Origin: Paenibacillus lemnae | Lineage (GTDB): Bacteria; Bacillota; Bacilli; Paenibacillales; Paenibacillaceae | Assembly (NCBI RefSeq): GCF_012933385.1 | Contig: NZ_JABBPN010000003.1 | Location: 1 to 64,000, forward strand | Length of the DNA: 64,000 nucleotides | Direction: 5' to 3' | Shown: in pieces, positions 1 to 64,000 of the stretch | How the letters are laid out: the number at the start of each line of letters is the position of its first letter | Numbering within the stretch: position 1 is the first letter of the stretch | Notes under the pieces: generated by a model | The model's input: the letters and a program-made list of their open reading frames with translations, nothing else | Told to the model about the DNA's origin: nothing | Databases searched by the model: none | Made by a program: the position numbers and the translations under genes

Positions 1-253
1 ATTTTTAAAATGAAGCCACCGGATCCGCTTTGATCCGAGTGAATCCTGCTGTCTTTACGTCGAAATTAAAATTATGCAAAATGCTCAAGTACTATTTTCA
101 ACTGATGTTCGGAAAGCAGGCCATCATAATAATCAATATAAAGGGCTTCTAAATTCGTTTTTACCCTACCATGATCCATTTTCATCCATCCTTTAGCTCG
201 TGAAATTTGTCGTTTATATGTCGAAGTAGATTTATTTATAAAATAGTATATGC
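1..253. other. AT-rich left edge with a possible gene remnant
   Basis: No convincing complete gene. On the minus strand an open frame ends at a TAA at 72-74; its last stretch (from an ATG at 185) would encode 37 residues with an acidic, tyrosine-rich middle. The frame stays open upstream of that ATG, so it could be the tail of a decayed gene rather than a small gene. I do not recognise it. Confidence 0.25.
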
Positions 254-283
254 TATAATCTGTCTGGAGAAAAGTATCCAGAC
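231..283 (+). promoter_or_regulatory. Promoter and hairpin operator upstream of the defence operon
   Basis: A perfect -10 hexamer TATAAT lies at 254-259, with a weak AT-rich -35 (TTTATT, 231-236) 17 bases upstream. Immediately after it is a perfect 6-bp inverted repeat, GTCTGG at 262-267 and CCAGAC at 278-283, overlapping the expected transcription start and lying about 20 bases before the first start codon. The position suits an operator or a 5' hairpin; that role is inference. Confidence 0.5.
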
Positions 284-301
284 GGAGAAAGGGATTAAAT
301 T

Positions 302-1189
302 ATGGGTTACGGCCAACATCAAAGTTTTTATTTAAGGATTAATTGGTTAAGAAAGGCTTTAAAGCATTTGCAGGAAGGTAAGGTTTTTAATAAGGTTGAA
401 GCTCCTGAACAACTAGGTTTAGGTAAAAACATGGTTCAATCATTACGTTATTGGGTTGAAGCAACGGAAGTCGTGCGAATAGAAAAGGCTACACTACATA
501 TTTCGGATTTTGGGCAACTATTAAATAGATATGATCGTTTCATCGAACTTAGAGATACTGCAAGTATTATTCATTTGCATCTTACAGATAACAAGGAACC
601 TAGTACTACGTGGTATTGGTATTTTAATCATTGTATTCGAAAGGTTGCTACCAAGGAAGAACTTCTAACTGATTTAATAAGTTGGATAGCTCAGAATGAT
701 GTGAAAAAACCCTCTGAGTCATCTCTTAAGAGAGATATTGATTGTTTAGTTAGATTATATTGTGATAAAGAAAGACCGGAAGATCCTGAGGAGGTTATTC
801 AAAGCCCGCTAAACATTCTCGGTTTGGTTGCTGAAGAAAATAAGAATGTAATAAAACGTTCTCCGAGATATTCAGACATAGGGACAGGAGCTTTGTTGTA
901 TTCTCTGCTTAGATATAAAGCTGTTCATGGGATATCAGTCCTTTCTGTTGATGAAATAGAGAAGAAAGAATCTCTATGGGGTAAAGTTTATAATTTGCAA
1001 AGAAATGAAATAATTAAAGCACTTGAGGAACTAACCGTTCATCCTTATCATAAAATAAGGTTTGATAGAACAAATAGACTCGATACGATACACTTGCCTG
1101 ATGTTAGTGCTATGAGGTTCCTAGAGGATGAATATAAACGAAATGGAAGGAAAACCTATGTTGACTCAAACTCAATTTTTACATCCTAG
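302..1189 (+). CDS. DUF4007-like protein, first gene of the Dnd-like defence operon
   Basis: A 295-residue soluble protein. The N-terminus (GQHQSFYLRINWLRKAL, residues 4-20) fits the DUF4007 signature as I remember it: a His-rich opening, then an F-x-LR-x-x-WL-(R/K)K core, followed by helices resembling a winged-helix fold. DUF4007 genes commonly sit beside PAPS-reductase-family genes in phosphorothioation-like defence loci, which matches the gene two places downstream. Function is unproven; DNA binding or a regulatory or adaptor role is likely. The start has an AGAAAGGG ribosome site. The gene's 3' end overlaps the downstream ATPase, indicating translational coupling. Codon use is AT-rich like the rest of the island. 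Confidence 0.65.
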   Translation: MGYGQHQSFYLRINWLRKALKHLQEGKVFNKVEAPEQLGLGKNMVQSLRYWVEATEVVRIEKATLHISDFGQLLNRYDRFIELRDTASIIHLHLTDNKEPSTTWYWYFNHCIRKVATKEELLTDLISWIAQNDVKKPSESSLKRDIDCLVRLYCDKERPEDPEEVIQSPLNILGLVAEENKNVIKRSPRYSDIGTGALLYSLLRYKAVHGISVLSVDEIEKKESLWGKVYNLQRNEIIKALEELTVHPYHKIRFDRTNRLDTIHLPDVSAMRFLEDEYKRNGRKTYVDSNSIFTS

Positions 1190-4100
1190 TGTAAACATTA
1201 GATTTGACTTAGGTCGAGATGAATTTCTTGACCGTTACTTACCAACTCCATCGCATGCAGAATCATTAAAAGGCATTATTAAAGGATTTTTAAACAAGGG
1301 TTCACATGCTCATATTATGATTGGATCCTATGGCTCGGGCAAATCATTGCTGACTACCATTATTGCAGGTATTGTTTCTAAAACAATTGAACATAAATCG
1401 TATTCTAATTTACTGAGTAGATTTATATCTGTGGACGAAAATAGGGAGACATCCGATTACCTCGAAGCAGTTTATAATCAGCCAATTACGTATATACCAG
1501 TCGTTCTAAATGGTAATCAGGGAAGTTTTAGAAAAAATCTAATGATTGCGTTGTATCAAACTTTAGAAGAGCATGGATTTGATTATTCTATGTCTAGCGT
1601 AGCATTAGAAATCGAAAGTACAATTGAACTTTGGAAGAATGAGTACGTTGGTGCATACGAATCATTCTTAAGCAGTTTAGATGAGACAAGCTGGAACCTA
1701 GAGCAGTTTTTACTATGCGTTAAAAGTTATGATATGAAAGCCATTGGTTGGTTCAAAGAAGTATATACACAACTTACTAATGGTTCGAAGTTGTCGTTGG
1801 CATACGAGCGTGATATTGTCACTCAACTTGAGTTTGTACTTCAAGAACTAAAATCAAAAGGATATGGATTATTCATTGTGTACGATGAATTTGGGCGGTT
1901 TATGCAAACGCTGGAAAAAAAAGAGACACATGAAGCAATGCATGACCTTCAAGAATTGGCAGAACTCGCAAATAAAGATGACGCTCAGAATCTACATGTT
2001 CTCTTTATTTCACATAGAAATATGCGCCAATACGCAATGAAATATCAAAATGAAGATCTTGAAAAGGAATTTCAAAAGATTGAAGAACGGTTTAGTCAAT
2101 ATTATACATTAACAGACCATTCTACATTTGTAAGATTAGCTAATTCGATTACCTCTCAATATAGAATTGGAAGGGATTATGAAGAATACGTAAGTGAATT
2201 ACGACGATTCAATTTGTTCGACGAGCTTACGTTTTACGAGGTTGAGAATTTGGTAATAAAAGGGGCCTATCCCCTACACCCAGTAACCCTCTTCGTAATG
2301 ACACATTTAGCTAATCAAGTTGCCCAAAATGAACGTACATTATTTACATTTCTAGAGAGTGACGAACTGGGAGGGCTAGTTTACCAGTATCAGAAAGATA
2401 AGGACTGGTACAGGGTCGATTCATTATTCGACTACTTTGAGCCTTCAATTGGGGATTTTGAAAAAGAGTCACTAGTAGGGCACTCATATGCATTGTTTCA
2501 AAGATTACAAAAAAAGCTGCATACCCTAGATACACGGGCTAATGAGTTAAAAGTGTTAAAACTGTTATCATTATGGAATATTGCTGGACTTAATGTTAAA
2601 CAGTTGCCTACAGAAGAGCTGATTGCCTTTGCGTTATCATGGAGTATAGAAGATGTCTCTTTAGTCATGAAATCTCTATCTGAGAAAAAAGTGGTGCGTT
2701 TAAATCATAGGGATGGATATTGGGAATTATTTGAAGGTAGCTCTATAGACACAGAATTTGAAATAAATCAAAGAATAAAAAAACTTATATTAAGTAATAG
2801 AGATAGAATGACGTTGCTAGGTGAGACGCTTTTGCAACGATTCATATTGTCTAAAGATTACAATGATATGAGGTCGATGACCCGATTTGCTGCAGTTCAA
2901 CCAGTGTTATACTCCGAAATAATAAATAATGAAATAACTATCGAGCAGTTGAAAACACTGAGTGATTCAGATGCGGTAATTTTATTGGTAGTAAATAAAT
3001 CTCACACAACTGAAAAAGAAATAATGGCTCTAAGGAATTTATGTAAAGATGAAGAAAGAGCTATCGTTACAGTTTCAAAACTTACCGAGAGTGAGATAAA
3101 TGATCTCATTAATAAACTGTCAGTTGTTAAGCAGCTACAAAAAGATCAGTATTTCTTAAGCCAGGATTCTTATCTCCATGATGAACTAGAAAGAATGTAT
3201 ACTGATTTGGTTTATGCATTAAATTCCAGATTAGATTTAGAGTCGCTTTTTACCGAAGGCTATTGGCTTTATAATGGTGAAAATATAGAAATAGGTAGTT
3301 CTGTTGAACTTAATAAGTATTTATCAGGTGTATTTCACCAGGTTTACAGTGAAACGCCGATTTTTCGAAACGAAGCCTTTAATAGGAGGAGTGTTTCGAA
3401 GATACAAAGAAATAGTGCCATCCAAGTTGTTAATAGACTGCTTAAATCTAATGGTGACATCAATTTTGATGGTAATGGTCCAGATGCATTTATTTATAAA
3501 ACAATTATTATGAATACCGGAATTAACTGTGATAATCCTGACTCAATAGCTAATCCTCAGCTAAGAAAATTAAGAGATGAGGTTCTAGCTGTTTTAGCTA
3601 AACGGAAAGGTAAGCTAGAGGAACTAATAGATGTATTTATCTGTAAACCTTTTGGCATTAGGCGACCCCTTATTCCTTTGCTTCTAGTTTCATTATTTAA
3701 ACAAGAGTGGAAACACATAATGTTTTATAATAAAGGTGTTTTTAACTCGGAGGTTAATGGCGAACTTATTTATTTAATGATCGAGAATCCCGAAGATTAT
3801 ACATTCACTTATCATCCTTACGAGAAAAAGTACCAAGTGTTAGTTAATAAGGTTGAGGAAATCTACATGGGCTTCATAGAAACATCAGAGCGTGTATTAC
3901 ATCCTGCAGTTTATACAAATAAAATTTTGCTAAGGTGGCTGCGTTCCCTACCGCGGCTAACTCAAAATACAAATAATCTAAGTGATAGTGCTAAAAGATT
4001 TAGAACCCTAATTCGTAGGGGTGAAATAGAGCCGGATGAATGTTTAGCTGAATTGTTCCAGATGTATAAAAAGAATGACAGCTGTTTTATCGAATTAAAA

Positions 4101-4586
4101 AACGAATGTGAAACATTTAGCCAGAAACACTCCAATGACATATGTTCTAAGATACTTCTTTCAACCAATACATCCTCATATGTTGATTTAAAAGAGTGGG
4201 CTTCTAAAAAGCCGTCGGTAGTAAAAGTAAAAAATGATTTAGTAAAGTCCATTCTTGATTCATCCAGTGAGGGTTGGGTTGAGGACCTATGTAAGAAATT
4301 GATAGGAGTTAATCGCGAGAATTGGTCAGATGCAACAGATCAATTGTTTATGAGCCAGATTGAGAGCTACTTAAACAATCTTTCTGAGGAGTCCTATCAG
4401 TCATATATTGAAGTTAAACTAGGTGAAGAGGCTCTTGCTGTTCCACAAGTACAACTATCCGATAAATCGCAATTGATACTTAATAATCTGAAACAAGACG
4501 TGAAGTTAATGGGCAGAACTGTACCTAAAGAAGAAATACAATCTCTTTTGTTACAATTACTCAAAGAATTTGTACTAGACTCTTAG
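1158..4586 (+). CDS. Large P-loop ATPase, BrxC/PglY-like
   Basis: Predicted 1142 residues from the ATG at 1158, preferred over in-frame ATGs at 1128 and 1143 because GGAAGG sits 8 bases before it. A Walker A motif (GSYGSGKS) is at residues 56-63 and a Walker B-type FIVYDEFGRF lies around residue 240. The remaining roughly 900 residues are helical with no motif I can name. Size, early P-loop and context resemble the BrxC/PglY ATPases of BREX and the large ATPases of Dnd-type systems; this is assignment by architecture, not certain homology. It overlaps the DUF4007-like gene by 32 bases and is followed after 22 bases by the PAPS-reductase-family gene. It probably remodels or loads a DNA-bound complex in the cytoplasm. 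Confidence 0.6.
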   Translation: MLTQTQFLHPSVNIRFDLGRDEFLDRYLPTPSHAESLKGIIKGFLNKGSHAHIMIGSYGSGKSLLTTIIAGIVSKTIEHKSYSNLLSRFISVDENRETSDYLEAVYNQPITYIPVVLNGNQGSFRKNLMIALYQTLEEHGFDYSMSSVALEIESTIELWKNEYVGAYESFLSSLDETSWNLEQFLLCVKSYDMKAIGWFKEVYTQLTNGSKLSLAYERDIVTQLEFVLQELKSKGYGLFIVYDEFGRFMQTLEKKETHEAMHDLQELAELANKDDAQNLHVLFISHRNMRQYAMKYQNEDLEKEFQKIEERFSQYYTLTDHSTFVRLANSITSQYRIGRDYEEYVSELRRFNLFDELTFYEVENLVIKGAYPLHPVTLFVMTHLANQVAQNERTLFTFLESDELGGLVYQYQKDKDWYRVDSLFDYFEPSIGDFEKESLVGHSYALFQRLQKKLHTLDTRANELKVLKLLSLWNIAGLNVKQLPTEELIAFALSWSIEDVSLVMKSLSEKKVVRLNHRDGYWELFEGSSIDTEFEINQRIKKLILSNRDRMTLLGETLLQRFILSKDYNDMRSMTRFAAVQPVLYSEIINNEITIEQLKTLSDSDAVILLVVNKSHTTEKEIMALRNLCKDEERAIVTVSKLTESEINDLINKLSVVKQLQKDQYFLSQDSYLHDELERMYTDLVYALNSRLDLESLFTEGYWLYNGENIEIGSSVELNKYLSGVFHQVYSETPIFRNEAFNRRSVSKIQRNSAIQVVNRLLKSNGDINFDGNGPDAFIYKTIIMNTGINCDNPDSIANPQLRKLRDEVLAVLAKRKGKLEELIDVFICKPFGIRRPLIPLLLVSLFKQEWKHIMFYNKGVFNSEVNGELIYLMIENPEDYTFTYHPYEKKYQVLVNKVEEIYMGFIETSERVLHPAVYTNKILLRWLRSLPRLTQNTNNLSDSAKRFRTLIRRGEIEPDECLAELFQMYKKNDSCFIELKNECETFSQKHSNDICSKILLSTNTSSYVDLKEWASKKPSVVKVKNDLVKSILDSSSEGWVEDLCKKLIGVNRENWSDATDQLFMSQIESYLNNLSEESYQSYIEVKLGEEALAVPQVQLSDKSQLILNNLKQDVKLMGRTVPKEEIQSLLLQLLKEFVLDS

Positions 4587-4608
4587 TATTTAAATGGAGG
4601 TCTAACTA

Positions 4609-5400
4609 ATGGAAAGAAGACCAATTCATATAGCAATGTTTAGTGGCGGAGCTGCTAGCGCATATGTAGCCTATTTAATGGTTAATATGCATGGGCAGGA
4701 AAACTGTAAATTGTTTTTTACGGACACTCTCTGGGAGCACGAAGATAACAACCGATTTATGCTCGAAGTTGCAGATTACCTTGGTCTAGAAATTATTAAG
4801 CGAAGAGATGGTAGAACTCCAGAAGAAGTTTTTGAGGAAACTAGATTCTTGGGGAATTCTAGATTGGCGAAATGTTCATCTCAACTGAAAGTAAGACAGA
4901 CAGTGATTTATATCGAGGAGCTTAGGGATGAGGGGTATGAACCGATACTATACTTCGGAATTGGTCCACATGAAGCGCATCGAAAAGTAAACTTAGTGGA
5001 CTTTTATTCACATCAAACAACCGGTACGGTCGAGACCAGGTTTCCTCTCATAGAAGGCAACCTAAGAGACATCGATATTAAAGCCATTATTCAAAATGAA
5101 TGGAAAATTAAGTTACCACATATGTATGAACTAGGCTTTTCCCATGCAAATTGCGGGGGGAGATGTGTTCGTGGGGGGATGAACCATTATCGTCATCTTT
5201 ATAACGTCTGGCCAGATAAGTATCTCGCGCAAGAACAGATGGAAAATAGGTTCAGAGAGAACCTAGGTGACTTTACTATTCTTAAAAGAAAAGGAGAACC
5301 ACTTACATTAGAGCAATTTCGCATGGAAATAGAGGGTGTGTACCCAAGTAATTTGGATGAAGAAGAAAATGATTTACCATGTGTTTGTGTGTTTACTTAA
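4609..5400 (+). CDS. PAPS-reductase-family protein (DndC-like adenylyl/sulfur-transfer enzyme)
   Basis: A 263-residue protein with the adenine-nucleotide alpha-hydrolase (PP-loop) signature: SGGAAS at 12-17, a DT-x-WE segment near residue 40, and CSSQLKVR around 88-95, the position of the family's C-x-x-x-LK motif. A CGGRC cluster (about 184-188) and a C-terminal CVCVF add cysteines that could bind a metal or Fe-S cluster. In Dnd systems DndC uses this fold to activate the DNA backbone for sulfur insertion. This protein is much shorter than classical DndC and closer in size to the reductase-like proteins of BREX type 4 and DUF4007 loci. It has an excellent GGAGG site. A terminator directly follows, so it closes the first operon. 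Confidence 0.75.
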   Translation: MERRPIHIAMFSGGAASAYVAYLMVNMHGQENCKLFFTDTLWEHEDNNRFMLEVADYLGLEIIKRRDGRTPEEVFEETRFLGNSRLAKCSSQLKVRQTVIYIEELRDEGYEPILYFGIGPHEAHRKVNLVDFYSHQTTGTVETRFPLIEGNLRDIDIKAIIQNEWKIKLPHMYELGFSHANCGGRCVRGGMNHYRHLYNVWPDKYLAQEQMENRFRENLGDFTILKRKGEPLTLEQFRMEIEGVYPSNLDEEENDLPCVCVFT

Positions 5401-5410
5401 AAGTAACATT

Positions 5411-5437
5411 GAGTCGGTCATAAGACCGACTCTTTTT
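5411..5437 (+). terminator. Rho-independent terminator after the PAPS-reductase gene
   Basis: Perfect 9-bp stem (GAGTCGGTC, 5411-5419, with GACCGACTC, 5424-5432), four-base loop, then TTTTT. It separates the island's two transcription units. Confidence 0.9.
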
Positions 5438-5535
5438 GCGCATTTTTTATGTGCAAGAAGGAATCGAAATACCTATGTCGAATACTGTTCATAATTGTAA
5501 TTTTTAGATGCAATTTAAAAAACATTGGGGGTACA

Positions 5536-5775
5536 ATGGGTAGGGAGTATGAATATAGCGGCTTGAGTAGTATGTTTGAACCCGTATTAAAGTTTTATTG
5601 GAAGATCAAAAAAGGGATCTTAGGACCTACTTCTTTTCAAAATTATTTGATTGCGCGCGATTTTCCAAAAGTAGCGGCCCTAGCTGCAATCTCGATTGAC
5701 TCGCTTGAGCGATTGCACGGTTCGTTGAGAAATAGTAGCGCCATAATATTTATATTTAGGAAAATCGTCCGATAA
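5536..5775 (+). CDS. Possible small basic protein or broken gene between the two operons
   Basis: An ATG at 5536 preceded by GGGGG opens a 79-residue frame containing an aromatic N-terminal half (around EPVLKFYWKIKKG) and a hydrophobic end. After the stop at 5773-5775 the same frame continues for 24 more codons, which may mean the stop is a recent mutation in a longer gene. I do not recognise it. It lies in a 430-base gap between a strong terminator and the helicase gene, so it may simply be fortuitous. Confidence 0.3.
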   Translation: MGREYEYSGLSSMFEPVLKFYWKIKKGILGPTSFQNYLIARDFPKVAALAAISIDSLERLHGSLRNSSAIIFIFRKIVR

Positions 5776-5875
5776 AGGACACAGTTCGCTGTTGCTAAGA
5801 TTTCAGGAAAGTTAGATGATTTTTTTATCATAGAATTGTTATTAAGATAAGATATATTGCTAACGAGGTGACTAA

Positions 5876-8128
5876 ATGCTACTTAGTGATGTGATCTTGA
5901 AAAAAGAATATCGCTCTTTTACAGATGATATTGTAAACTCTTTCTATTTACCATTGCTGAAGAGAGCTAACTTGTACCAAAGAGCAGTAGGCTTTTTTTC
6001 TTCATCGGCCCTTATTGAATTATCATTTGGTCTTACGGAGTTACTCAAGAATGGCGGTAAAATTCAGCTGATTGCTTCGCCACGTCTTCAAGAGGATGAC
6101 ATCATTGCTATTGAAAAGGGATATGAGGAACGGAAAAGTGTGATAGAAAAAGCAATTATGACATCGTTTTCCGAACCAAAAAACTACTTCGAAGCAGAAC
6201 GTCTTAGCATTCTAGCAAATCTAATTGCAGACGGTAGATTAGATATTAAAATAGCTTTATTGGAGGAAAATGGAATTCTAGGTATTTATCATGAAAAGCT
6301 AGGGCTTATCTATGATTATAGTGGTAATTGTGTTGTCTTTACTGGTTCCTTAAACGAAACAAGTACTGCATTTTCACATAACTATGAGACAATAGATGTG
6401 TTTTGCTCTTGGACAGAAGACGCGGATCGAGTTAGCGTCAAATGTAAAGCATTTAACTCATTATGGAATAATGAAGTTAAGAAGATGGAAATACTTGATT
6501 TTCCCATTATCGCAAAAGAAAAACTTCAGTCATATAAAAAAGAAACAATTGATTTTGAACTTGACAATAAGGAATATCCCAAAACAGAAAGTGTACCTAC
6601 CCCTCATTACGAGCCATCCTTTACTAAAGGATTTCAGTTGCATGATTATCAAAAGGAATATCCCCAAATAGAAAATGTATCTACCCCTCAGTATGGTCCA
6701 TCCTTTCCTAAAGGGTTCCAGCTGCATGATTATCAGGTAGGAGCAATAAACGAGTGGGAAAGGCATGGTTTTAGAGGGATTTTCGATATGGCAACTGGTA
6801 CGGGGAAAACTTACACTGGACTAGGTGCTGTTTCTAGGCTGTCTGAAATATTAAACCATGAACTAGCTGTGATCGTTGTATGCCCGTATCAGCATTTGGT
6901 TGAGCAATGGGTTGAAGACATTTTGAAGTTTAATATGAAACCCATAATAGGATATAGTGGATCATCCCAAAAAGACTGGAAGCAAAAACTTGATGGGGCT
7001 GTAAGAGATCATAAATTAAAAGTAAAAAACAAACGTTTTTTTTGTTTTATATGTACGAACGCAACATTTACTTCTGAATTTGTTCAGTCCACAATACAAA
7101 AAGTCAAAGGAAATGTTTTATTAGTAATTGATGAGGCACATAATTTTGGGTCCACTAAATTAAGTTCAATGTTATCCGAAAAGTTTAGTTATCGTCTAGC
7201 TTTGTCAGCTACATTGGAACGTCATAACGATACAGAAGGTACAGAGAAGCTTCTAAACTACTTTGGATCCAAATGTATTGAGTACTCTTTAGAGAGGGCG
7301 ATAAACGAAAAAAAACTCACACCTTATAAGTACTTTCCTATTATAGTGACCCTAAGTGAGAACGAATTAGAAGCTTACACAGTGTTGTCCAATGAGATAA
7401 ATAAATGCATTATAGTTGGGAAAAATGGAAAAAATAAACTTTCAGAAAAAGGGGAAAGAATAGCATTAAAACGTGCAAGGCTTGTAGCGGCTGCTGTATC
7501 TAAATTAGAAATGCTCAAAGAAAAAATAAGACCTTATATTAAAGATAGCTTTCTTTTAGTTTATTGTGGGGCAGCCTCATTGCTAAATGAGGCTGCCGAC
7601 TATACAGAAGTTGATGAGGACGAAATTAGACAAATTGATGCTGTCACTCGTATGTTGGGTGATGAACTAAATATGAAGGTGTCTCAATTTACATCAAAAG
7701 AAGATGTTGAAGAAAGAGAAATCTTAAAGAGAGAATTTGAACAAGGAGAGAATCTTCAAGCATTAATCGCGATTAAATGCTTAGACGAGGGCGTTAACAT
7801 ACCTAAAATTAAAGTAGCCTTTATTCTAGCAAGTACTACAAATCCGAAAGAATATATTCAGAGAAGAGGACGTGTTCTTCGCCTTTCAAAGGGTAAGGAT
7901 TATGCTGAGATTTATGATTTTGTAACAATTCCTAGAGCGCTTGATGAAGTTTCATCGTTAACGCATGGAGATATGAAAAAAGACTTATCCTTAATTAGAA
8001 ATGAACTCAAAAGAGTTGAAGAGTTTTCTAGAATAGCAATGAACACAATGGAATCGGATCAAGTTATTCAAGAAATAAAAGAGGCTTACGGACTGAATGA
8101 AGAGATTATGGTTGATGACTCGTTATAG
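5876..8128 (+). CDS. PLD-nuclease / DEAH-box SF2 helicase (restriction-type effector)
   Basis: A 750-residue protein. Residues 1-200 carry a phospholipase-D-like nuclease domain with an H-x-K motif (HEKLGLIYD, near 138) followed by TGSLNE, the usual G-S-x-N partner. An SF2 helicase core follows: a Q-motif-like GFQLHDYQ, Walker A (ATGTGKT, near 306), DEAH (VIDEAHNFG, near 419), SAT (ALSATLE) and motif VI (QRRGRVLR). The architecture matches helicases annotated as restriction enzymes of phosphorothioation systems, so it is the likely nuclease arm. The 28 residues containing the Q-motif are tandemly duplicated (232-259 and 260-287). The start is preceded by ACGAGGTG. First gene of the second operon. 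Confidence 0.8.
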   Translation: MLLSDVILKKEYRSFTDDIVNSFYLPLLKRANLYQRAVGFFSSSALIELSFGLTELLKNGGKIQLIASPRLQEDDIIAIEKGYEERKSVIEKAIMTSFSEPKNYFEAERLSILANLIADGRLDIKIALLEENGILGIYHEKLGLIYDYSGNCVVFTGSLNETSTAFSHNYETIDVFCSWTEDADRVSVKCKAFNSLWNNEVKKMEILDFPIIAKEKLQSYKKETIDFELDNKEYPKTESVPTPHYEPSFTKGFQLHDYQKEYPQIENVSTPQYGPSFPKGFQLHDYQVGAINEWERHGFRGIFDMATGTGKTYTGLGAVSRLSEILNHELAVIVVCPYQHLVEQWVEDILKFNMKPIIGYSGSSQKDWKQKLDGAVRDHKLKVKNKRFFCFICTNATFTSEFVQSTIQKVKGNVLLVIDEAHNFGSTKLSSMLSEKFSYRLALSATLERHNDTEGTEKLLNYFGSKCIEYSLERAINEKKLTPYKYFPIIVTLSENELEAYTVLSNEINKCIIVGKNGKNKLSEKGERIALKRARLVAAAVSKLEMLKEKIRPYIKDSFLLVYCGAASLLNEAADYTEVDEDEIRQIDAVTRMLGDELNMKVSQFTSKEDVEEREILKREFEQGENLQALIAIKCLDEGVNIPKIKVAFILASTTNPKEYIQRRGRVLRLSKGKDYAEIYDFVTIPRALDEVSSLTHGDMKKDLSLIRNELKRVEEFSRIAMNTMESDQVIQEIKEAYGLNEEIMVDDSL
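6569..6736 (+). repeat. In-frame 84-bp tandem duplication inside the helicase gene
   Basis: Units 6569-6652 and 6653-6736 encode two similar 28-residue segments, each ending GFQLHDYQ, the Q-motif that precedes the helicase Walker A. The copies have diverged at several positions, so the duplication is not brand new. Confidence 0.85.
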
Positions 8129-8146
8129 AAGGGAAGGGCATGTATC

Positions 8147-8311
8147 ATGAATAGTACGAATGAAATAGAGATTGATGTAAAAAAAGCAGAAAGATTATTG
8201 AGGAAGTTAATTCTCATGGAGAAGCAAAATTTAAGAACTAAGCAATTTAATGATGCTGAAATGGTGAAAAAAATCAAAAAGGCTATCGAGGAGGAAGCAG
8301 AATGCTACTGA
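8147..8311 (+). CDS. 54-residue coiled-coil protein between helicase and DndD-like genes
   Basis: A short gene with ATG at 8147, preceded by GAAGGG, encoding 54 residues that are almost all helix-forming and charged (many Lys and Glu, with leucines spaced as in a coiled coil). Its stop overlaps the start of the DndD-like gene by 10 bases, a tight translational coupling that argues for a real gene. I do not recognise a family. A small adaptor bridging the helicase and the SMC-like ATPase is a reasonable guess. Confidence 0.65.
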   Translation: MNSTNEIEIDVKKAERLLRKLILMEKQNLRTKQFNDAEMVKKIKKAIEEEAECY

Positions 8312-10296
8312 AGCAACTAAAGCTAACAAACTTCCGACAGTTCATTGGTGAGCAGACGGTTGAATTTGCAATCAATGAAGAAAAAAATGTTACGGTTATA
8401 ATGGGGGAAAATGGGTCGGGTAAAACAACTTTAGCACAAGCATTTACCTGGTGCCTTTTTGGTGATACAGACTTCGAAGATAAAGTAGTGTTTAATCGTT
8501 CTTTTGAAAGGAAGATGCTTCCTAATCAAGAGGCAGTAGTAAGAGTAGAACTAAGTTTAGTTCATAATGGCATTGATTACACAATAATAAGAGAGCAGTT
8601 ACATAAGAAAGATAGTCAAGGCAGACTCAAGGGGAATAATACTACTATAAGTATTGCTTATAAGAGGAATGGACAACAAGAATTTGTAAAATATCTTGAG
8701 GTTGATCCTCTTTTGAAGCAAATATTACCTAAAGAACTTTCAAGGTATTTTTTCTTTGACGGTGAACGAATAGGTAACATGAGTAAAGAAATTAAGAAAG
8801 GGAAAAGTCAAGATTTTGCAAAGGCTGTTAGAGGGCTGCTAGGTTTAAACGCATTTATTTCTGCGCTTGAACATTTGAAACCTACATCGAAGTATGGAGT
8901 AATTGGAAGCTATAATGATAGTTACGATTCGAAGAGTGACCAGAGGATATCGCAGTACACTACAGAAATTGAGAAAGCACAAGAAGAGGTTGATCGGATC
9001 GATCTAAGGCTTGATGAAATTAATAATGAAATTGAAAAAGCACAAGAGCAAGCAGATAAAATTAATGCATTGTTACTGACTATGGCAGAAACGGAGAAGC
9101 TACAACAAGACAAGATGAAATTGGTTAATTCAATGGGAAAAACGAGGCAGGCACGCTCCTCAGCAATGGGCTCGATTTTAAAACAGTTTAATTCCAATTA
9201 TTCAACATATTTTGCTAAGTCACTCGTTCTTAGAACCTTAGAAGAACTGTCACAAGCAAGTAAGCTTGATAAAGGTATTCCTGATATGCATGCACGGACA
9301 ATAGAATTTTTAATCAAACGTGCTACTTGTGTGTGTGGCGCAAAAATTGAGTTTGGTAACGATGCCTATAAAGAATTGAATAAAGCGTTGGAGTATTTGC
9401 CCCCGCAGTCAATTGGCATGTCCATCAATCAATTCGTTGTGGAGTCGGAACTGAAAATCAAATCATCTAACAACCTTTTTGAAAGCATTACTGATCAGTA
9501 TAAGGCAATTAGGGACTATGAAAGTGAGCTTGAACAATGCACTGCTGATATTCAGTTGATTGAAAAACAAATCGGTGACACTAAACGCATAGGTCATCTC
9601 CAGCAAGATCTGTCACGGTATGAAAAGATCAAAAGAGATCGTATTAATGAGCTAAAAGAAATTAATCAAAGAAAAGGCTCTTTACAAACAACTAGAGATC
9701 GCTTTATATCAGAAAGAGCAGAGTTAACATTGCGTGACGAGAAAAATAAAAAAATTGAGATTTATAAGGCATATGCACAATTTATGTATGACGAATTAAA
9801 CAAAGTCTATAAAAAGAATGAAGATGAAACTCGCCAAAAGCTCGAAAGGTATGTTAATGAAATTTTTAGAAGCATTTACCAAGGTGGCATGTCGATAACT
9901 GTTGATGAGCGTTATAACATCCAAGTGTTAGTAGAGGATGAAAATGGCTATAGTGATGACGTTGAAACATCAACGGCACAGAGTATTTCGGTGATTTTTG
10001 CCTTTATTTCTGGAATCATCAAGATGGCTCGAGAGAACGGTAGTCAACAAGATGGTGAGAACAAACTGTTGGATTCCGAACCGTACCCATTAGTTATGGA
10101 TGCTCCTTTATCTGCATTTGATCGTCGTAGAATTAAATCGGTGTGCGATGCCTTGCCTAAAATTGCAGAGCAAGTAATTATTTTTATTAAGGATACAGAT
10201 GGCGAGCTTGCTGAAGAATATATGGGAGCTATGGTTGGAAAAAGGTATCTCTTTAGTAAGAAGAATGAATTCGAAACATATTTGATACCGAGGTGA
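8302..10296 (+). CDS. DndD-like SMC/Rad50-type ATPase
   Basis: A 664-residue ATPase of the AAA_23/SMC type. Walker A (GENGSGKT) is at residues 35-42, two coiled-coil arms run from about 210 to 290 and 390 to 490, and the Walker B region (LVMDAPLSAFD) lies near 597-607. Between the arms is a single CVCG (near 343), a possible degenerate zinc-hook hinge. Length and layout match DndD, the ATPase of phosphorothioation complexes thought to nick or remodel DNA. It overlaps the small coiled-coil gene upstream by 10 bases and abuts the next gene. Assignment to the SMC-like superfamily is firm; DndD orthology is inferred from neighbours. Confidence 0.8.
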   Translation: MLLKQLKLTNFRQFIGEQTVEFAINEEKNVTVIMGENGSGKTTLAQAFTWCLFGDTDFEDKVVFNRSFERKMLPNQEAVVRVELSLVHNGIDYTIIREQLHKKDSQGRLKGNNTTISIAYKRNGQQEFVKYLEVDPLLKQILPKELSRYFFFDGERIGNMSKEIKKGKSQDFAKAVRGLLGLNAFISALEHLKPTSKYGVIGSYNDSYDSKSDQRISQYTTEIEKAQEEVDRIDLRLDEINNEIEKAQEQADKINALLLTMAETEKLQQDKMKLVNSMGKTRQARSSAMGSILKQFNSNYSTYFAKSLVLRTLEELSQASKLDKGIPDMHARTIEFLIKRATCVCGAKIEFGNDAYKELNKALEYLPPQSIGMSINQFVVESELKIKSSNNLFESITDQYKAIRDYESELEQCTADIQLIEKQIGDTKRIGHLQQDLSRYEKIKRDRINELKEINQRKGSLQTTRDRFISERAELTLRDEKNKKIEIYKAYAQFMYDELNKVYKKNEDETRQKLERYVNEIFRSIYQGGMSITVDERYNIQVLVEDENGYSDDVETSTAQSISVIFAFISGIIKMARENGSQQDGENKLLDSEPYPLVMDAPLSAFDRRRIKSVCDALPKIAEQVIIFIKDTDGELAEEYMGAMVGKRYLFSKKNEFETYLIPR

Positions 10297-10301
10297 AGAA
10301 A

Positions 10302-10844
10302 ATGCTATTTCAAAAAGAGTATTCTTTTCGGGGTACACATGCTGATAAGGTGAACAGACTCACATCTCAATTTGATAGTGATGCATCGTTTAAATTATTT
10401 TCTCGCAATATAGATGTTTATGTACTTGCCCCAATCATTGGATTTTTGTATGGAAGAAAGTCACCTCAGGATCGAAAGGGTAGTGATACTACTACTAAAA
10501 TCTTCACTGATCAGCTAATTAGAGAAGAAACAATCATGAAGTATAACTATCAACTAATATTATTATTGGACAAAAAACATGAACCTTCGTTCGATGAAAG
10601 GATTAATAAAGCATTTCGTTATTACGGAAATAACAGCCCCGAAACTCTTACCGATGAGGAGTTATATGATCAATATGTACTTGGTGGAATTGAACTACTC
10701 TATGAAAAATTAATTGAAAATGCTACAAATACTGAGGACTATTTAAACAATTTGTATGATTTTATTGAGGAATTTAACGAAAGGTACAACGAAACCATCT
10801 CTGACGAAAAGATTTTAGATTTATGTGCTCTAGCTCGAAGTTAA
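10302..10844 (+). CDS. Unrecognised conserved-looking protein of the Dnd-like operon
   Basis: About 181 residues from the ATG at 10302, which has GAGGTGA five bases upstream; a GTG at 10293 is a weaker alternative. The protein opens with a basic stretch (FRGTHADKVNRL), has a hydrophobic core (DVYVLAPIIGFLYGRK, near 40-55) and an acidic helical C-terminal half. No known motif. Its place after a DndD-like ATPase is where DndE or other small partners occur in related loci, but it is longer than DndE and I see no clear DndE signature. It probably forms part of the modification or restriction complex. Confidence 0.55.
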   Translation: MLFQKEYSFRGTHADKVNRLTSQFDSDASFKLFSRNIDVYVLAPIIGFLYGRKSPQDRKGSDTTTKIFTDQLIREETIMKYNYQLILLLDKKHEPSFDERINKAFRYYGNNSPETLTDEELYDQYVLGGIELLYEKLIENATNTEDYLNNLYDFIEEFNERYNETISDEKILDLCALARS

Positions 10845-10869
10845 TACTTAACTGTGAAGTGGTGTTTTT

Positions 10870-11979
10870 ATGGATGCAGGATTAATAAAAGGAAAAATTA
10901 TATCACAATTATCTATCTTAGCAGTTAAAAAGGGATTTGTTACATTTGACGAAGTTATAAAAGTAACTGATTCTTATGACTTGCCAATTGATGAAGTTGA
11001 AAGAGTCTGTGAGCAAGTAATGTCGGAAGGCATTATTCTTAGAGAAGAGAATGAAACTGATGGCGCACTTACAGTAGAAGTCACCCAGCCGACTTTTGAC
11101 AAGACAAAATTAAATTATGATGCTATTTATAACCGTGTTATTACAGTTGATAAATCGTTAACAAATTACGTTAGAAGATTAAAGAATATAGTTCCTCCTC
11201 AATATAAGGAGGAATTTAATCTTATTTATCACGCGAAAGAAGGCAACCCATACGCACGTGAGAGACTAATTTCCATGTACCTCAAGGTAGCATTAAGAAT
11301 TGCTTTATGGCATCATGAAAAATTTGGTTTTAATTTAGATGAAACATTGCAAGATGCTAACATTGGACTGTTGTTAGCTCTTGATAAAATTCCACTAGAG
11401 AAAAATAATCGATATTCAACGTATGCTCCTTGGTGGATTAGACAATACATTGGACGTAAATCTCAATCGATATGCAAAATGTTTTATACTGTACCTGTTC
11501 ATGTAAATGAAAAGCTCATTCCGATATTAATTATTAAAAGGAAGCATGAGTGTACTGGTTGTTCTGGTGACAAATACTGTCATCTATTGATAGAACAGGT
11601 TTGTGTTGAACTTTCCTTAAATAAAGATGATGCTATATCAAGCCTTAATCTCTTGAGTGAACCCTTAAGCGTTGAATATTTATCTGATATTGAAGATTTT
11701 ACTCTGTCGGATGACGGGCAAAGTATTGAAAGAGTTATTGAAAAGCTTGGAAGAGAGGCATTGAAAGAGCAAGTCAAAGAAGTATTGGCTATGCTCAAAG
11801 ACAAGGAACAAAAAGTTCTGGAACTGCGCTATGGGTTGGTTGATAGTAACCCCAAGACCCTAGAGGAAGTTGGAGCAATATTTGGTGTTACGAGAGAGCG
11901 AATTCGTCAAATTGAGTCGAAAGCTTTTGAGAAGATTCGGAAACTAGATTCAGCAAAAAAACTGATGTTTGAGGTGTAG
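10870..11979 (+). CDS. RpoD-like sigma-70 factor embedded in the defence operon
   Basis: A 369-residue sigma factor. Residues 1-65 resemble sigma region 1.1 (compare KKGFVTFDEV with the KRG-x-(L/V)TY-x-E of RpoD). Regions 2.1-2.4 are clear (LQDANIGLLLALDKI, YSTYAPWWIRQYIGR, about 155-195), and region 4 carries the full helix-turn-helix (LEEVGAIFGVTRERIRQIE, near 335-353). Between regions 3 and 4 is a small insert with C228, C231 and C237 (CTGCSGDKYC), possibly metal-binding. The -10 region is preserved, so the protein should direct RNA polymerase to its own promoters. It follows its neighbour by only 25 bases, and the next gene shares the 1.1-like domain. A complete sigma factor within a defence operon is unusual; it could switch on the island or hijack transcription during infection. 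Confidence 0.85.
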   Translation: MDAGLIKGKIISQLSILAVKKGFVTFDEVIKVTDSYDLPIDEVERVCEQVMSEGIILREENETDGALTVEVTQPTFDKTKLNYDAIYNRVITVDKSLTNYVRRLKNIVPPQYKEEFNLIYHAKEGNPYARERLISMYLKVALRIALWHHEKFGFNLDETLQDANIGLLLALDKIPLEKNNRYSTYAPWWIRQYIGRKSQSICKMFYTVPVHVNEKLIPILIIKRKHECTGCSGDKYCHLLIEQVCVELSLNKDDAISSLNLLSEPLSVEYLSDIEDFTLSDDGQSIERVIEKLGREALKEQVKEVLAMLKDKEQKVLELRYGLVDSNPKTLEEVGAIFGVTRERIRQIESKAFEKIRKLDSAKKLMFEV

Positions 11980-12054
11980 TATAAGATACCTTTCATTTAA
12001 TGCTTTAATTTGATCAAGGTTGATTTTTTAAATGAGGGAGCTAAGTTAGAGTAG

Positions 12055-13206
12055 ATGATTGTAGATAACATATTAAATGTCTTGACTAAGTTGTACAACT
12101 CTGTTGGCTATTTGACTACGGAAGATATTCTATTAGTCTCGGAGAAAAAAAACTTAACGTTAGAAGAAGTAGATATTTTATTCGAGCGAATAATTTCATA
12201 TGGAATTGTAATTCTGGACACTGCCCCAGATACAATTGATGAAAGCTCGATTCCAGTTGAGGATGTAGTAATCACAATATCCCATAGGGGTTATATTTTA
12301 CGTATACCGCTTGCTTCATATAACACCCAGAGGCGTGGTGGGCGAGGGGTGTCAATGATTGAAGCCCGAGCGAACGGATTCGTTGATCAAATGTATGTTA
12401 ATTTATCTCATGACTATCTGTTGTTTTTTACGAATCATGGAAGAATACACAAAATAAAAACATATGAAATTCCGGAGTCTAGGCGTTTAGGCAAAGGTAA
12501 GCTTATTAATGAACTACTTCAACTTGTGCCTAATGAGACTATATCCCACATGATTCCCATCTCGTCAATGGCAGTTAATGAAATAATGGGGCGAAATCTA
12601 GTTTTTGCAACTCGCCAAGGAATGGTAAAGAGAAACGCTCTGTTTGACTACTTAAACATACCTAAGACTGGAATTAAAGCTTTAAGCCTTCGCAATGACG
12701 ATGAATTAGTAAGTGTCTGTCTAACAGATGGTAATCAAGATATCATTATGGCTACTCATAAAGGCATGTCTATTCGTTTCTCTGAAGCAGATGTACGCAC
12801 CATGAAGCGCGATACAACAGGTATTATAGGTATTCAATTAAGTGAAAATGACTGGGTAGTCAGTATGGACACAGTTAGCGAAAAAAACTCCATTCTAGAC
12901 ACAATCCTAGTCATTACGATATTGGGGTATGGGAAGAAAACATCAATCCATGAATACAGAAAACAGGTGCGTGGCGGTAAGGGGTTTACTAGCCTGAATT
13001 GTACAGATAAAAATGGTTGGGTTGCTGGACTGCGAGTCGTTAATGAAGATAAAGAAATTCTAATAGTTACTAAGCTAGGTGTGACGCTTCGTACTTCCGT
13101 TGCAGAAATTGCTGAAATGGGGAGAAATGCGCAAGGAGTGAGGTTAATTAACCTTCATGAACAAGATGAGGTTGTGGCGGTAACACAAGTTACCCGTAGA
13201 CAGTAA
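12055..13206 (+). CDS. Sigma-1.1-like domain fused to an orphan GyrA C-terminal beta-propeller
   Basis: A 383-residue protein with no gyrase catalytic parts. Residues 1-65 resemble the 1.1-like domain of the preceding sigma factor (GYLTTEDI, then ERIISYGIVILD). From about 75 onward are six GyrA-CTD blades; blade 1 holds a canonical GyrA-box (QRRGGRG, 92-98) and blade 5 a degenerate one (QVRGGKG, 304-310). In gyrase this propeller wraps DNA and gives strand passage its direction, so this stand-alone version should bind and bend DNA, perhaps delivering the sigma-like domain. A stop codon directly precedes the ATG, fixing the start; the ribosome site is weak (GAG at -7, GGGAG further up). It lies 75 bases after the sigma gene and is likely co-transcribed. 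Confidence 0.85.
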   Translation: MIVDNILNVLTKLYNSVGYLTTEDILLVSEKKNLTLEEVDILFERIISYGIVILDTAPDTIDESSIPVEDVVITISHRGYILRIPLASYNTQRRGGRGVSMIEARANGFVDQMYVNLSHDYLLFFTNHGRIHKIKTYEIPESRRLGKGKLINELLQLVPNETISHMIPISSMAVNEIMGRNLVFATRQGMVKRNALFDYLNIPKTGIKALSLRNDDELVSVCLTDGNQDIIMATHKGMSIRFSEADVRTMKRDTTGIIGIQLSENDWVVSMDTVSEKNSILDTILVITILGYGKKTSIHEYRKQVRGGKGFTSLNCTDKNGWVAGLRVVNEDKEILIVTKLGVTLRTSVAEIAEMGRNAQGVRLINLHEQDEVVAVTQVTRRQ

Positions 13207-13249
13207 ATACAGAGTGGAATTGAAATTTAAAATATTAATACGAGTAGGC

Positions 13250-13545
13250 GATAGATGCTTCTGTCATCAGCATGATGCTGGCGCAAAAGGAGGCCAGACA
13301 AACATGTAATCGGACGATCCCGAGGAGTTATAGCAACAAAATGCATGCAGTGATCGATGCCTTAGGATGTTTACTTTGTAGTCTTCCTTCCCCGGAAACA
13401 CGCATGATAGTGTGATCGGGTACGAGATGCTTCAGTATATAGACTTGACCGATAAGCTAGTTATCGCAGATCGAGGAGATGATTCGAATCGGACCCTCGA
13501 TCTGCTGCAAGAACACAAGCCTTAACGGTTACCCCACCCTGCCCT
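13250..13545 (+). pseudogene. Decayed IS5-family transposase fragment
   Basis: Reading across three shifting frames recovers IS5-family (IS427/ISL2-like) transposase sequence: HQHDAGAKGGQTN (13265-13303), GRSRGVIATK (from 13312), MHAVIDALG (from 13341), and IADRGDDSNRTLDLLQEHK (13465-13521), the last around a catalytic Asp. At least three frameshifts break it, one being a missing base between the TK and HAV segments. Both ends of the element are lost. It marks earlier mobile-element activity at the island's right side. Confidence 0.8.
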
Positions 13546-13671
13546 GTACCTTCGCGGCCTTTTTATCCTGGCTTCTAGGCTAAATCTCGCTTACTTAAGT
13601 TTGAAGACACGCTTTAATAGAATATGATTAAAAAATAGTAAATAATAATATACTTATAATGGAGATAGCCA

Positions 13672-14046
13672 ATGAAAACTCAAAAATTTCCTAATAATCA
13701 AGTTGTGGTAAGGGGAGGAGAAAGTTCGCCTGAGACTTTAAAAAAAGCTTGCGCAAAAGATGTTAGAAATAAGCGGGGACATATTTCAGCAAGATCAATC
13801 TTAAAAAACAGAAGAGTGGATTTTTTAGCCGAAAGTTCTCCGTTTCCCAATGGAACTATCAGCTTTATATCAGTAGGGGAAGTGCGTGGTTTGATTAATA
13901 TTCAGGATCATTGGGATGTAATTGATGACCCGAGTTCATCTCCTAACCATGTAGCAATATTATGCCCGTATGATCAATTAACGGATAAACAAGCGGCGGA
14001 CTTATCTGAAAATTTTATGTTGTTAACAAATTATTGGAGAAAGTGA
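13672..14046 (+). CDS. Hypothetical 124-residue protein
   Basis: A soluble, initially basic protein (KKACAKDVRNKRGHISARS in the first third), with a GGAG site before its ATG. I see no signal peptide, membrane segment or known motif. It ends ten bases before the next gene, so the two likely form one unit. AT-rich codon use groups it with the island. I do not recognise it; a two-gene accessory or defence module is possible but unsupported by motif. Confidence 0.55.
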   Translation: MKTQKFPNNQVVVRGGESSPETLKKACAKDVRNKRGHISARSILKNRRVDFLAESSPFPNGTISFISVGEVRGLINIQDHWDVIDDPSSSPNHVAILCPYDQLTDKQAADLSENFMLLTNYWRK

Positions 14047-14055
14047 TGAACCAAA

Positions 14056-14916
14056 ATGGATAAAGACATTATAATTCCAATTGATTTTAATCAGCTATAT
14101 CCTGAAACTATGCATCCATTGATATCTGAGGAAGATGTTGTTCTATTTGCTCTAACAGAGGGTATGATAGTTAAAGTTAAGCAGGGCAATGATCAGTGGA
14201 AAGGTATTATAAATTGTGATTCTAACTTACATTTATGTTTTGTAGTAATACAAGAGGGAACTTATCAAGACTTAACCTTCCCAGAAGGGCTATCATTTAC
14301 AAATAAAGAGGGGTATAAAAATCATATTATTTGGCTAGAAGAGAATCTCATGCCCAATAGGTTATGGTTATTCAATAATTTTATTAAATTAGCTCAAGAA
14401 AATTACTTGCAAGTAACCGATGTAACTCACTCCGATAGATTAATCCAAAATCCAAATTCACTTCAGCAAATTTCACAAATAATTAAGAGTAGTGTATTGG
14501 AAATACTTAATAATAGCGCTAATGTGAAACCAAGAGCAAATATACGAAATACATTAATTGATGAGAATGAGATATTAAATTCCTACATTTGGTTTACGCA
14601 GGCAACTGGGATTGAAATAAAGGAGATTCCTAAAGGCATCTATGATCTAATGCTGGACGTAAGTTTATATTTTTCAAAGGTTATTAAATATAACAATGAT
14701 GTTGATTGGATATTCTTTGATGATAAGCTTTGGCTGAAAGGTGATTGTATACAACCTGATAATTCTTTTTTAGTCCCATTCAAATTTGGTTTTGTCCAGG
14801 AAAATGTAATTAATCCATTTGGTCTAGTTCTATTGTATTTTTTAGATATATTTTATAAAGGAGAAGAATACGAATTCACGTTGGAAAAATTATATCATTG
14901 GGTTATTAGACGTTAA
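14056..14916 (+). CDS. Hypothetical 286-residue protein, partner of the preceding gene
   Basis: A soluble acidic protein without a recognised domain. A mid-part with several Asn-rich turns (around 130-175) separates an N-terminal half with strand-rich pattern from a C-terminal half rich in aromatic residues (DVDWIFFDDKLWLKG near 215-230). It starts ten bases after the previous gene with only a weak purine-rich ribosome site, suggesting coupling. It is the last gene of the AT-rich island. Function unknown. Confidence 0.55.
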   Translation: MDKDIIIPIDFNQLYPETMHPLISEEDVVLFALTEGMIVKVKQGNDQWKGIINCDSNLHLCFVVIQEGTYQDLTFPEGLSFTNKEGYKNHIIWLEENLMPNRLWLFNNFIKLAQENYLQVTDVTHSDRLIQNPNSLQQISQIIKSSVLEILNNSANVKPRANIRNTLIDENEILNSYIWFTQATGIEIKEIPKGIYDLMLDVSLYFSKVIKYNNDVDWIFFDDKLWLKGDCIQPDNSFLVPFKFGFVQENVINPFGLVLLYFLDIFYKGEEYEFTLEKLYHWVIRR

Positions 14917-15221
14917 TTGAAGAGATAATACTGTCAAAGTATATAATTCACCATGAGGAATTAGGGATGAAGTTGCAAACAAACGGAATTATGTTCAAAT
15001 CTAGAATGTCCTTATAAATCAGGACTTTGACGTGCAGCGGCGACCCAATAGCCTGTGTTCCCTCATCAACTATTATATTTTTGTAAGTACATTGAAGTCA
15101 AAATGTTACTTGCCGTAAAACTGCCGTAAAAATTCCAGGCAAAGTATAGTAATGAACAAGAATACCAAGAAAACCGACTGCAAGAACATTGATTCTATAC
15201 GATATTAAGCGACTATAACAG

Positions 15222-15299
15222 ATGCCGCGGAAACGAGGTCGCCTCCCGCATACGGTGCATGTTGAATCGGTGGCTTTGTTGGTGAAGGGTGGTTTGTAA
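15222..15299 (+). pseudogene. Possible 3' fragment of rlmD (23S rRNA uracil methyltransferase)
   Basis: A 25-codon frame ends with PHTVHVESVALLVKGGL, which resembles the C-terminal P-x-T-x-HVE-x-V-x-L-L motif of RlmD/RumA methyltransferases. No rlmD frame precedes it; a stop lies two codons upstream. The 3' end of rlmD is a known integration site for mobile elements in Bacillota, so this could be the displaced gene end left at the right attachment site of the island. The match is short and recalled from memory. Confidence 0.4.
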
Positions 15300-15310
15300 A
15301 TAGCACTCAA

Positions 15311-15370
15311 AGTCTGCCCAAAGCCTAAATAGTCTGCCTAAAGCATAAAAAGTTTGCCTAAGAGCCGAAT
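15311..15370. repeat. Three 20-bp tandem repeats
   Basis: Units 15311-15330, 15331-15350 and 15351-15370 begin AGTCTGCC or AGTTTGCC and share CTAAAGC-type middles, with divergence growing in the third. Function unknown. Confidence 0.8.
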
Positions 15371-15554
15371 GAAATTCAGGATCTACTCCTGTTTTCCTTC
15401 GGCTTTTTCTTGATTCAGGGGGAGAGGGATTAGGGGGAAGGAAAAAGCTTAAACCAATCAAAATCCTTGTTTTATCAGGCCTTTTCTCGATTCCTCTATC
15501 CATCATTTTCTTTAACTGAAGCCCCGCGACCCTTTCTTTTCCTCTTGCCTTTAG

Positions 15555-15637
15555 GCAAACTTTAATTGCATTTTTGGCTCCGATTTTCCCCGAATATGAC
15601 TCTGTTTTTCTCCTGTTCTAATGCAAACTTTAATTGC
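15555..15637. repeat. 15-bp direct repeat 53 bases apart
   Basis: GCAAACTTTAATTGC occurs at 15555-15569 and again at 15623-15637. Each copy is partly palindromic (GCAA...TTGC). It may be a relic of a small insertion or an intergenic repeat family. Confidence 0.7.
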
Positions 15638-15763
15638 TCGAAGGAATTGGGGTTAGAGGGGAGGAAAGGCTGGGAAGCCTTGTGGCTCTAAGGCGGAGAG
15701 GGTGAAGGGAAAGGTGACATGCGTGAGTAAACTATTTAGGACTTTCACACTAAACACAAACCC

Positions 15764-15802
15764 AAGGGGTTCGAGAATGTATACACGATTCTCGAACCCC
15801 TT
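15764..15802. repeat. Perfect 15-bp inverted repeat
   Basis: AAGGGGTTCGAGAAT (15764-15778) and its exact complement (15788-15802) flank a 9-base loop. No T-run follows on the plus strand that would make it a classical terminator there; it could serve as a terminator, an operator or a recombination site. Confidence 0.8.
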
Positions 15803-15911
15803 CTGTTCAATACCATCCCATATTTTTGTATTTGGCAATCGAAAAGTGCCGAGTTTTGCAATGATGTTTTGAATCAAAATACAGCAAAAAGTAATTTTAT
15901 ACGTAGGTTTG

Positions 15912-16004
15912 ACATGGAGCCTCTATGGGCATGATTCCTTGCGAAAGGGCGAAGCCACAAGCTTCGCAGAGGCTAGCCAGCCTATCATGCCCACCTCTCC
16001 ATGT
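15912..16004. repeat. Long imperfect palindrome near the island border
   Basis: Nested complementary arms: ACATGGAG 15912-15919 with CTCCATGT 15997-16004, GGGCATGA 15927-15934 with TCATGCCC 15985-15992, and GCGAAGC 15949-15955 with GCTTCGC 15961-15967. The whole 93 bases can fold into one branched hairpin; it resembles a small palindromic intergenic element. Confidence 0.75.
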
Positions 16005-16107
16005 AAAACCAGTTTTGCTAGGCTGAATCAAATTTGGCTGCAAAACTGAGCACTTTCACTTTGCAACATACACATATTTTGCGAGTGATCCTGGTGTCAG
16101 CCGTCAT

Positions 16108-17970
16108 TCAATACACCCGCACACCCGTGCCAAGCACGGATCTGTTCTGCACGGAATTACCAGACAGATATACCTTTTGCAGATTAGGCAGCTGGCTTAG
16201 AGTCGCTATATTGGAAATGGCGTTGTTCTCGAGATGAAGCTCTTCTATGGCCTGCCAGTTACTCATGAATTCGAGAGAAGCCAAATTGCTGTCTTGCAGC
16301 GTGAAGGATCGTAGAGCGGACAGTTTGGCAAAGTATGGCATCATTTGATCTTCCATAACAGAGGTGTTGTTTATGCTCAAATAGGGCTGCTCTAAGGTCA
16401 AATGTTCAAGTGCACTGTTGTCCGCGGCCGCCTTTTGTTTAAAGTTCAGCCTGCATTCGGAGCATAGTAGAGATGTCACCTGCTTCAAGCGAAATAAGGC
16501 ATCGCTTTCTTGGAACAGGGACGAGTCGTAAATGTGTAGGGTCTCCAGGCCGGACAAGTCGTCCAGCGCGGCAAGACGGGTGATTTCATCGATCTCCCAG
16601 AGGGAGAGCTGCTTCAGCTTCGGGAATTTACCCAGCGCCGCCAAATCTAATTCACCGCTTCCGCCGCGGAGCGTTAGGTTGGTTGCGGCGGGTGCTTTCA
16701 GTCCCGGAAGAAAGGGTCTCGGTATTTCAACGGACACGACATCAGGTAATGTCAGCGCTTCTTCCTCCTCGTAGTAACCGGACAACGTTAATTCCCGCAG
16801 AGAGGGCAGACTGTTTATAGCTTTTACCGAGCCAAGCTGACTGAGCGAAGCCAGGCGCAGTGTAGTGATGGAGTTTTTGCCGCTCAAGGGATCCAGGCTG
16901 GAAAAGTTCACATTTTCGAGATCCAGCGTTTGTAGAGCCGGCATATTTTGGACGAAGTCGATGGACTTTACATTCGCTAAATAGGATAACTTGAGTTCCT
17001 GAAGCTGGGTCAAGGCGTACAACGGCTGCAGGTCTGTGACTTCACTGTGCTGTATGGACAAGGATGACAGTCCGGTCATGGACGACAACCAACCGAGTTC
17101 ATCGACAAAGGTGAGCGACAGGGACTTGAGCGGCAGTTGATTCAGCAGAAAGAAATCCGTTATCGACTCATCCACATAGGTAATGGATAAAGAGCTCAGA
17201 TTAGGGAACTCAAGCAGCAGGGCCAATTCCTGATTGCTGCGAAGCTGCGTGGTAAGCTCCGTTATGCTTGCCTTGTCGCCAAAGTAGCCCGCAAATGTAC
17301 GAAAGGATTCGTTAAATGCGCCTCCATAACTTTTTAATCCGGGCATATGGGCGAGCGTGGTTCGGTCTGTCTGGGAAATTTCATAGGTGTTGGTCAGATC
17401 CAATGCCGTCAGTCCCTTAAACGCCTCAAAATCCCGCTGATCAATCCGCTGGCTGTTCAGCTTCTTGTCCTCCGTAACATAGGTGATCTTCTCGGCCTGT
17501 TCATCACTGAAAGGGTCGGAGAGGCTATATGTAAACGTCCACTGATCATTCTCTGAATACTGTACGGTCAAATAGCGAATGCTAGCCAATTCCTCCTCTG
17601 TCGGCAAGGCAGACCCTTTATCGAAGATATCTCGCAGAAATGAGAGCAGAACCTCGCTTTCGGGCATCTTTCGCACAGGCAGATTGGCTTCTGTTTTTGA
17701 ATAGGTGGAGCTGGTGCTGGAATATAAATAAGTACCGATGGCGCCCATTAGGACTAACATCAGGATCAGCATTAGCTTTACGGAGGCGCTCTGCTTCGGC
17801 GGTGTTTTAGGGGGCGTTCCGTGGTAATGATTGATGGTCTGGTCAACGTAATAGACATGATTTTGCTTCAATAAAAGCTCTGTTTCACAATAGGGACACT
17901 TTAAAATCTTATCCTCTTTATATTCAATTTTTCCGTTGCAATTGGGACAGTTTAACGGGATAAACGCCAC
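16108..17970 (-). CDS. Zinc-ribbon membrane protein with leucine-rich repeats
   Basis: A 620-residue protein starting at a GTG (17970) with GGAGGGAC 8 bases upstream. The N-terminus is a zinc ribbon (C8, C11, C25, C28), then a short linker, one membrane helix (about 66-84) and a large outer domain. From about 190 on it has irregular leucine-rich repeats (L-x-x-L-x-L-x-x-(N/C)-x-I patterns) that continue to near the end. The ribbon should face the cytoplasm and the LRR domain the cell exterior, suggesting surface contact or a scaffold role. No catalytic motif. It is transcribed toward the island border and has no obvious operon partner. Confidence 0.75.
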   Translation of the reverse strand: MAFIPLNCPNCNGKIEYKEDKILKCPYCETELLLKQNHVYYVDQTINHYHGTPPKTPPKQSASVKLMLILMLVLMGAIGTYLYSSTSSTYSKTEANLPVRKMPESEVLLSFLRDIFDKGSALPTEEELASIRYLTVQYSENDQWTFTYSLSDPFSDEQAEKITYVTEDKKLNSQRIDQRDFEAFKGLTALDLTNTYEISQTDRTTLAHMPGLKSYGGAFNESFRTFAGYFGDKASITELTTQLRSNQELALLLEFPNLSSLSITYVDESITDFFLLNQLPLKSLSLTFVDELGWLSSMTGLSSLSIQHSEVTDLQPLYALTQLQELKLSYLANVKSIDFVQNMPALQTLDLENVNFSSLDPLSGKNSITTLRLASLSQLGSVKAINSLPSLRELTLSGYYEEEEALTLPDVVSVEIPRPFLPGLKAPAATNLTLRGGSGELDLAALGKFPKLKQLSLWEIDEITRLAALDDLSGLETLHIYDSSLFQESDALFRLKQVTSLLCSECRLNFKQKAAADNSALEHLTLEQPYLSINNTSVMEDQMMPYFAKLSALRSFTLQDSNLASLEFMSNWQAIEELHLENNAISNIATLSQLPNLQKVYLSGNSVQNRSVLGTGVRVY

Positions 17971-18196
17971 GAATGTCCCTCCTTCATTATGATGGTCATA
18001 GGATCACACTGAATGGTCATCTGGCTCCATTATACCTTGTATAAGCTTCTCTCTGGTAAATAAATCAAATTTGAATTGCATACGTTTGATGAGAGATTAA
18101 AGTTTTACATAGAGAAGGAGCAGGGACATCCTGCTATCGCATGGTATTCTCGCCCGTGTGGCGTTATCGAAATTAGAAGGTTACGGCAGCTCATAC

Positions 18197-18394
18197 TCAT
18201 TTATCGTTGGCGTCGGTTTTAATTGAACCAGCATATATCAATGCTTTCTCATTCAGGTGAATTTGGGGAGCTTGATCTGTTATACGGTTTACATGGCTAT
18301 ATAAAGTAGGATACCTGAGAAAGGCAAGAGTGAGGTCGGTAACGACATAAATAAAACCAACCACAATAATTAATCCTATTATTTTCTTTTTCAT
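18197..18394 (-). CDS. Small secreted or membrane-anchored protein
   Basis: A 65-residue protein with a Lys-rich start and a hydrophobic segment at residues 5-25 that would act as signal anchor, followed by a polar outer tail. The ATG is preceded by CAGGAGGGATGAT, an excellent ribosome site, which supports it as real despite its size. No family recognised. Confidence 0.65.
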   Translation of the reverse strand: MKKKIIGLIIVVGFIYVVTDLTLAFLRYPTLYSHVNRITDQAPQIHLNEKALIYAGSIKTDANDK

Positions 18395-18558
18395 ATCATC
18401 CCTCCTGAGTTATTTAATCCTGTTGATCGTTAACGTATGGATATTATTGATTCGGCTTTGTCATATCGGTTGTATAAATCTTAACAGGTAGTGACCATAA
18501 AGGGATTGGTGTTTGTGCGTTGAATTTGAATACAAACCATAATGAATGGAGCCTGACT

Positions 18559-19575
18559 ATGATAGAGCATGGAGAACAGTGGGAAGAGCAGATTAGTAGG
18601 GCTGCGGAAGAAGCATATGAGCAAGAAATGGATGAGATTAATCGCCAGCTGGACAAGGAGATTCTTATTGCTCTGATCGGTGATGTGAATACCGGGAAAT
18701 CCTCCACTATTAATCGTATTGTGGGTGAAGAAGTCGCCGGGGTAGGCGCAGAGCCGGGTGAAACGGTTGAGATCGAGCCGTATGAGTATAAGGAGCACCT
18801 TTATTTTATCGATACGCCTGGGCTAAATGATGTGAACAAGGACCATTCAGAGATGACTCTGAATTATTATAAGAAGGCAGATATTATTTTGTTTTTCTTG
18901 AACGCGGCGGGGACTGTGTTTTCTGAGGTGGAGAAGAAATCTTTTGAGAGAATCCAAAGTGTGAATAAGAACATACTGATTGTGCTCAATAAAATTGATG
19001 CTGCGGACGAGATTGATCGATTGGTGGCTAGAATCCGTCAAGAAACAGGCGGACAGTATGAGGTTTCACCGATATCTTCCCGTACGGGTGAGAACTTGGA
19101 TAAACTGAGACAGAGTATCCTTGAAATTCTCAAAAAAAAAAGTAAGGACATCCTGTTTGCGAAAAGCATAAAAGAGAAATCATCGACAGCCAACGCATGG
19201 ATCATTAGTGCTTCTGTGTCCGCAGGCGCTGTGGGGGCATCCCCAGTTCCAGGCTCAGACATGATTCCCATAACGGGAATACAGATCGGGCTGCTGACCC
19301 GATTAGCCGTGCTTTACGACAGGCCGATATCCAAGGAGACTGCCAAAGAGCTGGTTGTGGCTACGATTGTCGGGAACATTGGCAAGAGCATATTCAGACA
19401 AGTGATAAAAATAATCCCGGGTGCTGGATCCGTTGCAGGCGCCTCGGTTGCCGGAGCGATGACGCTAGCACTTGGGTATGCGGTGAAATATGCGTATGAG
19501 CATAACGTGGATCTTAATGCAGATAATTTGAAGGATCTTTACAAGCAATTCAGTAAAAAAGATAAATCCGAATAG
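18559..19575 (+). CDS. Era-like GTPase with a DUF697 membrane-associated domain
   Basis: About 338 residues from the ATG at 18559, which has TGGAG 7-8 bases upstream; a TTG at 18520 is less likely. G1 (GDVNTGKSS), G3 (DTPG), G4 (NKID) and G5 (SSRTG) are all present, so nucleotide binding and hydrolysis should be intact. The C-terminal 120 residues carry the DUF697 pattern: a Gly/Ala-rich hydrophobic helix (SAGAVGASPVPGSDMIPITGIQIGLL) and a second hydrophobic segment (GAGSVAGASVAGAMTLALGYA), likely membrane-inserting. Such GTPases are thought to act in envelope or stress processes. No operon partner is visible. Confidence 0.8.
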   Translation: MIEHGEQWEEQISRAAEEAYEQEMDEINRQLDKEILIALIGDVNTGKSSTINRIVGEEVAGVGAEPGETVEIEPYEYKEHLYFIDTPGLNDVNKDHSEMTLNYYKKADIILFFLNAAGTVFSEVEKKSFERIQSVNKNILIVLNKIDAADEIDRLVARIRQETGGQYEVSPISSRTGENLDKLRQSILEILKKKSKDILFAKSIKEKSSTANAWIISASVSAGAVGASPVPGSDMIPITGIQIGLLTRLAVLYDRPISKETAKELVVATIVGNIGKSIFRQVIKIIPGAGSVAGASVAGAMTLALGYAVKYAYEHNVDLNADNLKDLYKQFSKKDKSE

Positions 19576-19668
19576 AGCTATGGGTTAAGATCGGAGATTA
19601 CATCGCTGTTCGATTCCACGAAGATCGACCTTAGGTCTGACGACTGGCCATAACAATGGGGTGACGCT

Positions 19669-20427
19669 GTGAAATACATGACTAAAGAATGGTACGAAAC
19701 GATGCAGAAAACGGATTTGCATTTGCTGCTGAAAGTATCAAAGAAGGCAGAGGTGTTCTCTGAAGAGTATTTTCAGAAGCTTTATAACAGTGAAGAAAAG
19801 GTATGGCTGCAGCTGCAGGAAGATGTTTCGAAAGTGGAATTCGAAGATGTTGTCCCAGATGAGGTTCAGGCTGTATTTGACCCGGAGCAGGAAAAGAAAA
19901 ATTTCAAGCAGGTATTACAGCATAATGTTCGTCATCTTACAAAAAGTCTTCCCGATGATATTTTGCATCAGGTTGCAGATATCCGGGTTTTGGCTTTAAA
20001 CCGCGCGTCTGCAGATGTGAAAAAGCAAATCACAGCCTACTGCAAAGCAAATAAACAGACGGTGCAATCCACTGCTGCAGCTTATTGGAAAGAATACAAG
20101 AATAACTTCAAAAAGGGTGAGCCGTCTTTTGCGGAGCAATTTCATTTTCATGATTGCAAGGTGGTTTCTTCTCGGAGAAAAGGGAAGGATCTCGTTCTAA
20201 CACTTGATCATTCCGGAGGATTTACAGCGATCAGCGAAATTACGTTTAAAAACTGCTCCATACTCAAGCAGGATACCCCGCTGCACGGCGCCTGGTGGCT
20301 GTACGATGAAATCTATACAACGAAAGATGGATATGAGATCCACGTCTTGTTACAAAAGAAGCAGTTGATTGATTTCGTGATGACCGTATCGGATGTTATG
20401 TTTAAGCCTGCAGCTGCAAATGAATAA
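19669..20427 (+). CDS. DUF4085-like protein
   Basis: A 252-residue soluble protein whose N-terminus (MKYMTKEWYETMQ) fits the DUF4085 family of Bacillota as I recall it. Rich in Lys, Glu and aromatic residues, with helices in the first half and strands in the second (KNCSILKQDTPLHGAWWLYDEIY near 205-227). No catalytic motif or signal peptide. A GTG at 19669 starts it (TGGGGTGACGC upstream) and a terminator follows, so it is probably monocistronic. Function unknown. Confidence 0.6.
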   Translation: MKYMTKEWYETMQKTDLHLLLKVSKKAEVFSEEYFQKLYNSEEKVWLQLQEDVSKVEFEDVVPDEVQAVFDPEQEKKNFKQVLQHNVRHLTKSLPDDILHQVADIRVLALNRASADVKKQITAYCKANKQTVQSTAAAYWKEYKNNFKKGEPSFAEQFHFHDCKVVSSRRKGKDLVLTLDHSGGFTAISEITFKNCSILKQDTPLHGAWWLYDEIYTTKDGYEIHVLLQKKQLIDFVMTVSDVMFKPAAANE

Positions 20428-20439
20428 TGTAAATAGAAG

Positions 20440-20473
20440 AGCTTAAGCGAAGTCAGCCGCTTAGGCTTTTTTT
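20440..20473 (+). terminator. Terminator after the DUF4085-like gene
   Basis: A 10-bp stem with one G-T pair (AGCTTAAGCG 20440-20449, CGCTTAGGCT 20458-20467) followed by TTTTTT. Confidence 0.85.
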
Positions 20474-20564
20474 ATGCAGATATAAATAATTATATTATTT
20501 TATATAAGTAAACTTTACTTTTGTAAAATATGAGTTTATAATGTGATACACGAGGTGATGGTGA

Positions 20565-20804
20565 TTGAAGAAAGATTTTGGGGATTCCATATCGAATAAG
20601 GTGTATGAATATCGTGTGCTTGCCAGAATGTCTCAGCAGGAATTAGCCGAGCAGGTCGGGGTGTCCAAACAAACGATTTTCGTCATGGAAAAAGGAAATT
20701 ATGTTCCGACTCTGCTGTTGGCTTATCGAATTGCTGAATTTTTTAATGTACGTGTAGATGAGATTTTTACTTATGTGAAAGGAAATGATCAACATGATAA
20801 ATAA
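20565..20804 (+). CDS. XRE-family small transcription regulator
   Basis: A 79-residue protein made almost entirely of an HTH_3 domain (MSQQELAEQVGVSKQTIFVMEKGNYVPTLLLAYRIAEFFNVRVDEIF, residues 23-69). It begins at a TTG (20565) behind CGAGGTGATG. Its stop lies inside the next gene, so it is coupled to the membrane protein behind it. This layout is common in Bacillota: a small XRE repressor with a small membrane protein of unknown role; the regulator may control its own operon. Confidence 0.85.
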   Translation: MKKDFGDSISNKVYEYRVLARMSQQELAEQVGVSKQTIFVMEKGNYVPTLLLAYRIAEFFNVRVDEIFTYVKGNDQHDK

Positions 20805-21144
20805 GTTTATGTCAGGTATTCATAACGCAATTTTTGACCCCTTAAAGTCCTGGGCTGAGCAATCTGCGGGGAATTGGAACATCTTAATTGGAGTGGGGTT
20901 TTTACTGCTCTTCGGTAGTGCGATATTTGCCTATGTATTTTACAAAAAGATTGGGCAAGGCGACGAACGGACAAATACTATCTTCTTAAAGAGCAGTTAC
21001 TTTATGCTGTTGACCATTATGCTATGTGACATGATTTTTCCTAAGGACTATATGTGGAACATCTTTTTCTTGTTCAAGTATGGGCTGGCCATTTTAGCCG
21101 GTGGAGTTTACATGGCTGTCCAATATAAAAAGGATTTGTCGTAA
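20785..21144 (+). CDS. Small membrane protein coupled to the XRE regulator
   Basis: A 119-residue protein with three likely membrane helices (about 30-52, 67-82 and 88-112), which overlaps the end of the regulator gene by 20 bases. An in-frame ATG at 20794 is an alternative start. Similar DUF3796/DUF2178-type proteins follow XRE regulators in Bacillota, but I cannot assign the family with certainty. Confidence 0.65.
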   Translation: MINMINKFMSGIHNAIFDPLKSWAEQSAGNWNILIGVGFLLLFGSAIFAYVFYKKIGQGDERTNTIFLKSSYFMLLTIMLCDMIFPKDYMWNIFFLFKYGLAILAGGVYMAVQYKKDLS

Positions 21145-21307
21145 GGGGGAATCCGATTAAGTTGTCATGGGTCATACTGGCGAAGGATGCAGCACTTATA
21201 TAAAGCGCTTACTTTTTTGCCGATCTCATAAAATCCTGTGATACAATGAGGCTATCTTTTCATATTTTGCTTAAAAATGCCTCAGTGACGAAAGGGATTC
21301 AAACCTC

Positions 21308-24300
21308 ATGAAAAAGCAATTGTCAAGCCTGACCGGCATGATGCTGGTTTTTGCCGCGGCTACCTCAATTTTCATCTATGACTGGCTTCACTCCAGCACC
21401 AGCTATCCGGAGGCGCGTGAAGGCGTGCTCGACGTCAGGACATGGGACTTTTCGCAGCAGGGAATCATCCCGCTTCGTGGGGAGTGGGAGTTTTACAAGG
21501 ACCGCCTGCTGACACCCCAGGATTTTGCGGATCATGAAGATGAGCTGCAGGGAGAACGGCACTTTCTCCCGGTCCCGGGAGGATGGAACAAGACGGTGTC
21601 CGACAATGGGTATGGTGCGGGAACGTACCGGCTGCGCCTGCAGGTGAACGACCTTGATGATTACGGCCTCCGGGCTAAAAAGATCCGCATGTCGAGCCGG
21701 ATCTACATGGACGGGCAGGAACTTGGCAGTACCGGACAAACTGCCTTGTCTGCCGCCGGTTTTGTGCCGAGCAATGTGCCATTCTTCGGGAGGGCTGAGG
21801 TAAAAGAAAGGACGATCGACGTGATCGTTCAGGTGGCGAGCCACCGGTATTTGCCGGGAGGACTTGTACAGGCTCCCGAGTTCGGACTGACCGCTGATGT
21901 TATGAGCCGCCGGGACAACGCCCGGATGGCTGATGTGATTGTCATTACGACTTTGCTGGTATTTGGTATTTATTTTGCAGGCATGTTCAGGCAGTGGCGG
22001 CGAGAACCGTACCTGATTTTTTTCAGCTTGTTCTGTTTGGCGCTGGGGCTTTTCTTCAGCATAGATAACGAGATCGTGGTAGCGAATTTGATCCCCTCCA
22101 TGTCCTTTCTTTTACTGCAAAAGCTGCTGTTTATCCTGCCGTACCTGGCCATTATGTTCTTTATTTACTATGTGCGCCTTTATCTAAATGACAAGAGCGG
22201 ACCCTGGTTCAGGGCATTCCGATGGGTTTCTTATGTTTACCTGGCGCTGTTGGTCGTACTGCCCAATGGTTCTCTGCTGATCCTGTTGTGGCCAGGTGTG
22301 CTGCTGCAGATTGTAGCTTTCGGCTTTATCTTCACTTCGATTATTCGCAATCGGTATCATGGGGTGCGGATTTACTATATTTTGCTCGGCGTGTTTTTCT
22401 TGATTATCAGCTGGGTCTTCGCCCAGACGCGGTATCAGCTGGCACTGGATAGCCCTTATTACATTATCGTTACGCTGCTGCTGGTTGTACTGTCACAGTC
22501 ATTTCTGATGGCGGACCGGATTCACGGCGTTTACCAGCGGAGTGAACGTTTGGCTCAGCAGCTGCTGGTCCAAGACAGGCAGAAGGATGAATTTCTGGCC
22601 AAAACCTCGCATGAACTTCGCACGCCTCTTCACGGGATTATCAATCTCTCCGAGGCGCTGCTGGACAAGAAAGAGCCGCCCCTTGCCGCAGAGCATCGTG
22701 AGAACATCAGGCTGATGCATCTGATCGGAAGGCGGCTTGCCGGATTGGTGAATGACATCCTGGATATGAACCGGATACGGCACGGTCAGCTGGATGTGCA
22801 GCAGAAGCCGGTGGATCTTTATGTATCGACCCGTTTTGTGATGCAGACGTTATCGATCGCGCCGATCAAGCGGGATGTCAGGCTTGAAGAGAAGCTGCCT
22901 GCTGAGCTGCCCCTTGTGCTGGCAGACGAGAATCGGCTGCGGCAGATTTTGCACAACCTGCTCGAGAACGGGCTCAAGTATACCGACCAGGGGACGGTCT
23001 CGATCTCGGCTGAAAGACGTGGAGATTTGCTGGCCGTTTCGGTCAGTGACACGGGCAGGGGGATCCCGGCTGAAATCAGAGAGAAGCTGTTTCAGCCTTT
23101 CTTCCAGCATAACGAGGAAGGCTCCCGTTCGCGCGATGGCATCGGGCTGGGTCTGAGCATCTCCAAGCAGCTGGTTGAGCTGCAGGGCGGGCAGCTGGAG
23201 GTTGAATCCGAGGTTGGGCAGGGCTCCTGCTTCACCTTCACGCTGCCGATTGCCTGGAGCGGAGCGCAGGAGGCGGCCATTTCCACGGAAACAGCTCACG
23301 GTGACAAAAAAACAGAAGACGATACGTACGCGGAGTATGGAGACTTCACTTCGTATCAGCAGGATGTGTCGTCTCTGTCCGAGCTTTCTTCACTGTCCGG
23401 CGACCAGGAAGTGTTCCATATTCTGATTGTCGACGACGAGCCCTCCAATCTAAAGGTGGCTATGGATGCCATTGCCTCTATGGGACATACGTATACGACA
23501 GCAAGCGGCGGGGCAGAGGCACTTGAGGCACTCCGGAGAAGAAAGCCCGACCTCGTGCTGCTCGATTTGATGATGCCTGGCGTATCGGGGCTCGACATTT
23601 GCAGGGAAGTAAGGACGCTGGATGGACTGGCTGAACTTCCGGTGCTGATGCTGACCGCCTCGGGACAGACGTGCGATATCCTGGCTGCCTTTGCTGCAGG
23701 AGCCAACGATATTTTGCACAAGCCGTTTGAATTGGCAGAGCTTCGGGCCCGGGTGCAGTCGCTGCTGGTCATGAAAAGCTCATCAGAACGGGCAGTGCGG
23801 CGTGAGATGGATTTTTTGCAGGCACAGATTCAACCGCATTTTCTGTACAACAGCTTGAACGCCCTGGTCGGGCTCAGCTATAAGAATGTGGATAAGCTGC
23901 GGGAAACGATACATCATTTAACCACCTATCTTCGCGCCAAATTCAAGTTTGTCTTTCATGGAGATGAAATCCCGCTGGAACGTGAGCTGGAGCTGGTACG
24001 GTCCTATCTGGCCATTGAACAGCTTCGTTTCGGCCAGCGGCTGGCTGTCCATTATAATATTGATGAAGATGCACACTGCCTGCTGCCTCCGCTCACCCTT
24101 CAGCCCATTGTCGAGAATGCAGTCCGCCACGGGATCGGGCAAAAGCCTGAGGGAGGCAACGTGGACATCATCATTCGCCGCACAGACAAGGGCGTTATGA
24201 TTATTGTCGAAGATGACGGAGCTGGGATGGACGAAGAGACACGGAACCGGCTGGAACTAGGGAAGGCCGGAGGGGTTGGCATCGGCAACGTAAAGCGGCG

Positions 24301-24412
24301 GCTTCAAATGAGGTACGGGCGAGACCTCGAGATTTCCAGCCGTCCGGGCCAAGGAACCACAATCACCATGTATTTAACGGAGGGGCGTTATGTGGAGAGC
24401 CATTCTGATTGA
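21308..24412 (+). CDS. Hybrid 7TMR-DISM histidine kinase with two kinase modules
   Basis: A 1034-residue sensor. Order: N-terminal signal or anchor helix, outer DISM (jelly-roll, sugar-binding-like) domain to about 190, seven membrane helices (about 205-400), HisKA with ELRTPLHGI (phosphoacceptor His near 437), HATPase with DTGRGIP and GLGLSIS, a receiver domain (VDDEPSN near 705, phosphoacceptor Asp in LLDLMMPG), then a LytS-type His_kinase segment (QIQPHFLYNSLNAL near 838) and a second HATPase (VENAVRHG, EDDGAGM). Two separate phosphotransfer modules in one chain is rare but known in Paenibacillus. Its stop lies within the response-regulator gene (23-base overlap). The likely signal is an extracellular carbohydrate, given the domain and downstream genes. 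Confidence 0.9.
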   Translation: MKKQLSSLTGMMLVFAAATSIFIYDWLHSSTSYPEAREGVLDVRTWDFSQQGIIPLRGEWEFYKDRLLTPQDFADHEDELQGERHFLPVPGGWNKTVSDNGYGAGTYRLRLQVNDLDDYGLRAKKIRMSSRIYMDGQELGSTGQTALSAAGFVPSNVPFFGRAEVKERTIDVIVQVASHRYLPGGLVQAPEFGLTADVMSRRDNARMADVIVITTLLVFGIYFAGMFRQWRREPYLIFFSLFCLALGLFFSIDNEIVVANLIPSMSFLLLQKLLFILPYLAIMFFIYYVRLYLNDKSGPWFRAFRWVSYVYLALLVVLPNGSLLILLWPGVLLQIVAFGFIFTSIIRNRYHGVRIYYILLGVFFLIISWVFAQTRYQLALDSPYYIIVTLLLVVLSQSFLMADRIHGVYQRSERLAQQLLVQDRQKDEFLAKTSHELRTPLHGIINLSEALLDKKEPPLAAEHRENIRLMHLIGRRLAGLVNDILDMNRIRHGQLDVQQKPVDLYVSTRFVMQTLSIAPIKRDVRLEEKLPAELPLVLADENRLRQILHNLLENGLKYTDQGTVSISAERRGDLLAVSVSDTGRGIPAEIREKLFQPFFQHNEEGSRSRDGIGLGLSISKQLVELQGGQLEVESEVGQGSCFTFTLPIAWSGAQEAAISTETAHGDKKTEDDTYAEYGDFTSYQQDVSSLSELSSLSGDQEVFHILIVDDEPSNLKVAMDAIASMGHTYTTASGGAEALEALRRRKPDLVLLDLMMPGVSGLDICREVRTLDGLAELPVLMLTASGQTCDILAAFAAGANDILHKPFELAELRARVQSLLVMKSSSERAVRREMDFLQAQIQPHFLYNSLNALVGLSYKNVDKLRETIHHLTTYLRAKFKFVFHGDEIPLERELELVRSYLAIEQLRFGQRLAVHYNIDEDAHCLLPPLTLQPIVENAVRHGIGQKPEGGNVDIIIRRTDKGVMIIVEDDGAGMDEETRNRLELGKAGGVGIGNVKRRLQMRYGRDLEISSRPGQGTTITMYLTEGRYVESHSD

Positions 24413-25493
24413 TGACGAAGAGATCGCGCTGGACGTCATGGATATCATGCTCGGCGAGGTGGGCGGCGTGGAAGTGGCCGGCAGGTTTCAGCTGGTTGCT
24501 GAAGCGCTTGAACAATGTGCAGCCATTCAACCGGATTTAATCTTTCTGGATATCGAGATGCCTGGTGTGAGCGGGCTGGAAGCTGCAGGGATGTTATCTG
24601 AAAAATGTTCAGGTGCAGACATTGTTTTTGTCACGGCCCATGATCACTATGCCATTGATGCATACGACACCGACGCCATGGGGTACCTGCTTAAACCTGT
24701 CGCAAAAGACAAGCTGGCTTCAGTACTGTCTCGGTATGCAAACCGGCAGACCAGACAGACAAGCCGCGGAGGGAACGCTGCGAAAGTGAGCCACCTTCAT
24801 GCTGATGATTCGGCCGCGGCTGCAGATCGTCAGGAGGAACATCAACCATTAATGTCACTGAAAGTGCTGGGTAGTATGGAGCTGTATGCTCCGGATGGCC
24901 GGCTGTTAACATGGCGTACGAAGAAAACGAAGGAACTGTTCGCATTCCTGTGGCATCACCGGGGACAGCCGGTTTACAAATATGCCATTCTGGAGCATTT
25001 GTGGCGGGATGATGCAGCAGAGCGCGGTCAAAAGCTGCTGCATACTTCACTTTATTATTTACGGAGCCAGTTTAAGTCACTAGGCTTCGAGGGATTTGTG
25101 AAGTATGGTGACGAGCGGTACTGGGTGGATCCAACGGTCATTCGCAGCGACCTGGAAGAGCTCCTTGGTATGCTGAAAGAAGAAGAAGCGGCAGCGAATG
25201 CCGAGAGTATTCTTCAGATGTATGGCGGGGACTATTTGGAGATGGAGCATTACGAATGGGCGAATGCTTACCGGATGGAGCTCCGTTCGGCCGTGATGTC
25301 CAGCATGAATGCAGTCATCAGAGTGGTGCCTAAGGGACTTCGCGCACAGCTTCTATGGAAATTGATTGAGCTTGAGCCAAGCCATCTGCCCTACTATGAC
25401 TTGCTGGCGGACAGCTTGCAGCAGGCCGGTGATGAGGATGGCATCCGCCGGGTGATGGCGATGAAAGAGCAGATGGAGCTAAAGGGAGAATAG
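24390..25493 (+). CDS. Response regulator with BTAD/SARP-type output
   Basis: A 367-residue regulator. Residues 1-120 form a CheY-like receiver (DDEE near the start, Asp in FLDIEMPG around 54, Thr/Lys pattern intact). A poorly conserved linker follows, then an OmpR-like winged helix (SLKVLGSMELYAPDG onward, about 155-250) and a bacterial transcriptional activator domain of TPR-like helices to the end. Overlap with the kinase gene shows the two are made together and very likely form a pair. Plausible targets are the surface protein genes directly downstream, but no binding site could be identified. Confidence 0.9.
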   Translation: MWRAILIDDEEIALDVMDIMLGEVGGVEVAGRFQLVAEALEQCAAIQPDLIFLDIEMPGVSGLEAAGMLSEKCSGADIVFVTAHDHYAIDAYDTDAMGYLLKPVAKDKLASVLSRYANRQTRQTSRGGNAAKVSHLHADDSAAAADRQEEHQPLMSLKVLGSMELYAPDGRLLTWRTKKTKELFAFLWHHRGQPVYKYAILEHLWRDDAAERGQKLLHTSLYYLRSQFKSLGFEGFVKYGDERYWVDPTVIRSDLEELLGMLKEEEAAANAESILQMYGGDYLEMEHYEWANAYRMELRSAVMSSMNAVIRVVPKGLRAQLLWKLIELEPSHLPYYDLLADSLQQAGDEDGIRRVMAMKEQMELKGE

Positions 25494-25551
25494 TATAAGG
25501 GCGGAGTAGGTCGAAAGAAATGGATGATAATCGAAAAAAATGCAAAAAGAC

Positions 25552-25583
25552 AGTCTTCAGATGCAAATTTGAAGGCTTTTTTT
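25552..25583 (+). terminator. Terminator after the two-component genes
   Basis: Stem AGTCTTCA (25552-25559) with TGAAGGCT (25570-25577), one G-T pair, followed by seven T residues. Confidence 0.85.
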
Positions 25584-25701
25584 GTCGTTTCATGGTGAAA
25601 TGTTGTGAAAATGTTGAGTGCCCATCAGTACAATGGACTCAGATGCAGGCAGTTAAAGGAACATAAGGTCTGTAATTTGCTTTTGAAAGAGAGGGTCAGG
25701 T

Positions 25702-27396
25702 ATGAAAGCACAGAAGAGGAACAGCATGACTGGCAGGATGGTGACATCTATCATGATCTGTCTGGTTATGCTGCTAGGGTCGATTCTACCAACGCTGGCA
25801 GTTCCGGGACAGGCTTCGGCAGCCACAGAGTATGCTTGGAATTCGATTGATGGGGGAGGGCTCCAGGCGGGAACAAGCAGCGCTCCCACCTCTGGGGAAC
25901 CAAGTATTGTCTCTTGGAACAACCATTTATACGCAGCGTGGTCAGAGGCAAAGCCTTACAATTTTTCTTCAGAGCTGCAGGGAATGGAAATCAGAGTCAT
26001 GAAATGGGATGGCAGCCAGTGGTCTGCAGCTGATGGCGGAACCGGTCTGAATTATTATGGACACAGCAATGCAACCAATCCATCGCTTGCGGTATACCAA
26101 GGCTGTCTGTACGCCGCCTGGATAGAAGGTTACCCCTCACTTCTAGGGGATCAGAGTATCCACCAGATTATAGCCAAAAAAAATTGCGGAGACGAATGGG
26201 TGTCTACAATAGAGGATTATATCCCGGTAATCGGATCTGGTAGAGGGAAAAATCCAGTTCTTCTTGTCTATGACAACGCATTGTATGTGGCATGGCAGGG
26301 TGACTCGAACCAAACGCAGGACCAAAAAGTTCAAGTCATGAAGTATGACGGTAACGTTTGGAGTAGCGAAAAGTTAGATTTGAGATTCTTTGAAAATGGT
26401 GTAGTTGATAGACCGCGGCTCGCCATATATCAGAATGAACTTTATTTAACTTGGAGCGAGGAGGTGCCGGGCATTCAGTCCTCATCCCACATTCCAGTTT
26501 ATAAAAGAACGGTCAACGGAGGCGAAGTTACATGGGAAAACGTATCAGGAAATTTGGGAATTACGAATACAACGACATCTGCAGGAAGTTCGGTTCTACA
26601 AGCTTATAATGGCCTGCTGTACGCGGTATGGAGAGATAACAACCCCGCTCAGCTAAAAGTCAGCAGCTTCTATGGAAATACTTGGGGCCCTGTAGGCAGT
26701 GGGAATCTGGAGAAATTGGAAGAGGATGAATCGCAAAACCCGAATCTATTTGTATACAACGACAAGCTGTTTGCAGTTTGGAACGATCAAAATTCAAGCG
26801 GGATGGGTCGCAAAAACCGGGTCGAGTTTTATGACGGCAGAAATTGGAGTGCTGCGGGCGAGGGGCTGCCGAACTCCGTACGAGCCACATCGTATGCCTT
26901 GCACGACAACTTGGCGTATCTAGCCTGGTCTAATGGTTCGAAAATTCAAGTATACAGTCTTCAGGAGAATCCGGCACCGCAGCAGGTAACCGTAAGCTAC
27001 TTGCCAGGGGATCACGGCACAATCAGCAGTACGAGCGAGCAGGTAGTCCTTGGCGGACACCCGGCAGCAGTGCCGGTGGTTACGCCTAGTAATAAGTATC
27101 GATTTATAGGCTGGAGCAGTGATGGTGGTGTCACTAAGCTCAGCAGTCAAGAGGTAGCGAGCTTGGCAGTGACGGCGGATGTGACTTTTACCGCGTACTA
27201 CACGGCGTTTTTATTGGGGGACGCGGATGGCGACGGTAAAGTATCGTCTTCGGATGCACTGCTGCTGAACAAATTTATCAAAGGCAAGATTACACTGACG
27301 CAGGTGCAGCTGCAGGCGCTTGACATGAATAGTGATGGGCAATGGGACGAAGAGGACATCAAAGCGATCCTTGCCATATCCGTTGGAAAGGGTTGA
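25702..27396 (+). CDS. Secreted beta-propeller-like protein with a C-terminal type I dockerin
   Basis: A 564-residue exported protein with a signal peptide (cleavage near AAATEYA, about residues 39-41). Residues 45-430 repeat a pattern of W-(D/N)-G-x-W and L-Y-(A/V)-A-W, as in sialidase-like or fucose-lectin beta-propellers. A short InlB-type segment (about 433-502) follows, then a dockerin: two calcium loops (DADGDGKVSSSD and DMNSDGQWDEED, about 507-555). Dockerins dock to cohesins, and the next gene encodes cohesins, so this protein is probably held on the cell surface by it. AGAGAGGGTC precedes the ATG. Its stop is one base before the next gene's start. Confidence 0.85.
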   Translation: MKAQKRNSMTGRMVTSIMICLVMLLGSILPTLAVPGQASAATEYAWNSIDGGGLQAGTSSAPTSGEPSIVSWNNHLYAAWSEAKPYNFSSELQGMEIRVMKWDGSQWSAADGGTGLNYYGHSNATNPSLAVYQGCLYAAWIEGYPSLLGDQSIHQIIAKKNCGDEWVSTIEDYIPVIGSGRGKNPVLLVYDNALYVAWQGDSNQTQDQKVQVMKYDGNVWSSEKLDLRFFENGVVDRPRLAIYQNELYLTWSEEVPGIQSSSHIPVYKRTVNGGEVTWENVSGNLGITNTTTSAGSSVLQAYNGLLYAVWRDNNPAQLKVSSFYGNTWGPVGSGNLEKLEEDESQNPNLFVYNDKLFAVWNDQNSSGMGRKNRVEFYDGRNWSAAGEGLPNSVRATSYALHDNLAYLAWSNGSKIQVYSLQENPAPQQVTVSYLPGDHGTISSTSEQVVLGGHPAAVPVVTPSNKYRFIGWSSDGGVTKLSSQEVASLAVTADVTFTAYYTAFLLGDADGDGKVSSSDALLLNKFIKGKITLTQVQLQALDMNSDGQWDEEDIKAILAISVGKG

Positions 27397-27397
27397 T

Positions 27398-30300
27398 ATG
27401 ATGCGATTAAAGAAATGGATTTCGATCTTATTGGTGGTCATGCTGCTGATGCCTTTTGGCACGATGGGCTATGCGGAGCCGGGCGATAAGGAACTGAGGG
27501 TGGATCCAGATCATCTCTCTGTGGAGGATTCGTCCGATGCAGTACTCACCTCCGGCAAGGTAACGTTAGAGGAGGTGTTGTACACTGTAACTTTTAATTC
27601 ACAAGGAGGCAGTGAGGTAGCCGAAATCGCTGATGTAACCAGCGGCAAGACGATCAGCGAGCCGCCGGCACCGACGAAAGCAGGTTACACTTTCGAAGGC
27701 TGGTATACAGAAGCAGCAGGCCATGCCTGGGACTTTGAAGAGAATAAGGTGACGTCTGATCTGACGCTGTATGCGAATTGGACGCGCCATTCGGCAAAGA
27801 TTAAGATCGGCTCGGTAAGCGGGAGCCCAGGCACCGAGGTAAATGTACCGGTCACTGTGATCGAATCTACTTACGGCATCTCGGCATATAATCTTGTGAT
27901 TGATTTCGACGAAGAAACCCTAAAAATATTGGATGAAATTACAGACGATGACTTACAGTGGAATGTAAATAACGATGCAGGCAGCCTTGAGGCAGCTTGG
28001 TTTGATGCAGATGATGCACCGATGATGGAGGGGGACACTCTGTTCACGCTACCCTTCTTAATTAAGGAAGGTGCAGAGCTGGGCGATACGGCACTGACGG
28101 TGGATACGGATGACCTCTTTGTGTGGGATTCGTCAGCTGAAAAGATGGAGATCACGCTCATTCCAGGCAAGGTAACGGTGGCGCTGTACACCGTAACCTT
28201 TGATTCACAGGGAGGCAGTGCAGTGAAGGAAATTGCTGATGTGACCAGCGGCACGACGATCAACAAGCCGCAAGCACCGACGAAAGCAGGTTACACTTTC
28301 GAAGGCTGGTATACAGAAGCGGAAGAAGGAAGCCATGCCTGGGACTTTGAAGAAGATAAGGTGACGTCTGATCTGACGCTTTATGCGAAATGGACGCGCC
28401 ACTCGGCAGAGATTGAGATCGGCTCGGTGAGCGGGAAACCCGGTACCAAGGTAAGCGTACCGGTCACGGTGACCGAATCTACCTACGGCATCTCGAAATA
28501 TGATCTCCAGATTGATTTCGACGAAGAGAGTCTGGAAATATCGGGTATTACAGGCAATGACGATCGCTTTCAGTCGAATAAAAATAACGATGCAGGCTGG
28601 CTTGAGGCATTATGGAAAGATCACGCAGGAGACTCACCGATGGTAGAGGGTGACACGCTGTTCACGGTAACCTTCGACATTAAGGAAGATGCAGAGCCGG
28701 GCGATACGGCACTGACGGTGGATACGGATGACCTCTCTGTGTGGGATTGGTCAGCTGAAGAGATGGAGATCACGCTCATTCCAGGCAAGGTAACGGTGGA
28801 GGCCAAGCAGTACACCGTAGCCTTTGATTCACAAGGAGGCAGTGAGGTAGACGACATCGCTGATGTGACCAGCGGCACGACGATCAACAAGCCGCAAGCA
28901 CCAACGAAAGCGGGCTATACCTTCGAAGGCTGGTATACAGAAGCAGAAGAAGGAAGCCATGCCTGGGACTTTGAAGAAGATAAGGTGACGTCTGATCTGA
29001 CGCTGTACGCGAAATGGACGCGCCACTCGGCAGAGATTAAGATCGGCTCGGTGAGCGGGAAACCCGGTACCGAGGTGAGCGTACCGGTCACGGTGTACGC
29101 TTCCACCTACGGCATCTCGGCATATGATCTCCAGATTGATTTTGACAAGGATAGCCTGGAAGTATCAGGTGTTACAGGAAATTTGGAAACCTACTATGAT
29201 TCCCACTACGATAATCAAGCAGGCTGGATCAAGACATCGTGGATAGACAGCAACGCTGGCGATACGCCGATTATGGCGGGCGAGACGCTCTTTACGGTAA
29301 CCTTTATCATTAAAGATAATTCGAAACCGGGCGATAAAGCCCTGACAGTGCAGACGAGTGAACCGGGCCGGTTCTCTTTTACAGATGCCTTTAATGTGGA
29401 GATGAAGAAAACCTTGATCTCCGGTAAGGTAACAGTAGAGAACCCGGGAAATCCGAATCCACCAGTTACTCCAGGTAACCCAGGTACGCCGTCCGTACCA
29501 AGCAACCCAAGTACGCCTTCCGTTCCAAGCAATCCTGGTACGCCAAACACACCGGCACCTGTGAATCCTCCTGGCGGCCTCCAAGTCATCGTGAATGGCG
29601 TTGTGAAGGATCAGATTGCAGCGGGAGTGACGACGAATGAGAACGGCAAGTCTGTACTGACGGCTACAATCGACCCGGCTAAGCTGGCGGATCAGCTCAA
29701 TCAGTCGGCAGACAAGTCCAGAGTGGTTATCCCTGTAACTGCAAATGTCGACAAAGTAATGGTACTCTTGACGGGTGAGGCCGTGAAGGGGATGGAAAAC
29801 AAGCAGGCAGTGCTCGAGATCCAGACACCAATCGGTACCTACAAGCTGCCTGCAGGACAAATTGCCATCGACAATATTTCTTCCAAGCTGGGCGAACAGG
29901 TCAAGCTTTCGGACATTGTCGTTCATGTGGAAATTACCAAGAGCGGCGAAGCTGCAGAGATTCTTGCAAGAGCTGCGGCAGCTCAAGGAAGCTTTGAGGT
30001 TGCGGCTCCGCCAGTCACCTTTAATGTAACGGCTTCCTACAATGGCAGCACAGTCAGTGTCGATCAGTTCAGCAGCTACGTGGAGCGTGAAATCCCACTT
30101 CCTGCGGGCCTTGACCACAGTAAAGTGACAACGGCTGCTGTACTGAATAGTGATGGCAGCGTACGTCATGTCCCTACTTATATTACGACCCGCAATGGCA
30201 ATCATTTTGCGGTTGTGAACAGCCTCACGAACAGCGACTATTTCCTCATATGGAATCCGAAAACATTTGCAGATGTAGAGGGCCATTGGTCGAAGCAGGC

Positions 30301-30835
30301 TGTCAATGATATGGCTTCTCGCATGATTGTCAAAGGCATGAACGAGAACCAATACAATCCGAATGCCGTAATTACGCGTGCAGAGCTCGCAGCCATCGTA
30401 GTACGGGCTTTGGGATTGGAAGAAAACAGCAGCAGTGCCAGCTTCAGCGATGTCAAACCGGGAGATTGGTATGCAGGCGCTGTCGGCAAGGCTGCAGAAT
30501 ACGGTTTAATTGAAGGCTACGATAACGGAACCTTCGCTCCGAATCGTACCATTACCCGTCAGGAAGCGCTGGTCATTATGGCCCGTGCAATGAAGGAGGC
30601 AAACCTTCAGGCTGACGAGGTGAATGCAGATTCCGTACTGTCTCCGTTTGCAGACCAGGCGCAGGTCGCTCCATGGGCGAAGCCAGCCATGGCTGCAGCT
30701 GTAAAGTTTGGACTTGTGCAAGGATCGAATAAAGGCTTGATGCCGGCTGGAAACTTGACCCGCGCTGAAACTGCAGCAATTGTACAGCGGTTTTTGATGA
30801 AAGCCAGTCTGATCGATAACGGAAACAACAACTAG
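27398..30835 (+). CDS. Cohesin-bearing S-layer-anchored surface scaffold
   Basis: About 1145 residues from the ATG at 27398 (GGAAAGGG upstream; a frame start at 27332 is unlikely). Order: signal peptide, a truncated cohesin end, then three copies of InlB-type repeat plus cohesin domain, a Pro/Thr/Asn linker, a roughly 200-residue strand-rich region and three SLH domains (starting near 945) that bind secondary cell-wall polymer. Cohesins hold dockerin proteins, so this is a scaffoldin-like protein with three receptor sites, translated directly after a dockerin protein. The array lies in near-identical DNA repeats and the first cohesin lacks its N-terminal part, showing past contraction. No cellulase modules are seen, so the cargo is not necessarily enzymatic. 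Confidence 0.85.
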   Translation: MMRLKKWISILLVVMLLMPFGTMGYAEPGDKELRVDPDHLSVEDSSDAVLTSGKVTLEEVLYTVTFNSQGGSEVAEIADVTSGKTISEPPAPTKAGYTFEGWYTEAAGHAWDFEENKVTSDLTLYANWTRHSAKIKIGSVSGSPGTEVNVPVTVIESTYGISAYNLVIDFDEETLKILDEITDDDLQWNVNNDAGSLEAAWFDADDAPMMEGDTLFTLPFLIKEGAELGDTALTVDTDDLFVWDSSAEKMEITLIPGKVTVALYTVTFDSQGGSAVKEIADVTSGTTINKPQAPTKAGYTFEGWYTEAEEGSHAWDFEEDKVTSDLTLYAKWTRHSAEIEIGSVSGKPGTKVSVPVTVTESTYGISKYDLQIDFDEESLEISGITGNDDRFQSNKNNDAGWLEALWKDHAGDSPMVEGDTLFTVTFDIKEDAEPGDTALTVDTDDLSVWDWSAEEMEITLIPGKVTVEAKQYTVAFDSQGGSEVDDIADVTSGTTINKPQAPTKAGYTFEGWYTEAEEGSHAWDFEEDKVTSDLTLYAKWTRHSAEIKIGSVSGKPGTEVSVPVTVYASTYGISAYDLQIDFDKDSLEVSGVTGNLETYYDSHYDNQAGWIKTSWIDSNAGDTPIMAGETLFTVTFIIKDNSKPGDKALTVQTSEPGRFSFTDAFNVEMKKTLISGKVTVENPGNPNPPVTPGNPGTPSVPSNPSTPSVPSNPGTPNTPAPVNPPGGLQVIVNGVVKDQIAAGVTTNENGKSVLTATIDPAKLADQLNQSADKSRVVIPVTANVDKVMVLLTGEAVKGMENKQAVLEIQTPIGTYKLPAGQIAIDNISSKLGEQVKLSDIVVHVEITKSGEAAEILARAAAAQGSFEVAAPPVTFNVTASYNGSTVSVDQFSSYVEREIPLPAGLDHSKVTTAAVLNSDGSVRHVPTYITTRNGNHFAVVNSLTNSDYFLIWNPKTFADVEGHWSKQAVNDMASRMIVKGMNENQYNPNAVITRAELAAIVVRALGLEENSSSASFSDVKPGDWYAGAVGKAAEYGLIEGYDNGTFAPNRTITRQEALVIMARAMKEANLQADEVNADSVLSPFADQAQVAPWAKPAMAAAVKFGLVQGSNKGLMPAGNLTRAETAAIVQRFLMKASLIDNGNNN
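27575..29440 (+). repeat. Three tandem InlB-plus-cohesin units of about 0.6 kb
   Basis: Units begin near 27585, 28190 and 28810; each starts with a (F/N)-SQGGS segment and ends in an (I/L)-x-GKVTVE segment. The first two junctions share long near-identical DNA such as GCAGGTTACACTTTCGAAGG, so unequal crossover can change the copy number. Confidence 0.85.
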
Positions 30836-30865
30836 TTTAATAAAGAGACGCTCTACAGCAGTACA

Positions 30866-30916
30866 AAAAAACCAGCTTCCTTTCCCTTTCGCAGGGTGAG
30901 GGAAGCTGGTTTGTTT
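30866..30916. terminator. Bidirectional terminator between convergent genes
   Basis: AAACCAGCTTCC (near 30869-30880) pairs with GGAAGCTGGTTT (30901-30912), with a second inner stem (CCCT/AGGG). A-runs lie on one side and T-runs on the other, so it can end transcription from both directions. Confidence 0.85.
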
Positions 30917-32727
30917 TATATGGAGACGCAATACCGATCACGCCCCGCCTGCTTCGCCTGATACAAGGCCAGATCGGCAGCCTCTATAAGCTCGTCAATC
31001 TTGTCGCTGTCTCCTGTCTTCATTGCTGCAAACCCGAAACTCACTGTAATGAAGCCCGATGCTCCAGGAGCCTCATGAGGAATGCGTATGGCGCGAACTT
31101 CTTTTATAATACGCTCTGCCAGATGCTCGGCGGACTCACGATCTCCCCTATACAGCAAGCAAAACTCCTCGCCCCCGTACCGATATACGCTGCCGCCTGC
31201 CGCTGACGCTGTTCTGTCAATTATTTCGGCCACACGTCTGAGGCAATCATCACCGGCTAGATGTCCGTAATAATCGTTAAATTTTTTAAAATGATCGATA
31301 TCAATCAGGTATAAATAGAGGGGAGCGTCTCTTTCCTTTTCCTCCAGCATCTCTTGAGCGTCTGCTTCAAATGCCCTCCGATTTGCAATACCCGTCAGCC
31401 CATCCAGAAGAGACTGCTTCTGCAGCTCTTGATTTGCTTCTTCAAGTTTTGCTGTGCGTTCAGCAACCTTCTCCTCCAGCGTATTGTTTAAAGCCTGCAG
31501 TTTGAATGTGAGATTTTCTGTAGAAGCGTACGCCCGCGAAAAGCTAAGGCCCAGAACAAAAGAATTTGCAAGCACGTACACCAGCAGGCCCAGCGGAATG
31601 TAATAACCCGTCATCAGCAAGTGCCGATTGTACAATACATCATTAAGGACCGTCGCGGCCAAGAAAATGGCGGCTGCCAGCGCAAGCGCAGCTCCTTCCT
31701 TCTTCCGCCAAGCGGCCAGCGCAAAAGCAATCACGCATGATATCGTTACAAACACAATAACCAGCTGATACACCGGCAGCAGTTTCATGTAGAGCCAGCC
31801 GGGAGCCGCCACGCACAGCAAGCCGTAAAGGACAGACAAGGCAAGCACGGGTCTTAGAATCCATCTGCTTAATTCCTCAGGATATAAGGATCTGACGAAC
31901 ATCGAGAAAGAGATGACAGCAATGGCCATAGTCGTGTACTCAATACGTACTGCGGTATCCCAAGGAAAGTCAGGAAGCAGGACGTAAAGCGAGGTCTTCC
32001 CTGTAACCAGATTTCGAAGAGATATGGAGATACAGAATATTGAAAAATAGAATGGAGAGAGTTTTTTGCTCCGCGCCGAAAACAATCCCAAATGATAAAG
32101 CCCGATGATGAACAGAGCACCTATAACGAACATATCCAGCGAGGAAGAACGAACCATCTCAGCCTGCAGAGCAGCTGCGTAACCGAGCCGGATGCTCTCC
32201 GTCAAGCCACCGCGAGGATGATCGTAGTTCGCCACATGGATAACAATATCAAGCGTCTTGGACGGCTCCGGAATTAGAAACAGCCTGTCACGTCTTGATG
32301 GCTTGGCTTCTGCTTTATTGTCTGCGATCCGGCCGTTTTCTCCGAGCAGTTTGCCATTAATCCAAATTTTATAGGAATTCGATACATTTTTAATGTATAA
32401 TCCTAAATTCTCGTGTTTTTCTCCTAGCATCACCTGAAGGCGATAAGAACCATAACCGTGTCTTGTAGATTCGCCCTCATTCCATAGGCCTGGAACCTTG
32501 AGGCTGCGGCCTGGTTGTTCTTGACGGTCACCAGAAGGATCTATGAGCTGCTCCCAATAAAATGTCCAATCTCCATCTAAATCAACGGGATGTACGGGAT
32601 CCTCCAGAATGTAGAAAATGCCATCGGCCGCCTTGGGAGACGACGATAGCTCACTAGCCATAACGGGAGTACAGAATATGGTCAGGAGTATTACCTGCAC
32701 TAGGAGTCGAATGAGTAAGCTGCGCAT
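30916..32727 (-). CDS. 7TMR-DISM diguanylate cyclase (GGDEF)
   Basis: About 603 residues from the ATG at 32727, which follows GGAAGGGG; an upstream in-frame ATG at 32814 is unlikely. Signal peptide, DISM outer domain to about 190, seven membrane helices (roughly 200-395), a coiled coil (about 400-440) and a GGDEF domain with an intact GGEEF active site near 517. It should make cyclic-di-GMP in response to an extracellular ligand. Its outer domain resembles that of the hybrid kinase 10 kb away (W-x-FY... and G-YRLR motifs), so the two may read related signals. Convergent with the surface scaffold gene. Confidence 0.85.
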   Translation of the reverse strand: MRSLLIRLLVQVILLTIFCTPVMASELSSSPKAADGIFYILEDPVHPVDLDGDWTFYWEQLIDPSGDRQEQPGRSLKVPGLWNEGESTRHGYGSYRLQVMLGEKHENLGLYIKNVSNSYKIWINGKLLGENGRIADNKAEAKPSRRDRLFLIPEPSKTLDIVIHVANYDHPRGGLTESIRLGYAAALQAEMVRSSSLDMFVIGALFIIGLYHLGLFSARSKKLSPFYFSIFCISISLRNLVTGKTSLYVLLPDFPWDTAVRIEYTTMAIAVISFSMFVRSLYPEELSRWILRPVLALSVLYGLLCVAAPGWLYMKLLPVYQLVIVFVTISCVIAFALAAWRKKEGAALALAAAIFLAATVLNDVLYNRHLLMTGYYIPLGLLVYVLANSFVLGLSFSRAYASTENLTFKLQALNNTLEEKVAERTAKLEEANQELQKQSLLDGLTGIANRRAFEADAQEMLEEKERDAPLYLYLIDIDHFKKFNDYYGHLAGDDCLRRVAEIIDRTASAAGGSVYRYGGEEFCLLYRGDRESAEHLAERIIKEVRAIRIPHEAPGASGFITVSFGFAAMKTGDSDKIDELIEAADLALYQAKQAGRDRYCVSI

Positions 32728-32944
32728 AGGTGAAACCCCTTCCAAAATTGTATCGAATGTGTGAGTTGATAGGTAATTAAATTCGACATCTAGTTCTTTT
32801 TTCCCTCCCTGCATATATCTGAAATTATGGCCCGAGGTTCTGCCTTCGGTTTTCTTAGAGTTATGCTCTCATCTGGGTTATAATATAAACGTTTCATATT
32901 TCAAAATAAGGACTTGTCCTGATTTCTATAGAGAGGTTTTTGAT

Positions 32945-33928
32945 ATGACAGACAACTTTTGGCTTGATTTACCGCGGCCTTTTTTTATACTGGCACCGAT
33001 GGAGGATGTGACGGATGTTGTGTTTCGTCATGTTGTAAGTGCAGCAGCAAGACCGGATGTGTTTTTTACCGAGTTTGCAAACACAGAGAGCTACTGTCAC
33101 CCGGTGGGGAACCAAAGTGTGCGGGGACGCCTCACGTTTACTGAAGATGAACAGCCGATGGTCGCACATATCTGGGGGGATAAACCGGAGTATTTTCGTC
33201 AGATGAGTATCGGGATGGCGGAGGAAGGCTTTAAGGGCATCGACATTAATATGGGCTGTCCTGTAGCGAATGTTGCGGAGAATGGGAAGGGCAGCGGACT
33301 GATCTGCCGTCCGGAGCTCGCAGGAGACATCATTCAAGCGGCCAAGGCCGGGGGACTGCCGGTCAGTGTCAAAACAAGGCTCGGTTTCACGGCCGTTGAT
33401 GAGTGGCGCGGGTGGTTAACCCATATTTTGAAGCAGGACATTGTAAACCTGTCCATTCACCTGCGCACCCGGGAGGAAATGAGTAAAGTCGACGCGCATT
33501 GGGAGCTGATTCCGGAGATTAAGAAGCTTCGGGATGAGGTGGCACCTCATACCCTGCTGACCATTAACGGGGATATTCCTGATCGGCAGACGGGCCTTAA
33601 GCTTGTTGAGCAGTATGGGGTGGATGGCGTTATGATCGGGCGCGGTATTTTTCACAATCCTTTCGCGTTTGAGAAGGAGCCACGGGAACATAGCAGCGAG
33701 GAGCTGCTGGATCTGCTGCGGCTGCATCTGGATCTCCACGATCACTATTCCGCACTGGAACCCCGTTCGTTCAGGCCGCTTCAGCGCTTCTTCAAGATTT
33801 ATGTCCGCGGATTTCGCGGGGCGGGTGAGTTAAGGAATAATCTGATGAACACGAAATCCACGAGTGAAGCGCGTGCGCTGCTTGATGAGTTTGGGAGCAG
33901 GGAGCAGGATGGGGCGGAGGAGATTTAA
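32945..33928 (+). CDS. tRNA-dihydrouridine synthase (Dus family)
   Basis: A 327-residue flavoenzyme that reduces uridines in the D-loop of tRNA using FMN and NADPH. Visible are the N-terminal [13 protein letters not shown], the catalytic-cysteine segment [10 protein letters not shown] (around 99-108), a KTRLG motif (about 145-149), and the glycine-rich FMN site ([16 protein letters not shown]). A TATAAT at 32879-32884 may be its -10 element. The gene stands alone and a terminator follows. Residues suggest the DusB/C-like bacterial group rather than DusA, but this is not certain. Confidence 0.9.
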
Positions 33929-33954
33929 ATTCGAGTATATATATGATTAAACAT

Positions 33955-34004
33955 AAAGGGGTGACTCAAAGGTTCAATTATGAACTCCGGGGGTCATCTC
34001 TTTT
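33955..34004 (+). terminator. Terminator after the dus gene
   Basis: AAAGGGGTGACTC (33955-33967) pairs with GGGGTCATCTCTTT, allowing several G-T pairs, followed by a T-run (34000-34004). Confidence 0.65.
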
Positions 34005-34049
34005 GTATACACCGCCAGCAGCGGTGATAGAACGAGGGGAGAGGTGTGA

Positions 34050-37000
34050 ATGTCATATAACAATGACCTAATGAACAAAAAGCAACTGCTCAAAGAGCTT
34101 GATTCCCTCGGTTATTTGGACCGAATGAGACGGATGGCGCTACTGGGGCGCCAGCATGCAGGAGATGAAAGCTATTCCGCACTGCTCTTATCTTTGCTAG
34201 AAAGCGGCAGCGCTTACGAGGCGCATTTGGCATTAACGGGTGCCGACGTAGTAAGTGATGCACGAGCGGTTTTATTTGCTCTCAAGCATCCCAAGGCAGG
34301 CGTTAGGGGAAGGGCAGCTGGATTACTGCCGAAAGTGGTGACAGATCGGGAATTTTCAATCGAAACCGAAATTGTTCAGATGTCGTACGATTGCCGAAGA
34401 CAATTGCTGCGGAGTGTCTTAAATAGATATCGCCAGGACTGGGCACAGCGGCTGCTGCCGCTCGTGCTTCGCCGGTGGGGTGCGGAAGAAGCGTCCTCAT
34501 TATTGGCAGCATGCAGCGAGGAGACGGTTAGCAGCAGGCTTTCTGAGCTGGGCTATGCATTAAAGAATTGGCGGCTCCTGACGAAGTACTATCCGGATCA
34601 CGTTGCAGCGTATTTCAAGAATGCTTTACAAAATGCAGCGCATCGGGAAAAATCCAATATATGGTGGACGTTATCATCGGCGATTGAGGTATTAAGTGAT
34701 TTAAGACCAGCAGTCGTTCTGGAATGTGCCCTTACATTTGGACCAGCGGAAATGCTTCATCCGGTACTGAAACAGGAGCTGGGCATCCTGATTCAGGCCA
34801 GCCCTGAGAGTGTATTTCAGCTGCTGACCCGTGAAGAGACACGCGGATATCTAAGAAATCATGGCGTTCCAGCAGGAATTCTGAAAAAGAGAAGATATTT
34901 CACTGCAGCACAGTGGACCACACTGACTATATTGCTGGCAGATCAGCCAGAACATACAGCTAAGGTGCTGGATGCTATTGCGCCGTCTCTTCGCGAAGGA
35001 ATGTTTAATGCCGCTTATAAGGCTGACGAGCGGAAGACACGGATTCTGCCTCTGTCTCTGCTGGATGTGCTGCCCCATACACTGCGCGACAAGGAAGCTG
35101 CCCGAATGCTGGAGCTTCGCAGTATTAGGGATGATCAGGAAGTCATGCTCGAAACAACGGCGCGCCGCCTCATTGGTAACGCCAGAGAGGAGCTGGAGCA
35201 AGCTGTCCAGGTGTCTAATAGTGATGAGCGTGCTGCGGCATATGCCTACCTCATTCGAAGCACGGCTCTATCCCGGAACGGCATGGATGAGACGCTGCGC
35301 TTCCTGACTCGAATCAAGAACGACCAGGATCCAGTCCGATGGAAGATCATGCTCGAGCTCTCAAAGTGCCCTGCTCCCATGTTTAAGAATGAGCATGTGG
35401 ACGATCTGACGACGCTGGTGGATATCGTAATTGAAGCCAGAGACACTTCATATGGAACGAGATCAGCTGTGGAGAAACTGGCTTTTGCCATACTGCGGGA
35501 ACATGCAGTTGAGCCGGAGGGTAAGCTTTTTAGGTTCGCTTTGAGAACTTTTGGAAGATTAACGATGCGGGATGCTCAGTTTGCGTTGTTCGCTATGGAT
35601 TGGGACAGTATACCAGATTCGACACTGGAAGCGTTGTTTGATGAAATCTATGCCTTTGGTGCAGATGCTAACAAACGCGATAACGTTAATGTAGTCCTGC
35701 ATATGGCTATCTTATTCGGAAAAGCCGTGGATCGATTGCCGAAGCTTCAGCTTCTGCTGGAGGATCTGATGAAGGCCAAGGTCGTATCGCCGCAGGCGGT
35801 CCATTACTGGCTGGCACCCTATAAAACTCGAGATGAAAGAGTTAGAAGACTGCTGGACAGAGACCCCACCTTTATTTCGTTCTACGACGTATTTATGCAT
35901 CTGCACCTGAAACGGCAGGAGTGGCTGGACCCGTTCATTTCGGGGAAAGTCATTAAGGGCAGACATTTGTCGGGAAAAACAATTTATTTATTGCCCGTCC
36001 ATAATGGGTTTCACCGGTGGCTGCCGCGCCAGCAAGAGGAATTCGCTTCTCTTTTGGAGCGGGTAGCTCTGGATCATAAACGAAGTTTCCATGAACGTGC
36101 GTCAGCGATGCAGAGCCTTGCTGTTATGCCGGATTATGAATCAAATAAGCTGAAGATCCTGCTGGAGGATCAGGAAGTGCATGTCGTCGAGGCAGCGCTT
36201 CATGCATATTCGTTAGGGGAACAGCCGGAGAAGGCACTGCCTGTCCTGCTGGACAATCTGGATGGAGACCGTGCTCGTGTTGCGATGTATTCCATCCCCA
36301 GATGCATGCGCAGGGTGAGTCCAGTGATACTGACTTCTTTGCTGTCGGACCTGCTGAATCGGGAGAAGTTAAAAATTACGGTCAGAAAAGAGGCCATCCG
36401 GCTGCTTGGAGCTTACAAAAACAGTGAGAGCATGTCGCTGCTGATCACTGAATTCGAGAAACCGAATGTACACAAAGATGTGATGATTGCAATCGGTCAC
36501 GCTGCCAGGCAATGGCTTGATGATGAACGCAGCTGGAGTATAATGAGTGCCATGGCTGCTTCATCACAGCGGGATATCGCAAGAAGTCTGCTTTACCAGC
36601 ATGCAAGCGGACTCACATTGGAGGCCCGGCCAAGGTATTTGCAACTGATTATTGAGATAGCAGGACATAGCGATGCTGTTGTGGCAAGAGAAGCTTTCCA
36701 AGCCATGACCCAATGGATGAATGGAAGCGAAGAAAGGATAGCAGCTGCCGTCAGCAGAACGATTCTGGATATGGACGACAATGTCAAATGGAAGGCAGCG
36801 ATGGATACGCTCAATGTAGCTTGCCGTGACGGAAAGGTGAATGATGAAGTCATCCACGTTTGCAAACAGCTGGCTGATATGAAAATGAAGGCAGAATGGA
36901 ATGCTGCACCCGAGAGAGATCTTCCGCAGCGTCAGCGTCTATCCGTATTGATCGAGACGCTGATCTCATTGCCATGGAATGCAAGACGCTTACTTATTCC

Positions 37001-37421
37001 TTTATTTACGGGCATTATCGATGTTCTTCGATTCCAAGAAACCTTGAGACCTCTCGTAATCAAGTTGTATTTAGCAATGGTTGAATGGAGTGAGGCTGGA
37101 AAAGCTGCTCTGAATTTGAATCCTGTGATTCAAATGGTGGATACACATTTGTATCTGCTGGACTATGCCTCCAGCCAGGTCACTCGGTCAGCCAATGCCA
37201 GCCAAGCGTACTGGAGACCAGAGGCTCTTGTGAATCTGGTGGATCATTTGAAAGGAAGCCAGTCGTTTACGGCCCAATGTATCGGTCTTTCTTTACTGAA
37301 GGTTGCGGGAGATGCCTTGTTGTGGAATCAGGCCTGCTCCGACCGTTTAAGAGAGTACCGGAACCATGAGCATGAGGCGATACGTTTAGCGGCACTGGAT
37401 ATTTGGACTGTTCTGGAGTAG
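34050..37421 (+). CDS. Large HEAT-repeat-type alpha-solenoid protein
   Basis: A 1123-residue cytoplasmic protein with no signal peptide or membrane segment. It is helical throughout, with repeated pairs of amphipathic helices (patterns such as VVEAALHAYSLGEQPEKALPVLLDNLDGDRARVAMYSI) that fit HEAT repeats, especially in the C-terminal half. No enzymatic motif is seen. Such proteins are usually binding scaffolds. AGGTGTGA precedes the ATG. It stands alone, apart from a possible 14-codon frame and a terminator behind it. Confidence 0.75.
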   Translation: MSYNNDLMNKKQLLKELDSLGYLDRMRRMALLGRQHAGDESYSALLLSLLESGSAYEAHLALTGADVVSDARAVLFALKHPKAGVRGRAAGLLPKVVTDREFSIETEIVQMSYDCRRQLLRSVLNRYRQDWAQRLLPLVLRRWGAEEASSLLAACSEETVSSRLSELGYALKNWRLLTKYYPDHVAAYFKNALQNAAHREKSNIWWTLSSAIEVLSDLRPAVVLECALTFGPAEMLHPVLKQELGILIQASPESVFQLLTREETRGYLRNHGVPAGILKKRRYFTAAQWTTLTILLADQPEHTAKVLDAIAPSLREGMFNAAYKADERKTRILPLSLLDVLPHTLRDKEAARMLELRSIRDDQEVMLETTARRLIGNAREELEQAVQVSNSDERAAAYAYLIRSTALSRNGMDETLRFLTRIKNDQDPVRWKIMLELSKCPAPMFKNEHVDDLTTLVDIVIEARDTSYGTRSAVEKLAFAILREHAVEPEGKLFRFALRTFGRLTMRDAQFALFAMDWDSIPDSTLEALFDEIYAFGADANKRDNVNVVLHMAILFGKAVDRLPKLQLLLEDLMKAKVVSPQAVHYWLAPYKTRDERVRRLLDRDPTFISFYDVFMHLHLKRQEWLDPFISGKVIKGRHLSGKTIYLLPVHNGFHRWLPRQQEEFASLLERVALDHKRSFHERASAMQSLAVMPDYESNKLKILLEDQEVHVVEAALHAYSLGEQPEKALPVLLDNLDGDRARVAMYSIPRCMRRVSPVILTSLLSDLLNREKLKITVRKEAIRLLGAYKNSESMSLLITEFEKPNVHKDVMIAIGHAARQWLDDERSWSIMSAMAASSQRDIARSLLYQHASGLTLEARPRYLQLIIEIAGHSDAVVAREAFQAMTQWMNGSEERIAAAVSRTILDMDDNVKWKAAMDTLNVACRDGKVNDEVIHVCKQLADMKMKAEWNAAPERDLPQRQRLSVLIETLISLPWNARRLLIPLFTGIIDVLRFQETLRPLVIKLYLAMVEWSEAGKAALNLNPVIQMVDTHLYLLDYASSQVTRSANASQAYWRPEALVNLVDHLKGSQSFTAQCIGLSLLKVAGDALLWNQACSDRLREYRNHEHEAIRLAALDIWTVLE

Positions 37422-37444
37422 GAAAAGATCGGGGGATGTTATAT

Positions 37445-37489
37445 ATGGCCGAAAAGCAGAATCAGCTTGACTGGGATGAATGGGCTTAA
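37445..37489 (+). other. Possible 14-residue micro-ORF
   Basis: An ATG behind GGGGGATG opens a 14-codon frame (14 residues, ending DEWA) directly after the solenoid gene. Its ribosome site is good for so short a frame. It could be a tiny peptide or the first codons of a gene lost by deletion. Confidence 0.25.
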
Positions 37490-37535
37490 CTTACCAACTG
37501 ACATGAAATCGTGATGCTATTTATTTAAACAAGGA

Positions 37536-37570
37536 GAACATCCCCCAGTATGCTGGAGGGATGTTCTTTT
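37536..37570 (+). terminator. Terminator after the solenoid gene
   Basis: Nine-bp stem GAACATCCC (37536-37544) with GGGATGTTC (37558-37566), then TTTT. A near-identical hairpin recurs at 39751-39784. Confidence 0.9.
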
Positions 37571-37673
37571 AATTTGACAACCCGTCGTTTGAATAATCAT
37601 GAAAGTTTGGTTTAAAAAAATTTTAAAACGTAATAATGAAATTTAAGTTTACTTTCAATTATTTTTCACTTTA

Positions 37674-37701
37674 TTGACGAACTGAACATAAAGTATATAA
37701 T
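37674..37701 (+). promoter_or_regulatory. Strong sigma-A promoter of the toxin-antitoxin pair
   Basis: TTGACG (37674-37679) and TATAAT (37696-37701) with a 16-base spacer; a TAGGAGGTG ribosome site follows at 37701-37709. Confidence 0.8.
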
Positions 37702-37717
37702 AGGAGGTGTGAGGTGA

Positions 37718-38395
37718 ATGGTAATGCGACCAACTGTGATTGAGAGAACGATATTGACAGGACCAAGCGCTGAAGTTTTCGTTAAGAAAATGGTGGAGAC
37801 GGATCAACTTCTAATGGCAGCTCTTGTAAAGAACCTGCTTTTTACAGTAAAAGGAGCTGAGCGTTATATTCATCTCTGGGACGAAACTTGCTTCCTTGAT
37901 AGGGAAAGGCTATCTGAATACGCCTCGACCTTGCTTCAGCATATATCCCGGGAATCCAGCAGTGAACACCCAAGCCATGTATCATTTTCGACTACAGAGG
38001 TAGCCAAGTACATTGGAGTAACCGTTCAAACCGTAAACACGTGGATTCGTGAAGGCAAAATTAGTGGTGTAGAAAAAGAGCGAAATCGCTGGACTAAAAT
38101 TCCTGAGGATGCAGTAATTACGTTTGCCCATGGCAAAGCAGTTCCTGTTTCCGTCTTAAAAGCGAATTGGGAAGCGGAGAATCAAGAACCTCAAGTAGAT
38201 GAGGCAGTATACTTAAATAAGTCGATTCAAGAGTTCGAACAAAAATACGGCGGACCATTCGAAGAGATTTTTGGTGATAAGACAATCAGAGAACTGACAG
38301 AGGAAGACACAGATGCTTCGGTTTGGTGGTCATACAAAGCGAGGTTATCTAGTGCGACAGCAATTTCTCGGAATAAAGAAAACAACGTTTTCTAA
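37718..38395 (+). CDS. Antitoxin-like HTH protein (TumA-like)
   Basis: A 225-residue protein with a MerR/excisionase-type helix-turn-helix (FSTTEVAKYIGVTVQTVNTWIREGKISG, near 89-116) in a helical frame. It lies directly behind a strong promoter, and its end overlaps the next gene, the layout of a toxin-antitoxin pair in which the DNA-binding antitoxin comes first and represses the operon. The HTH and a TumE-like partner suggest the TumA/TumE type. The C-terminal acidic part (QEFEQKYGGPFEEIFGDKTIRELTEEDTD) is the likely toxin-binding region. Confidence 0.6.
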   Translation: MVMRPTVIERTILTGPSAEVFVKKMVETDQLLMAALVKNLLFTVKGAERYIHLWDETCFLDRERLSEYASTLLQHISRESSSEHPSHVSFSTTEVAKYIGVTVQTVNTWIREGKISGVEKERNRWTKIPEDAVITFAHGKAVPVSVLKANWEAENQEPQVDEAVYLNKSIQEFEQKYGGPFEEIFGDKTIRELTEEDTDASVWWSYKARLSSATAISRNKENNVF

Positions 38396-38807
38396 CCTTG
38401 AGTACCTCTATAACGATATATTAGAGGTTAGTTTCCTGGAAACTCCTCGAAATGAGCTTGACCACAAAAAAGGCAGAGAAATCAATGCCAAAATTACGTT
38501 TCACTACTACGATGGCAACCTTCGATGTCGTGAAATCTTCGAAGGCACTGAGCTTATTGAATATTATTACGATTGGTATGCAAGCAACGGAAATATAATT
38601 CAAAAATTTCATGCTCACTATCATCCCAGTGGAACGCCTGAGGAGATCACGCAATTCGATCCATGGCACTGGCATGTACCTAGAAGTATTGATGATGTCG
38701 AGGGTGAGCGAATAACGTGGAGACCGGAGTACACTATTCACGATGTCATAGAAGAGCATCTTAAGCCACACATACTGCGATTGAGGCGTTCAGAAGCAAA
38801 TAGATAG
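38313..38807 (+). CDS. DUF6516 / TumE-like toxin
   Basis: A 164-residue protein (137-150 if a GTG at 38352 or a later codon is used, as the overlap of 83 bases with the antitoxin gene is large). The centre is strand-rich with a His-rich motif (HAHYHP near 109-114, then HWHVPR), matching the DUF6516 family, which NCBI labels TumE-family toxin. Its partner with an HTH domain precedes it. The toxic activity of this family is not settled. A terminator ends the unit. Confidence 0.55.
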   Translation: MLRFGGHTKRGYLVRQQFLGIKKTTFSNLEYLYNDILEVSFLETPRNELDHKKGREINAKITFHYYDGNLRCREIFEGTELIEYYYDWYASNGNIIQKFHAHYHPSGTPEEITQFDPWHWHVPRSIDDVEGERITWRPEYTIHDVIEEHLKPHILRLRRSEANR

Positions 38808-38846
38808 GGATAAGAAAGACAGATCCAAGAACGGCTTTTTAAAAGA

Positions 38847-38896
38847 GGCATCCATAGTCTGAGCACCTTCTTGAAGGTGTCCAGACTATGGGTGCT
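38847..38896. terminator. Terminator between convergent genes
   Basis: CATAGTCTG (38853-38861) pairs with CAGACTATG (38882-38890), with inner CACCTT/AAGGTG and outer GCA-CC/GG-TGC pairs, followed by TTTCTT. Confidence 0.85.
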
Positions 38897-38899
38897 TTC

Positions 38900-39475
38900 T
38901 TAAGATTTAGATGCTGATGTCCAATCCTGGATATGCCTTTGAATCTCTCCAAGCTTTAAAGTGTACTGATAAATTTCGTAAGCGAACACTCCATCTTCCC
39001 CCTCTGTCAGGATATAGTCACTGTATGCCTCAATGATCTCATCCAGTTCTTGAATGAAATCATTAGCTTCCTGGGCGTAGGTGTTTGAATTCTTAGTGAT
39101 TTCTTGAAGCAATTCTGTCCAATGATCATTCCAATACATATATTCCCTGCGAATAGACGAATAATCAAAATGATCAGGGTGGTCCTCGTCGCAGTGGTCG
39201 AACTGCTCCTCGTTTGCTTCATGAAACGTTTCATGGCAAAGATCCCCGCAGAAATAGTCGCCGAGGTAGTTGATCGAATAATATTCGGAAACTGGAGCAG
39301 CGCAGTGTCTGCAAACGATCCTTTTTTTCTTACTCAATACGATTATGTCCGCAAGCTCAGGACCTTCTTCTTCCAGCGATTGAAGAACATCAGTAACATA
39401 TATAACTCGGTTATTGGCAAGAAAGTCTCTTAAAAAAATATTTAGACGTTGATATTCATGCTTGTTGAGCGGCAT
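38900..39475 (-). CDS. Hypothetical protein with zinc-finger-like cysteines
   Basis: A 191-residue acidic protein with AAAGGAGGAG 7 bases before its ATG. It has a pair C-x-x-C (CRHC, near 55-58) and C-x-x-x-C (CGDLC, near 76-80) framing a likely zinc-binding site, followed by a run of acidic and His residues (CDEDHPDHFDY). The rest is helical. I do not recognise the family. It lies between a toxin-antitoxin pair and a fold-back element in a small accessory zone. Confidence 0.6.
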   Translation of the reverse strand: MPLNKHEYQRLNIFLRDFLANNRVIYVTDVLQSLEEEGPELADIIVLSKKKRIVCRHCAAPVSEYYSINYLGDYFCGDLCHETFHEANEEQFDHCDEDHPDHFDYSSIRREYMYWNDHWTELLQEITKNSNTYAQEANDFIQELDEIIEAYSDYILTEGEDGVFAYEIYQYTLKLGEIQRHIQDWTSASKS

Positions 39476-39520
39476 TCTTTTAACTCCTCCTTTAAGTTGT
39501 TGTCTCTAACTTATTTGTTA

Positions 39521-39712
39521 TATAGACTGAAGTAAAAAGTTACCGTTCTGGATGGCTTCGATGGCAAGTGTTCTTACGACCGCTGTTGCCTCCAAAATGC
39601 TTGAAATTATAATCTATGGTGGCATTTTGGAGGCAAAGGCGGACGCTAGCGCTTCTCCAGAATCACTTGTCACCTCCGCTATAGAAGGGTTTATTCTTTA
39701 GTTCAGTCTATA
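39521..39712. mobile_element. Fold-back (MITE-like) element
   Basis: Outer arms TATAGACTGAA (39521-39531) and TTCAGTCTATA (39702-39712) are exact complements, and inner arms TTGCCTCCAAAATGC (39586-39600) and GCATTTTGGAGGCAA (39622-39636) are perfect as well. The 192 bases fold into one long hairpin and carry no gene. I could not define a clear target duplication. Confidence 0.65.
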
Positions 39713-39750
39713 TTGGAGCCGGATGCTGCATCATTGAGTCATATAAGAAG

Positions 39751-39784
39751 AACATCCCTATCATGCTGGAGGGATGTTTTATTT
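39751..39784. terminator. Second copy of the GAACATCCC terminator
   Basis: AACATCCCT (39751-39759) pairs with AGGGATGTT (39770-39778), then TTATTTT. It shares the GAACATCCC and ATGCTGGAGGGATGTT segments with the terminator at 37536 but has no plus-strand gene to terminate. Confidence 0.75.
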
Positions 39785-39890
39785 TCGGAATTTATGTTTT
39801 ATGAGAGGCAAAAATTCTGTAATATGAAAATATAACTATTTATGAATAAAACGATGATCGCCCATGGGCGGTCAGACGGAGGTACACAAC

Positions 39891-40226
39891 ATGGACGAAC
39901 TCATCGAAAAGATCATTCTATTCCGGGATGAAAGGGACTGGAAGCAGTTCCACGATCCCAAAGATCTTGCTCTTTCTATCTCGCTGGAGTCAAGCGAGCT
40001 GCTGGAGCTCTTTCAATGGAAGAGCAGTCAAGAAGCCATAGATCAACACCATTCCGATATGCGAGACGAAATCGCTGATGTTCTCATCTATACACTAACG
40101 CTCGCGCATGATTTAAACATTGACGTGAAGAACGCCATACTTCAGAAAATAAATAAAAATGCGGAAAAATATCCAACTGCTCAATTCAAAGGGAGTTCAA
40201 ATAAGTACACAACACAGAACGATTAG
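39891..40226 (+). CDS. MazG-like nucleotide pyrophosphohydrolase
   Basis: About 111 residues from the ATG at 39891, chosen over 39864 because GGAGG lies 7 bases before it. The MazG metal site is clear: E-x-x-E (SLESSELLELFQW, near 30-42) and E-x-x-D (MRDEIADVLIYT, near 59-70). Such enzymes hydrolyse non-canonical or selected nucleoside triphosphates to monophosphates and pyrophosphate. It is 11 bases ahead of the DUF2075 gene, and such MazG-DUF2075 pairs are frequent in bacterial accessory regions; nucleotide depletion in defence is a reasonable but unproven role. Confidence 0.8.
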   Translation: MDELIEKIILFRDERDWKQFHDPKDLALSISLESSELLELFQWKSSQEAIDQHHSDMRDEIADVLIYTLTLAHDLNIDVKNAILQKINKNAEKYPTAQFKGSSNKYTTQND

Positions 40227-40237
40227 AGGAGATTGTC

Positions 40238-42127
40238 ATGATTATTTATGAATCGACCAAGCAGCAATTCATGAACGACGTGACCGAAGACAGCATTGCG
40301 GTAAAGATTCATACCCAGTTCGTGCAGAAAGTCGGCAGGGTTTCAATGGGAGAGATCAATGCCTGGAACAATTCCATGAATTACCTCTATAAAGTGCTGA
40401 ATACTGCAACCATTCCGGATGACGTAGGTATAGCAATTGAATACAAAGTTCCCGCATCCTCAAGGAGAATCGACTTCATGATTACGGGGTTGAACGAAAA
40501 GGACCAATTCTCCGTTGTAATCATCGAGCTGAAGCAGTGGACTAGCGTCGAAGCGATTGAAAACGCGGATGGGATCGTGGAAACCTATTTTAACCGGACG
40601 AAGACAAAGACGCCGCATCCCTCTTTTCAGGCATGGTCTTATGCACAGCTGATCAGCGATTATAACGAGGCCGTGCAGAACGAAGCGGTCCAGCTTTATC
40701 CTTGTGCTTATATGCATAATTATGTCAAAGTCGATAACGACCCTATTTTGCATCCGGTATACGATCCATATTTGAAGTCAGCCCCCGTTTTCTCTAAAGG
40801 AGATGCTCTTAAGTTAAGGGGATTTATTTCTACTTACATCAAGAAAACCGACAGAACCAAATCACTCTATCTCATTGAGCATGGCAAAATCAAACCATCC
40901 AAATCCCTTCAGGATTCTCTTGTCAGCATGCTGCAAGGAAACCAAGAGTTTATCATGATCGACGATCAGAAGGTTGTATATGAGGAAGCACTGCGATTAG
41001 CGCAGAAAGCCCAGACAGGCAAGAAACAAGTGTTGATCGTGGAGGGCGGGCCAGGAACTGGTAAATCGGTCCTAGGGATCAACCTTTTGGTAGAGGTGAC
41101 ATCACGCGATCTGGTCTGCCAATATGTAACCAAAAATAGCGCACCTCGGGCGGTATATATGAGACGGCTTCAGCAAAAAGTGAAAAAGTCAGTCATTGAT
41201 AACTTGTTTAAGTCGTCAGGCGTTTATTATGAAGCACTCCCCAATGAATTCGACTGCTTGATCGTGGACGAGGCACATCGATTAAATGAAAAATCCGGTT
41301 TGTTCAAGAATAAAGGCATCAATCAAACGATGGAGATTATTCATGCTTCCCGGTTTTCTGTCTTCTTTATTGATGAATACCAGAAAATCGCCATGCATGA
41401 TGCTGGCAGTAAAGAGCAGATCAGATGGTATGCGGAGCAGATGGATGCCGATATCACCGAAATGACGCTGGCTTCTCAATTTAGATGCAACGGATCAGAT
41501 GGATACTTGGCGTGGCTTGAAGACGTATTGGAAATTCGTGAAACGGCAAATGCCGAAGGATTTGATTTTGACTATGAAATCAGACTCTTTGATGACCCGA
41601 ATCAATTAAGAGAAGAAATTTTCAGCAAGAACCAGATGAATAACAAAGCAAGAATGCTGGCCGGCTACTGCTGGGAGTGGAAGAAGGACGGAAAAAACAA
41701 TCCTGGCATTCATGATATTCAATTGGATGAATTTCAATTTTTCATGAGCTGGAACCTTGGTAATACGACTACCTGGGCCATTGACTCAGAATCGGTAGAT
41801 CAAGTGGGCTGCATACATACCTCCCAGGGGCTGGAGTTCGACTATGTCGGTGTCATTATTGGTGAGGACATGCGGTTTGAAAATAACCGTGTGATTACTG
41901 ATCCATTCAAGCGTGCGAAAACAGATAAGTCTCTTTCGGGCTTTAAGACATTGTATAAGAAAGATAAAGACAGGGCGCTCAAAATGGCGGATCAAATTAT
42001 ACGGAATACCTACAGAACATTGATGACCCGGGGAACGAAGGGGTGTTATATTTATTGTGTAGACCCTCATTTGAAGGCTTATTTGCAGAGACGGCTGGCG
42101 ATCCAAAGCCAAGCGGCGATCATGTAA
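40238..42127 (+). CDS. DUF2075 nuclease-helicase fusion
   Basis: A 629-residue protein. The N-terminal region includes a PD-(D/E)xK-like nuclease motif (RRIDFMITG near 73-81, then VVIIELKQW near 90-98). The rest is a DUF2075 (Schlafen/UvrD-like) ATPase: Walker A (GGPGTGKS, near 270-277), Walker B (DCLIVDEAH, near 340-348), a Q-rich SQFR motif and the C-terminal TRGTKGCYIY, as in SF1 helicases. It probably processes DNA or RNA. AGAGGAG precedes its ATG. Paired with the MazG-like gene, it is a candidate antiviral unit. Confidence 0.8.
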   Translation: MIIYESTKQQFMNDVTEDSIAVKIHTQFVQKVGRVSMGEINAWNNSMNYLYKVLNTATIPDDVGIAIEYKVPASSRRIDFMITGLNEKDQFSVVIIELKQWTSVEAIENADGIVETYFNRTKTKTPHPSFQAWSYAQLISDYNEAVQNEAVQLYPCAYMHNYVKVDNDPILHPVYDPYLKSAPVFSKGDALKLRGFISTYIKKTDRTKSLYLIEHGKIKPSKSLQDSLVSMLQGNQEFIMIDDQKVVYEEALRLAQKAQTGKKQVLIVEGGPGTGKSVLGINLLVEVTSRDLVCQYVTKNSAPRAVYMRRLQQKVKKSVIDNLFKSSGVYYEALPNEFDCLIVDEAHRLNEKSGLFKNKGINQTMEIIHASRFSVFFIDEYQKIAMHDAGSKEQIRWYAEQMDADITEMTLASQFRCNGSDGYLAWLEDVLEIRETANAEGFDFDYEIRLFDDPNQLREEIFSKNQMNNKARMLAGYCWEWKKDGKNNPGIHDIQLDEFQFFMSWNLGNTTTWAIDSESVDQVGCIHTSQGLEFDYVGVIIGEDMRFENNRVITDPFKRAKTDKSLSGFKTLYKKDKDRALKMADQIIRNTYRTLMTRGTKGCYIYCVDPHLKAYLQRRLAIQSQAAIM

Positions 42128-42199
42128 TTTCTTGCATAAGGGTACATTATTAAAGAACACAATTTATGGTCAAAAAACTCAGTTTAACGGACAGGACTC

Positions 42200-42588
42200 T
42201 ATTGAAGAGAATTATTCCGTTGATGACCTTTTGGAGGCTGCTGGTTCATTAACGCCTGAACGTGGAGAAGAGCTCCAAGAAGAAATCAACAGATCGCGTG
42301 AGGACTGGAATACATGAGAGCAGAAGATGTATTGATGTCACAACAGAAATAGCAAAAGTGGACGGAACATTACGCAAGGATCTTCAAGGGAAAGGCCGTA
42401 AGCTAAAAACCCCAGATGCACTTATTATTGCGACAGCGTGGTTTCATGGACTCACCTTAGTGTCCAGAGACTCTGATATGAGCTTTGCCCACGAAATGGA
42501 GATCGAGGCATTCTCCCGCCGCGAGAAGATGATGAAACTTCGTGAAGAGCTGCTGGCTGTTCAAGAGGATCGTATGGCCGGACGATGA
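42200..42588 (+). pseudogene. Broken VapBC toxin-antitoxin module
   Basis: The antitoxin tail (SVDDLLEAAGSLTPERGEEL..., ending at 42317) has no start or DNA-binding part nearby. A vapC ATG at 42314 overlaps its stop by 4 bases, the classical arrangement, but it reads only 12 codons before a stop. The PIN-domain end (LKTPDALIIATAWFHGLTLV, about 42400-42460) follows in another frame, running to 42588, so the middle with the first catalytic acids has been lost. Confidence 0.75.
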
Positions 42589-42725
42589 CGAAAGTGATGT
42601 GGGTATAGCAGTTTTTCTCCCTATTTTGAGACGCAGTCTCGGGTGGAAGGAACTAAGTTTTTGTTGATTCAAGCCCAAGACTTTGATATTGATCTTGAAC
42701 CGCTTGCCATCAGATCATTAAGTAC

Positions 42726-42780
42726 AAGCACCCACAGCCTAATCACCTTTGAAAGGTGTTCAGCTGAGCGTGCTTTTTTA
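42726..42780 (+). terminator. Terminator after the broken TA module
   Basis: AAGCAC (42726-42731) pairs with GTGCTT (42770-42775), with inner CAGC/GCTG and CACCTTT/AAAGGTG stems, then TTTTT. Confidence 0.8.
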
Positions 42781-42875
42781 TTTCCTGATAGAATGCCGTC
42801 AAGGCATCAAGTATAATGAAAGCTGCGTCCCATTTGACGGGAGTAATCTACTTTCTAGGAGATGTCTAATCTAAC

Positions 42876-44039
42876 ATGCTGAAAAAAGAAATAGCATATA
42901 TTCGCAAGCAGTTTAAGCTGGACCACGAAAAGCTTCATATTTATGACATTTTGAATGTGTACATTATGAAGGACAGCAGTGAGATTTACCATTTCGAACG
43001 TCAGCCATTCGAGCTGCTGGACCGGGAGAAACAGGAGCTGTACATGGGAAATTTTAAGAAGCTGCTGCTCGGAGAACTGGACCAAAAGCTGTTCGAGCTG
43101 AGGCTTCATGAGGAAGCAGAGGCGCCAACACGGGTCATGCTCCATCAAGGCCTGGTGACAGGTGATGCGGAAGAATGGCATGATCTGATGATGCTGCTGG
43201 TGGAGAAGATGCTGGCAGATACCACATATGAAAAAGATACGGTAGTTACTTTTGTGCGCGGACAATATTACCAGCCGACCCAGGCCAGGAATGATGAAGC
43301 CGAGGAAAGTGAAAATAATGAGATGTTCTCGAATCCGTTCATTTTGTGCAGCGTAAACTCCACAGAACAGCCGCGTAAAACCCTTCAGTTCGATTATGTC
43401 GAACGGGAATTTAAATACAATGTCATCGTGGATCCGATCATTAAATTAAGCACACCAGAACAGGGGTTTTTCTACCCCAGCGTGACGGACGGTTATTCCG
43501 ATGTGAATCGGATCCTGTACTGCTCAGGAAGGGCGAATGAACCGAACGCACATTTTATCGAGGAAGTCTTGAATGCTGAAACGACGGTGACGGCGCTGGA
43601 AGAAAGGTCTATTTTTGAAGAGATCGTGAAGGAAGTATCGGAGGATCAGCTTGATGCCTCCATGATCGCGAGTGTGTACGAGGAAATTCATCAGGTCATC
43701 GAGACCCATGAAGAGGAAGAGCCGCCGAAGCTGGATTATAAAGATGTGGAACGGATGCTCACGGTGAGCGGTGTGGAGAATGTGACGCCAGAAAAAGTAG
43801 AGCGGGCATTCGAGAGTATCGTTGACAATAAAAACTATGAATTCAAAGCAAGCAGCGTCATCCCGAAGTTTAATTCGAAATCGATCAAGATCACGACGAA
43901 GGTTGCGACGATTTCGGTAAGTCCGCAGGACCTGAAGTATATCAAACAGGTGAACTATCAAGGGAGAAAGAGCATCTTGATCGAGGTTGACGAGGATGTC
44001 ATTATTGAAGGTTTTACGTTGAGCACGGAAGAGTTATAG
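42876..44039 (+). CDS. DUF4317 family protein
   Basis: A 387-residue soluble protein matching the DUF4317 pattern, as I recall it, from its opening MLKKEIAYIRKQFKLD. Charged, with mixed strands and helices; no signal peptide, membrane helix or catalytic motif is evident. TAGGAGAT lies 13 bases before the ATG. DUF4317 is widespread in Bacillota and of unknown function. It lies 25 bases ahead of the TVP38-like gene and may share its transcript. Confidence 0.75.
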   Translation: MLKKEIAYIRKQFKLDHEKLHIYDILNVYIMKDSSEIYHFERQPFELLDREKQELYMGNFKKLLLGELDQKLFELRLHEEAEAPTRVMLHQGLVTGDAEEWHDLMMLLVEKMLADTTYEKDTVVTFVRGQYYQPTQARNDEAEESENNEMFSNPFILCSVNSTEQPRKTLQFDYVEREFKYNVIVDPIIKLSTPEQGFFYPSVTDGYSDVNRILYCSGRANEPNAHFIEEVLNAETTVTALEERSIFEEIVKEVSEDQLDASMIASVYEEIHQVIETHEEEEPPKLDYKDVERMLTVSGVENVTPEKVERAFESIVDNKNYEFKASSVIPKFNSKSIKITTKVATISVSPQDLKYIKQVNYQGRKSILIEVDEDVIIEGFTLSTEEL

Positions 44040-44064
44040 AACACGGAAGGCGGAACAGCTAGAC

Positions 44065-44688
44065 ATGTATAAAAAAATAGCACTAGCCATCTTTTACCTC
44101 GGAATTGCATGCCTGATCTATCTTTATGGAGAATCGATATTAGTCTGGTTTCGCCAGACGGACAGTATAACTCAAGTGATTGCAATGGCCACGGTCATGG
44201 CTTTGTTCCCGATTATTCCTTATCCTGTAGTCGGAGGGGTGATTGGGGCCGCTTACGGACCTGTCACGGGCGGGATTGTGACGTGGACGGGATCGACGGC
44301 TGCCTCGATACTGATGTTTCTTTTTATTCGTTACGGATATCAGGATTGGGGCAAGAAGGTCCTTCATAAATTTAAAAATATCGAGCGGGCCACGGCGCTT
44401 TTTGAGAGGAATGCTTTTTTGTTCATCTTGTTCGCCCGTATGATTCCGACGATTCCGTCGATTATTGTCAATGCATACTCTGCACTGAGCCGCGTTACTT
44501 TTGGCGTCTATGCTGTCTCTTCATCATTAGGCAAAATTCCTGCAATGCTGTTGTTCGCTCTGGTCGGTGACAGCCTGCTGAATGATCCTAGGAATGTTGT
44601 CTTGACGATTGCAGTTTACGCAGTGTTTCTCACAGTGACCATGTACATCTATAGACTTTGGAAAAAGAAATATAGCCCTGCTTCCTAA
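44065..44688 (+). CDS. TVP38/TMEM64-family membrane protein
   Basis: A 207-residue membrane protein with about five helices and the VTT (DedA-like) core: FPIIPYPVVGGVIGAAYGPVTGGIVTWTGSTAAS (near 50-84) and FILFARMIPTIPSIIVNAYSALS (near 120-142), with an intact re-entrant-type FxxRxxPxxP segment. The family acts in lipid scrambling or flippase-like processes. It follows the DUF4317 gene by 25 bases. Confidence 0.85.
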   Translation: MYKKIALAIFYLGIACLIYLYGESILVWFRQTDSITQVIAMATVMALFPIIPYPVVGGVIGAAYGPVTGGIVTWTGSTAASILMFLFIRYGYQDWGKKVLHKFKNIERATALFERNAFLFILFARMIPTIPSIIVNAYSALSRVTFGVYAVSSSLGKIPAMLLFALVGDSLLNDPRNVVLTIAVYAVFLTVTMYIYRLWKKKYSPAS

Positions 44689-44772
44689 AGAAGCGAAGAT
44701 CGTGATAAATGCCATCATCCAAAATAGCAAAACCGCCGTATAATGTGGGATACGGGAAAGCAGGTGAGCGAA

Positions 44773-45099
44773 ATGCCAGCCAAGAAGTTAAGTCTGGAGG
44801 AGCAGCTAGCCGCTTTTGCCTGGCTTCAAGCTTTAGGGACGATTATAGCGGCAATCGGTCAGAGTAAGAGCTTGTCCCCGAGAAAGCGGGATCAAAAAGA
44901 AGCGGTTCAGCTGTCCATTCTAGGGAATGCAGTGCAATCCACAGCCAATGCAGCACAGGCCGTGCTTACGGACAGACTTAGAGCGAAAGCGGCCAATCAA
45001 CAGGCAGTAGATCTGATGATCGCTGGACATGTTCTGCAGTCAATTGGAAATGCTCTGCAGGTCATTGCGGACAGCGAGGAATCCGAGATTGACGTGTAG
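44773..45099 (+). CDS. Small Ala/Gln-rich repetitive protein (DUF6944-like)
   Basis: About 108 residues from the ATG at 44773, which has AGGTGAG eight bases upstream (44743 would be an alternative). It contains three similar helical segments: AFAWLQALGTIIAAIGQS, LSILGNAVQSTANAAQAVL and LMIAGHVLQSIGNALQVIA. It probably forms a helical bundle; no signal peptide. The DUF6944 assignment is from memory and uncertain. Confidence 0.55.
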   Translation: MPAKKLSLEEQLAAFAWLQALGTIIAAIGQSKSLSPRKRDQKEAVQLSILGNAVQSTANAAQAVLTDRLRAKAANQQAVDLMIAGHVLQSIGNALQVIADSEESEIDV

Positions 45100-45267
45100 A
45101 CCTGTCTGTAGTGGTACATTACTGGGCCTTGGAGTGTGCGATGTTCCAATAGGATCGGCGCGTTACGAAGTCATAGTTCAGGATGCTTCGAGTCGGTATT
45201 CAACCGGCTCTTTTTATATATGGATGCATTAAAGTCTTTACAACTACCTCCATGGAGTGTGAATACC

Positions 45268-46644
45268 ATGCCGAAACCATCTTCGTTTGAAGCTGTATTA
45301 AATATGTTGACTAAAGAAGAACTTGTTCAAATTCTAGGCCAAGCCGCCAGCAAGGATTCTGTGTTAAAAAACACGATCTTACATAAGTACGCCAAAGATA
45401 CGAACAGCGGCCTTACCCAGCAGCTGAAGTCATGCAAGCAGCAGATGAAGGCGATTGTAAAAGAATATAAAGGACGTGAAGGGTTTATCCCTTACCGCGA
45501 AACGGGCAGATTTGTTAATGAAATGCTGCTGATGCTTGATGAAATAGACGATTCAATGGATCCATTTCTAGCGCTTGAGACAGCTTGGCTTCTGCTGGAA
45601 GAAGGAGTTGAAGCATTCCAATATGCAGATGATTCCAATGGAGAGATTGGGATGCTGGTGCAGGGGGCTTTGGAGCGTGTCGGGGCGATAGCTTTAAGCC
45701 TGGAAAGTCGGGAGACTGCAGTGCGGGAACGCTTTTTTAATCGTTTGCTGCAAATTAGCCAAAGCCAGGTTTTCCGGGGATGGGAAGATTTTCAGATGGA
45801 TTTGCTCCGGCTTTGTGCTGAATTCGCCGATTTAGAGACGCCGAGACAGCGACTCAGAGAGACGATGGAGCAGCTGATCGCCTCCAATCTGAAGGATGAA
45901 TACAAACGGTATTTCAATGATGTCCTGCAGGAACTCTTGTTCCAGCTTATTCGGGATTATGGAACGCCAGAGGAAGGTGAGCGATATGTAGAGGAGCATC
46001 TGGATATCAAGTTTTTCAGAGAGCTGGCCATTGAACAACATATGAGAAGCGGGGACTACCGCCGCGCTTTGAAGTTGGCTGAAGAAGGTGAGATACAGGA
46101 TCAAGAGTTACCAGGTCTTATATCGAAATGGAAGGCCGCCAGATATGAAGCTTACAAGCAGCTGTCTCTCACGCAGGAACAGGAGCGGCTGGCGAAAGAG
46201 CTTTTGCTGGATGGAGATTATGCATATTATCGGGAACTGGAGAATCTACATCAGGGGGACAAGGAGGAGTTATATCGCAGCATATTGAAGGAACTGAAAC
46301 AGGCTGACGGCTGGAGAGCCAGGGAAGTTTACCTTCAGCTCATCTCTAAAAGAAATGATCTGGATGAGATGATGATGTATGTAAAAGCCAACCCTCACAT
46401 GATCGAAGATTATGCACCGCGCCTATTCCCAGAGTATCCAGAGGAAACAGCAGAGATTTACAGCAGCTATATCAGCAGTGCAGCCGGTTCGTCTTCCAAT
46501 AGAAAAGAATACCGGCGTGTATGCGGCATACTTAAGAGATATAAAAAGATAGCGGGGAAACCCCGTCAGGAACAGCTCATCGAGCAGTTAAAAGCCCAAT
46601 ACGCGAAGCGCCCGGCTTTTTTAGATGAATTAGACAATATCTAA
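45268..46644 (+). CDS. Helical solenoid protein, function unknown
   Basis: About 458 residues from the ATG at 45268 (GGAG ten bases before it); the frame start at 45136 would add a 44-residue tail that does not look like protein. It is helical throughout, with no signal peptide or catalytic motif. Its C-terminal part (LKLAEEGEIQDQELPGLISKWKAARYEAYKQL) resembles the alpha-solenoid of SWIM-zinc-finger proteins in Bacillota, but no SWIM motif is present. Confidence 0.6.
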   Translation: MPKPSSFEAVLNMLTKEELVQILGQAASKDSVLKNTILHKYAKDTNSGLTQQLKSCKQQMKAIVKEYKGREGFIPYRETGRFVNEMLLMLDEIDDSMDPFLALETAWLLLEEGVEAFQYADDSNGEIGMLVQGALERVGAIALSLESRETAVRERFFNRLLQISQSQVFRGWEDFQMDLLRLCAEFADLETPRQRLRETMEQLIASNLKDEYKRYFNDVLQELLFQLIRDYGTPEEGERYVEEHLDIKFFRELAIEQHMRSGDYRRALKLAEEGEIQDQELPGLISKWKAARYEAYKQLSLTQEQERLAKELLLDGDYAYYRELENLHQGDKEELYRSILKELKQADGWRAREVYLQLISKRNDLDEMMMYVKANPHMIEDYAPRLFPEYPEETAEIYSSYISSAAGSSSNRKEYRRVCGILKRYKKIAGKPRQEQLIEQLKAQYAKRPAFLDELDNI

Positions 46645-46672
46645 TCGTGAAAACAGTAAAGGAGCGAGAGTT

Positions 46673-47161
46673 ATGAAAATCACCTGTTATTACGGTATAA
46701 GCGGAAATATGGGCTACATTACGTTAATGCCGCGGGCAAAAGATGAATTGGACATCGACGATAACCGTGACAATGAAATATTACAGCACGTTACTTCCGA
46801 TAAAATCACAATTTCTTATGTGGCAGATACAGCATTGAGTGCTTATCTGGATCAGATGGTCATCGCCCCGCAGACGTTTAAAGAAGCTAACGAAAATGGA
46901 TGCGATACCGAATTTGGCATTGATATGGACCGTGACGGTTATATCACAGGCATTGAACTAACCCTCCCGCCAGCAAGGTTCATCGAATTAATCCAATCTC
47001 AGGCTTATAAAATCTACCAGACCACATGGCGGGACAGGGAATTTCATCTCGTCACCTTGGATCATGCCGAGCATGTGTTTAAACCGGAGAATGTCATTTA
47101 TAAAATGACCGGCAAAGAGGATGCTTTTGTCATTGTAGAGCATGTCGAGCCCGATAGTTGA
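46673..47161 (+). CDS. DUF2283-like protein
   Basis: A 162-residue protein. The segment FGIDMDRDGYITGIEL (near 82-97) fits the DUF2283 hallmark (D-x-D-x-D-G-x-(I/V)-x-GIE) and also happens to match a canonical EF-hand calcium loop. The N-terminus is strand-rich. AGGAGCGAG precedes the ATG. It lies 28 bases after the solenoid gene and may share its transcript. Function unknown. Confidence 0.55.
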   Translation: MKITCYYGISGNMGYITLMPRAKDELDIDDNRDNEILQHVTSDKITISYVADTALSAYLDQMVIAPQTFKEANENGCDTEFGIDMDRDGYITGIELTLPPARFIELIQSQAYKIYQTTWRDREFHLVTLDHAEHVFKPENVIYKMTGKEDAFVIVEHVEPDS

Positions 47162-47234
47162 AGAGGGACATGTAGCAGCTTCAGCTCAGCCGGATGGCTC
47201 CTGGTTCTCCGCATCCGCAGCAAACCGGCACCCC

Positions 47235-48968
47235 TCACTCACCTCCTGCACCCGCAGCACCCCTGTGCACCTCATTCGCTTCCCGAAGCACCTCCTTGCC
47301 GCCAGCGGCCATGAATTCCTGAACAAAGCTGCCGAATTCCTCCAATGGACGGTCGCCGGTGATGAAGGAGATATAAGCTTTGTTTCTCAGCTTGATCAGC
47401 CCTGGAGCATGTTTGACGAGAGAGGGAGTAGACGCCTTTAAGGCATTGTAGATGCCATCCTGTTCCAGCCCTAAAGTGGAAGCCCACTGCTCTCGATTTG
47501 TAGTTGGAGGAAGGGGAACCATCATGCCCAGATGCGCGCCGACGGTATTGTGATAGCTGAACTCCTGGTCATAAGGAGGCAGCACCACAATATCTTCCTT
47601 AGAGCTGCCGGTCCAGATCCAATGCTCTCCCTTGATCCCATGCTTCATGGTAGTATACATATCCGGATCTGGATTGGCGCTCACATAATCCAGGATCTGC
47701 AGAATCGTTTCCAGCTTGCCGGGCTCTGTAACGGCATTCGCGCCCATCGCGGTAAAGCTCATCAGCATGTCGTAGCCTTTGGAACCGCGTTTGCCGTCAG
47801 GTCCGCTGAAGGGCCGGCCGAACACGATGCGGGCTTCCGGGTTTTTTGCGGTGAGTTCCTTCATATTATAGCTTGCCTGCACCGGTGTCTCGAGAATACC
47901 CTGCTCCTCTTCGTATGTCCAAGATGAATAATCGCCGTCTTGAATCCAGTGATAATAATTACCCATGGAGGTCATGCCGATGCTGCCGTTGATAAAAGCA
48001 TGAGACAAATGCTTGTAGCCGCCCTTGTTCTCCCCGGTAACAAACTCCGGATCAATAACCCCGTCTTTGTACCATTTTTGAAGATAGGCCAAGGCTTCCT
48101 GCATGTCCGGCTCCAAAGCGCCGATGACCAGATCTTTGTCCTTGATTCCGAAGTAGAGCTGATCTGCAAACACAATCTGTCCAAAAGCGCCGAACACTAC
48201 GTTCATTCCTTCCAGTGACAATCCATAGGTATCCTTTATGCCGTTGCCGTCCGGATCGTTGTGAGCAAACGCATAGATGACCTCTTCAAACTCAAATAAT
48301 GTTTCGGGCACCGCAAGGCCCAGCTTGTCCAGCCAGTCCTGCCGGTAAACGACCGGGATACGGTACTTGTTCGTCGGATTGATGACCGGAATGCCGTAAT
48401 ACCTGCCATCGATGGTGCCTACCTCTTCATAGCCGGGGGCATGTTCACGGATTGCCTTCATAATATTGGGCGCATACCGGTTCAGCGTCACTTCCGGAAT
48501 TTCGACCAGCAGTCCCTGCTGCTGGTATTTCAGCAGATCCTGGTGCTGCCGGATCCGGAACACATCAGGCGTGCTTCCCTGTGCCAGCTTCATATCGAGA
48601 AGAGCTTCATATTGGTTATTCTCCAGGTTCCAGACATCGAGATCGACATCAAACTGATCTTCCACCTGCTGGACCAACTCGGCATCCACAGGCACGGGGA
48701 GATTCTGATGCATCGTCCAGGAAATAGTGTACCGGGGACCGGCAGCAGCAGAATCGTCGGAAGCTGCAGAATCAGCGGAATTCTGACGTTCTGCCCCGGC
48801 AGACGTACTGCCTGCTGCTCCAGACGGATTGTCCGATGCCGACGAGGGGGTGCCTGATCCAGTGAAGCCGTCTGATCCTAGATCACATCCGCTGAGTAAG
48901 AGTAGCACCATGACAGCAGCAAAAAAAGAATATCGAAGCAAGTACTTTGTATTCATCATTGTGTCCAT
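47235..48968 (-). CDS. Extracellular sugar-binding lipoprotein (ABC importer)
   Basis: About 577 residues from the ATG at 48968, behind GGAAAGGAGG with 8 bases spacing. It has a type II signal peptide with a lipobox (LLLLSGC), then a Ser/Gly/Ala-rich linker and a family-1 solute-binding fold typical of LplA/YtcQ-like proteins of Paenibacillus. It should bind an oligosaccharide outside the membrane and hand it to an LplB/YtcP-type permease. Only the AraC-type regulator is adjacent (46 bases upstream); no permease is in this unit, so it may share the transporter at 60.9-62.9 kb or one outside the window. Confidence 0.8.
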   Translation of the reverse strand: MDTMMNTKYLLRYSFFAAVMVLLLLSGCDLGSDGFTGSGTPSSASDNPSGAAGSTSAGAERQNSADSAASDDSAAAGPRYTISWTMHQNLPVPVDAELVQQVEDQFDVDLDVWNLENNQYEALLDMKLAQGSTPDVFRIRQHQDLLKYQQQGLLVEIPEVTLNRYAPNIMKAIREHAPGYEEVGTIDGRYYGIPVINPTNKYRIPVVYRQDWLDKLGLAVPETLFEFEEVIYAFAHNDPDGNGIKDTYGLSLEGMNVVFGAFGQIVFADQLYFGIKDKDLVIGALEPDMQEALAYLQKWYKDGVIDPEFVTGENKGGYKHLSHAFINGSIGMTSMGNYYHWIQDGDYSSWTYEEEQGILETPVQASYNMKELTAKNPEARIVFGRPFSGPDGKRGSKGYDMLMSFTAMGANAVTEPGKLETILQILDYVSANPDPDMYTTMKHGIKGEHWIWTGSSKEDIVVLPPYDQEFSYHNTVGAHLGMMVPLPPTTNREQWASTLGLEQDGIYNALKASTPSLVKHAPGLIKLRNKAYISFITGDRPLEEFGSFVQEFMAAGGKEVLREANEVHRGAAGAGGE

Positions 48969-49014
48969 CGTCAGAACCTCCTTTCCGGGTGAACCTTTCG
49001 TCTCTGACAAGCGG

Positions 49015-51327
49015 TCATGCCCGATTTGCCATACTGCGCAAGTAATTTCCGGGGGTGCATCCATAGTTGTCCTTGAACTTTTTGATAAAATAAGCCGCCG
49101 TCGCGTATCCAACCGTACTCGCAATCTGCTCGACCGTCATATTCTGCTTCTCAATCAAGGTCTTGGCCCGCTCCATCCGTCGGCTGGTAACATAGTCGGT
49201 ATAGGTAATCCCGAGCTCCTCTTTAAAAAGCCTGCTTAAGTACTTCGCGCTCAAAAATACCTGACTGGATACCGCCTCCAGAGACAGGTCTCCAGACAAA
49301 TGATCCTCAATATAATGCTTGGCTGATTCCAGGGTGGAGAGGGCGCGATCGCTGTTCCGCTTCTCCGTATGGGCGAGGAATGTGGAAACTGAGTCCAGCA
49401 GCCATTCCTGAAAACACTGGATGCTCGTAACCTTCAGATACTGATTGTACAAATCCGAATGACCCTGTGAAGGATCCTTATATCGGACACTTTTTAAATA
49501 ATCAGAGTAGATAAAGACAGTGCTCGCCAGGATAAAATGGCAGTAATCTGCAGGATACCGTCCCTCCCGCATAGCCTGAACCATCTGCTCAACCGCTGCT
49601 TCAATTTCTGCATAATGACGGGCCTGCAGTTTATCTTTGAACTTCAGCAGCATGGTCTGCGGAATTTCTTCCAGACTGTCCTCGCGCTCCAGGAGACGGC
49701 GGTCCTTCAGGACGTGGTGGCCGGGCAGGAAATAGGCGTATTTCAGCAGTGTCTGTGCTTCCGTATAAATGGCTGGAATATCGCTGAGCGTATCTGCCCA
49801 GGAGCTCTGCGAAAGCTGAGTGTCCAGGCCCAGGAACTGCCTGGCCTCGGGCAGTACCTGTTCGGAAAGCTGTTCCAGCAGCACATCTGCGGACTCATCG
49901 GCACAAAGAATGACAACAATGTTCTTGTCCGGAAGCTCTTCGGCAATCACGCGGCATTCCGGCAGGTGCAGAGATTCCAGCTGATGAATCAACCGTTCCA
50001 TCACTGCCTGCATATTCCCGGAGCTAAGGGGCGCGAGGGCTTCCCTGGAATTCAGCAGCAGGCAGGCGTAATGACGGTATTCCCGGCCGATGCCCAGCAG
50101 CTTCAGCTCTTCCTCATGAGGCAGGCCGGTGCGTCCGCTGTGAAGAAGATGAAGGACCGCATTTCGCTTGATCAGCGGACTGCTCGCCTGCAGGGTTTCT
50201 TCAAGGGTGCTGACTTTATCGTTCAGTTTTACAAATGCCGTATCAATCAGCGTATAAGCATTGGCTGCCGGTTCAGGCGTCCATCCGGATAAGTCCTTGA
50301 TTCTGCCTACCAGCCTTTTGATAGGACTGTAGATCGCTTTGGCCCAAATGCCGGACATGACGACACCTAGCAGGATGGCAAGGAAACAAATCGCTAGAAT
50401 GACCTTGTTTACGACCAGAGACTGCTCATAGAACAGGCTGGCAGGCACTGCGCTGTAGATCTTCCATCCGGTGGACGGAAGCGTTTCATAAGAGACGACA
50501 TAAGATGTGCTGCCGAGTTTGTCGTTAAAACTGCCGGATTCCTCCTCACGCATCCACTGGTGCAGGCCGCTTGTGCCGGGCTGTTCTGCCACAACCTGGT
50601 CTAAGCCTGCGACCACGCTTCCCGATGGATCCCAGATGAAAGTGCTCTCATATTGGGATGGTATCATATTCTCGATAATGCCCTGAATCGCGCTTTCCTT
50701 CACGTCAATGGCTATGATCAGGTCGCTGTCCGCGCCGGACGACTGAAACGGATAGCTGTGCGCATACGTGATCAAGTTCTCTCCGCTGCCGCCAGGAACG
50801 CTGGAGTGAATATCCTCCGGCACCCATCGGGCCCGGGTCCATATGCTGCTCTGTGTACTGCTGCGCATCTCCTCCATCCAGTCCTTGTAATACACGGCGC
50901 TCTCCCTCTGATCTGCTTGAAAGTTCATACCGTAGATCGAAGAGAGGAGAACATGGTGCTTCGGTTCATAAATATGAATTCCTTGGACAATATCGGAGCT
51001 GCTGGCCGCCACGGATTTCAGAAGTTCTTGAAGCTCAACGGCCCGGCTGAGGTCGGTTTGAAAGGCGGAGTCTGCCGCCCAGCGCAAATCGGCTTTTTTG
51101 CCCAGAGAGAGCTCTAGGTAGATTTGCTGTACCCGCTGAAGCACTGAGGTTTCGATCGTCCGGGCTGTATTCTCAAGAATGAGCTGGTTCTTGCTGCGAA
51201 GCTCTTCTTTATAGCTGCCGGAAAAATAAATATAAAAAACCGAGCACAGGGCCAGCACGATAACAAGCACAATGGACATATAGGAAAAAGCAAGACTCGT
51301 AAATGCAGAATTCCATTTCTTCAACAT
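49015..51327 (-). CDS. Membrane-bound AraC-family regulator
   Basis: A 770-residue YesN/YtdP-type regulator: an N-terminal membrane helix (about 12-32), an outer sensing domain of roughly 240 residues, a second membrane helix (about 285-305) and a cytoplasmic part ending in an AraC double helix-turn-helix (SLEAVSSQVFLSAKYLSRLFKEELG, near 695-719, then the second HTH GYATAAYFIKKFKDNYG). GGGAGGAGAG precedes the ATG. It probably senses the sugar, or the loaded binding protein, and activates the adjacent lipoprotein gene, 46 bases downstream. Confidence 0.85.
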   Translation of the reverse strand: MLKKWNSAFTSLAFSYMSIVLVIVLALCSVFYIYFSGSYKEELRSKNQLILENTARTIETSVLQRVQQIYLELSLGKKADLRWAADSAFQTDLSRAVELQELLKSVAASSSDIVQGIHIYEPKHHVLLSSIYGMNFQADQRESAVYYKDWMEEMRSSTQSSIWTRARWVPEDIHSSVPGGSGENLITYAHSYPFQSSGADSDLIIAIDVKESAIQGIIENMIPSQYESTFIWDPSGSVVAGLDQVVAEQPGTSGLHQWMREEESGSFNDKLGSTSYVVSYETLPSTGWKIYSAVPASLFYEQSLVVNKVILAICFLAILLGVVMSGIWAKAIYSPIKRLVGRIKDLSGWTPEPAANAYTLIDTAFVKLNDKVSTLEETLQASSPLIKRNAVLHLLHSGRTGLPHEEELKLLGIGREYRHYACLLLNSREALAPLSSGNMQAVMERLIHQLESLHLPECRVIAEELPDKNIVVILCADESADVLLEQLSEQVLPEARQFLGLDTQLSQSSWADTLSDIPAIYTEAQTLLKYAYFLPGHHVLKDRRLLEREDSLEEIPQTMLLKFKDKLQARHYAEIEAAVEQMVQAMREGRYPADYCHFILASTVFIYSDYLKSVRYKDPSQGHSDLYNQYLKVTSIQCFQEWLLDSVSTFLAHTEKRNSDRALSTLESAKHYIEDHLSGDLSLEAVSSQVFLSAKYLSRLFKEELGITYTDYVTSRRMERAKTLIEKQNMTVEQIASTVGYATAAYFIKKFKDNYGCTPGNYLRSMANRA

Positions 51328-51533
51328 AGACTCTCCTCCCTGCGTTAAGGATAGCGACTGGATGATATGAGTATTCAGGAAGTGTGTTAAATACGTATTA
51401 AAATAGCAAAATTATGCCGAAAAGATCCCATATTGATAGAATAGAGAAATTGTTATATTGAAGAGCGGCGGGTACGGATGCTACATTTGGTGCGATTCGA
51501 ATCAAATCACACATAGAACAGGAGCCAATACGA

Positions 51534-54155
51534 GTGAAAACAAAATCCGTCAAAATGCTGCTATCCGCCGCTATGGGAATGGTGCTGATCTCTAACACAG
51601 CTGCAGGACAAACTGCAGCGGCAGCACCGTCTGAAGCATCTACTGCTCCACTGTCTAATGAATCGGCCGCCTTATCTTCCATCCCGCTGCCTGCAGAACC
51701 GGCATGGGGATACTTTGTCGATACGTACAAGAACAATAATAATGACAACTTGTCCGTTACATCCAACCCGGCGATCGGAGTACTGTCCGGATTTCTGGAT
51801 TTGTGGGAGCCTGGAGCGACCTGGGATACCGGCAGCAAGCTGAACGAAGAACTGCTGAATTACAACATTCAATATGTGAAAGATCTGTCAGCCACCCGCA
51901 CACCGGAACAGGAAGAAAGAGCTTATTATGATGACCGCAGAAACCAGAGCTATGGAGCGACAGAAGGTCTCGGTCCCTATCAGGATGCATACCGCAGGCT
52001 CTCGGGAACATACACGACGATTACCAGCATTCCGGAGGATGCCGTCACCAAGAAATACGATGATGGAAACACATTCGGTAATAGAGCAGGTGACATCAAC
52101 TCTGAGCTTGGCAAAATGGTCGATTTGATCGGAGCCCTCCGTGGCGGCTATGCCTCGACGAATCCCGCTAAAACGTTCTACAGCTATATGCGCCCTTACC
52201 GCTGGTCGCTTATAGAGGATCCGGGGGCCGCGTCGATTATTGTGCCTACGCTGGAGCCTGCAAAGAGCAGTACGCCTCAAACGGACGGCGGTTTCCCGAG
52301 CGGACATACGAACGCTTCATATCTTGCGGCACTGTCCTTGGCGTATTCCGTACCGGAACGTTATCAGGAGCTGCTGACCCGGGCCTCGGAAATGGGGAAC
52401 AGCCGGATTGTAGCCGGTATGCATTCTCCGTTTGATGTCATGGGTGGACGTGTGATGGCGACAGCGCTGGCTGCTGCTGCGCTGAATGATCCGGAGAATG
52501 CCCAGCTCAAGCAGGAAGCCTATGATCAGGCGCATGAGATTCTGCTGGATCAGCCCGCTAATGCTGAGGACCGGTTCACGAACTATGAGCAGAATAAAGC
52601 CGATTATATTCAGCGTCTGACCTACGGATTTCCGCAGGTGAACAGTGCGGCAGAGCCAATGCCTGTTCCCAAAGGAGCCGAGGTTCTGCTGGAAACCCGC
52701 CAGCCTTATCTGAGCGCCGAACAGCGCCGGGAAGTCTTGGCTACAACCGGCATTCCGTCCGGTTATCCGGTGCTGGATGATCCAGAGGGCTGGGGACGGC
52801 TGAATCTGTTTGCTGCCGCAGACGGATATGGGGCCCTTGTAAGCGATACCACAATTACGATGAACGGCAGCCTGGGCGGTTTTCATGCAGCAGACCGCTG
52901 GCGGAATGACATCTCCGGCTCTGGCAGTCTGGTGAAGGAAGGCTCAGGGTCATTGACACTGGCCGGTCGTAATACGTATTCCGGCGGTACCGAAATTCTC
53001 GGCGGCACGCTCCAGGGCGAGTCAGCCACAGCTTTTGGCAGTGGCGAAGTCGTCAATACAGGCGGCTCTGTCGTAGAGAGTGTCTATGGAAAAATGACGA
53101 TCGGCGGCGACTTCACTCAAGGTGCCAGCGGTACGCTTGAGCTGAACGTCTCAGGTGCGGACGACGTGTTGGAAATTACAGGCGCAGTAGATCTGAACGG
53201 AACACTGAAAGTCAAATTTAGCAACCAATTTGCACCTGCTGCCGGCACCTTTACTCTGATCACGCATGCCGGACAGCGGAGCGGGCAATTTGCTTCCGTG
53301 GATATAGAGGGCCTGCCGAGCGAATATCAGGCTCATGTTCTGTACCAGGGCAATCAGATTGCGCTGGCCATCACACCGAAGACGAACAGCGGCAATCCAG
53401 GTTCGGGCGGCTCCACGCCAACAGATCCTCCGACAACACCAACAACACCGCCAGTCACAGTGCCGGCAAAACCAACAGCTCCGCCAGTGCCTCAAGAGCC
53501 GGTGAAGGTCAATCCGTTCCTGTCGAATATTGTGAGTCAGCAGGCGGTTCTGCAGGCAGTGAGCAGCTCGATTGCGGCAACGATGAACATGAATACATCC
53601 TTTAGCGATACGGCCAGTCACTGGGGCAGCAGCGCCATAGCTGCAGCCGTGAAGCTGCGCATTGTGGACGGCTATAAAGATGGATCCTTCCGTCCGAATG
53701 CACCGGTTACCCGCGCGGAATTCACAGCAATGACTGCTCGTGCTTTTGGGCTAGCGCCAGGTACAGCTTCAGCAGCTTTTCAGGATACAAGATCCAGCTG
53801 GGCTGCGGGTTATATCGGCGTTCTGGCGAATAAAGGAGTAATCACGGGTTATCCGGATGGCAGCTTTAAGCCGAATGCACCGATTTCCCGTGCTGAGATG
53901 GTCGCGATTCTGTCACGCATCATGAATCTTGGTGCACTGTCCACGGGTACAGCCGCAAGCTTTACCGATGTAAGCAGCAATTACTGGGCTGCAAACGCCA
54001 TACAGCAGGCGGCATCGGCCAATCTGGTGCAGGGAGTATCTGCTGCTGCGTTCGCACCTCAGAACCAGGCAACCCGTGCCGAAGCTGCAGCACTGATGAT
54101 CCGTGCTCTGGAAAGCGACAGCTCGATCAAAGAGCTCATTGCCGGATTGAAATAA
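51534..54155 (+). CDS. Secreted PAP2 acid phosphatase with S-layer-homology domains
   Basis: An 873-residue exported protein with a GTG start (51534) behind AGGAGCC. After a signal peptide comes a class A/PAP2-type phosphatase domain with the motifs MRPYRW, GGFPSGHT (near 252-259) and SRIVAGMHSPFDV (near 290-302), so the active site looks intact. A glycine-rich region similar to autotransporter-associated beta-strand repeats follows (near 470-540), then a Pro/Thr linker and three SLH domains (from about 700), which anchor it to the cell wall. It may release phosphate from extracellular substrates. A terminator follows. The beta-strand repeat in a Gram-positive wall protein is unusual. Confidence 0.85.
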   Translation: MKTKSVKMLLSAAMGMVLISNTAAGQTAAAAPSEASTAPLSNESAALSSIPLPAEPAWGYFVDTYKNNNNDNLSVTSNPAIGVLSGFLDLWEPGATWDTGSKLNEELLNYNIQYVKDLSATRTPEQEERAYYDDRRNQSYGATEGLGPYQDAYRRLSGTYTTITSIPEDAVTKKYDDGNTFGNRAGDINSELGKMVDLIGALRGGYASTNPAKTFYSYMRPYRWSLIEDPGAASIIVPTLEPAKSSTPQTDGGFPSGHTNASYLAALSLAYSVPERYQELLTRASEMGNSRIVAGMHSPFDVMGGRVMATALAAAALNDPENAQLKQEAYDQAHEILLDQPANAEDRFTNYEQNKADYIQRLTYGFPQVNSAAEPMPVPKGAEVLLETRQPYLSAEQRREVLATTGIPSGYPVLDDPEGWGRLNLFAAADGYGALVSDTTITMNGSLGGFHAADRWRNDISGSGSLVKEGSGSLTLAGRNTYSGGTEILGGTLQGESATAFGSGEVVNTGGSVVESVYGKMTIGGDFTQGASGTLELNVSGADDVLEITGAVDLNGTLKVKFSNQFAPAAGTFTLITHAGQRSGQFASVDIEGLPSEYQAHVLYQGNQIALAITPKTNSGNPGSGGSTPTDPPTTPTTPPVTVPAKPTAPPVPQEPVKVNPFLSNIVSQQAVLQAVSSSIAATMNMNTSFSDTASHWGSSAIAAAVKLRIVDGYKDGSFRPNAPVTRAEFTAMTARAFGLAPGTASAAFQDTRSSWAAGYIGVLANKGVITGYPDGSFKPNAPISRAEMVAILSRIMNLGALSTGTAASFTDVSSNYWAANAIQQAASANLVQGVSAAAFAPQNQATRAEAAALMIRALESDSSIKELIAGLK

Positions 54156-54174
54156 TAGATTAGATTTGTGATGA

Positions 54175-54200
54175 GGCCTCGCTCTATAGCGGGGTCTTTT
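54175..54200 (+). terminator. Terminator after the SLH phosphatase
   Basis: GGCCTCGCT (54175-54183) pairs with AGCGGGGTC (54188-54196) using two G-T pairs, followed by a T-rich tail. Confidence 0.75.
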
Positions 54201-54297
54201 TCTTTATTGCACCTGCCTTTCAGTATCTGCGTTTCATCTCAATATGTACGTAACAGCACCTCCCTTGAAAGTGTGATTTATCAGCAGCCCCAGCACT

Positions 54298-55194
54298 CTA
54301 CCTTTCAGCATTTTCTATATTATAACCCTCCACGCCCCTATTCGAAATGATTCCGCCCGTCACAGCGCTGTATTTCATGCGGAATTCCGTCGGTGTCACG
54401 CCCTCCATCTCCATAAAAATCTTATTGAAATAACTGGCGGTAGGGTAGCCGCAAGCTTCCGCGATCTGATGAATGGGCATGTGCGGGTGGCTGAGCAGCA
54501 GCTGTTTGCTGCTGTGAATTCGGCATTTTGTGATATAGGCCAGCGGCGTAGTTTTAGTCACTTTTTTAAACAGGTTGCAGAAATAGTTGGGTGTAAGTCC
54601 GACCTGATCGGCCCAGTCCTTCATTACGAAAGGCAGGTGGGCATTTTTTTGCATGTTTGGGAGCAGTTCGATAATCATTTCGATTTTGGCTTTTCCTTTT
54701 CGGCTGGCGAACGGAATGGCCCGGGTCGTAAATTCGGTCAGGATTGTATAGGAAAGGGCGGACATTTTGGAAGGGCGTGAAATATCATACCTCTCAATCT
54801 CATCCATCAGATCCAGGAAGGACTGCTCCAGCAGGTCAGCATCGTTTAAGAACCAGATGGAGGTTTCATAGAAGCCCTTTTCCAGTAAAAAGTCCGCCAG
54901 CTTGCTGCCGTTAAACTGCATCCAGTAGACTACCCAGGGATCGTCCTCGGAAGTGTAGTAACGCATTCTTTGAAAAGGAACATGGAGGAAAGCATCTCCT
55001 GCCTTCATGGTATACAGGTTATCGTTCAGCTCAATATAGCCCTTGCCGCCGACGACATAATGCAGACTGAAATCCTTGACGCCTTCATCGCGGGTTACGT
55101 TGTGGTCAGCAGGGCAAGTGTATTTTCCTACAGAATGAGGAAAACAGAAAAAGTTGAATTCATCGAAGGCCGGCAGAAAGTGATGGCGAAACAT
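54298..55194 (-). CDS. AraC-family transcription regulator (soluble)
   Basis: About 298 residues from the ATG at 55194, behind AGAGGTGA (a GTG at 55206 is an alternative). It has an N-terminal cupin-like effector domain (with patterns such as EGVKDFSLHYVVGGKGYIEL) and a C-terminal AraC HTH pair (DWADQVGLTPNYFCNLFKKVTKTTPL and CGYPTASYFNKIFMEMEGVTPTEFR). Being divergent from the GH2 gene across a 160-base gap makes it the probable activator of the glycosidase operon, responding to a sugar product. Confidence 0.85.
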   Translation of the reverse strand: MFRHHFLPAFDEFNFFCFPHSVGKYTCPADHNVTRDEGVKDFSLHYVVGGKGYIELNDNLYTMKAGDAFLHVPFQRMRYYTSEDDPWVVYWMQFNGSKLADFLLEKGFYETSIWFLNDADLLEQSFLDLMDEIERYDISRPSKMSALSYTILTEFTTRAIPFASRKGKAKIEMIIELLPNMQKNAHLPFVMKDWADQVGLTPNYFCNLFKKVTKTTPLAYITKCRIHSSKQLLLSHPHMPIHQIAEACGYPTASYFNKIFMEMEGVTPTEFRMKYSAVTGGIISNRGVEGYNIENAER

Positions 55195-55210
55195 TCGGCA
55201 GCTCACCTCT

Positions 55211-55300
55211 TATAGCGTAGTATTGTTGCATTTAAAGTAGCATTATATTATTTACTATACCATATACAGTGTTACATAATTACAACTATAGAGTAGTTTT
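55211..55300. promoter_or_regulatory. Candidate AraC operator repeats between divergent genes
   Basis: TATAGCGTAGTATT (55211-55224) and TATAGAGTAGTTTT (55287-55300) are direct repeats matching at 12 of 14 positions, set 76 bases apart in the intergenic region. The tandem repeat form suits an AraC-family dimer; looping between the two sites is inference. Confidence 0.5.
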
Positions 55301-55354
55301 ATTATATATGAATGATGAATCCAGAGCGAAATTATAGAGGGGAGTTCGTAACCA

Positions 55355-58030
55355 TTGAGAAACAGCATGAATATCAACCGGGAATGGACATTTATTCGAG
55401 GAGATTGGGAGGGGTATCAAGCCCAAGGTTCTGAACAAATTCATTTTGATGATTCCGCATGGGCTCATGTAGGTCTGCCGCACTCATTCAGTACGCCATA
55501 TTTCATGGAGAATGAGTGGTATATCGGTGAAGGATGGTACCGCAAGCATCTTCATGTTCCAGCCGATTGGGATGGGAAGTTTGTTCACTTGAATTTTGAA
55601 GGCGTTTTCCAAATTGCGCATGTTTATGTGAACGGGCATCTCGCCGGGCAGCATGAGGGCGGGTATACCGGGTTCAGCCTGGATATTACGAAGCATCTGG
55701 TTTCGGGAGATAATGTTATCGCCGTGTGGGTCAACAATGAATGGAACGGAAAGATTGCGCCCCGGGCAGGAGAGCATACCTTTTCTGGGGGAATATACAG
55801 GGATGTCACGGTAACTGTGACAGAGCCTGTTCATGTAGACTGGTACGGTACTTTTGTATCGACGTCTCTTATTTCCAATGAGGATGCAGGCGTTCAAATG
55901 CAGGTACGGATGAAGGCTGAGGTCTTGAACCATAGCGGTAAGGCTGAGAAGACCACCGTGCGCACGGTAGTGACCGACCGGGAAGGACAGGTGCTCACAG
56001 TACTGGAGAGTACGGATGTAATACCGGCAGACTACAGTCTTCAGTTTGATGCAGTGAGCGAACCCGTTCACAACCCCCGGCTGTGGAGTCCTGAAGACCC
56101 GTATCTATACCAGGCTGTCACGGAAGTCATTGTCGATGGAGTCGTGACGGATGTGGTTATGGATCAGATCGGATTCCGGTGGATGGAGTGGACGGCGGAT
56201 CGAGGCTTTTATCTGAACGGCCAGCATGTGTTTCTGAACGGGGCGAATGTTCATCAGGATCAAGCCGGCTGGGGCGACGCGGTGACACAGGCTGCGATCT
56301 ACCGGGACGTGAAAATGATTAAGGATGCTGGCATGAACTTCATTCGCGGCAGTCACTATCCGCATCACCCGGCCTTCTCGCGCGCATGTGATGAATACGG
56401 CATTCTCTTCTGGTCAGAAGCGACCTTCTGGGGGATGGGCGGCGGAGCTGGAGATAACGGTGAGAGAAAAGACTGGAGATCCAGCGCTTATCCTGTACTG
56501 GAAGAAGATCAGGAAGCATTTGAAGAGAGCGCTATTCATCAGCTGCGGGAGATGATTCGAATTCATCGTAATCATCCCAGCATTATTGTCTGGAGCATGA
56601 GCAATGAGCCGTTTTTCAGCCATGATTCGGTGAAAGAGAAAGCCATCGCATTTCTTAAAAAAATGGTGCAGGTATCGCACGCAGAAGATCCTACACGTAA
56701 AGCCGCGGCCGGCGGTGCACAGCGCTGGGGTCTGGATGACCCGGAAATTGCGGATGTAGCGGGTCTGAATGGTGATGGCGGCGGCTTTTACCTGAAGTGG
56801 GAGGGAGAAGAACGGGTTGAGGATCCGGCATCGAACCGGCCGAAGTGTCCACAGGTGATTTCCGAATACGGAAGTGAGGTCATGGACAGACCCGGGAAAT
56901 ACCGCCCCTTCTTCGACCATGTCTCGGTGAGCCGGAAAGACCCCAACCGCCATGCTGCACCGGTGTGGAGAAGCGGCCAGGCAGTCTGGTGCGGATTCCA
57001 CCACGGCAGTCTGGCAAATGATATGGGGCATATGGGAATTGTTGATTATTACCGTTTGCCGCTGCGCACCTGGTACTGGTACCGGTTCAATTTCCTGCCG
57101 GAAATCGGTGTGACCCCCGAGGAGCTCAGTTATCTGGGCATTGACCCTCCTGCTGCGGGCAGCATTGAACCTGAGTGGCCAAAAGCCGGGGTTCCGGTAC
57201 GAATCAAGCTGTATCCCGGTGTGGGCAGTGATACTAGCATCCGAAACGATGGTACAGATGATGTGCAGCTGATCGTGGAGCTGGTGGATGAAGACGGACG
57301 CAGAGTGGATGCTGCTGCAGATGTGACCCTTACGGTTACGGGGCCGGGACAGCTGCCTTCCTATGATTCCAAGGTCATGAATGCGGAATCCGGCCTTCAG
57401 ATAATCGAAGGCTTGGGAGCGATTACGTTCCGTTCTTATTATGCGGGCGTGACTACGATTGAGGCGGCATCACCGGGCCTGAATAGCGCAAGTTTAGAGA
57501 TTACAACAGTAGGGGAAGGCACTGCCCAAGAACCGGATATGAGCATTCCAAGGGTGCAAAATGATCCTGAGAAAGCTCAGCCTGCACTGCAAGAACTGCT
57601 GGAGCTGTCTACCTACCGGCCGAACGGAGCAAGCAGCGAAGCTTATGGATACAGCAAGAATCATGCCAATGATGGAGATACGAATTCCTCGTGGAGAGCG
57701 GGCAGCACGAAAGCCGGAGAATGGTGGATGCTTGATCTTGAAGGTGTTAAATATCCGAAGCATGTGGAGATTGAATTTGACCGGGAAGCCAGATACCAGT
57801 TCATCCTCGAGGGTTCTGCGGATGGCAATACCTGGTCCACACTGCTGGACTGCCGCCATCTTCAGGAAGCAGTCAGCAAGGTTGAAGATAACCTTGATCA
57901 GTCCCCCTGCCGCTATGTGAGGATAACATTCACCACACTGCCAGAGGATGTACCAGCCAACCTCAAGGCCTTCCGCTTGTACGGCTACAATAACGAAGAG
58001 TCTATAAAAAATGAAAATTTACATGTTTAA
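55355..58030 (+). CDS. Glycoside hydrolase family 2 (beta-galactosidase-like)
   Basis: An 891-residue enzyme from a TTG start (55355), as AGGGGAG lies 11 bases before it; the in-frame ATG at 55367 is further from that site. It has the GH2 layout: sugar-binding jelly-roll, Ig-like sandwich, then a TIM barrel with acid/base Glu in SNEP (near 417) and nucleophile Glu in ISEYGSE (near 503). Glycine-rich and Ig-like parts follow, and an F5/8-type discoidin domain (about 735-885) closes the chain. No signal peptide, so it should act in the cytoplasm. Beta-galactosidase is the family's main activity; glucuronidase or mannosidase activity cannot be excluded. Confidence 0.85.
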   Translation: MRNSMNINREWTFIRGDWEGYQAQGSEQIHFDDSAWAHVGLPHSFSTPYFMENEWYIGEGWYRKHLHVPADWDGKFVHLNFEGVFQIAHVYVNGHLAGQHEGGYTGFSLDITKHLVSGDNVIAVWVNNEWNGKIAPRAGEHTFSGGIYRDVTVTVTEPVHVDWYGTFVSTSLISNEDAGVQMQVRMKAEVLNHSGKAEKTTVRTVVTDREGQVLTVLESTDVIPADYSLQFDAVSEPVHNPRLWSPEDPYLYQAVTEVIVDGVVTDVVMDQIGFRWMEWTADRGFYLNGQHVFLNGANVHQDQAGWGDAVTQAAIYRDVKMIKDAGMNFIRGSHYPHHPAFSRACDEYGILFWSEATFWGMGGGAGDNGERKDWRSSAYPVLEEDQEAFEESAIHQLREMIRIHRNHPSIIVWSMSNEPFFSHDSVKEKAIAFLKKMVQVSHAEDPTRKAAAGGAQRWGLDDPEIADVAGLNGDGGGFYLKWEGEERVEDPASNRPKCPQVISEYGSEVMDRPGKYRPFFDHVSVSRKDPNRHAAPVWRSGQAVWCGFHHGSLANDMGHMGIVDYYRLPLRTWYWYRFNFLPEIGVTPEELSYLGIDPPAAGSIEPEWPKAGVPVRIKLYPGVGSDTSIRNDGTDDVQLIVELVDEDGRRVDAAADVTLTVTGPGQLPSYDSKVMNAESGLQIIEGLGAITFRSYYAGVTTIEAASPGLNSASLEITTVGEGTAQEPDMSIPRVQNDPEKAQPALQELLELSTYRPNGASSEAYGYSKNHANDGDTNSSWRAGSTKAGEWWMLDLEGVKYPKHVEIEFDREARYQFILEGSADGNTWSTLLDCRHLQEAVSKVEDNLDQSPCRYVRITFTTLPEDVPANLKAFRLYGYNNEESIKNENLHV

Positions 58031-58037
58031 CGTAGAG

Positions 58038-58184
58038 TGAGAACCAAGCTGGAGAAGCGAAGCGGTCGGCTCAAAGCTTTCCGAAGGAAAGCTAGCTTCG
58101 AAAGCATAAGCTATCCCCGGATTTTCTCATGTATAAGTAATTCAAATAAATCCGGGGATAACAGCGATCGGAAGATGGTTCTCA
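58038..58184. mobile_element. Fold-back element between the glycosidase genes
   Basis: Outer arms TGAGAACCA (58038-58046) and TGGTTCTCA (58176-58184) and inner arms TATCCCCGGATTT (58112-58124) and AAATCCGGGGATA (58148-58160) are exact complements. It lies wholly in the gap of the GH2-GH95 unit, so it is probably a MITE-like insertion or an operon-internal hairpin. Confidence 0.6.
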
Positions 58185-58234
58185 ATCGAAGTGGACATCG
58201 AGTAATTTAATTTTTCGCTGAATGGAGGAGTACA

Positions 58235-60607
58235 ATGAATATTCAATTTCAATCCCCTGCCGTCTACTGGACTGAAGCACTGCCGATTGGGAACGGCAAA
58301 CTGGGCGGAATGGTGTTTGGCCGTGTAGAGAAAGAACGTATTGCGCTCAATGAAGATACACTCTGGTCGGGGTCTCCCGCCAGCTGGAACAATCCGGACG
58401 CCAAAGAACTGCTGCCGAAGATCCGTGAGTTGATATCACAGGAGCAGTATGCGGAAGCAGATCGGCTCAGTAAAAAGATGATGGGACCCTATACGCAGTC
58501 GTATCTGCCTTTTGGTGATTTGAATATCATTATGGATCACGGACAGCTGTCACGGGAATACAGCCGCAAGCTGGATCTGGCTTCTGGCATCACGACAGTG
58601 GCTTACACGGTAGGAGGCGTACAATACACGAGGGAAGTGTTCGCCTCTCACCCGGATCAGGTGATTGTCGTACGGTTATCGGCCAGCAAGAAAGGGAGCA
58701 TCAGCTTCCGGGCGAAGCTGGAGGGCACGCTCCGCTGTACCTCGGCGGTGGAAGGGGAGCATTATACCCTGTCCGGCAGGGCGCCGGAGCATATTACGCC
58801 AAATTACTACGACGGTGAAGATCCGGTGCGTTACGGTGACCCTGAGACGTCCAAGGCCTTAACATATCATGGCCGGCTGGCTGTGGTGCACGAGGGAGGA
58901 ACGATCACTGTAGATGCTGACGGGCTTCACATCCAGGGTGCAGACAGCGCTACCTTGTACTTCAGCGCGGCGACTTCGTTTGATCCAGCCACGGGCACCA
59001 GCAGTGCAGACCGGAAGCCGGATGAGATTACACTGCAGACGGTCCAGGCCGTCATTGGGAAAGCTTATCCCGATGTGCGAAGCCAACATCTGGAGGATCA
59101 TAAAGCCTTGTTCGGCAGAGTGACCCTAAAGCTGGGTGAATCGAAAGCTCCGGCGAATCTGCCTACAGACCGGCGCATTGTGGAATATGGAAGCAGTGAC
59201 CCGGGACTCGTCGAGCTTCTGTTTCACTTCGGGCGGTATCTGATGATCGCCAGCTCACGCGAAGGTACGCAGCCAGCGAACCTTCAAGGGATCTGGAATG
59301 AAGAGACCCGCGCGCCATGGAGCAGCAACTATACGCTTAATATCAATGCACCTATGAACTATTGGGCTGCAGAAAGCTGCAACATGGCAGAGATGCACGA
59401 GCCGATGCTGCATTTCATCGAGCGGCTCGCCGAGAATGGCAAGGATACGGCCGAGACGAATTATGGTGCAAGGGGCTGGACAGCCCACCACAATTCCGAT
59501 CTGTGGGCACAGACCTCGCCTGTAGGCGATTACGGGCATGGGGACCCGGTGTGGGCGCTGTGGCCGATGGGCGGCATTTGGTTGAGCCAGCATCTGTGGG
59601 AGCATTATGCCTTCAGCCAGGATGAAGATTTTCTACGAAACAGAGCTTATCCCGTACTGAAAGGGGCTGCGCTCTTCTGCCTGGATTGGCTGATTCCGAA
59701 TGAGGACGGATACCTGATTACCTCACCTTCGACTTCACCTGAGATCAAGTTCAGGTTTAACGGTGAAAAATGCGCACTCAGCGCCGCCACGACGATGGAT
59801 CTCTCGTTAATTGCCGAGCTGCTGGATATTTGTATCCAATCCTCGGAGATCCTTGCTGCCGATGAATCCTTCAGGGAAGAACTGAAAGAAGCGAGAAGCA
59901 GGATGCTGCCGATGCAGATCGGGAGCCAGGGCCAGCTTCAGGAGTGGTCCAAGGATTTTGAGTTCGAGGATGTTCATCACAGGCATGTCTCCCATCTGGT
60001 AGGGGTGTATCCTGGAAGACTGCTTACGGAATCCTCGAACCCGGAGCTGTTTAAAGCGGCCCAGACTTCGCTCGAGCTCAGGGGAGACGGAGGAACAGGC
60101 TGGAGTCTGGGCTGGAAAATCGGCCTGTGGGCCCGCTTCAAGGACGGCAGCCGGGCGGAGCGCTTGATCAGCAATCTGCTGACGCTGGTAAAGGGAGATG
60201 ACCCGATCAATCATGAGCGGGGCGGCGTCTATGCCAATCTGTTCGATGCCCATCCGCCGTTTCAGATTGACGGTAACTTTGCGGCAACAGCAGGAATTGC
60301 CGAGATGCTGCTGCAGTCCCACCAGGAATACCTGGAGCTGCTGCCAGCCCTTCCGGACAGCTGGAAGGACGGGGAAGTAACAGGACTGCGTGCCCGCGGC
60401 GGATATGAGGTCGACATCCGCTGGTCGCAAGGCGTACTTACCGAGGCTGTACTCACGTCTTCCATCACACAGAGCTGCAGGATCCGGTCCGAAGGGAAGG
60501 TTACGATCTCAGAAGATGGTCATAACATCGCTATTGAGCAGCAGGATGACGGCTGTATTGTATTCCCGGTGATCAGCGGACAACGATACGTTGTGACAGC
60601 AGGATAA
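58235..60607 (+). CDS. Glycoside hydrolase family 95 (alpha-L-fucosidase/galactosidase)
   Basis: A 790-residue enzyme. The N-terminal domain opens with an AxYWTEALPIGNGKLGGMVFG segment, the family hallmark, and the (alpha/alpha)6 barrel carries the catalytic-site motif NINAPMNYWAAE (near 369-380) and HRHVSHLVGVYPG near 580-592. GH95 enzymes release terminal alpha-1,2-linked L-fucose or L-galactose with inversion. No signal peptide is seen, so it works on imported oligosaccharides. TGGAGGAG precedes the ATG. Together with the GH2 gene and the transporter, it points to uptake and stepwise breakdown of fucosylated glycans such as xyloglucan side chains. Confidence 0.9.
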   Translation: MNIQFQSPAVYWTEALPIGNGKLGGMVFGRVEKERIALNEDTLWSGSPASWNNPDAKELLPKIRELISQEQYAEADRLSKKMMGPYTQSYLPFGDLNIIMDHGQLSREYSRKLDLASGITTVAYTVGGVQYTREVFASHPDQVIVVRLSASKKGSISFRAKLEGTLRCTSAVEGEHYTLSGRAPEHITPNYYDGEDPVRYGDPETSKALTYHGRLAVVHEGGTITVDADGLHIQGADSATLYFSAATSFDPATGTSSADRKPDEITLQTVQAVIGKAYPDVRSQHLEDHKALFGRVTLKLGESKAPANLPTDRRIVEYGSSDPGLVELLFHFGRYLMIASSREGTQPANLQGIWNEETRAPWSSNYTLNINAPMNYWAAESCNMAEMHEPMLHFIERLAENGKDTAETNYGARGWTAHHNSDLWAQTSPVGDYGHGDPVWALWPMGGIWLSQHLWEHYAFSQDEDFLRNRAYPVLKGAALFCLDWLIPNEDGYLITSPSTSPEIKFRFNGEKCALSAATTMDLSLIAELLDICIQSSEILAADESFREELKEARSRMLPMQIGSQGQLQEWSKDFEFEDVHHRHVSHLVGVYPGRLLTESSNPELFKAAQTSLELRGDGGTGWSLGWKIGLWARFKDGSRAERLISNLLTLVKGDDPINHERGGVYANLFDAHPPFQIDGNFAATAGIAEMLLQSHQEYLELLPALPDSWKDGEVTGLRARGGYEVDIRWSQGVLTEAVLTSSITQSCRIRSEGKVTISEDGHNIAIEQQDDGCIVFPVISGQRYVVTAG

Positions 60608-60632
60608 CCCGTATTTCTGCATGGATTATGAT

Positions 60633-60673
60633 GACCGGCATTGGGGGACATTACCGCCCTGTGCCGGTCTTTT
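60633..60673 (+). terminator. Terminator after GH95
   Basis: GACCGGCA (60633-60640) pairs with TGCCGGTC (60662-60669), then TTTT. Confidence 0.85.
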
Positions 60674-60881
60674 ATATGTGAAGAAACGAAGAGATCCGCG
60701 ATGGAGAATAATGTATTTATAATCGTTGTATTGTTATATTCAATGTATGATCTCGCTATTTTAAATTCATTTATGCTTTCTTATAATGTGTGTACAACAG
60801 TATTTTGTTCTAGCAAAATGAAGCATCATCTATGACGTCAGAGAAGGGGAAAGGAAGTGAAAGGTTTTATTCAGTCCATTA

Positions 60882-60895
60882 TGAAAGCGCTATTA
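60882..60895 (+). promoter_or_regulatory. Putative cre (CcpA) site
   Basis: TGAAAGCGCTATTA matches the cre consensus TGWAANCGNTNWCA at all but one of its fixed positions. It lies 53 bases before the permease start, where CcpA would block transcription in the presence of glucose. Confidence 0.55.
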
Positions 60896-60947
60896 TGAAT
60901 GTGGAAGGGGACGTTTTTAAGAATTAAATTCTAGAGGGGGGAGAGCC

Positions 60948-61925
60948 ATGAACACTAGAACTTCGTATTCAGAATCTGCTCCGATGCCTGTAAAGGTTCA
61001 TAGGCGTGCTCCAGGCATGCGGGACCTTGCCAGGCGAAGTTTAAAGAGACACTGGCAGCTGTACTTATTGATTATTCTGCCGGTTGCTTACTTTATTATT
61101 TTCAAGTATATCCCCATGTTCAATGCGGTACTGGCATTCAAGGACTACAACGTCATTGAGGGGATTTGGGGGAGCCCTTGGGTAGGGACCAAATACTTCG
61201 AGCTGTTTTTCGAAAACCCTGCCTTCGCTACATTGATCAAGAATACGCTCATTATCTCATTCTACTCGCTCGCTGTCGGATTTCCGATTCCAATTTTGTT
61301 AGCGCTTGCACTGAATGAGGTGAGGAGCCGAAGATTCAAAAAAACTGTGCAGATGATCACTTATGCCCCATATTTCATTTCGACCGTAGTCATGGTTTCC
61401 ATGCTGATGCTGTTTCTGTCACCTCGCTTGGGGATCATTAACCTCATCGGCAATGCGCTGGGCTTTGATTCCGTGAATTTTCTGGGAGATACAGGCATGT
61501 TCCGTACCATTTACGTATTCTCGGATGTGTGGCAGAGCATGGGCTACTCCGCAGTGATCTATCTTGCAGCCCTTGCCGGAGTTGACCCCTCGCTGTATGA
61601 AGCAGCGAAGGTGGATGGCGCATCCCGGTTCCAGAAAATCCTCAACGTAGACATTCCGGGCATTATGCCGGCCGCAGTCATTATTCTGATTCTCAGTGTT
61701 GGAAATATCATGGCGCTGGGTTTTGAGAAAATGTATCTGATGCAAAACCCGCTGAATCTTCCGGTTTCCGAGATTATCGCAACGTATGTATATAAGGTTG
61801 GACTGCTGAACGCCAATTACAGTTTCGCGACAGCCGTCGGTTTGTTCAACTCAGTGATCAATCTAGTTCTTCTCATCGTTGTGAATTCCATTGCCAAACG
61901 AGTGTCAACTACGAGTCTATGGTAG
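60948..61925 (+). CDS. Sugar ABC transporter permease, LplB type
   Basis: A 325-residue membrane protein with six helices and the MalF-type EAA loop (EAAKVDGASRFQKILNVDIPGI, near 220-241) that contacts the ATPase. It forms the transmembrane channel with the next gene product. AGGGGGGAGAG precedes the ATG. The polysaccharide-type permease pair, without an ATPase gene nearby, fits Bacillota importers that share the MsmX ATPase. Confidence 0.9.
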   Translation: MNTRTSYSESAPMPVKVHRRAPGMRDLARRSLKRHWQLYLLIILPVAYFIIFKYIPMFNAVLAFKDYNVIEGIWGSPWVGTKYFELFFENPAFATLIKNTLIISFYSLAVGFPIPILLALALNEVRSRRFKKTVQMITYAPYFISTVVMVSMLMLFLSPRLGIINLIGNALGFDSVNFLGDTGMFRTIYVFSDVWQSMGYSAVIYLAALAGVDPSLYEAAKVDGASRFQKILNVDIPGIMPAAVIILILSVGNIMALGFEKMYLMQNPLNLPVSEIIATYVYKVGLLNANYSFATAVGLFNSVINLVLLIVVNSIAKRVSTTSLW

Positions 61926-61952
61926 TGGACCATTCAAGAGAGGAGGAATGAG

Positions 61953-62879
61953 ATGTCTGCCATAAAAGGTGACGGAGTCAGTCAATCAGCTGCTTTTCGC
62001 AGGGGAATCCGGGAATCGCGGAGTGACCGTATATTTCTCGGTTTGACGTATTTGATACTCACGGTTGTCTTGATTATTGCATTGTATCCGCTGGTGTATA
62101 TCCTAAGCTCATCCATCAGCAGCCCTGCTGCTGTAGCGTCAGGGAGAGTATGGCTGTGGCCGGTGGAAATTTCATTCGATGGGTACAGGGCTGTGTTCCA
62201 AAACGACCAGGTCCTTATGGGCTATGCCAATTCTTTATTCTACGCTGTATTCGGTACCTTGATCAGTGTCAGTCTCACCATCATGATTGCTTATCCGCTC
62301 TCCAAGAAGACATTCTTCGGGCGGGGTCCTCTAATGATTTTCATCACGTTCACCATGCTCTTCTCAGGAGGGCTGATCCCCACTTATCTCGTTGTCAAAG
62401 AACTCGGTATGATCGATACCCGCTGGGCGCTGCTGATTCCGAACGCCATTTGGGTATGGCAGGTAATCATTGCCCGTACCTTTTTTCAATCGTCGATCCC
62501 CGACGAGCTGTCCGAAGCGGCAGAGATTGATGGCTGCAGTGACATGCGGTTTATCACCAGTGTCATCATCCCGCTCTCGAAGCCAATCATTGCGGTGCTG
62601 TCCCTCATGTATGCCGTAGGTCAGTGGAATGCCTATTTCGATGCCTTGATCTATTTGAAAACGCAGTCGCTTTACCCTCTGCAGCTGATCTTACGCAGTG
62701 TTCTGATTCTGGGTAACGGCTCCAGTGTAGATGCAGCCGATATGATCAAGCAGCAGCAGCTGGCAGAGCTGATGAAATACTCACTTATTGTGGTGGCCAG
62801 TCTGCCGGTGCTGATCATCTATCCGTTCGTGCAGCGGTATTTTGTTCAAGGCATGCTGATCGGTTCAGTTAAAGGGTGA
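61953..62879 (+). CDS. Sugar ABC transporter permease, YtcP/LplC type
   Basis: A 308-residue membrane protein with six helices and the MalG-like EAA loop (EAAEIDGCSDMRFITSVIIPLSKPII, near 190-215). It starts 27 bases after the first permease gene, with GAGGAGGAATGAG at its ribosome site, so the two are made together. It completes the heterodimeric permease; the binding protein gene follows. Confidence 0.9.
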   Translation: MSAIKGDGVSQSAAFRRGIRESRSDRIFLGLTYLILTVVLIIALYPLVYILSSSISSPAAVASGRVWLWPVEISFDGYRAVFQNDQVLMGYANSLFYAVFGTLISVSLTIMIAYPLSKKTFFGRGPLMIFITFTMLFSGGLIPTYLVVKELGMIDTRWALLIPNAIWVWQVIIARTFFQSSIPDELSEAAEIDGCSDMRFITSVIIPLSKPIIAVLSLMYAVGQWNAYFDALIYLKTQSLYPLQLILRSVLILGNGSSVDAADMIKQQQLAELMKYSLIVVASLPVLIIYPFVQRYFVQGMLIGSVKG

Positions 62880-62911
62880 GAAAGCAAAACTATCTAAGGG
62901 GGATGTGTGAA

Positions 62912-64000
62912 ATGAGAAGATCCATGAATCGATTTGTAATTTGTGTTCTTATCTTCACTCTGGTGCTGGCTGGATGTACTTCGGGTAACAAAGGTAAAGA
63001 TAACGCGGGTAGTCCGGGCAGTGAAGCCGGCGGAGACGGCAAAGTGTCCATCAGTGTGTTCTCCCATCAGGACTCGGATGTGGATCTGAAGACCAACAAG
63101 TTCACGAAGTTGATTGAGGAACAATTCAATATTCAGTTCAAATGGACCACGGTGCCATTTGACGGCGCAGCGGAGAAGAGACAAATCTCCATGGCTTCCG
63201 GGGATTATCCGGAATTGTTCCTGCTCATTCCCTGGGTCGACCGTTTCTCCCAAACCGACCTCCTCCGGTTCGGCAAGCAGGGTGTCATTCTCCCACTCAA
63301 TGATCTGATTGACCAGCATGCTCCGAACATCAAGGCGGCACTGGATGGAAATGAATACTACAAGGCTATGAACACGGCGCCAGATGGGAAAATCTACGGA
63401 TTAACCGGCTTGAACGAGTGCTATCACTGTTCCTACCCGAACAAAATGTGGATCAATACCACATGGCTCGATAAACTGGGACTTTCCGAACCAAAGACGA
63501 CCGAAGATTTTAAAAATGTGCTGAAAGCATTCAAAACTCAGGATCCTAACGGCAATGGCAAAGCGGATGAAGTGCCGCTCAGCGGGTCGGTTGAGGAATT
63601 CGGCGTTCACATCATTCCATTTCTGATGAACGGTTTTATCTATGATGATGACCGCACGTACCTGTATATGAATGACGGCAAGGTTGATATTGCGGCCAAC
63701 AAGGCGGAATGGAAAGAAGGTCTGACCTATGTTAAATCCTTGTATGATGAGGGGCTGATCGATCCGGGCGCATTTACCCAGAATGCGGAAGCTTTCAAGA
63801 AAATCGGCGACAATGCTGATGCCCCGCTGCTTGGCGCCGGAGCTGGAATGCATCCTGCTATTTTCATTAACACGGGAGAAGACGGCCAGTACAATAAAGA
63901 CTACAATCCGATAGCTCCTCTGGAGGGTCCTAACAGCAGCTATGCGACCTTTAATTATCCGGTAGAGGCGGGAGCGACCTTCGTGCTGACGAACAAGGCC
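62912..64000 (+). CDS. Sugar-binding lipoprotein of the ABC importer (cut by window end)
   Basis: An open frame of 363 codons starting at 62912 and continuing past the window. It has a signal peptide with lipobox LVLAGC (C22), then a Gly/Ser linker and a family-1 solute-binding fold resembling LplA/YtcQ (including a D-x-N-x-N-G-KADE segment, near 212-221). AAGGGGGATG precedes the ATG. It is the expected extracellular receptor of the transporter. Its first half is present; the C-terminal part lies outside. Confidence 0.9.
   Translation, partial: MRRSMNRFVICVLIFTLVLAGCTSGNKGKDNAGSPGSEAGGDGKVSISVFSHQDSDVDLKTNKFTKLIEEQFNIQFKWTTVPFDGAAEKRQISMASGDYPELFLLIPWVDRFSQTDLLRFGKQGVILPLNDLIDQHAPNIKAALDGNEYYKAMNTAPDGKIYGLTGLNECYHCSYPNKMWINTTWLDKLGLSEPKTTEDFKNVLKAFKTQDPNGNGKADEVPLSGSVEEFGVHIIPFLMNGFIYDDDRTYLYMNDGKVDIAANKAEWKEGLTYVKSLYDEGLIDPGAFTQNAEAFKKIGDNADAPLLGAGAGMHPAIFINTGEDGQYNKDYNPIAPLEGPNSSYATFNYPVEAGATFVLTNKA

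Follow-up and report, generated by a model that had tools for sequence, protein, structure and literature searches.

Two adjacent genes of Paenibacillus lemnae are likely to form a surface-display cassette in which a beta-propeller protein with a dockerin is plugged non-covalently into a cohesin scaffold anchored by SLH domains, and the cassette is probably controlled by a two-component system. The genes lie in the window, that is, the whole stretch of 64,000 nucleotides that was analysed. The features that bear on this reading are listed below.

21308..24412, forward strand: hybrid sensor kinase with 7TMR-DISM sensor, HisKA, HATPase, receiver and second His_kinase domains (Pfam)
24390..25493, forward strand: response regulator, overlapping the kinase gene, with a receiver and a winged-helix-like C-terminus (Pfam)
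25552..25577, forward strand: terminator-like hairpin and T run between the regulator and cargo genes (consensus match only)
25702..27396, forward strand: cargo protein with signal peptide (by eye), propeller, Flg_new_2 repeat and C-terminal dockerin
25825..26973, forward strand: propeller head A, seven blade motifs (sequence repeats and fold match to 7esl)
26989..27207, forward strand: Flg_new_2 (InlB B-repeat-like) spacer (Pfam, 4.8e-8)
27214..27363, forward strand: type I dockerin with two calcium loops (Pfam, 3e-10; 44.9 bits in the genome search)
27398..30835, forward strand: scaffold/anchor with three Flg_new-cohesin units, linker, pre-SLH domain and three SLH domains
27434..27571, forward strand: possible remnant of the C-terminal part of a first cohesin since lost (weak match, E=2e-4, to profile positions 87-131)
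27797..28180, forward strand: cohesin unit 1 (44 bits)
28409..28798, forward strand: cohesin unit 2 (64.6 bits)
29033..29437, forward strand: cohesin unit 3 (66 bits; model Z 19.7)
29576..30265, forward strand: pre-SLH domain, widespread in Paenibacillaceae surface proteins (limits from sequence comparison with relatives)
30266..30832, forward strand: three SLH domains, the wall anchor (Pfam, 6.1e-36)

Both genes of the pair are intact. The cargo ORF (25702-27396, 564 amino acids) ends with a stop codon at 27394-27396, and after a gap of one base the scaffold begins with an ATG at 27398, which is one of two possible starts of its ORF (27332/27398-30835). Residues 505-554 of the cargo match the type I dockerin family (PF00404; E=3e-10, 40.6 bits against a cut-off of 22.9), and both calcium loops are readable in the sequence. 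Pfam finds cohesin (PF00963; E=4.1e-43, 147 bits in total) and SLH domains (E=6.1e-36) in the scaffold, three stretches of each, and three Flg_new repeats as well. The signal peptides of both proteins were judged by eye only. For the third Flg-cohesin unit, an AlphaFold model with a mean pLDDT of 82.7 matches 6kgc_A, a cohesin of Clostridium acetobutylicum, at Z 19.7 (137 residues, rmsd 1.8), and all 50 of the 50 structure matches listed for this unit are, by title, cohesins, cohesin or scaffoldin complexes, or an interaction module of C. perfringens. The preliminary description of this DNA had reported a C-terminal dockerin with two calcium loops, a scaffold start codon one base past the stop of the dockerin gene, and a wall-anchored protein with three cohesin-like repeats. 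These readings hold, and the structural comparison returned no fold other than cohesin for the repeat. In both 6kgc and 4uyp, which are solved complexes, one partner is matched by the cohesin and the other by the dockerin, and we infer that the cargo dockerin binds the scaffold cohesins. The dockerin call itself rests on sequence, because model confidence is low over the final third of the cargo (pLDDT about 25-56 in blocks of ten), which includes the dockerin; its best PDB match is a serine-protease record, 8x39.

The head of the cargo, here called head A, has seven visible repeats of the LYxxW kind and models as a seven-bladed beta-propeller. The cargo model has a mean pLDDT of 66, and its first 384 residues match propellers, including the rhamnose-glucuronate lyase 7esl (Z 28.2, rmsd 3.5 over 345 residues, 12% identity), the glycoside hydrolase 5mum (Z 27.8) and LGI1 (Z 26.9). 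In fold, the head resembles propeller enzymes of families PL42, GH145 and PL25 (Z of 28.2 and 27.8 for PL42 and GH145, at 12-13% identity). Since the fold matches are at only 12-14% identity, they support the fold of the head and not a function. A catalytic propeller, an idea prompted by these matches, is given a low probability: no Pfam enzyme domain was found in the scaffold or, up to E=1, in the cargo, and no histidine is invariant among six aligned heads. The original view of the cargo as a propeller rather than a cellulase agrees with both the model and the Pfam result. Judging from fold and context, the ligand of the propeller is most likely an extracellular glycan.

Split cassettes, in which a dockerin cargo gene adjoins a cohesin/SLH scaffold gene, occur at no fewer than 12 loci in Paenibacillaceae, window included, seven with head A and five with another head, B. 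Our head-A search covered 394 Paenibacillaceae genomes, including that of the window (E<1e-200, at most four candidates scored per genome), and detected head-A cargo in six of the 393 others. A cohesin/SLH gene comes next in 7 of 7 head-A cargo loci, window included, so the pairing goes beyond chance. Less significant matches over the full length (E about 1e-87 to 1e-104) come from proteins in which head and anchor share one chain. Four of the six relatives are Paenibacillus sp. XY044, P. cellulositrophicus, P. dokdonensis and P. dendrobii, in keeping with the Paenibacillus setting proposed at the outset. The flanking genes of head-A loci are different in most cases, and the kinase and regulator are retained beside the pair in five of the six relatives. 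At the remaining locus, in genome G120, the kinase and regulator genes are absent, the cargo is without a signal-peptide stretch, and the cassette may have decayed. A plasmid origin of the cargo was also considered and rejected: when 72,556 plasmid records were searched by tblastn, the single match was weak (68% covered, 29.7% identity).

The five head-B loci (G115, G090, G040, G292 and G277) have the same type of kinase, regulator, dockerin and scaffold. They were located via scaffold or kinase similarity, among the matches listed, and their layout was therefore partly selected for. Repeats of head B read FVAVG..TS.DG..W, and BLAST between heads A and B gave no significant match (best E 0.32; two head-B proteins tested, from G115 and G040). 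The dockerin is 72-80% identical to that of the window in the nine other cassettes compared, whether the head is A or B, and 46% identical in a more distant pair (G198). In other genomes, too, a non-enzymatic dockerin protein is encoded beside a cohesin/SLH anchor, with GLUG repeats (G198) or Big_5 repeats (G184, G225 and G170).

Loci of related kinases also contain one-chain counterparts of these pairs. We compared the best 46 kinase matches listed, window included (at least 47% identity, at most two candidates scored per genome), and called domains with profiles built from the members, most of them confirmed by Pfam, rather than with Pfam itself. Split pairs with dockerin and cohesin are present at 12 of the 46 loci, namely the window, ten other head-A or head-B loci, and G041, whose cargo looks similar to the Big_5-type proteins by eye and has an N-terminal dockerin. 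Another 17 loci encode a one-chain SLH protein in which the profiles detect neither dockerin nor cohesin. No SLH gene was seen beside the kinase genes at 12 loci, and five were left out of the layout counts: G125 has an N run within the gene for its single chain, the head and SLH of G206 and G369 fall in two overlapping ORFs, a contig end cuts G148 short, and the layout of G238 is ambiguous. The 17 one-chain proteins comprise five with head A, five with head B, one with a weak head B and six others, of which the two read by eye have what resembles an NHL-type propeller (G036) and an RCC1-type one (G239).

These one-chain SLH propeller proteins (G352, G129, G234, G372 and others) share with the window related heads, a wall anchor and a related kinase, but their heads are covalently fused and neither cohesin nor dockerin was found in them. 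In two (G352 and G129), Pfam lists fn3-SbsC_C-SLH behind the head, and again neither dockerin nor cohesin; the dockerin cargo of G166, the P. cellulositrophicus relative, still has fn3 and SbsC_C. Heads A and B are each seen in both anchoring modes, which is the strongest ground for concluding that head and anchor are connected by the pair. Most likely, cohesin and dockerin take the place of a peptide bond between the head and the wall anchor.

In a first kinase tree of 14 rows, the nine split loci known at that time form one clade (100/100). In larger kinase trees (47 rows, quick; 23 rows, careful), the split loci are interspersed with four one-chain loci of NHL type, and G041 is found elsewhere in the 47-row quick tree. 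A single origin of the split layout was rejected, given that one clade for 11 split loci has a p-AU of 0.0015 in the careful tree. The history is therefore not a single switch; anchoring mode and head type each changed repeatedly, or genes recombined. The pre-SLH piece of the scaffold (229 amino acids) has a match in 127 of 148 genomes, among the matches listed. It is 75-87% identical to that of head-A-type cassette scaffolds, 58-63% identical to SLH proteins elsewhere (G012, G145, G031, G093 and G043, with G145 the top one among the matches listed), and 42-44% identical to head-A one-chain proteins (G125, G352 and G129). Because this domain is no closer to one-chain propeller proteins than to other SLH proteins, plain cutting of a one-chain propeller-SLH protein was rejected as a full account of today's two genes.

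Cohesin number seems to have changed as well. Of the cohesins in nine related scaffolds, the first has diverged (31-38% identity to the units of the window) and the second is 50-65% identical to those units, whereas all three cohesins of the window are of the second type and 51-75% identical among themselves. From these comparisons, the window scaffold seems to have lost the older cohesin and triplicated the newer one; the possible remnant listed above came up with a profile made from the cohesins of the window itself (E=2e-4). The scaffold of G277 has three cohesins too. With three second-type cohesins, the window scaffold would have room for as many as three identical heads. We regard as about an even chance a broader picture for Paenibacillaceae, in which cohesin and dockerin are an interchangeable stand-in for a peptide bond, dissimilar heads are swapped on a near-constant plug, covalent and plug-in anchoring have been exchanged repeatedly, cohesin number sets valency, and the cassette is linked to a kinase.

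The two-component genes upstream of the pair are absent from the preliminary description, which also had no view of the one-chain versions in relatives. The response regulator has a receiver domain (Response_reg, 6e-20), and its match to Trans_reg_C (2e-4) is under the Pfam cut-off. One terminator-like hairpin was found at 25552..25577, against a mean of 0.2 in shuffled sequences, and its position upstream of the cargo gene suggests that cargo and scaffold are probably transcribed as a unit of their own. Directly 3' of the scaffold gene, no terminator-like site was detected. Downstream of the pair and facing it is a 7TMR-DISM/GGDEF gene. Among the matches listed, kinase relatives at 71-85% identity adjoin split cassettes with head A or B, and relatives at 68-72% identity adjoin one-chain SLH genes. 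Kinase and regulator adjoin the pair in 11 of the 12 split loci with head A or B, the exception being G120. The pair is probably controlled by the neighbouring two-component system, although the 12 of 46 loci with no SLH gene adjoining the kinase mean that the kinase need not control such proteins.

SLH domains hold Paenibacillus SLH proteins on wall polymer. In the proposed mechanism, the kinase would perceive a cue and the regulator would switch on the pair. Both proteins would then be secreted, the cargo separately from the scaffold, as their signal peptides read by eye would permit. The SLH domains of the scaffold would attach to wall polymer, the C-terminal dockerin of the cargo would plug into the scaffold cohesins in up to three copies, and the propellers would point outward, where their ligand would most likely be a glycan.

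Proximity to the kinase could also mean that the propeller acts as a co-receptor, presenting a ligand to the adjacent 7TMR-DISM kinase, and thus serves signalling instead of adhesion or capture. The presence of kinase and regulator beside the display genes at 11 of 12 split loci, and also beside one-chain SLH genes, fits such a role. However, G120 retains the pair without kinase genes (its cargo also being without the signal-peptide stretch), 12 of 46 kinase loci have no such surface gene, and ordinary regulation explains the layout equally well; we consider a co-receptor unlikely. A different doubt concerns whether the cohesins and the dockerin are partners at all. Cohesin-like folds may also act as simple spacers, and the cohesins here could be Ig-like stalk repeats while the dockerin binds something else, a view favoured by the divergence of the first cohesin in the nine related scaffolds. 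Against this, 12 split loci have dockerin and cohesin together, 17 single-chain loci were found to have neither, and the dockerin stays similar under exchanged heads. We judge this the least probable of the alternatives weighed here.

The preliminary description had called the pair a mini-cellulosome. A small cellulosome-like complex, in which the scaffold recruits dockerin enzymes and the propeller is catalytic or targets substrate, would accord with the likeness of the head fold to PL42, GH145 and PL25 enzymes and with the enzyme-loaded cohesin/dockerin clusters known in the genus, including P. guangzhouensis. The cellulosome trait of several cohesins on the scaffold is present (three), but several different dockerin-bearing wall-degrading enzymes were not found in the window genome. 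The search for further dockerin genes that had been suggested as a check did yield one, although no set of enzyme cargo: the genome (92% complete) contains two Pfam dockerins, that of the cargo and that of an SLH-anchored amidase. The amidase itself carries SLH domains as well as a weak cohesin, and its dockerin differs in loop pattern by eye. A rhamnogalacturonan lyase in the same genome has a degenerate dockerin-like tail that is below detection. With one further dockerin and no Pfam enzyme domain in cargo or scaffold, the mini-cellulosome label goes too far. No Pfam cellulose-binding family is listed on the scaffold up to E=1, where a divergent one might escape. That three alike cohesins go with a single fitting dockerin suggests that one protein is bound several times over, rather than a multi-enzyme complex.

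Other cassette genomes give a similar picture. The cargo dockerin is the sole Pfam dockerin found in six of 12 (G166, G208 and G212, among the matches listed; G115, G120 and G292). Two Pfam dockerins each were found in G090 and G277, 28 in G040, at least 11 in G160 and at least 10 in G161; the scaffolds of G160, G161 and G040 might therefore also take enzymes. These counts, the lack of any Pfam enzyme match in the cargo (up to E=1) and the lack of an invariant histidine in six heads make a small enzyme complex improbable, a little more so than the co-receptor. The preferred reading is that of display of a non-enzymatic propeller by a pair that looks conserved and dedicated.

Like the clostridial cellulosome, the window has type I-like cohesins with a dockerin and an SLH-anchored scaffold with several cohesins. 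Unlike it, the window has no enzyme cargo that we could find and no Pfam cellulose-binding domain listed on the scaffold; one fitting dockerin in the genome, adjoining kinase genes and interchangeable propeller heads set it further apart. On glycan-active enzymes of C. perfringens, cohesin (X82) and FIVAR-dockerin modules join secreted glycoside hydrolases. Structures of that species (2jh2, 2w1n and 2vo8) are among the matches listed for cohesin unit 3, and both systems use cohesin and dockerin outside cellulose digestion, but in the window a propeller would be joined to a wall anchor. Enzyme-loaded proteins also occur in G053, where a cluster of cohesin/dockerin proteins includes GH101, GH20, GH2 and sialidase. 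A report on P. guangzhouensis describes a system of the same genus with many cohesins and with cohesin/SLH anchors, in which cohesin and dockerin are mostly on one chain, in many cases with an enzyme (PMC11557425). Compared with that system, the window differs in its non-enzymatic propeller, in a cargo that has a dockerin but no cohesin, and in a dedicated scaffold encoded next to it. Kinase-linked, dedicated display of a non-enzymatic propeller via cohesin and dockerin did not appear in the literature searched, which was mostly outside subscription papers. The pair is classed as a non-cellulosomal use of cohesin and dockerin and not as a cellulosome, and enzyme-loaded Paenibacillus systems are already published.

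If the proposed display is correct, cohesin-dockerin pairing would serve as a general connector for surface receptors, not enzymes. The natural one-chain versions would be built-in controls for plug-in display. With one dockerin type, three cohesins and an adjoining kinase, the system is small enough to ask why a plug would be used over a peptide bond, and the candidate advantages are head exchange, several copies, and release.

Adjacent pairs of genes for a non-enzymatic dockerin protein and a cohesin/SLH anchor are also found at further loci from Paenibacillaceae genomes (L066, L068, L069, L070 and L127), where the dockerin protein has either GLUG repeats or, together with a dockerin at its N-terminus, Big_5-like repeats. 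The pair at L127, in genome G041, sits at a related kinase locus. In genome G111, a dockerin protein gene (L117:15751-17101) is divergent to a neighbouring related kinase gene, and its reading frame, judged by coordinates, seems to continue into two cohesins.

The cassette of genome G120 has no kinase genes alongside, and its cargo gene (L091:7488-9059) is without the signal-peptide stretch, but the dockerin and scaffold are still present. A tRNA-dihydrouridine-synthase-like gene downstream of this cassette is common to G120 and the window. Close to the kinase of the window lies a second 7TMR-DISM sensor:

30916-32814 (-), 7TMR-DISM/GGDEF protein, oriented towards the cassette

Inspection by eye of the five relatives looked at first showed no such gene next to their cassettes.

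Elsewhere in the P. lemnae genome, contig 44 (L010:6480-13602) encodes a rhamnogalacturonan lyase/esterase with a cohesin, a FIVAR-like part and a degenerate dockerin-like tail, whose gene adjoins that of a 344-aa cohesin/SLH protein. This is a second cohesin locus, of the enzyme type. Contig 11 (L009:6219-8981) encodes an amidase whose single chain combines a dockerin with three SLH domains and a weak cohesin; a cohesin-dockerin contact inside that chain is possible.

Clusters of large proteins, ~32 and ~43 kb in extent, occur in G053 (L075, L076) and G160 (L077-L079). Some G053 proteins are glycan-active (GH101, GH20, GH2 with FIVAR, and sialidase), and cohesin and dockerin are both present in five of the seven scanned. 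Also present are a 241-aa protein with a cohesin, a dockerin and little else, as well as a 337-aa cohesin/SLH anchor. Similar proteins of P. guangzhouensis have already been published (PMC11557425). The proteins of the G053 and G160 clusters could form a head-to-tail chain extending from the wall.
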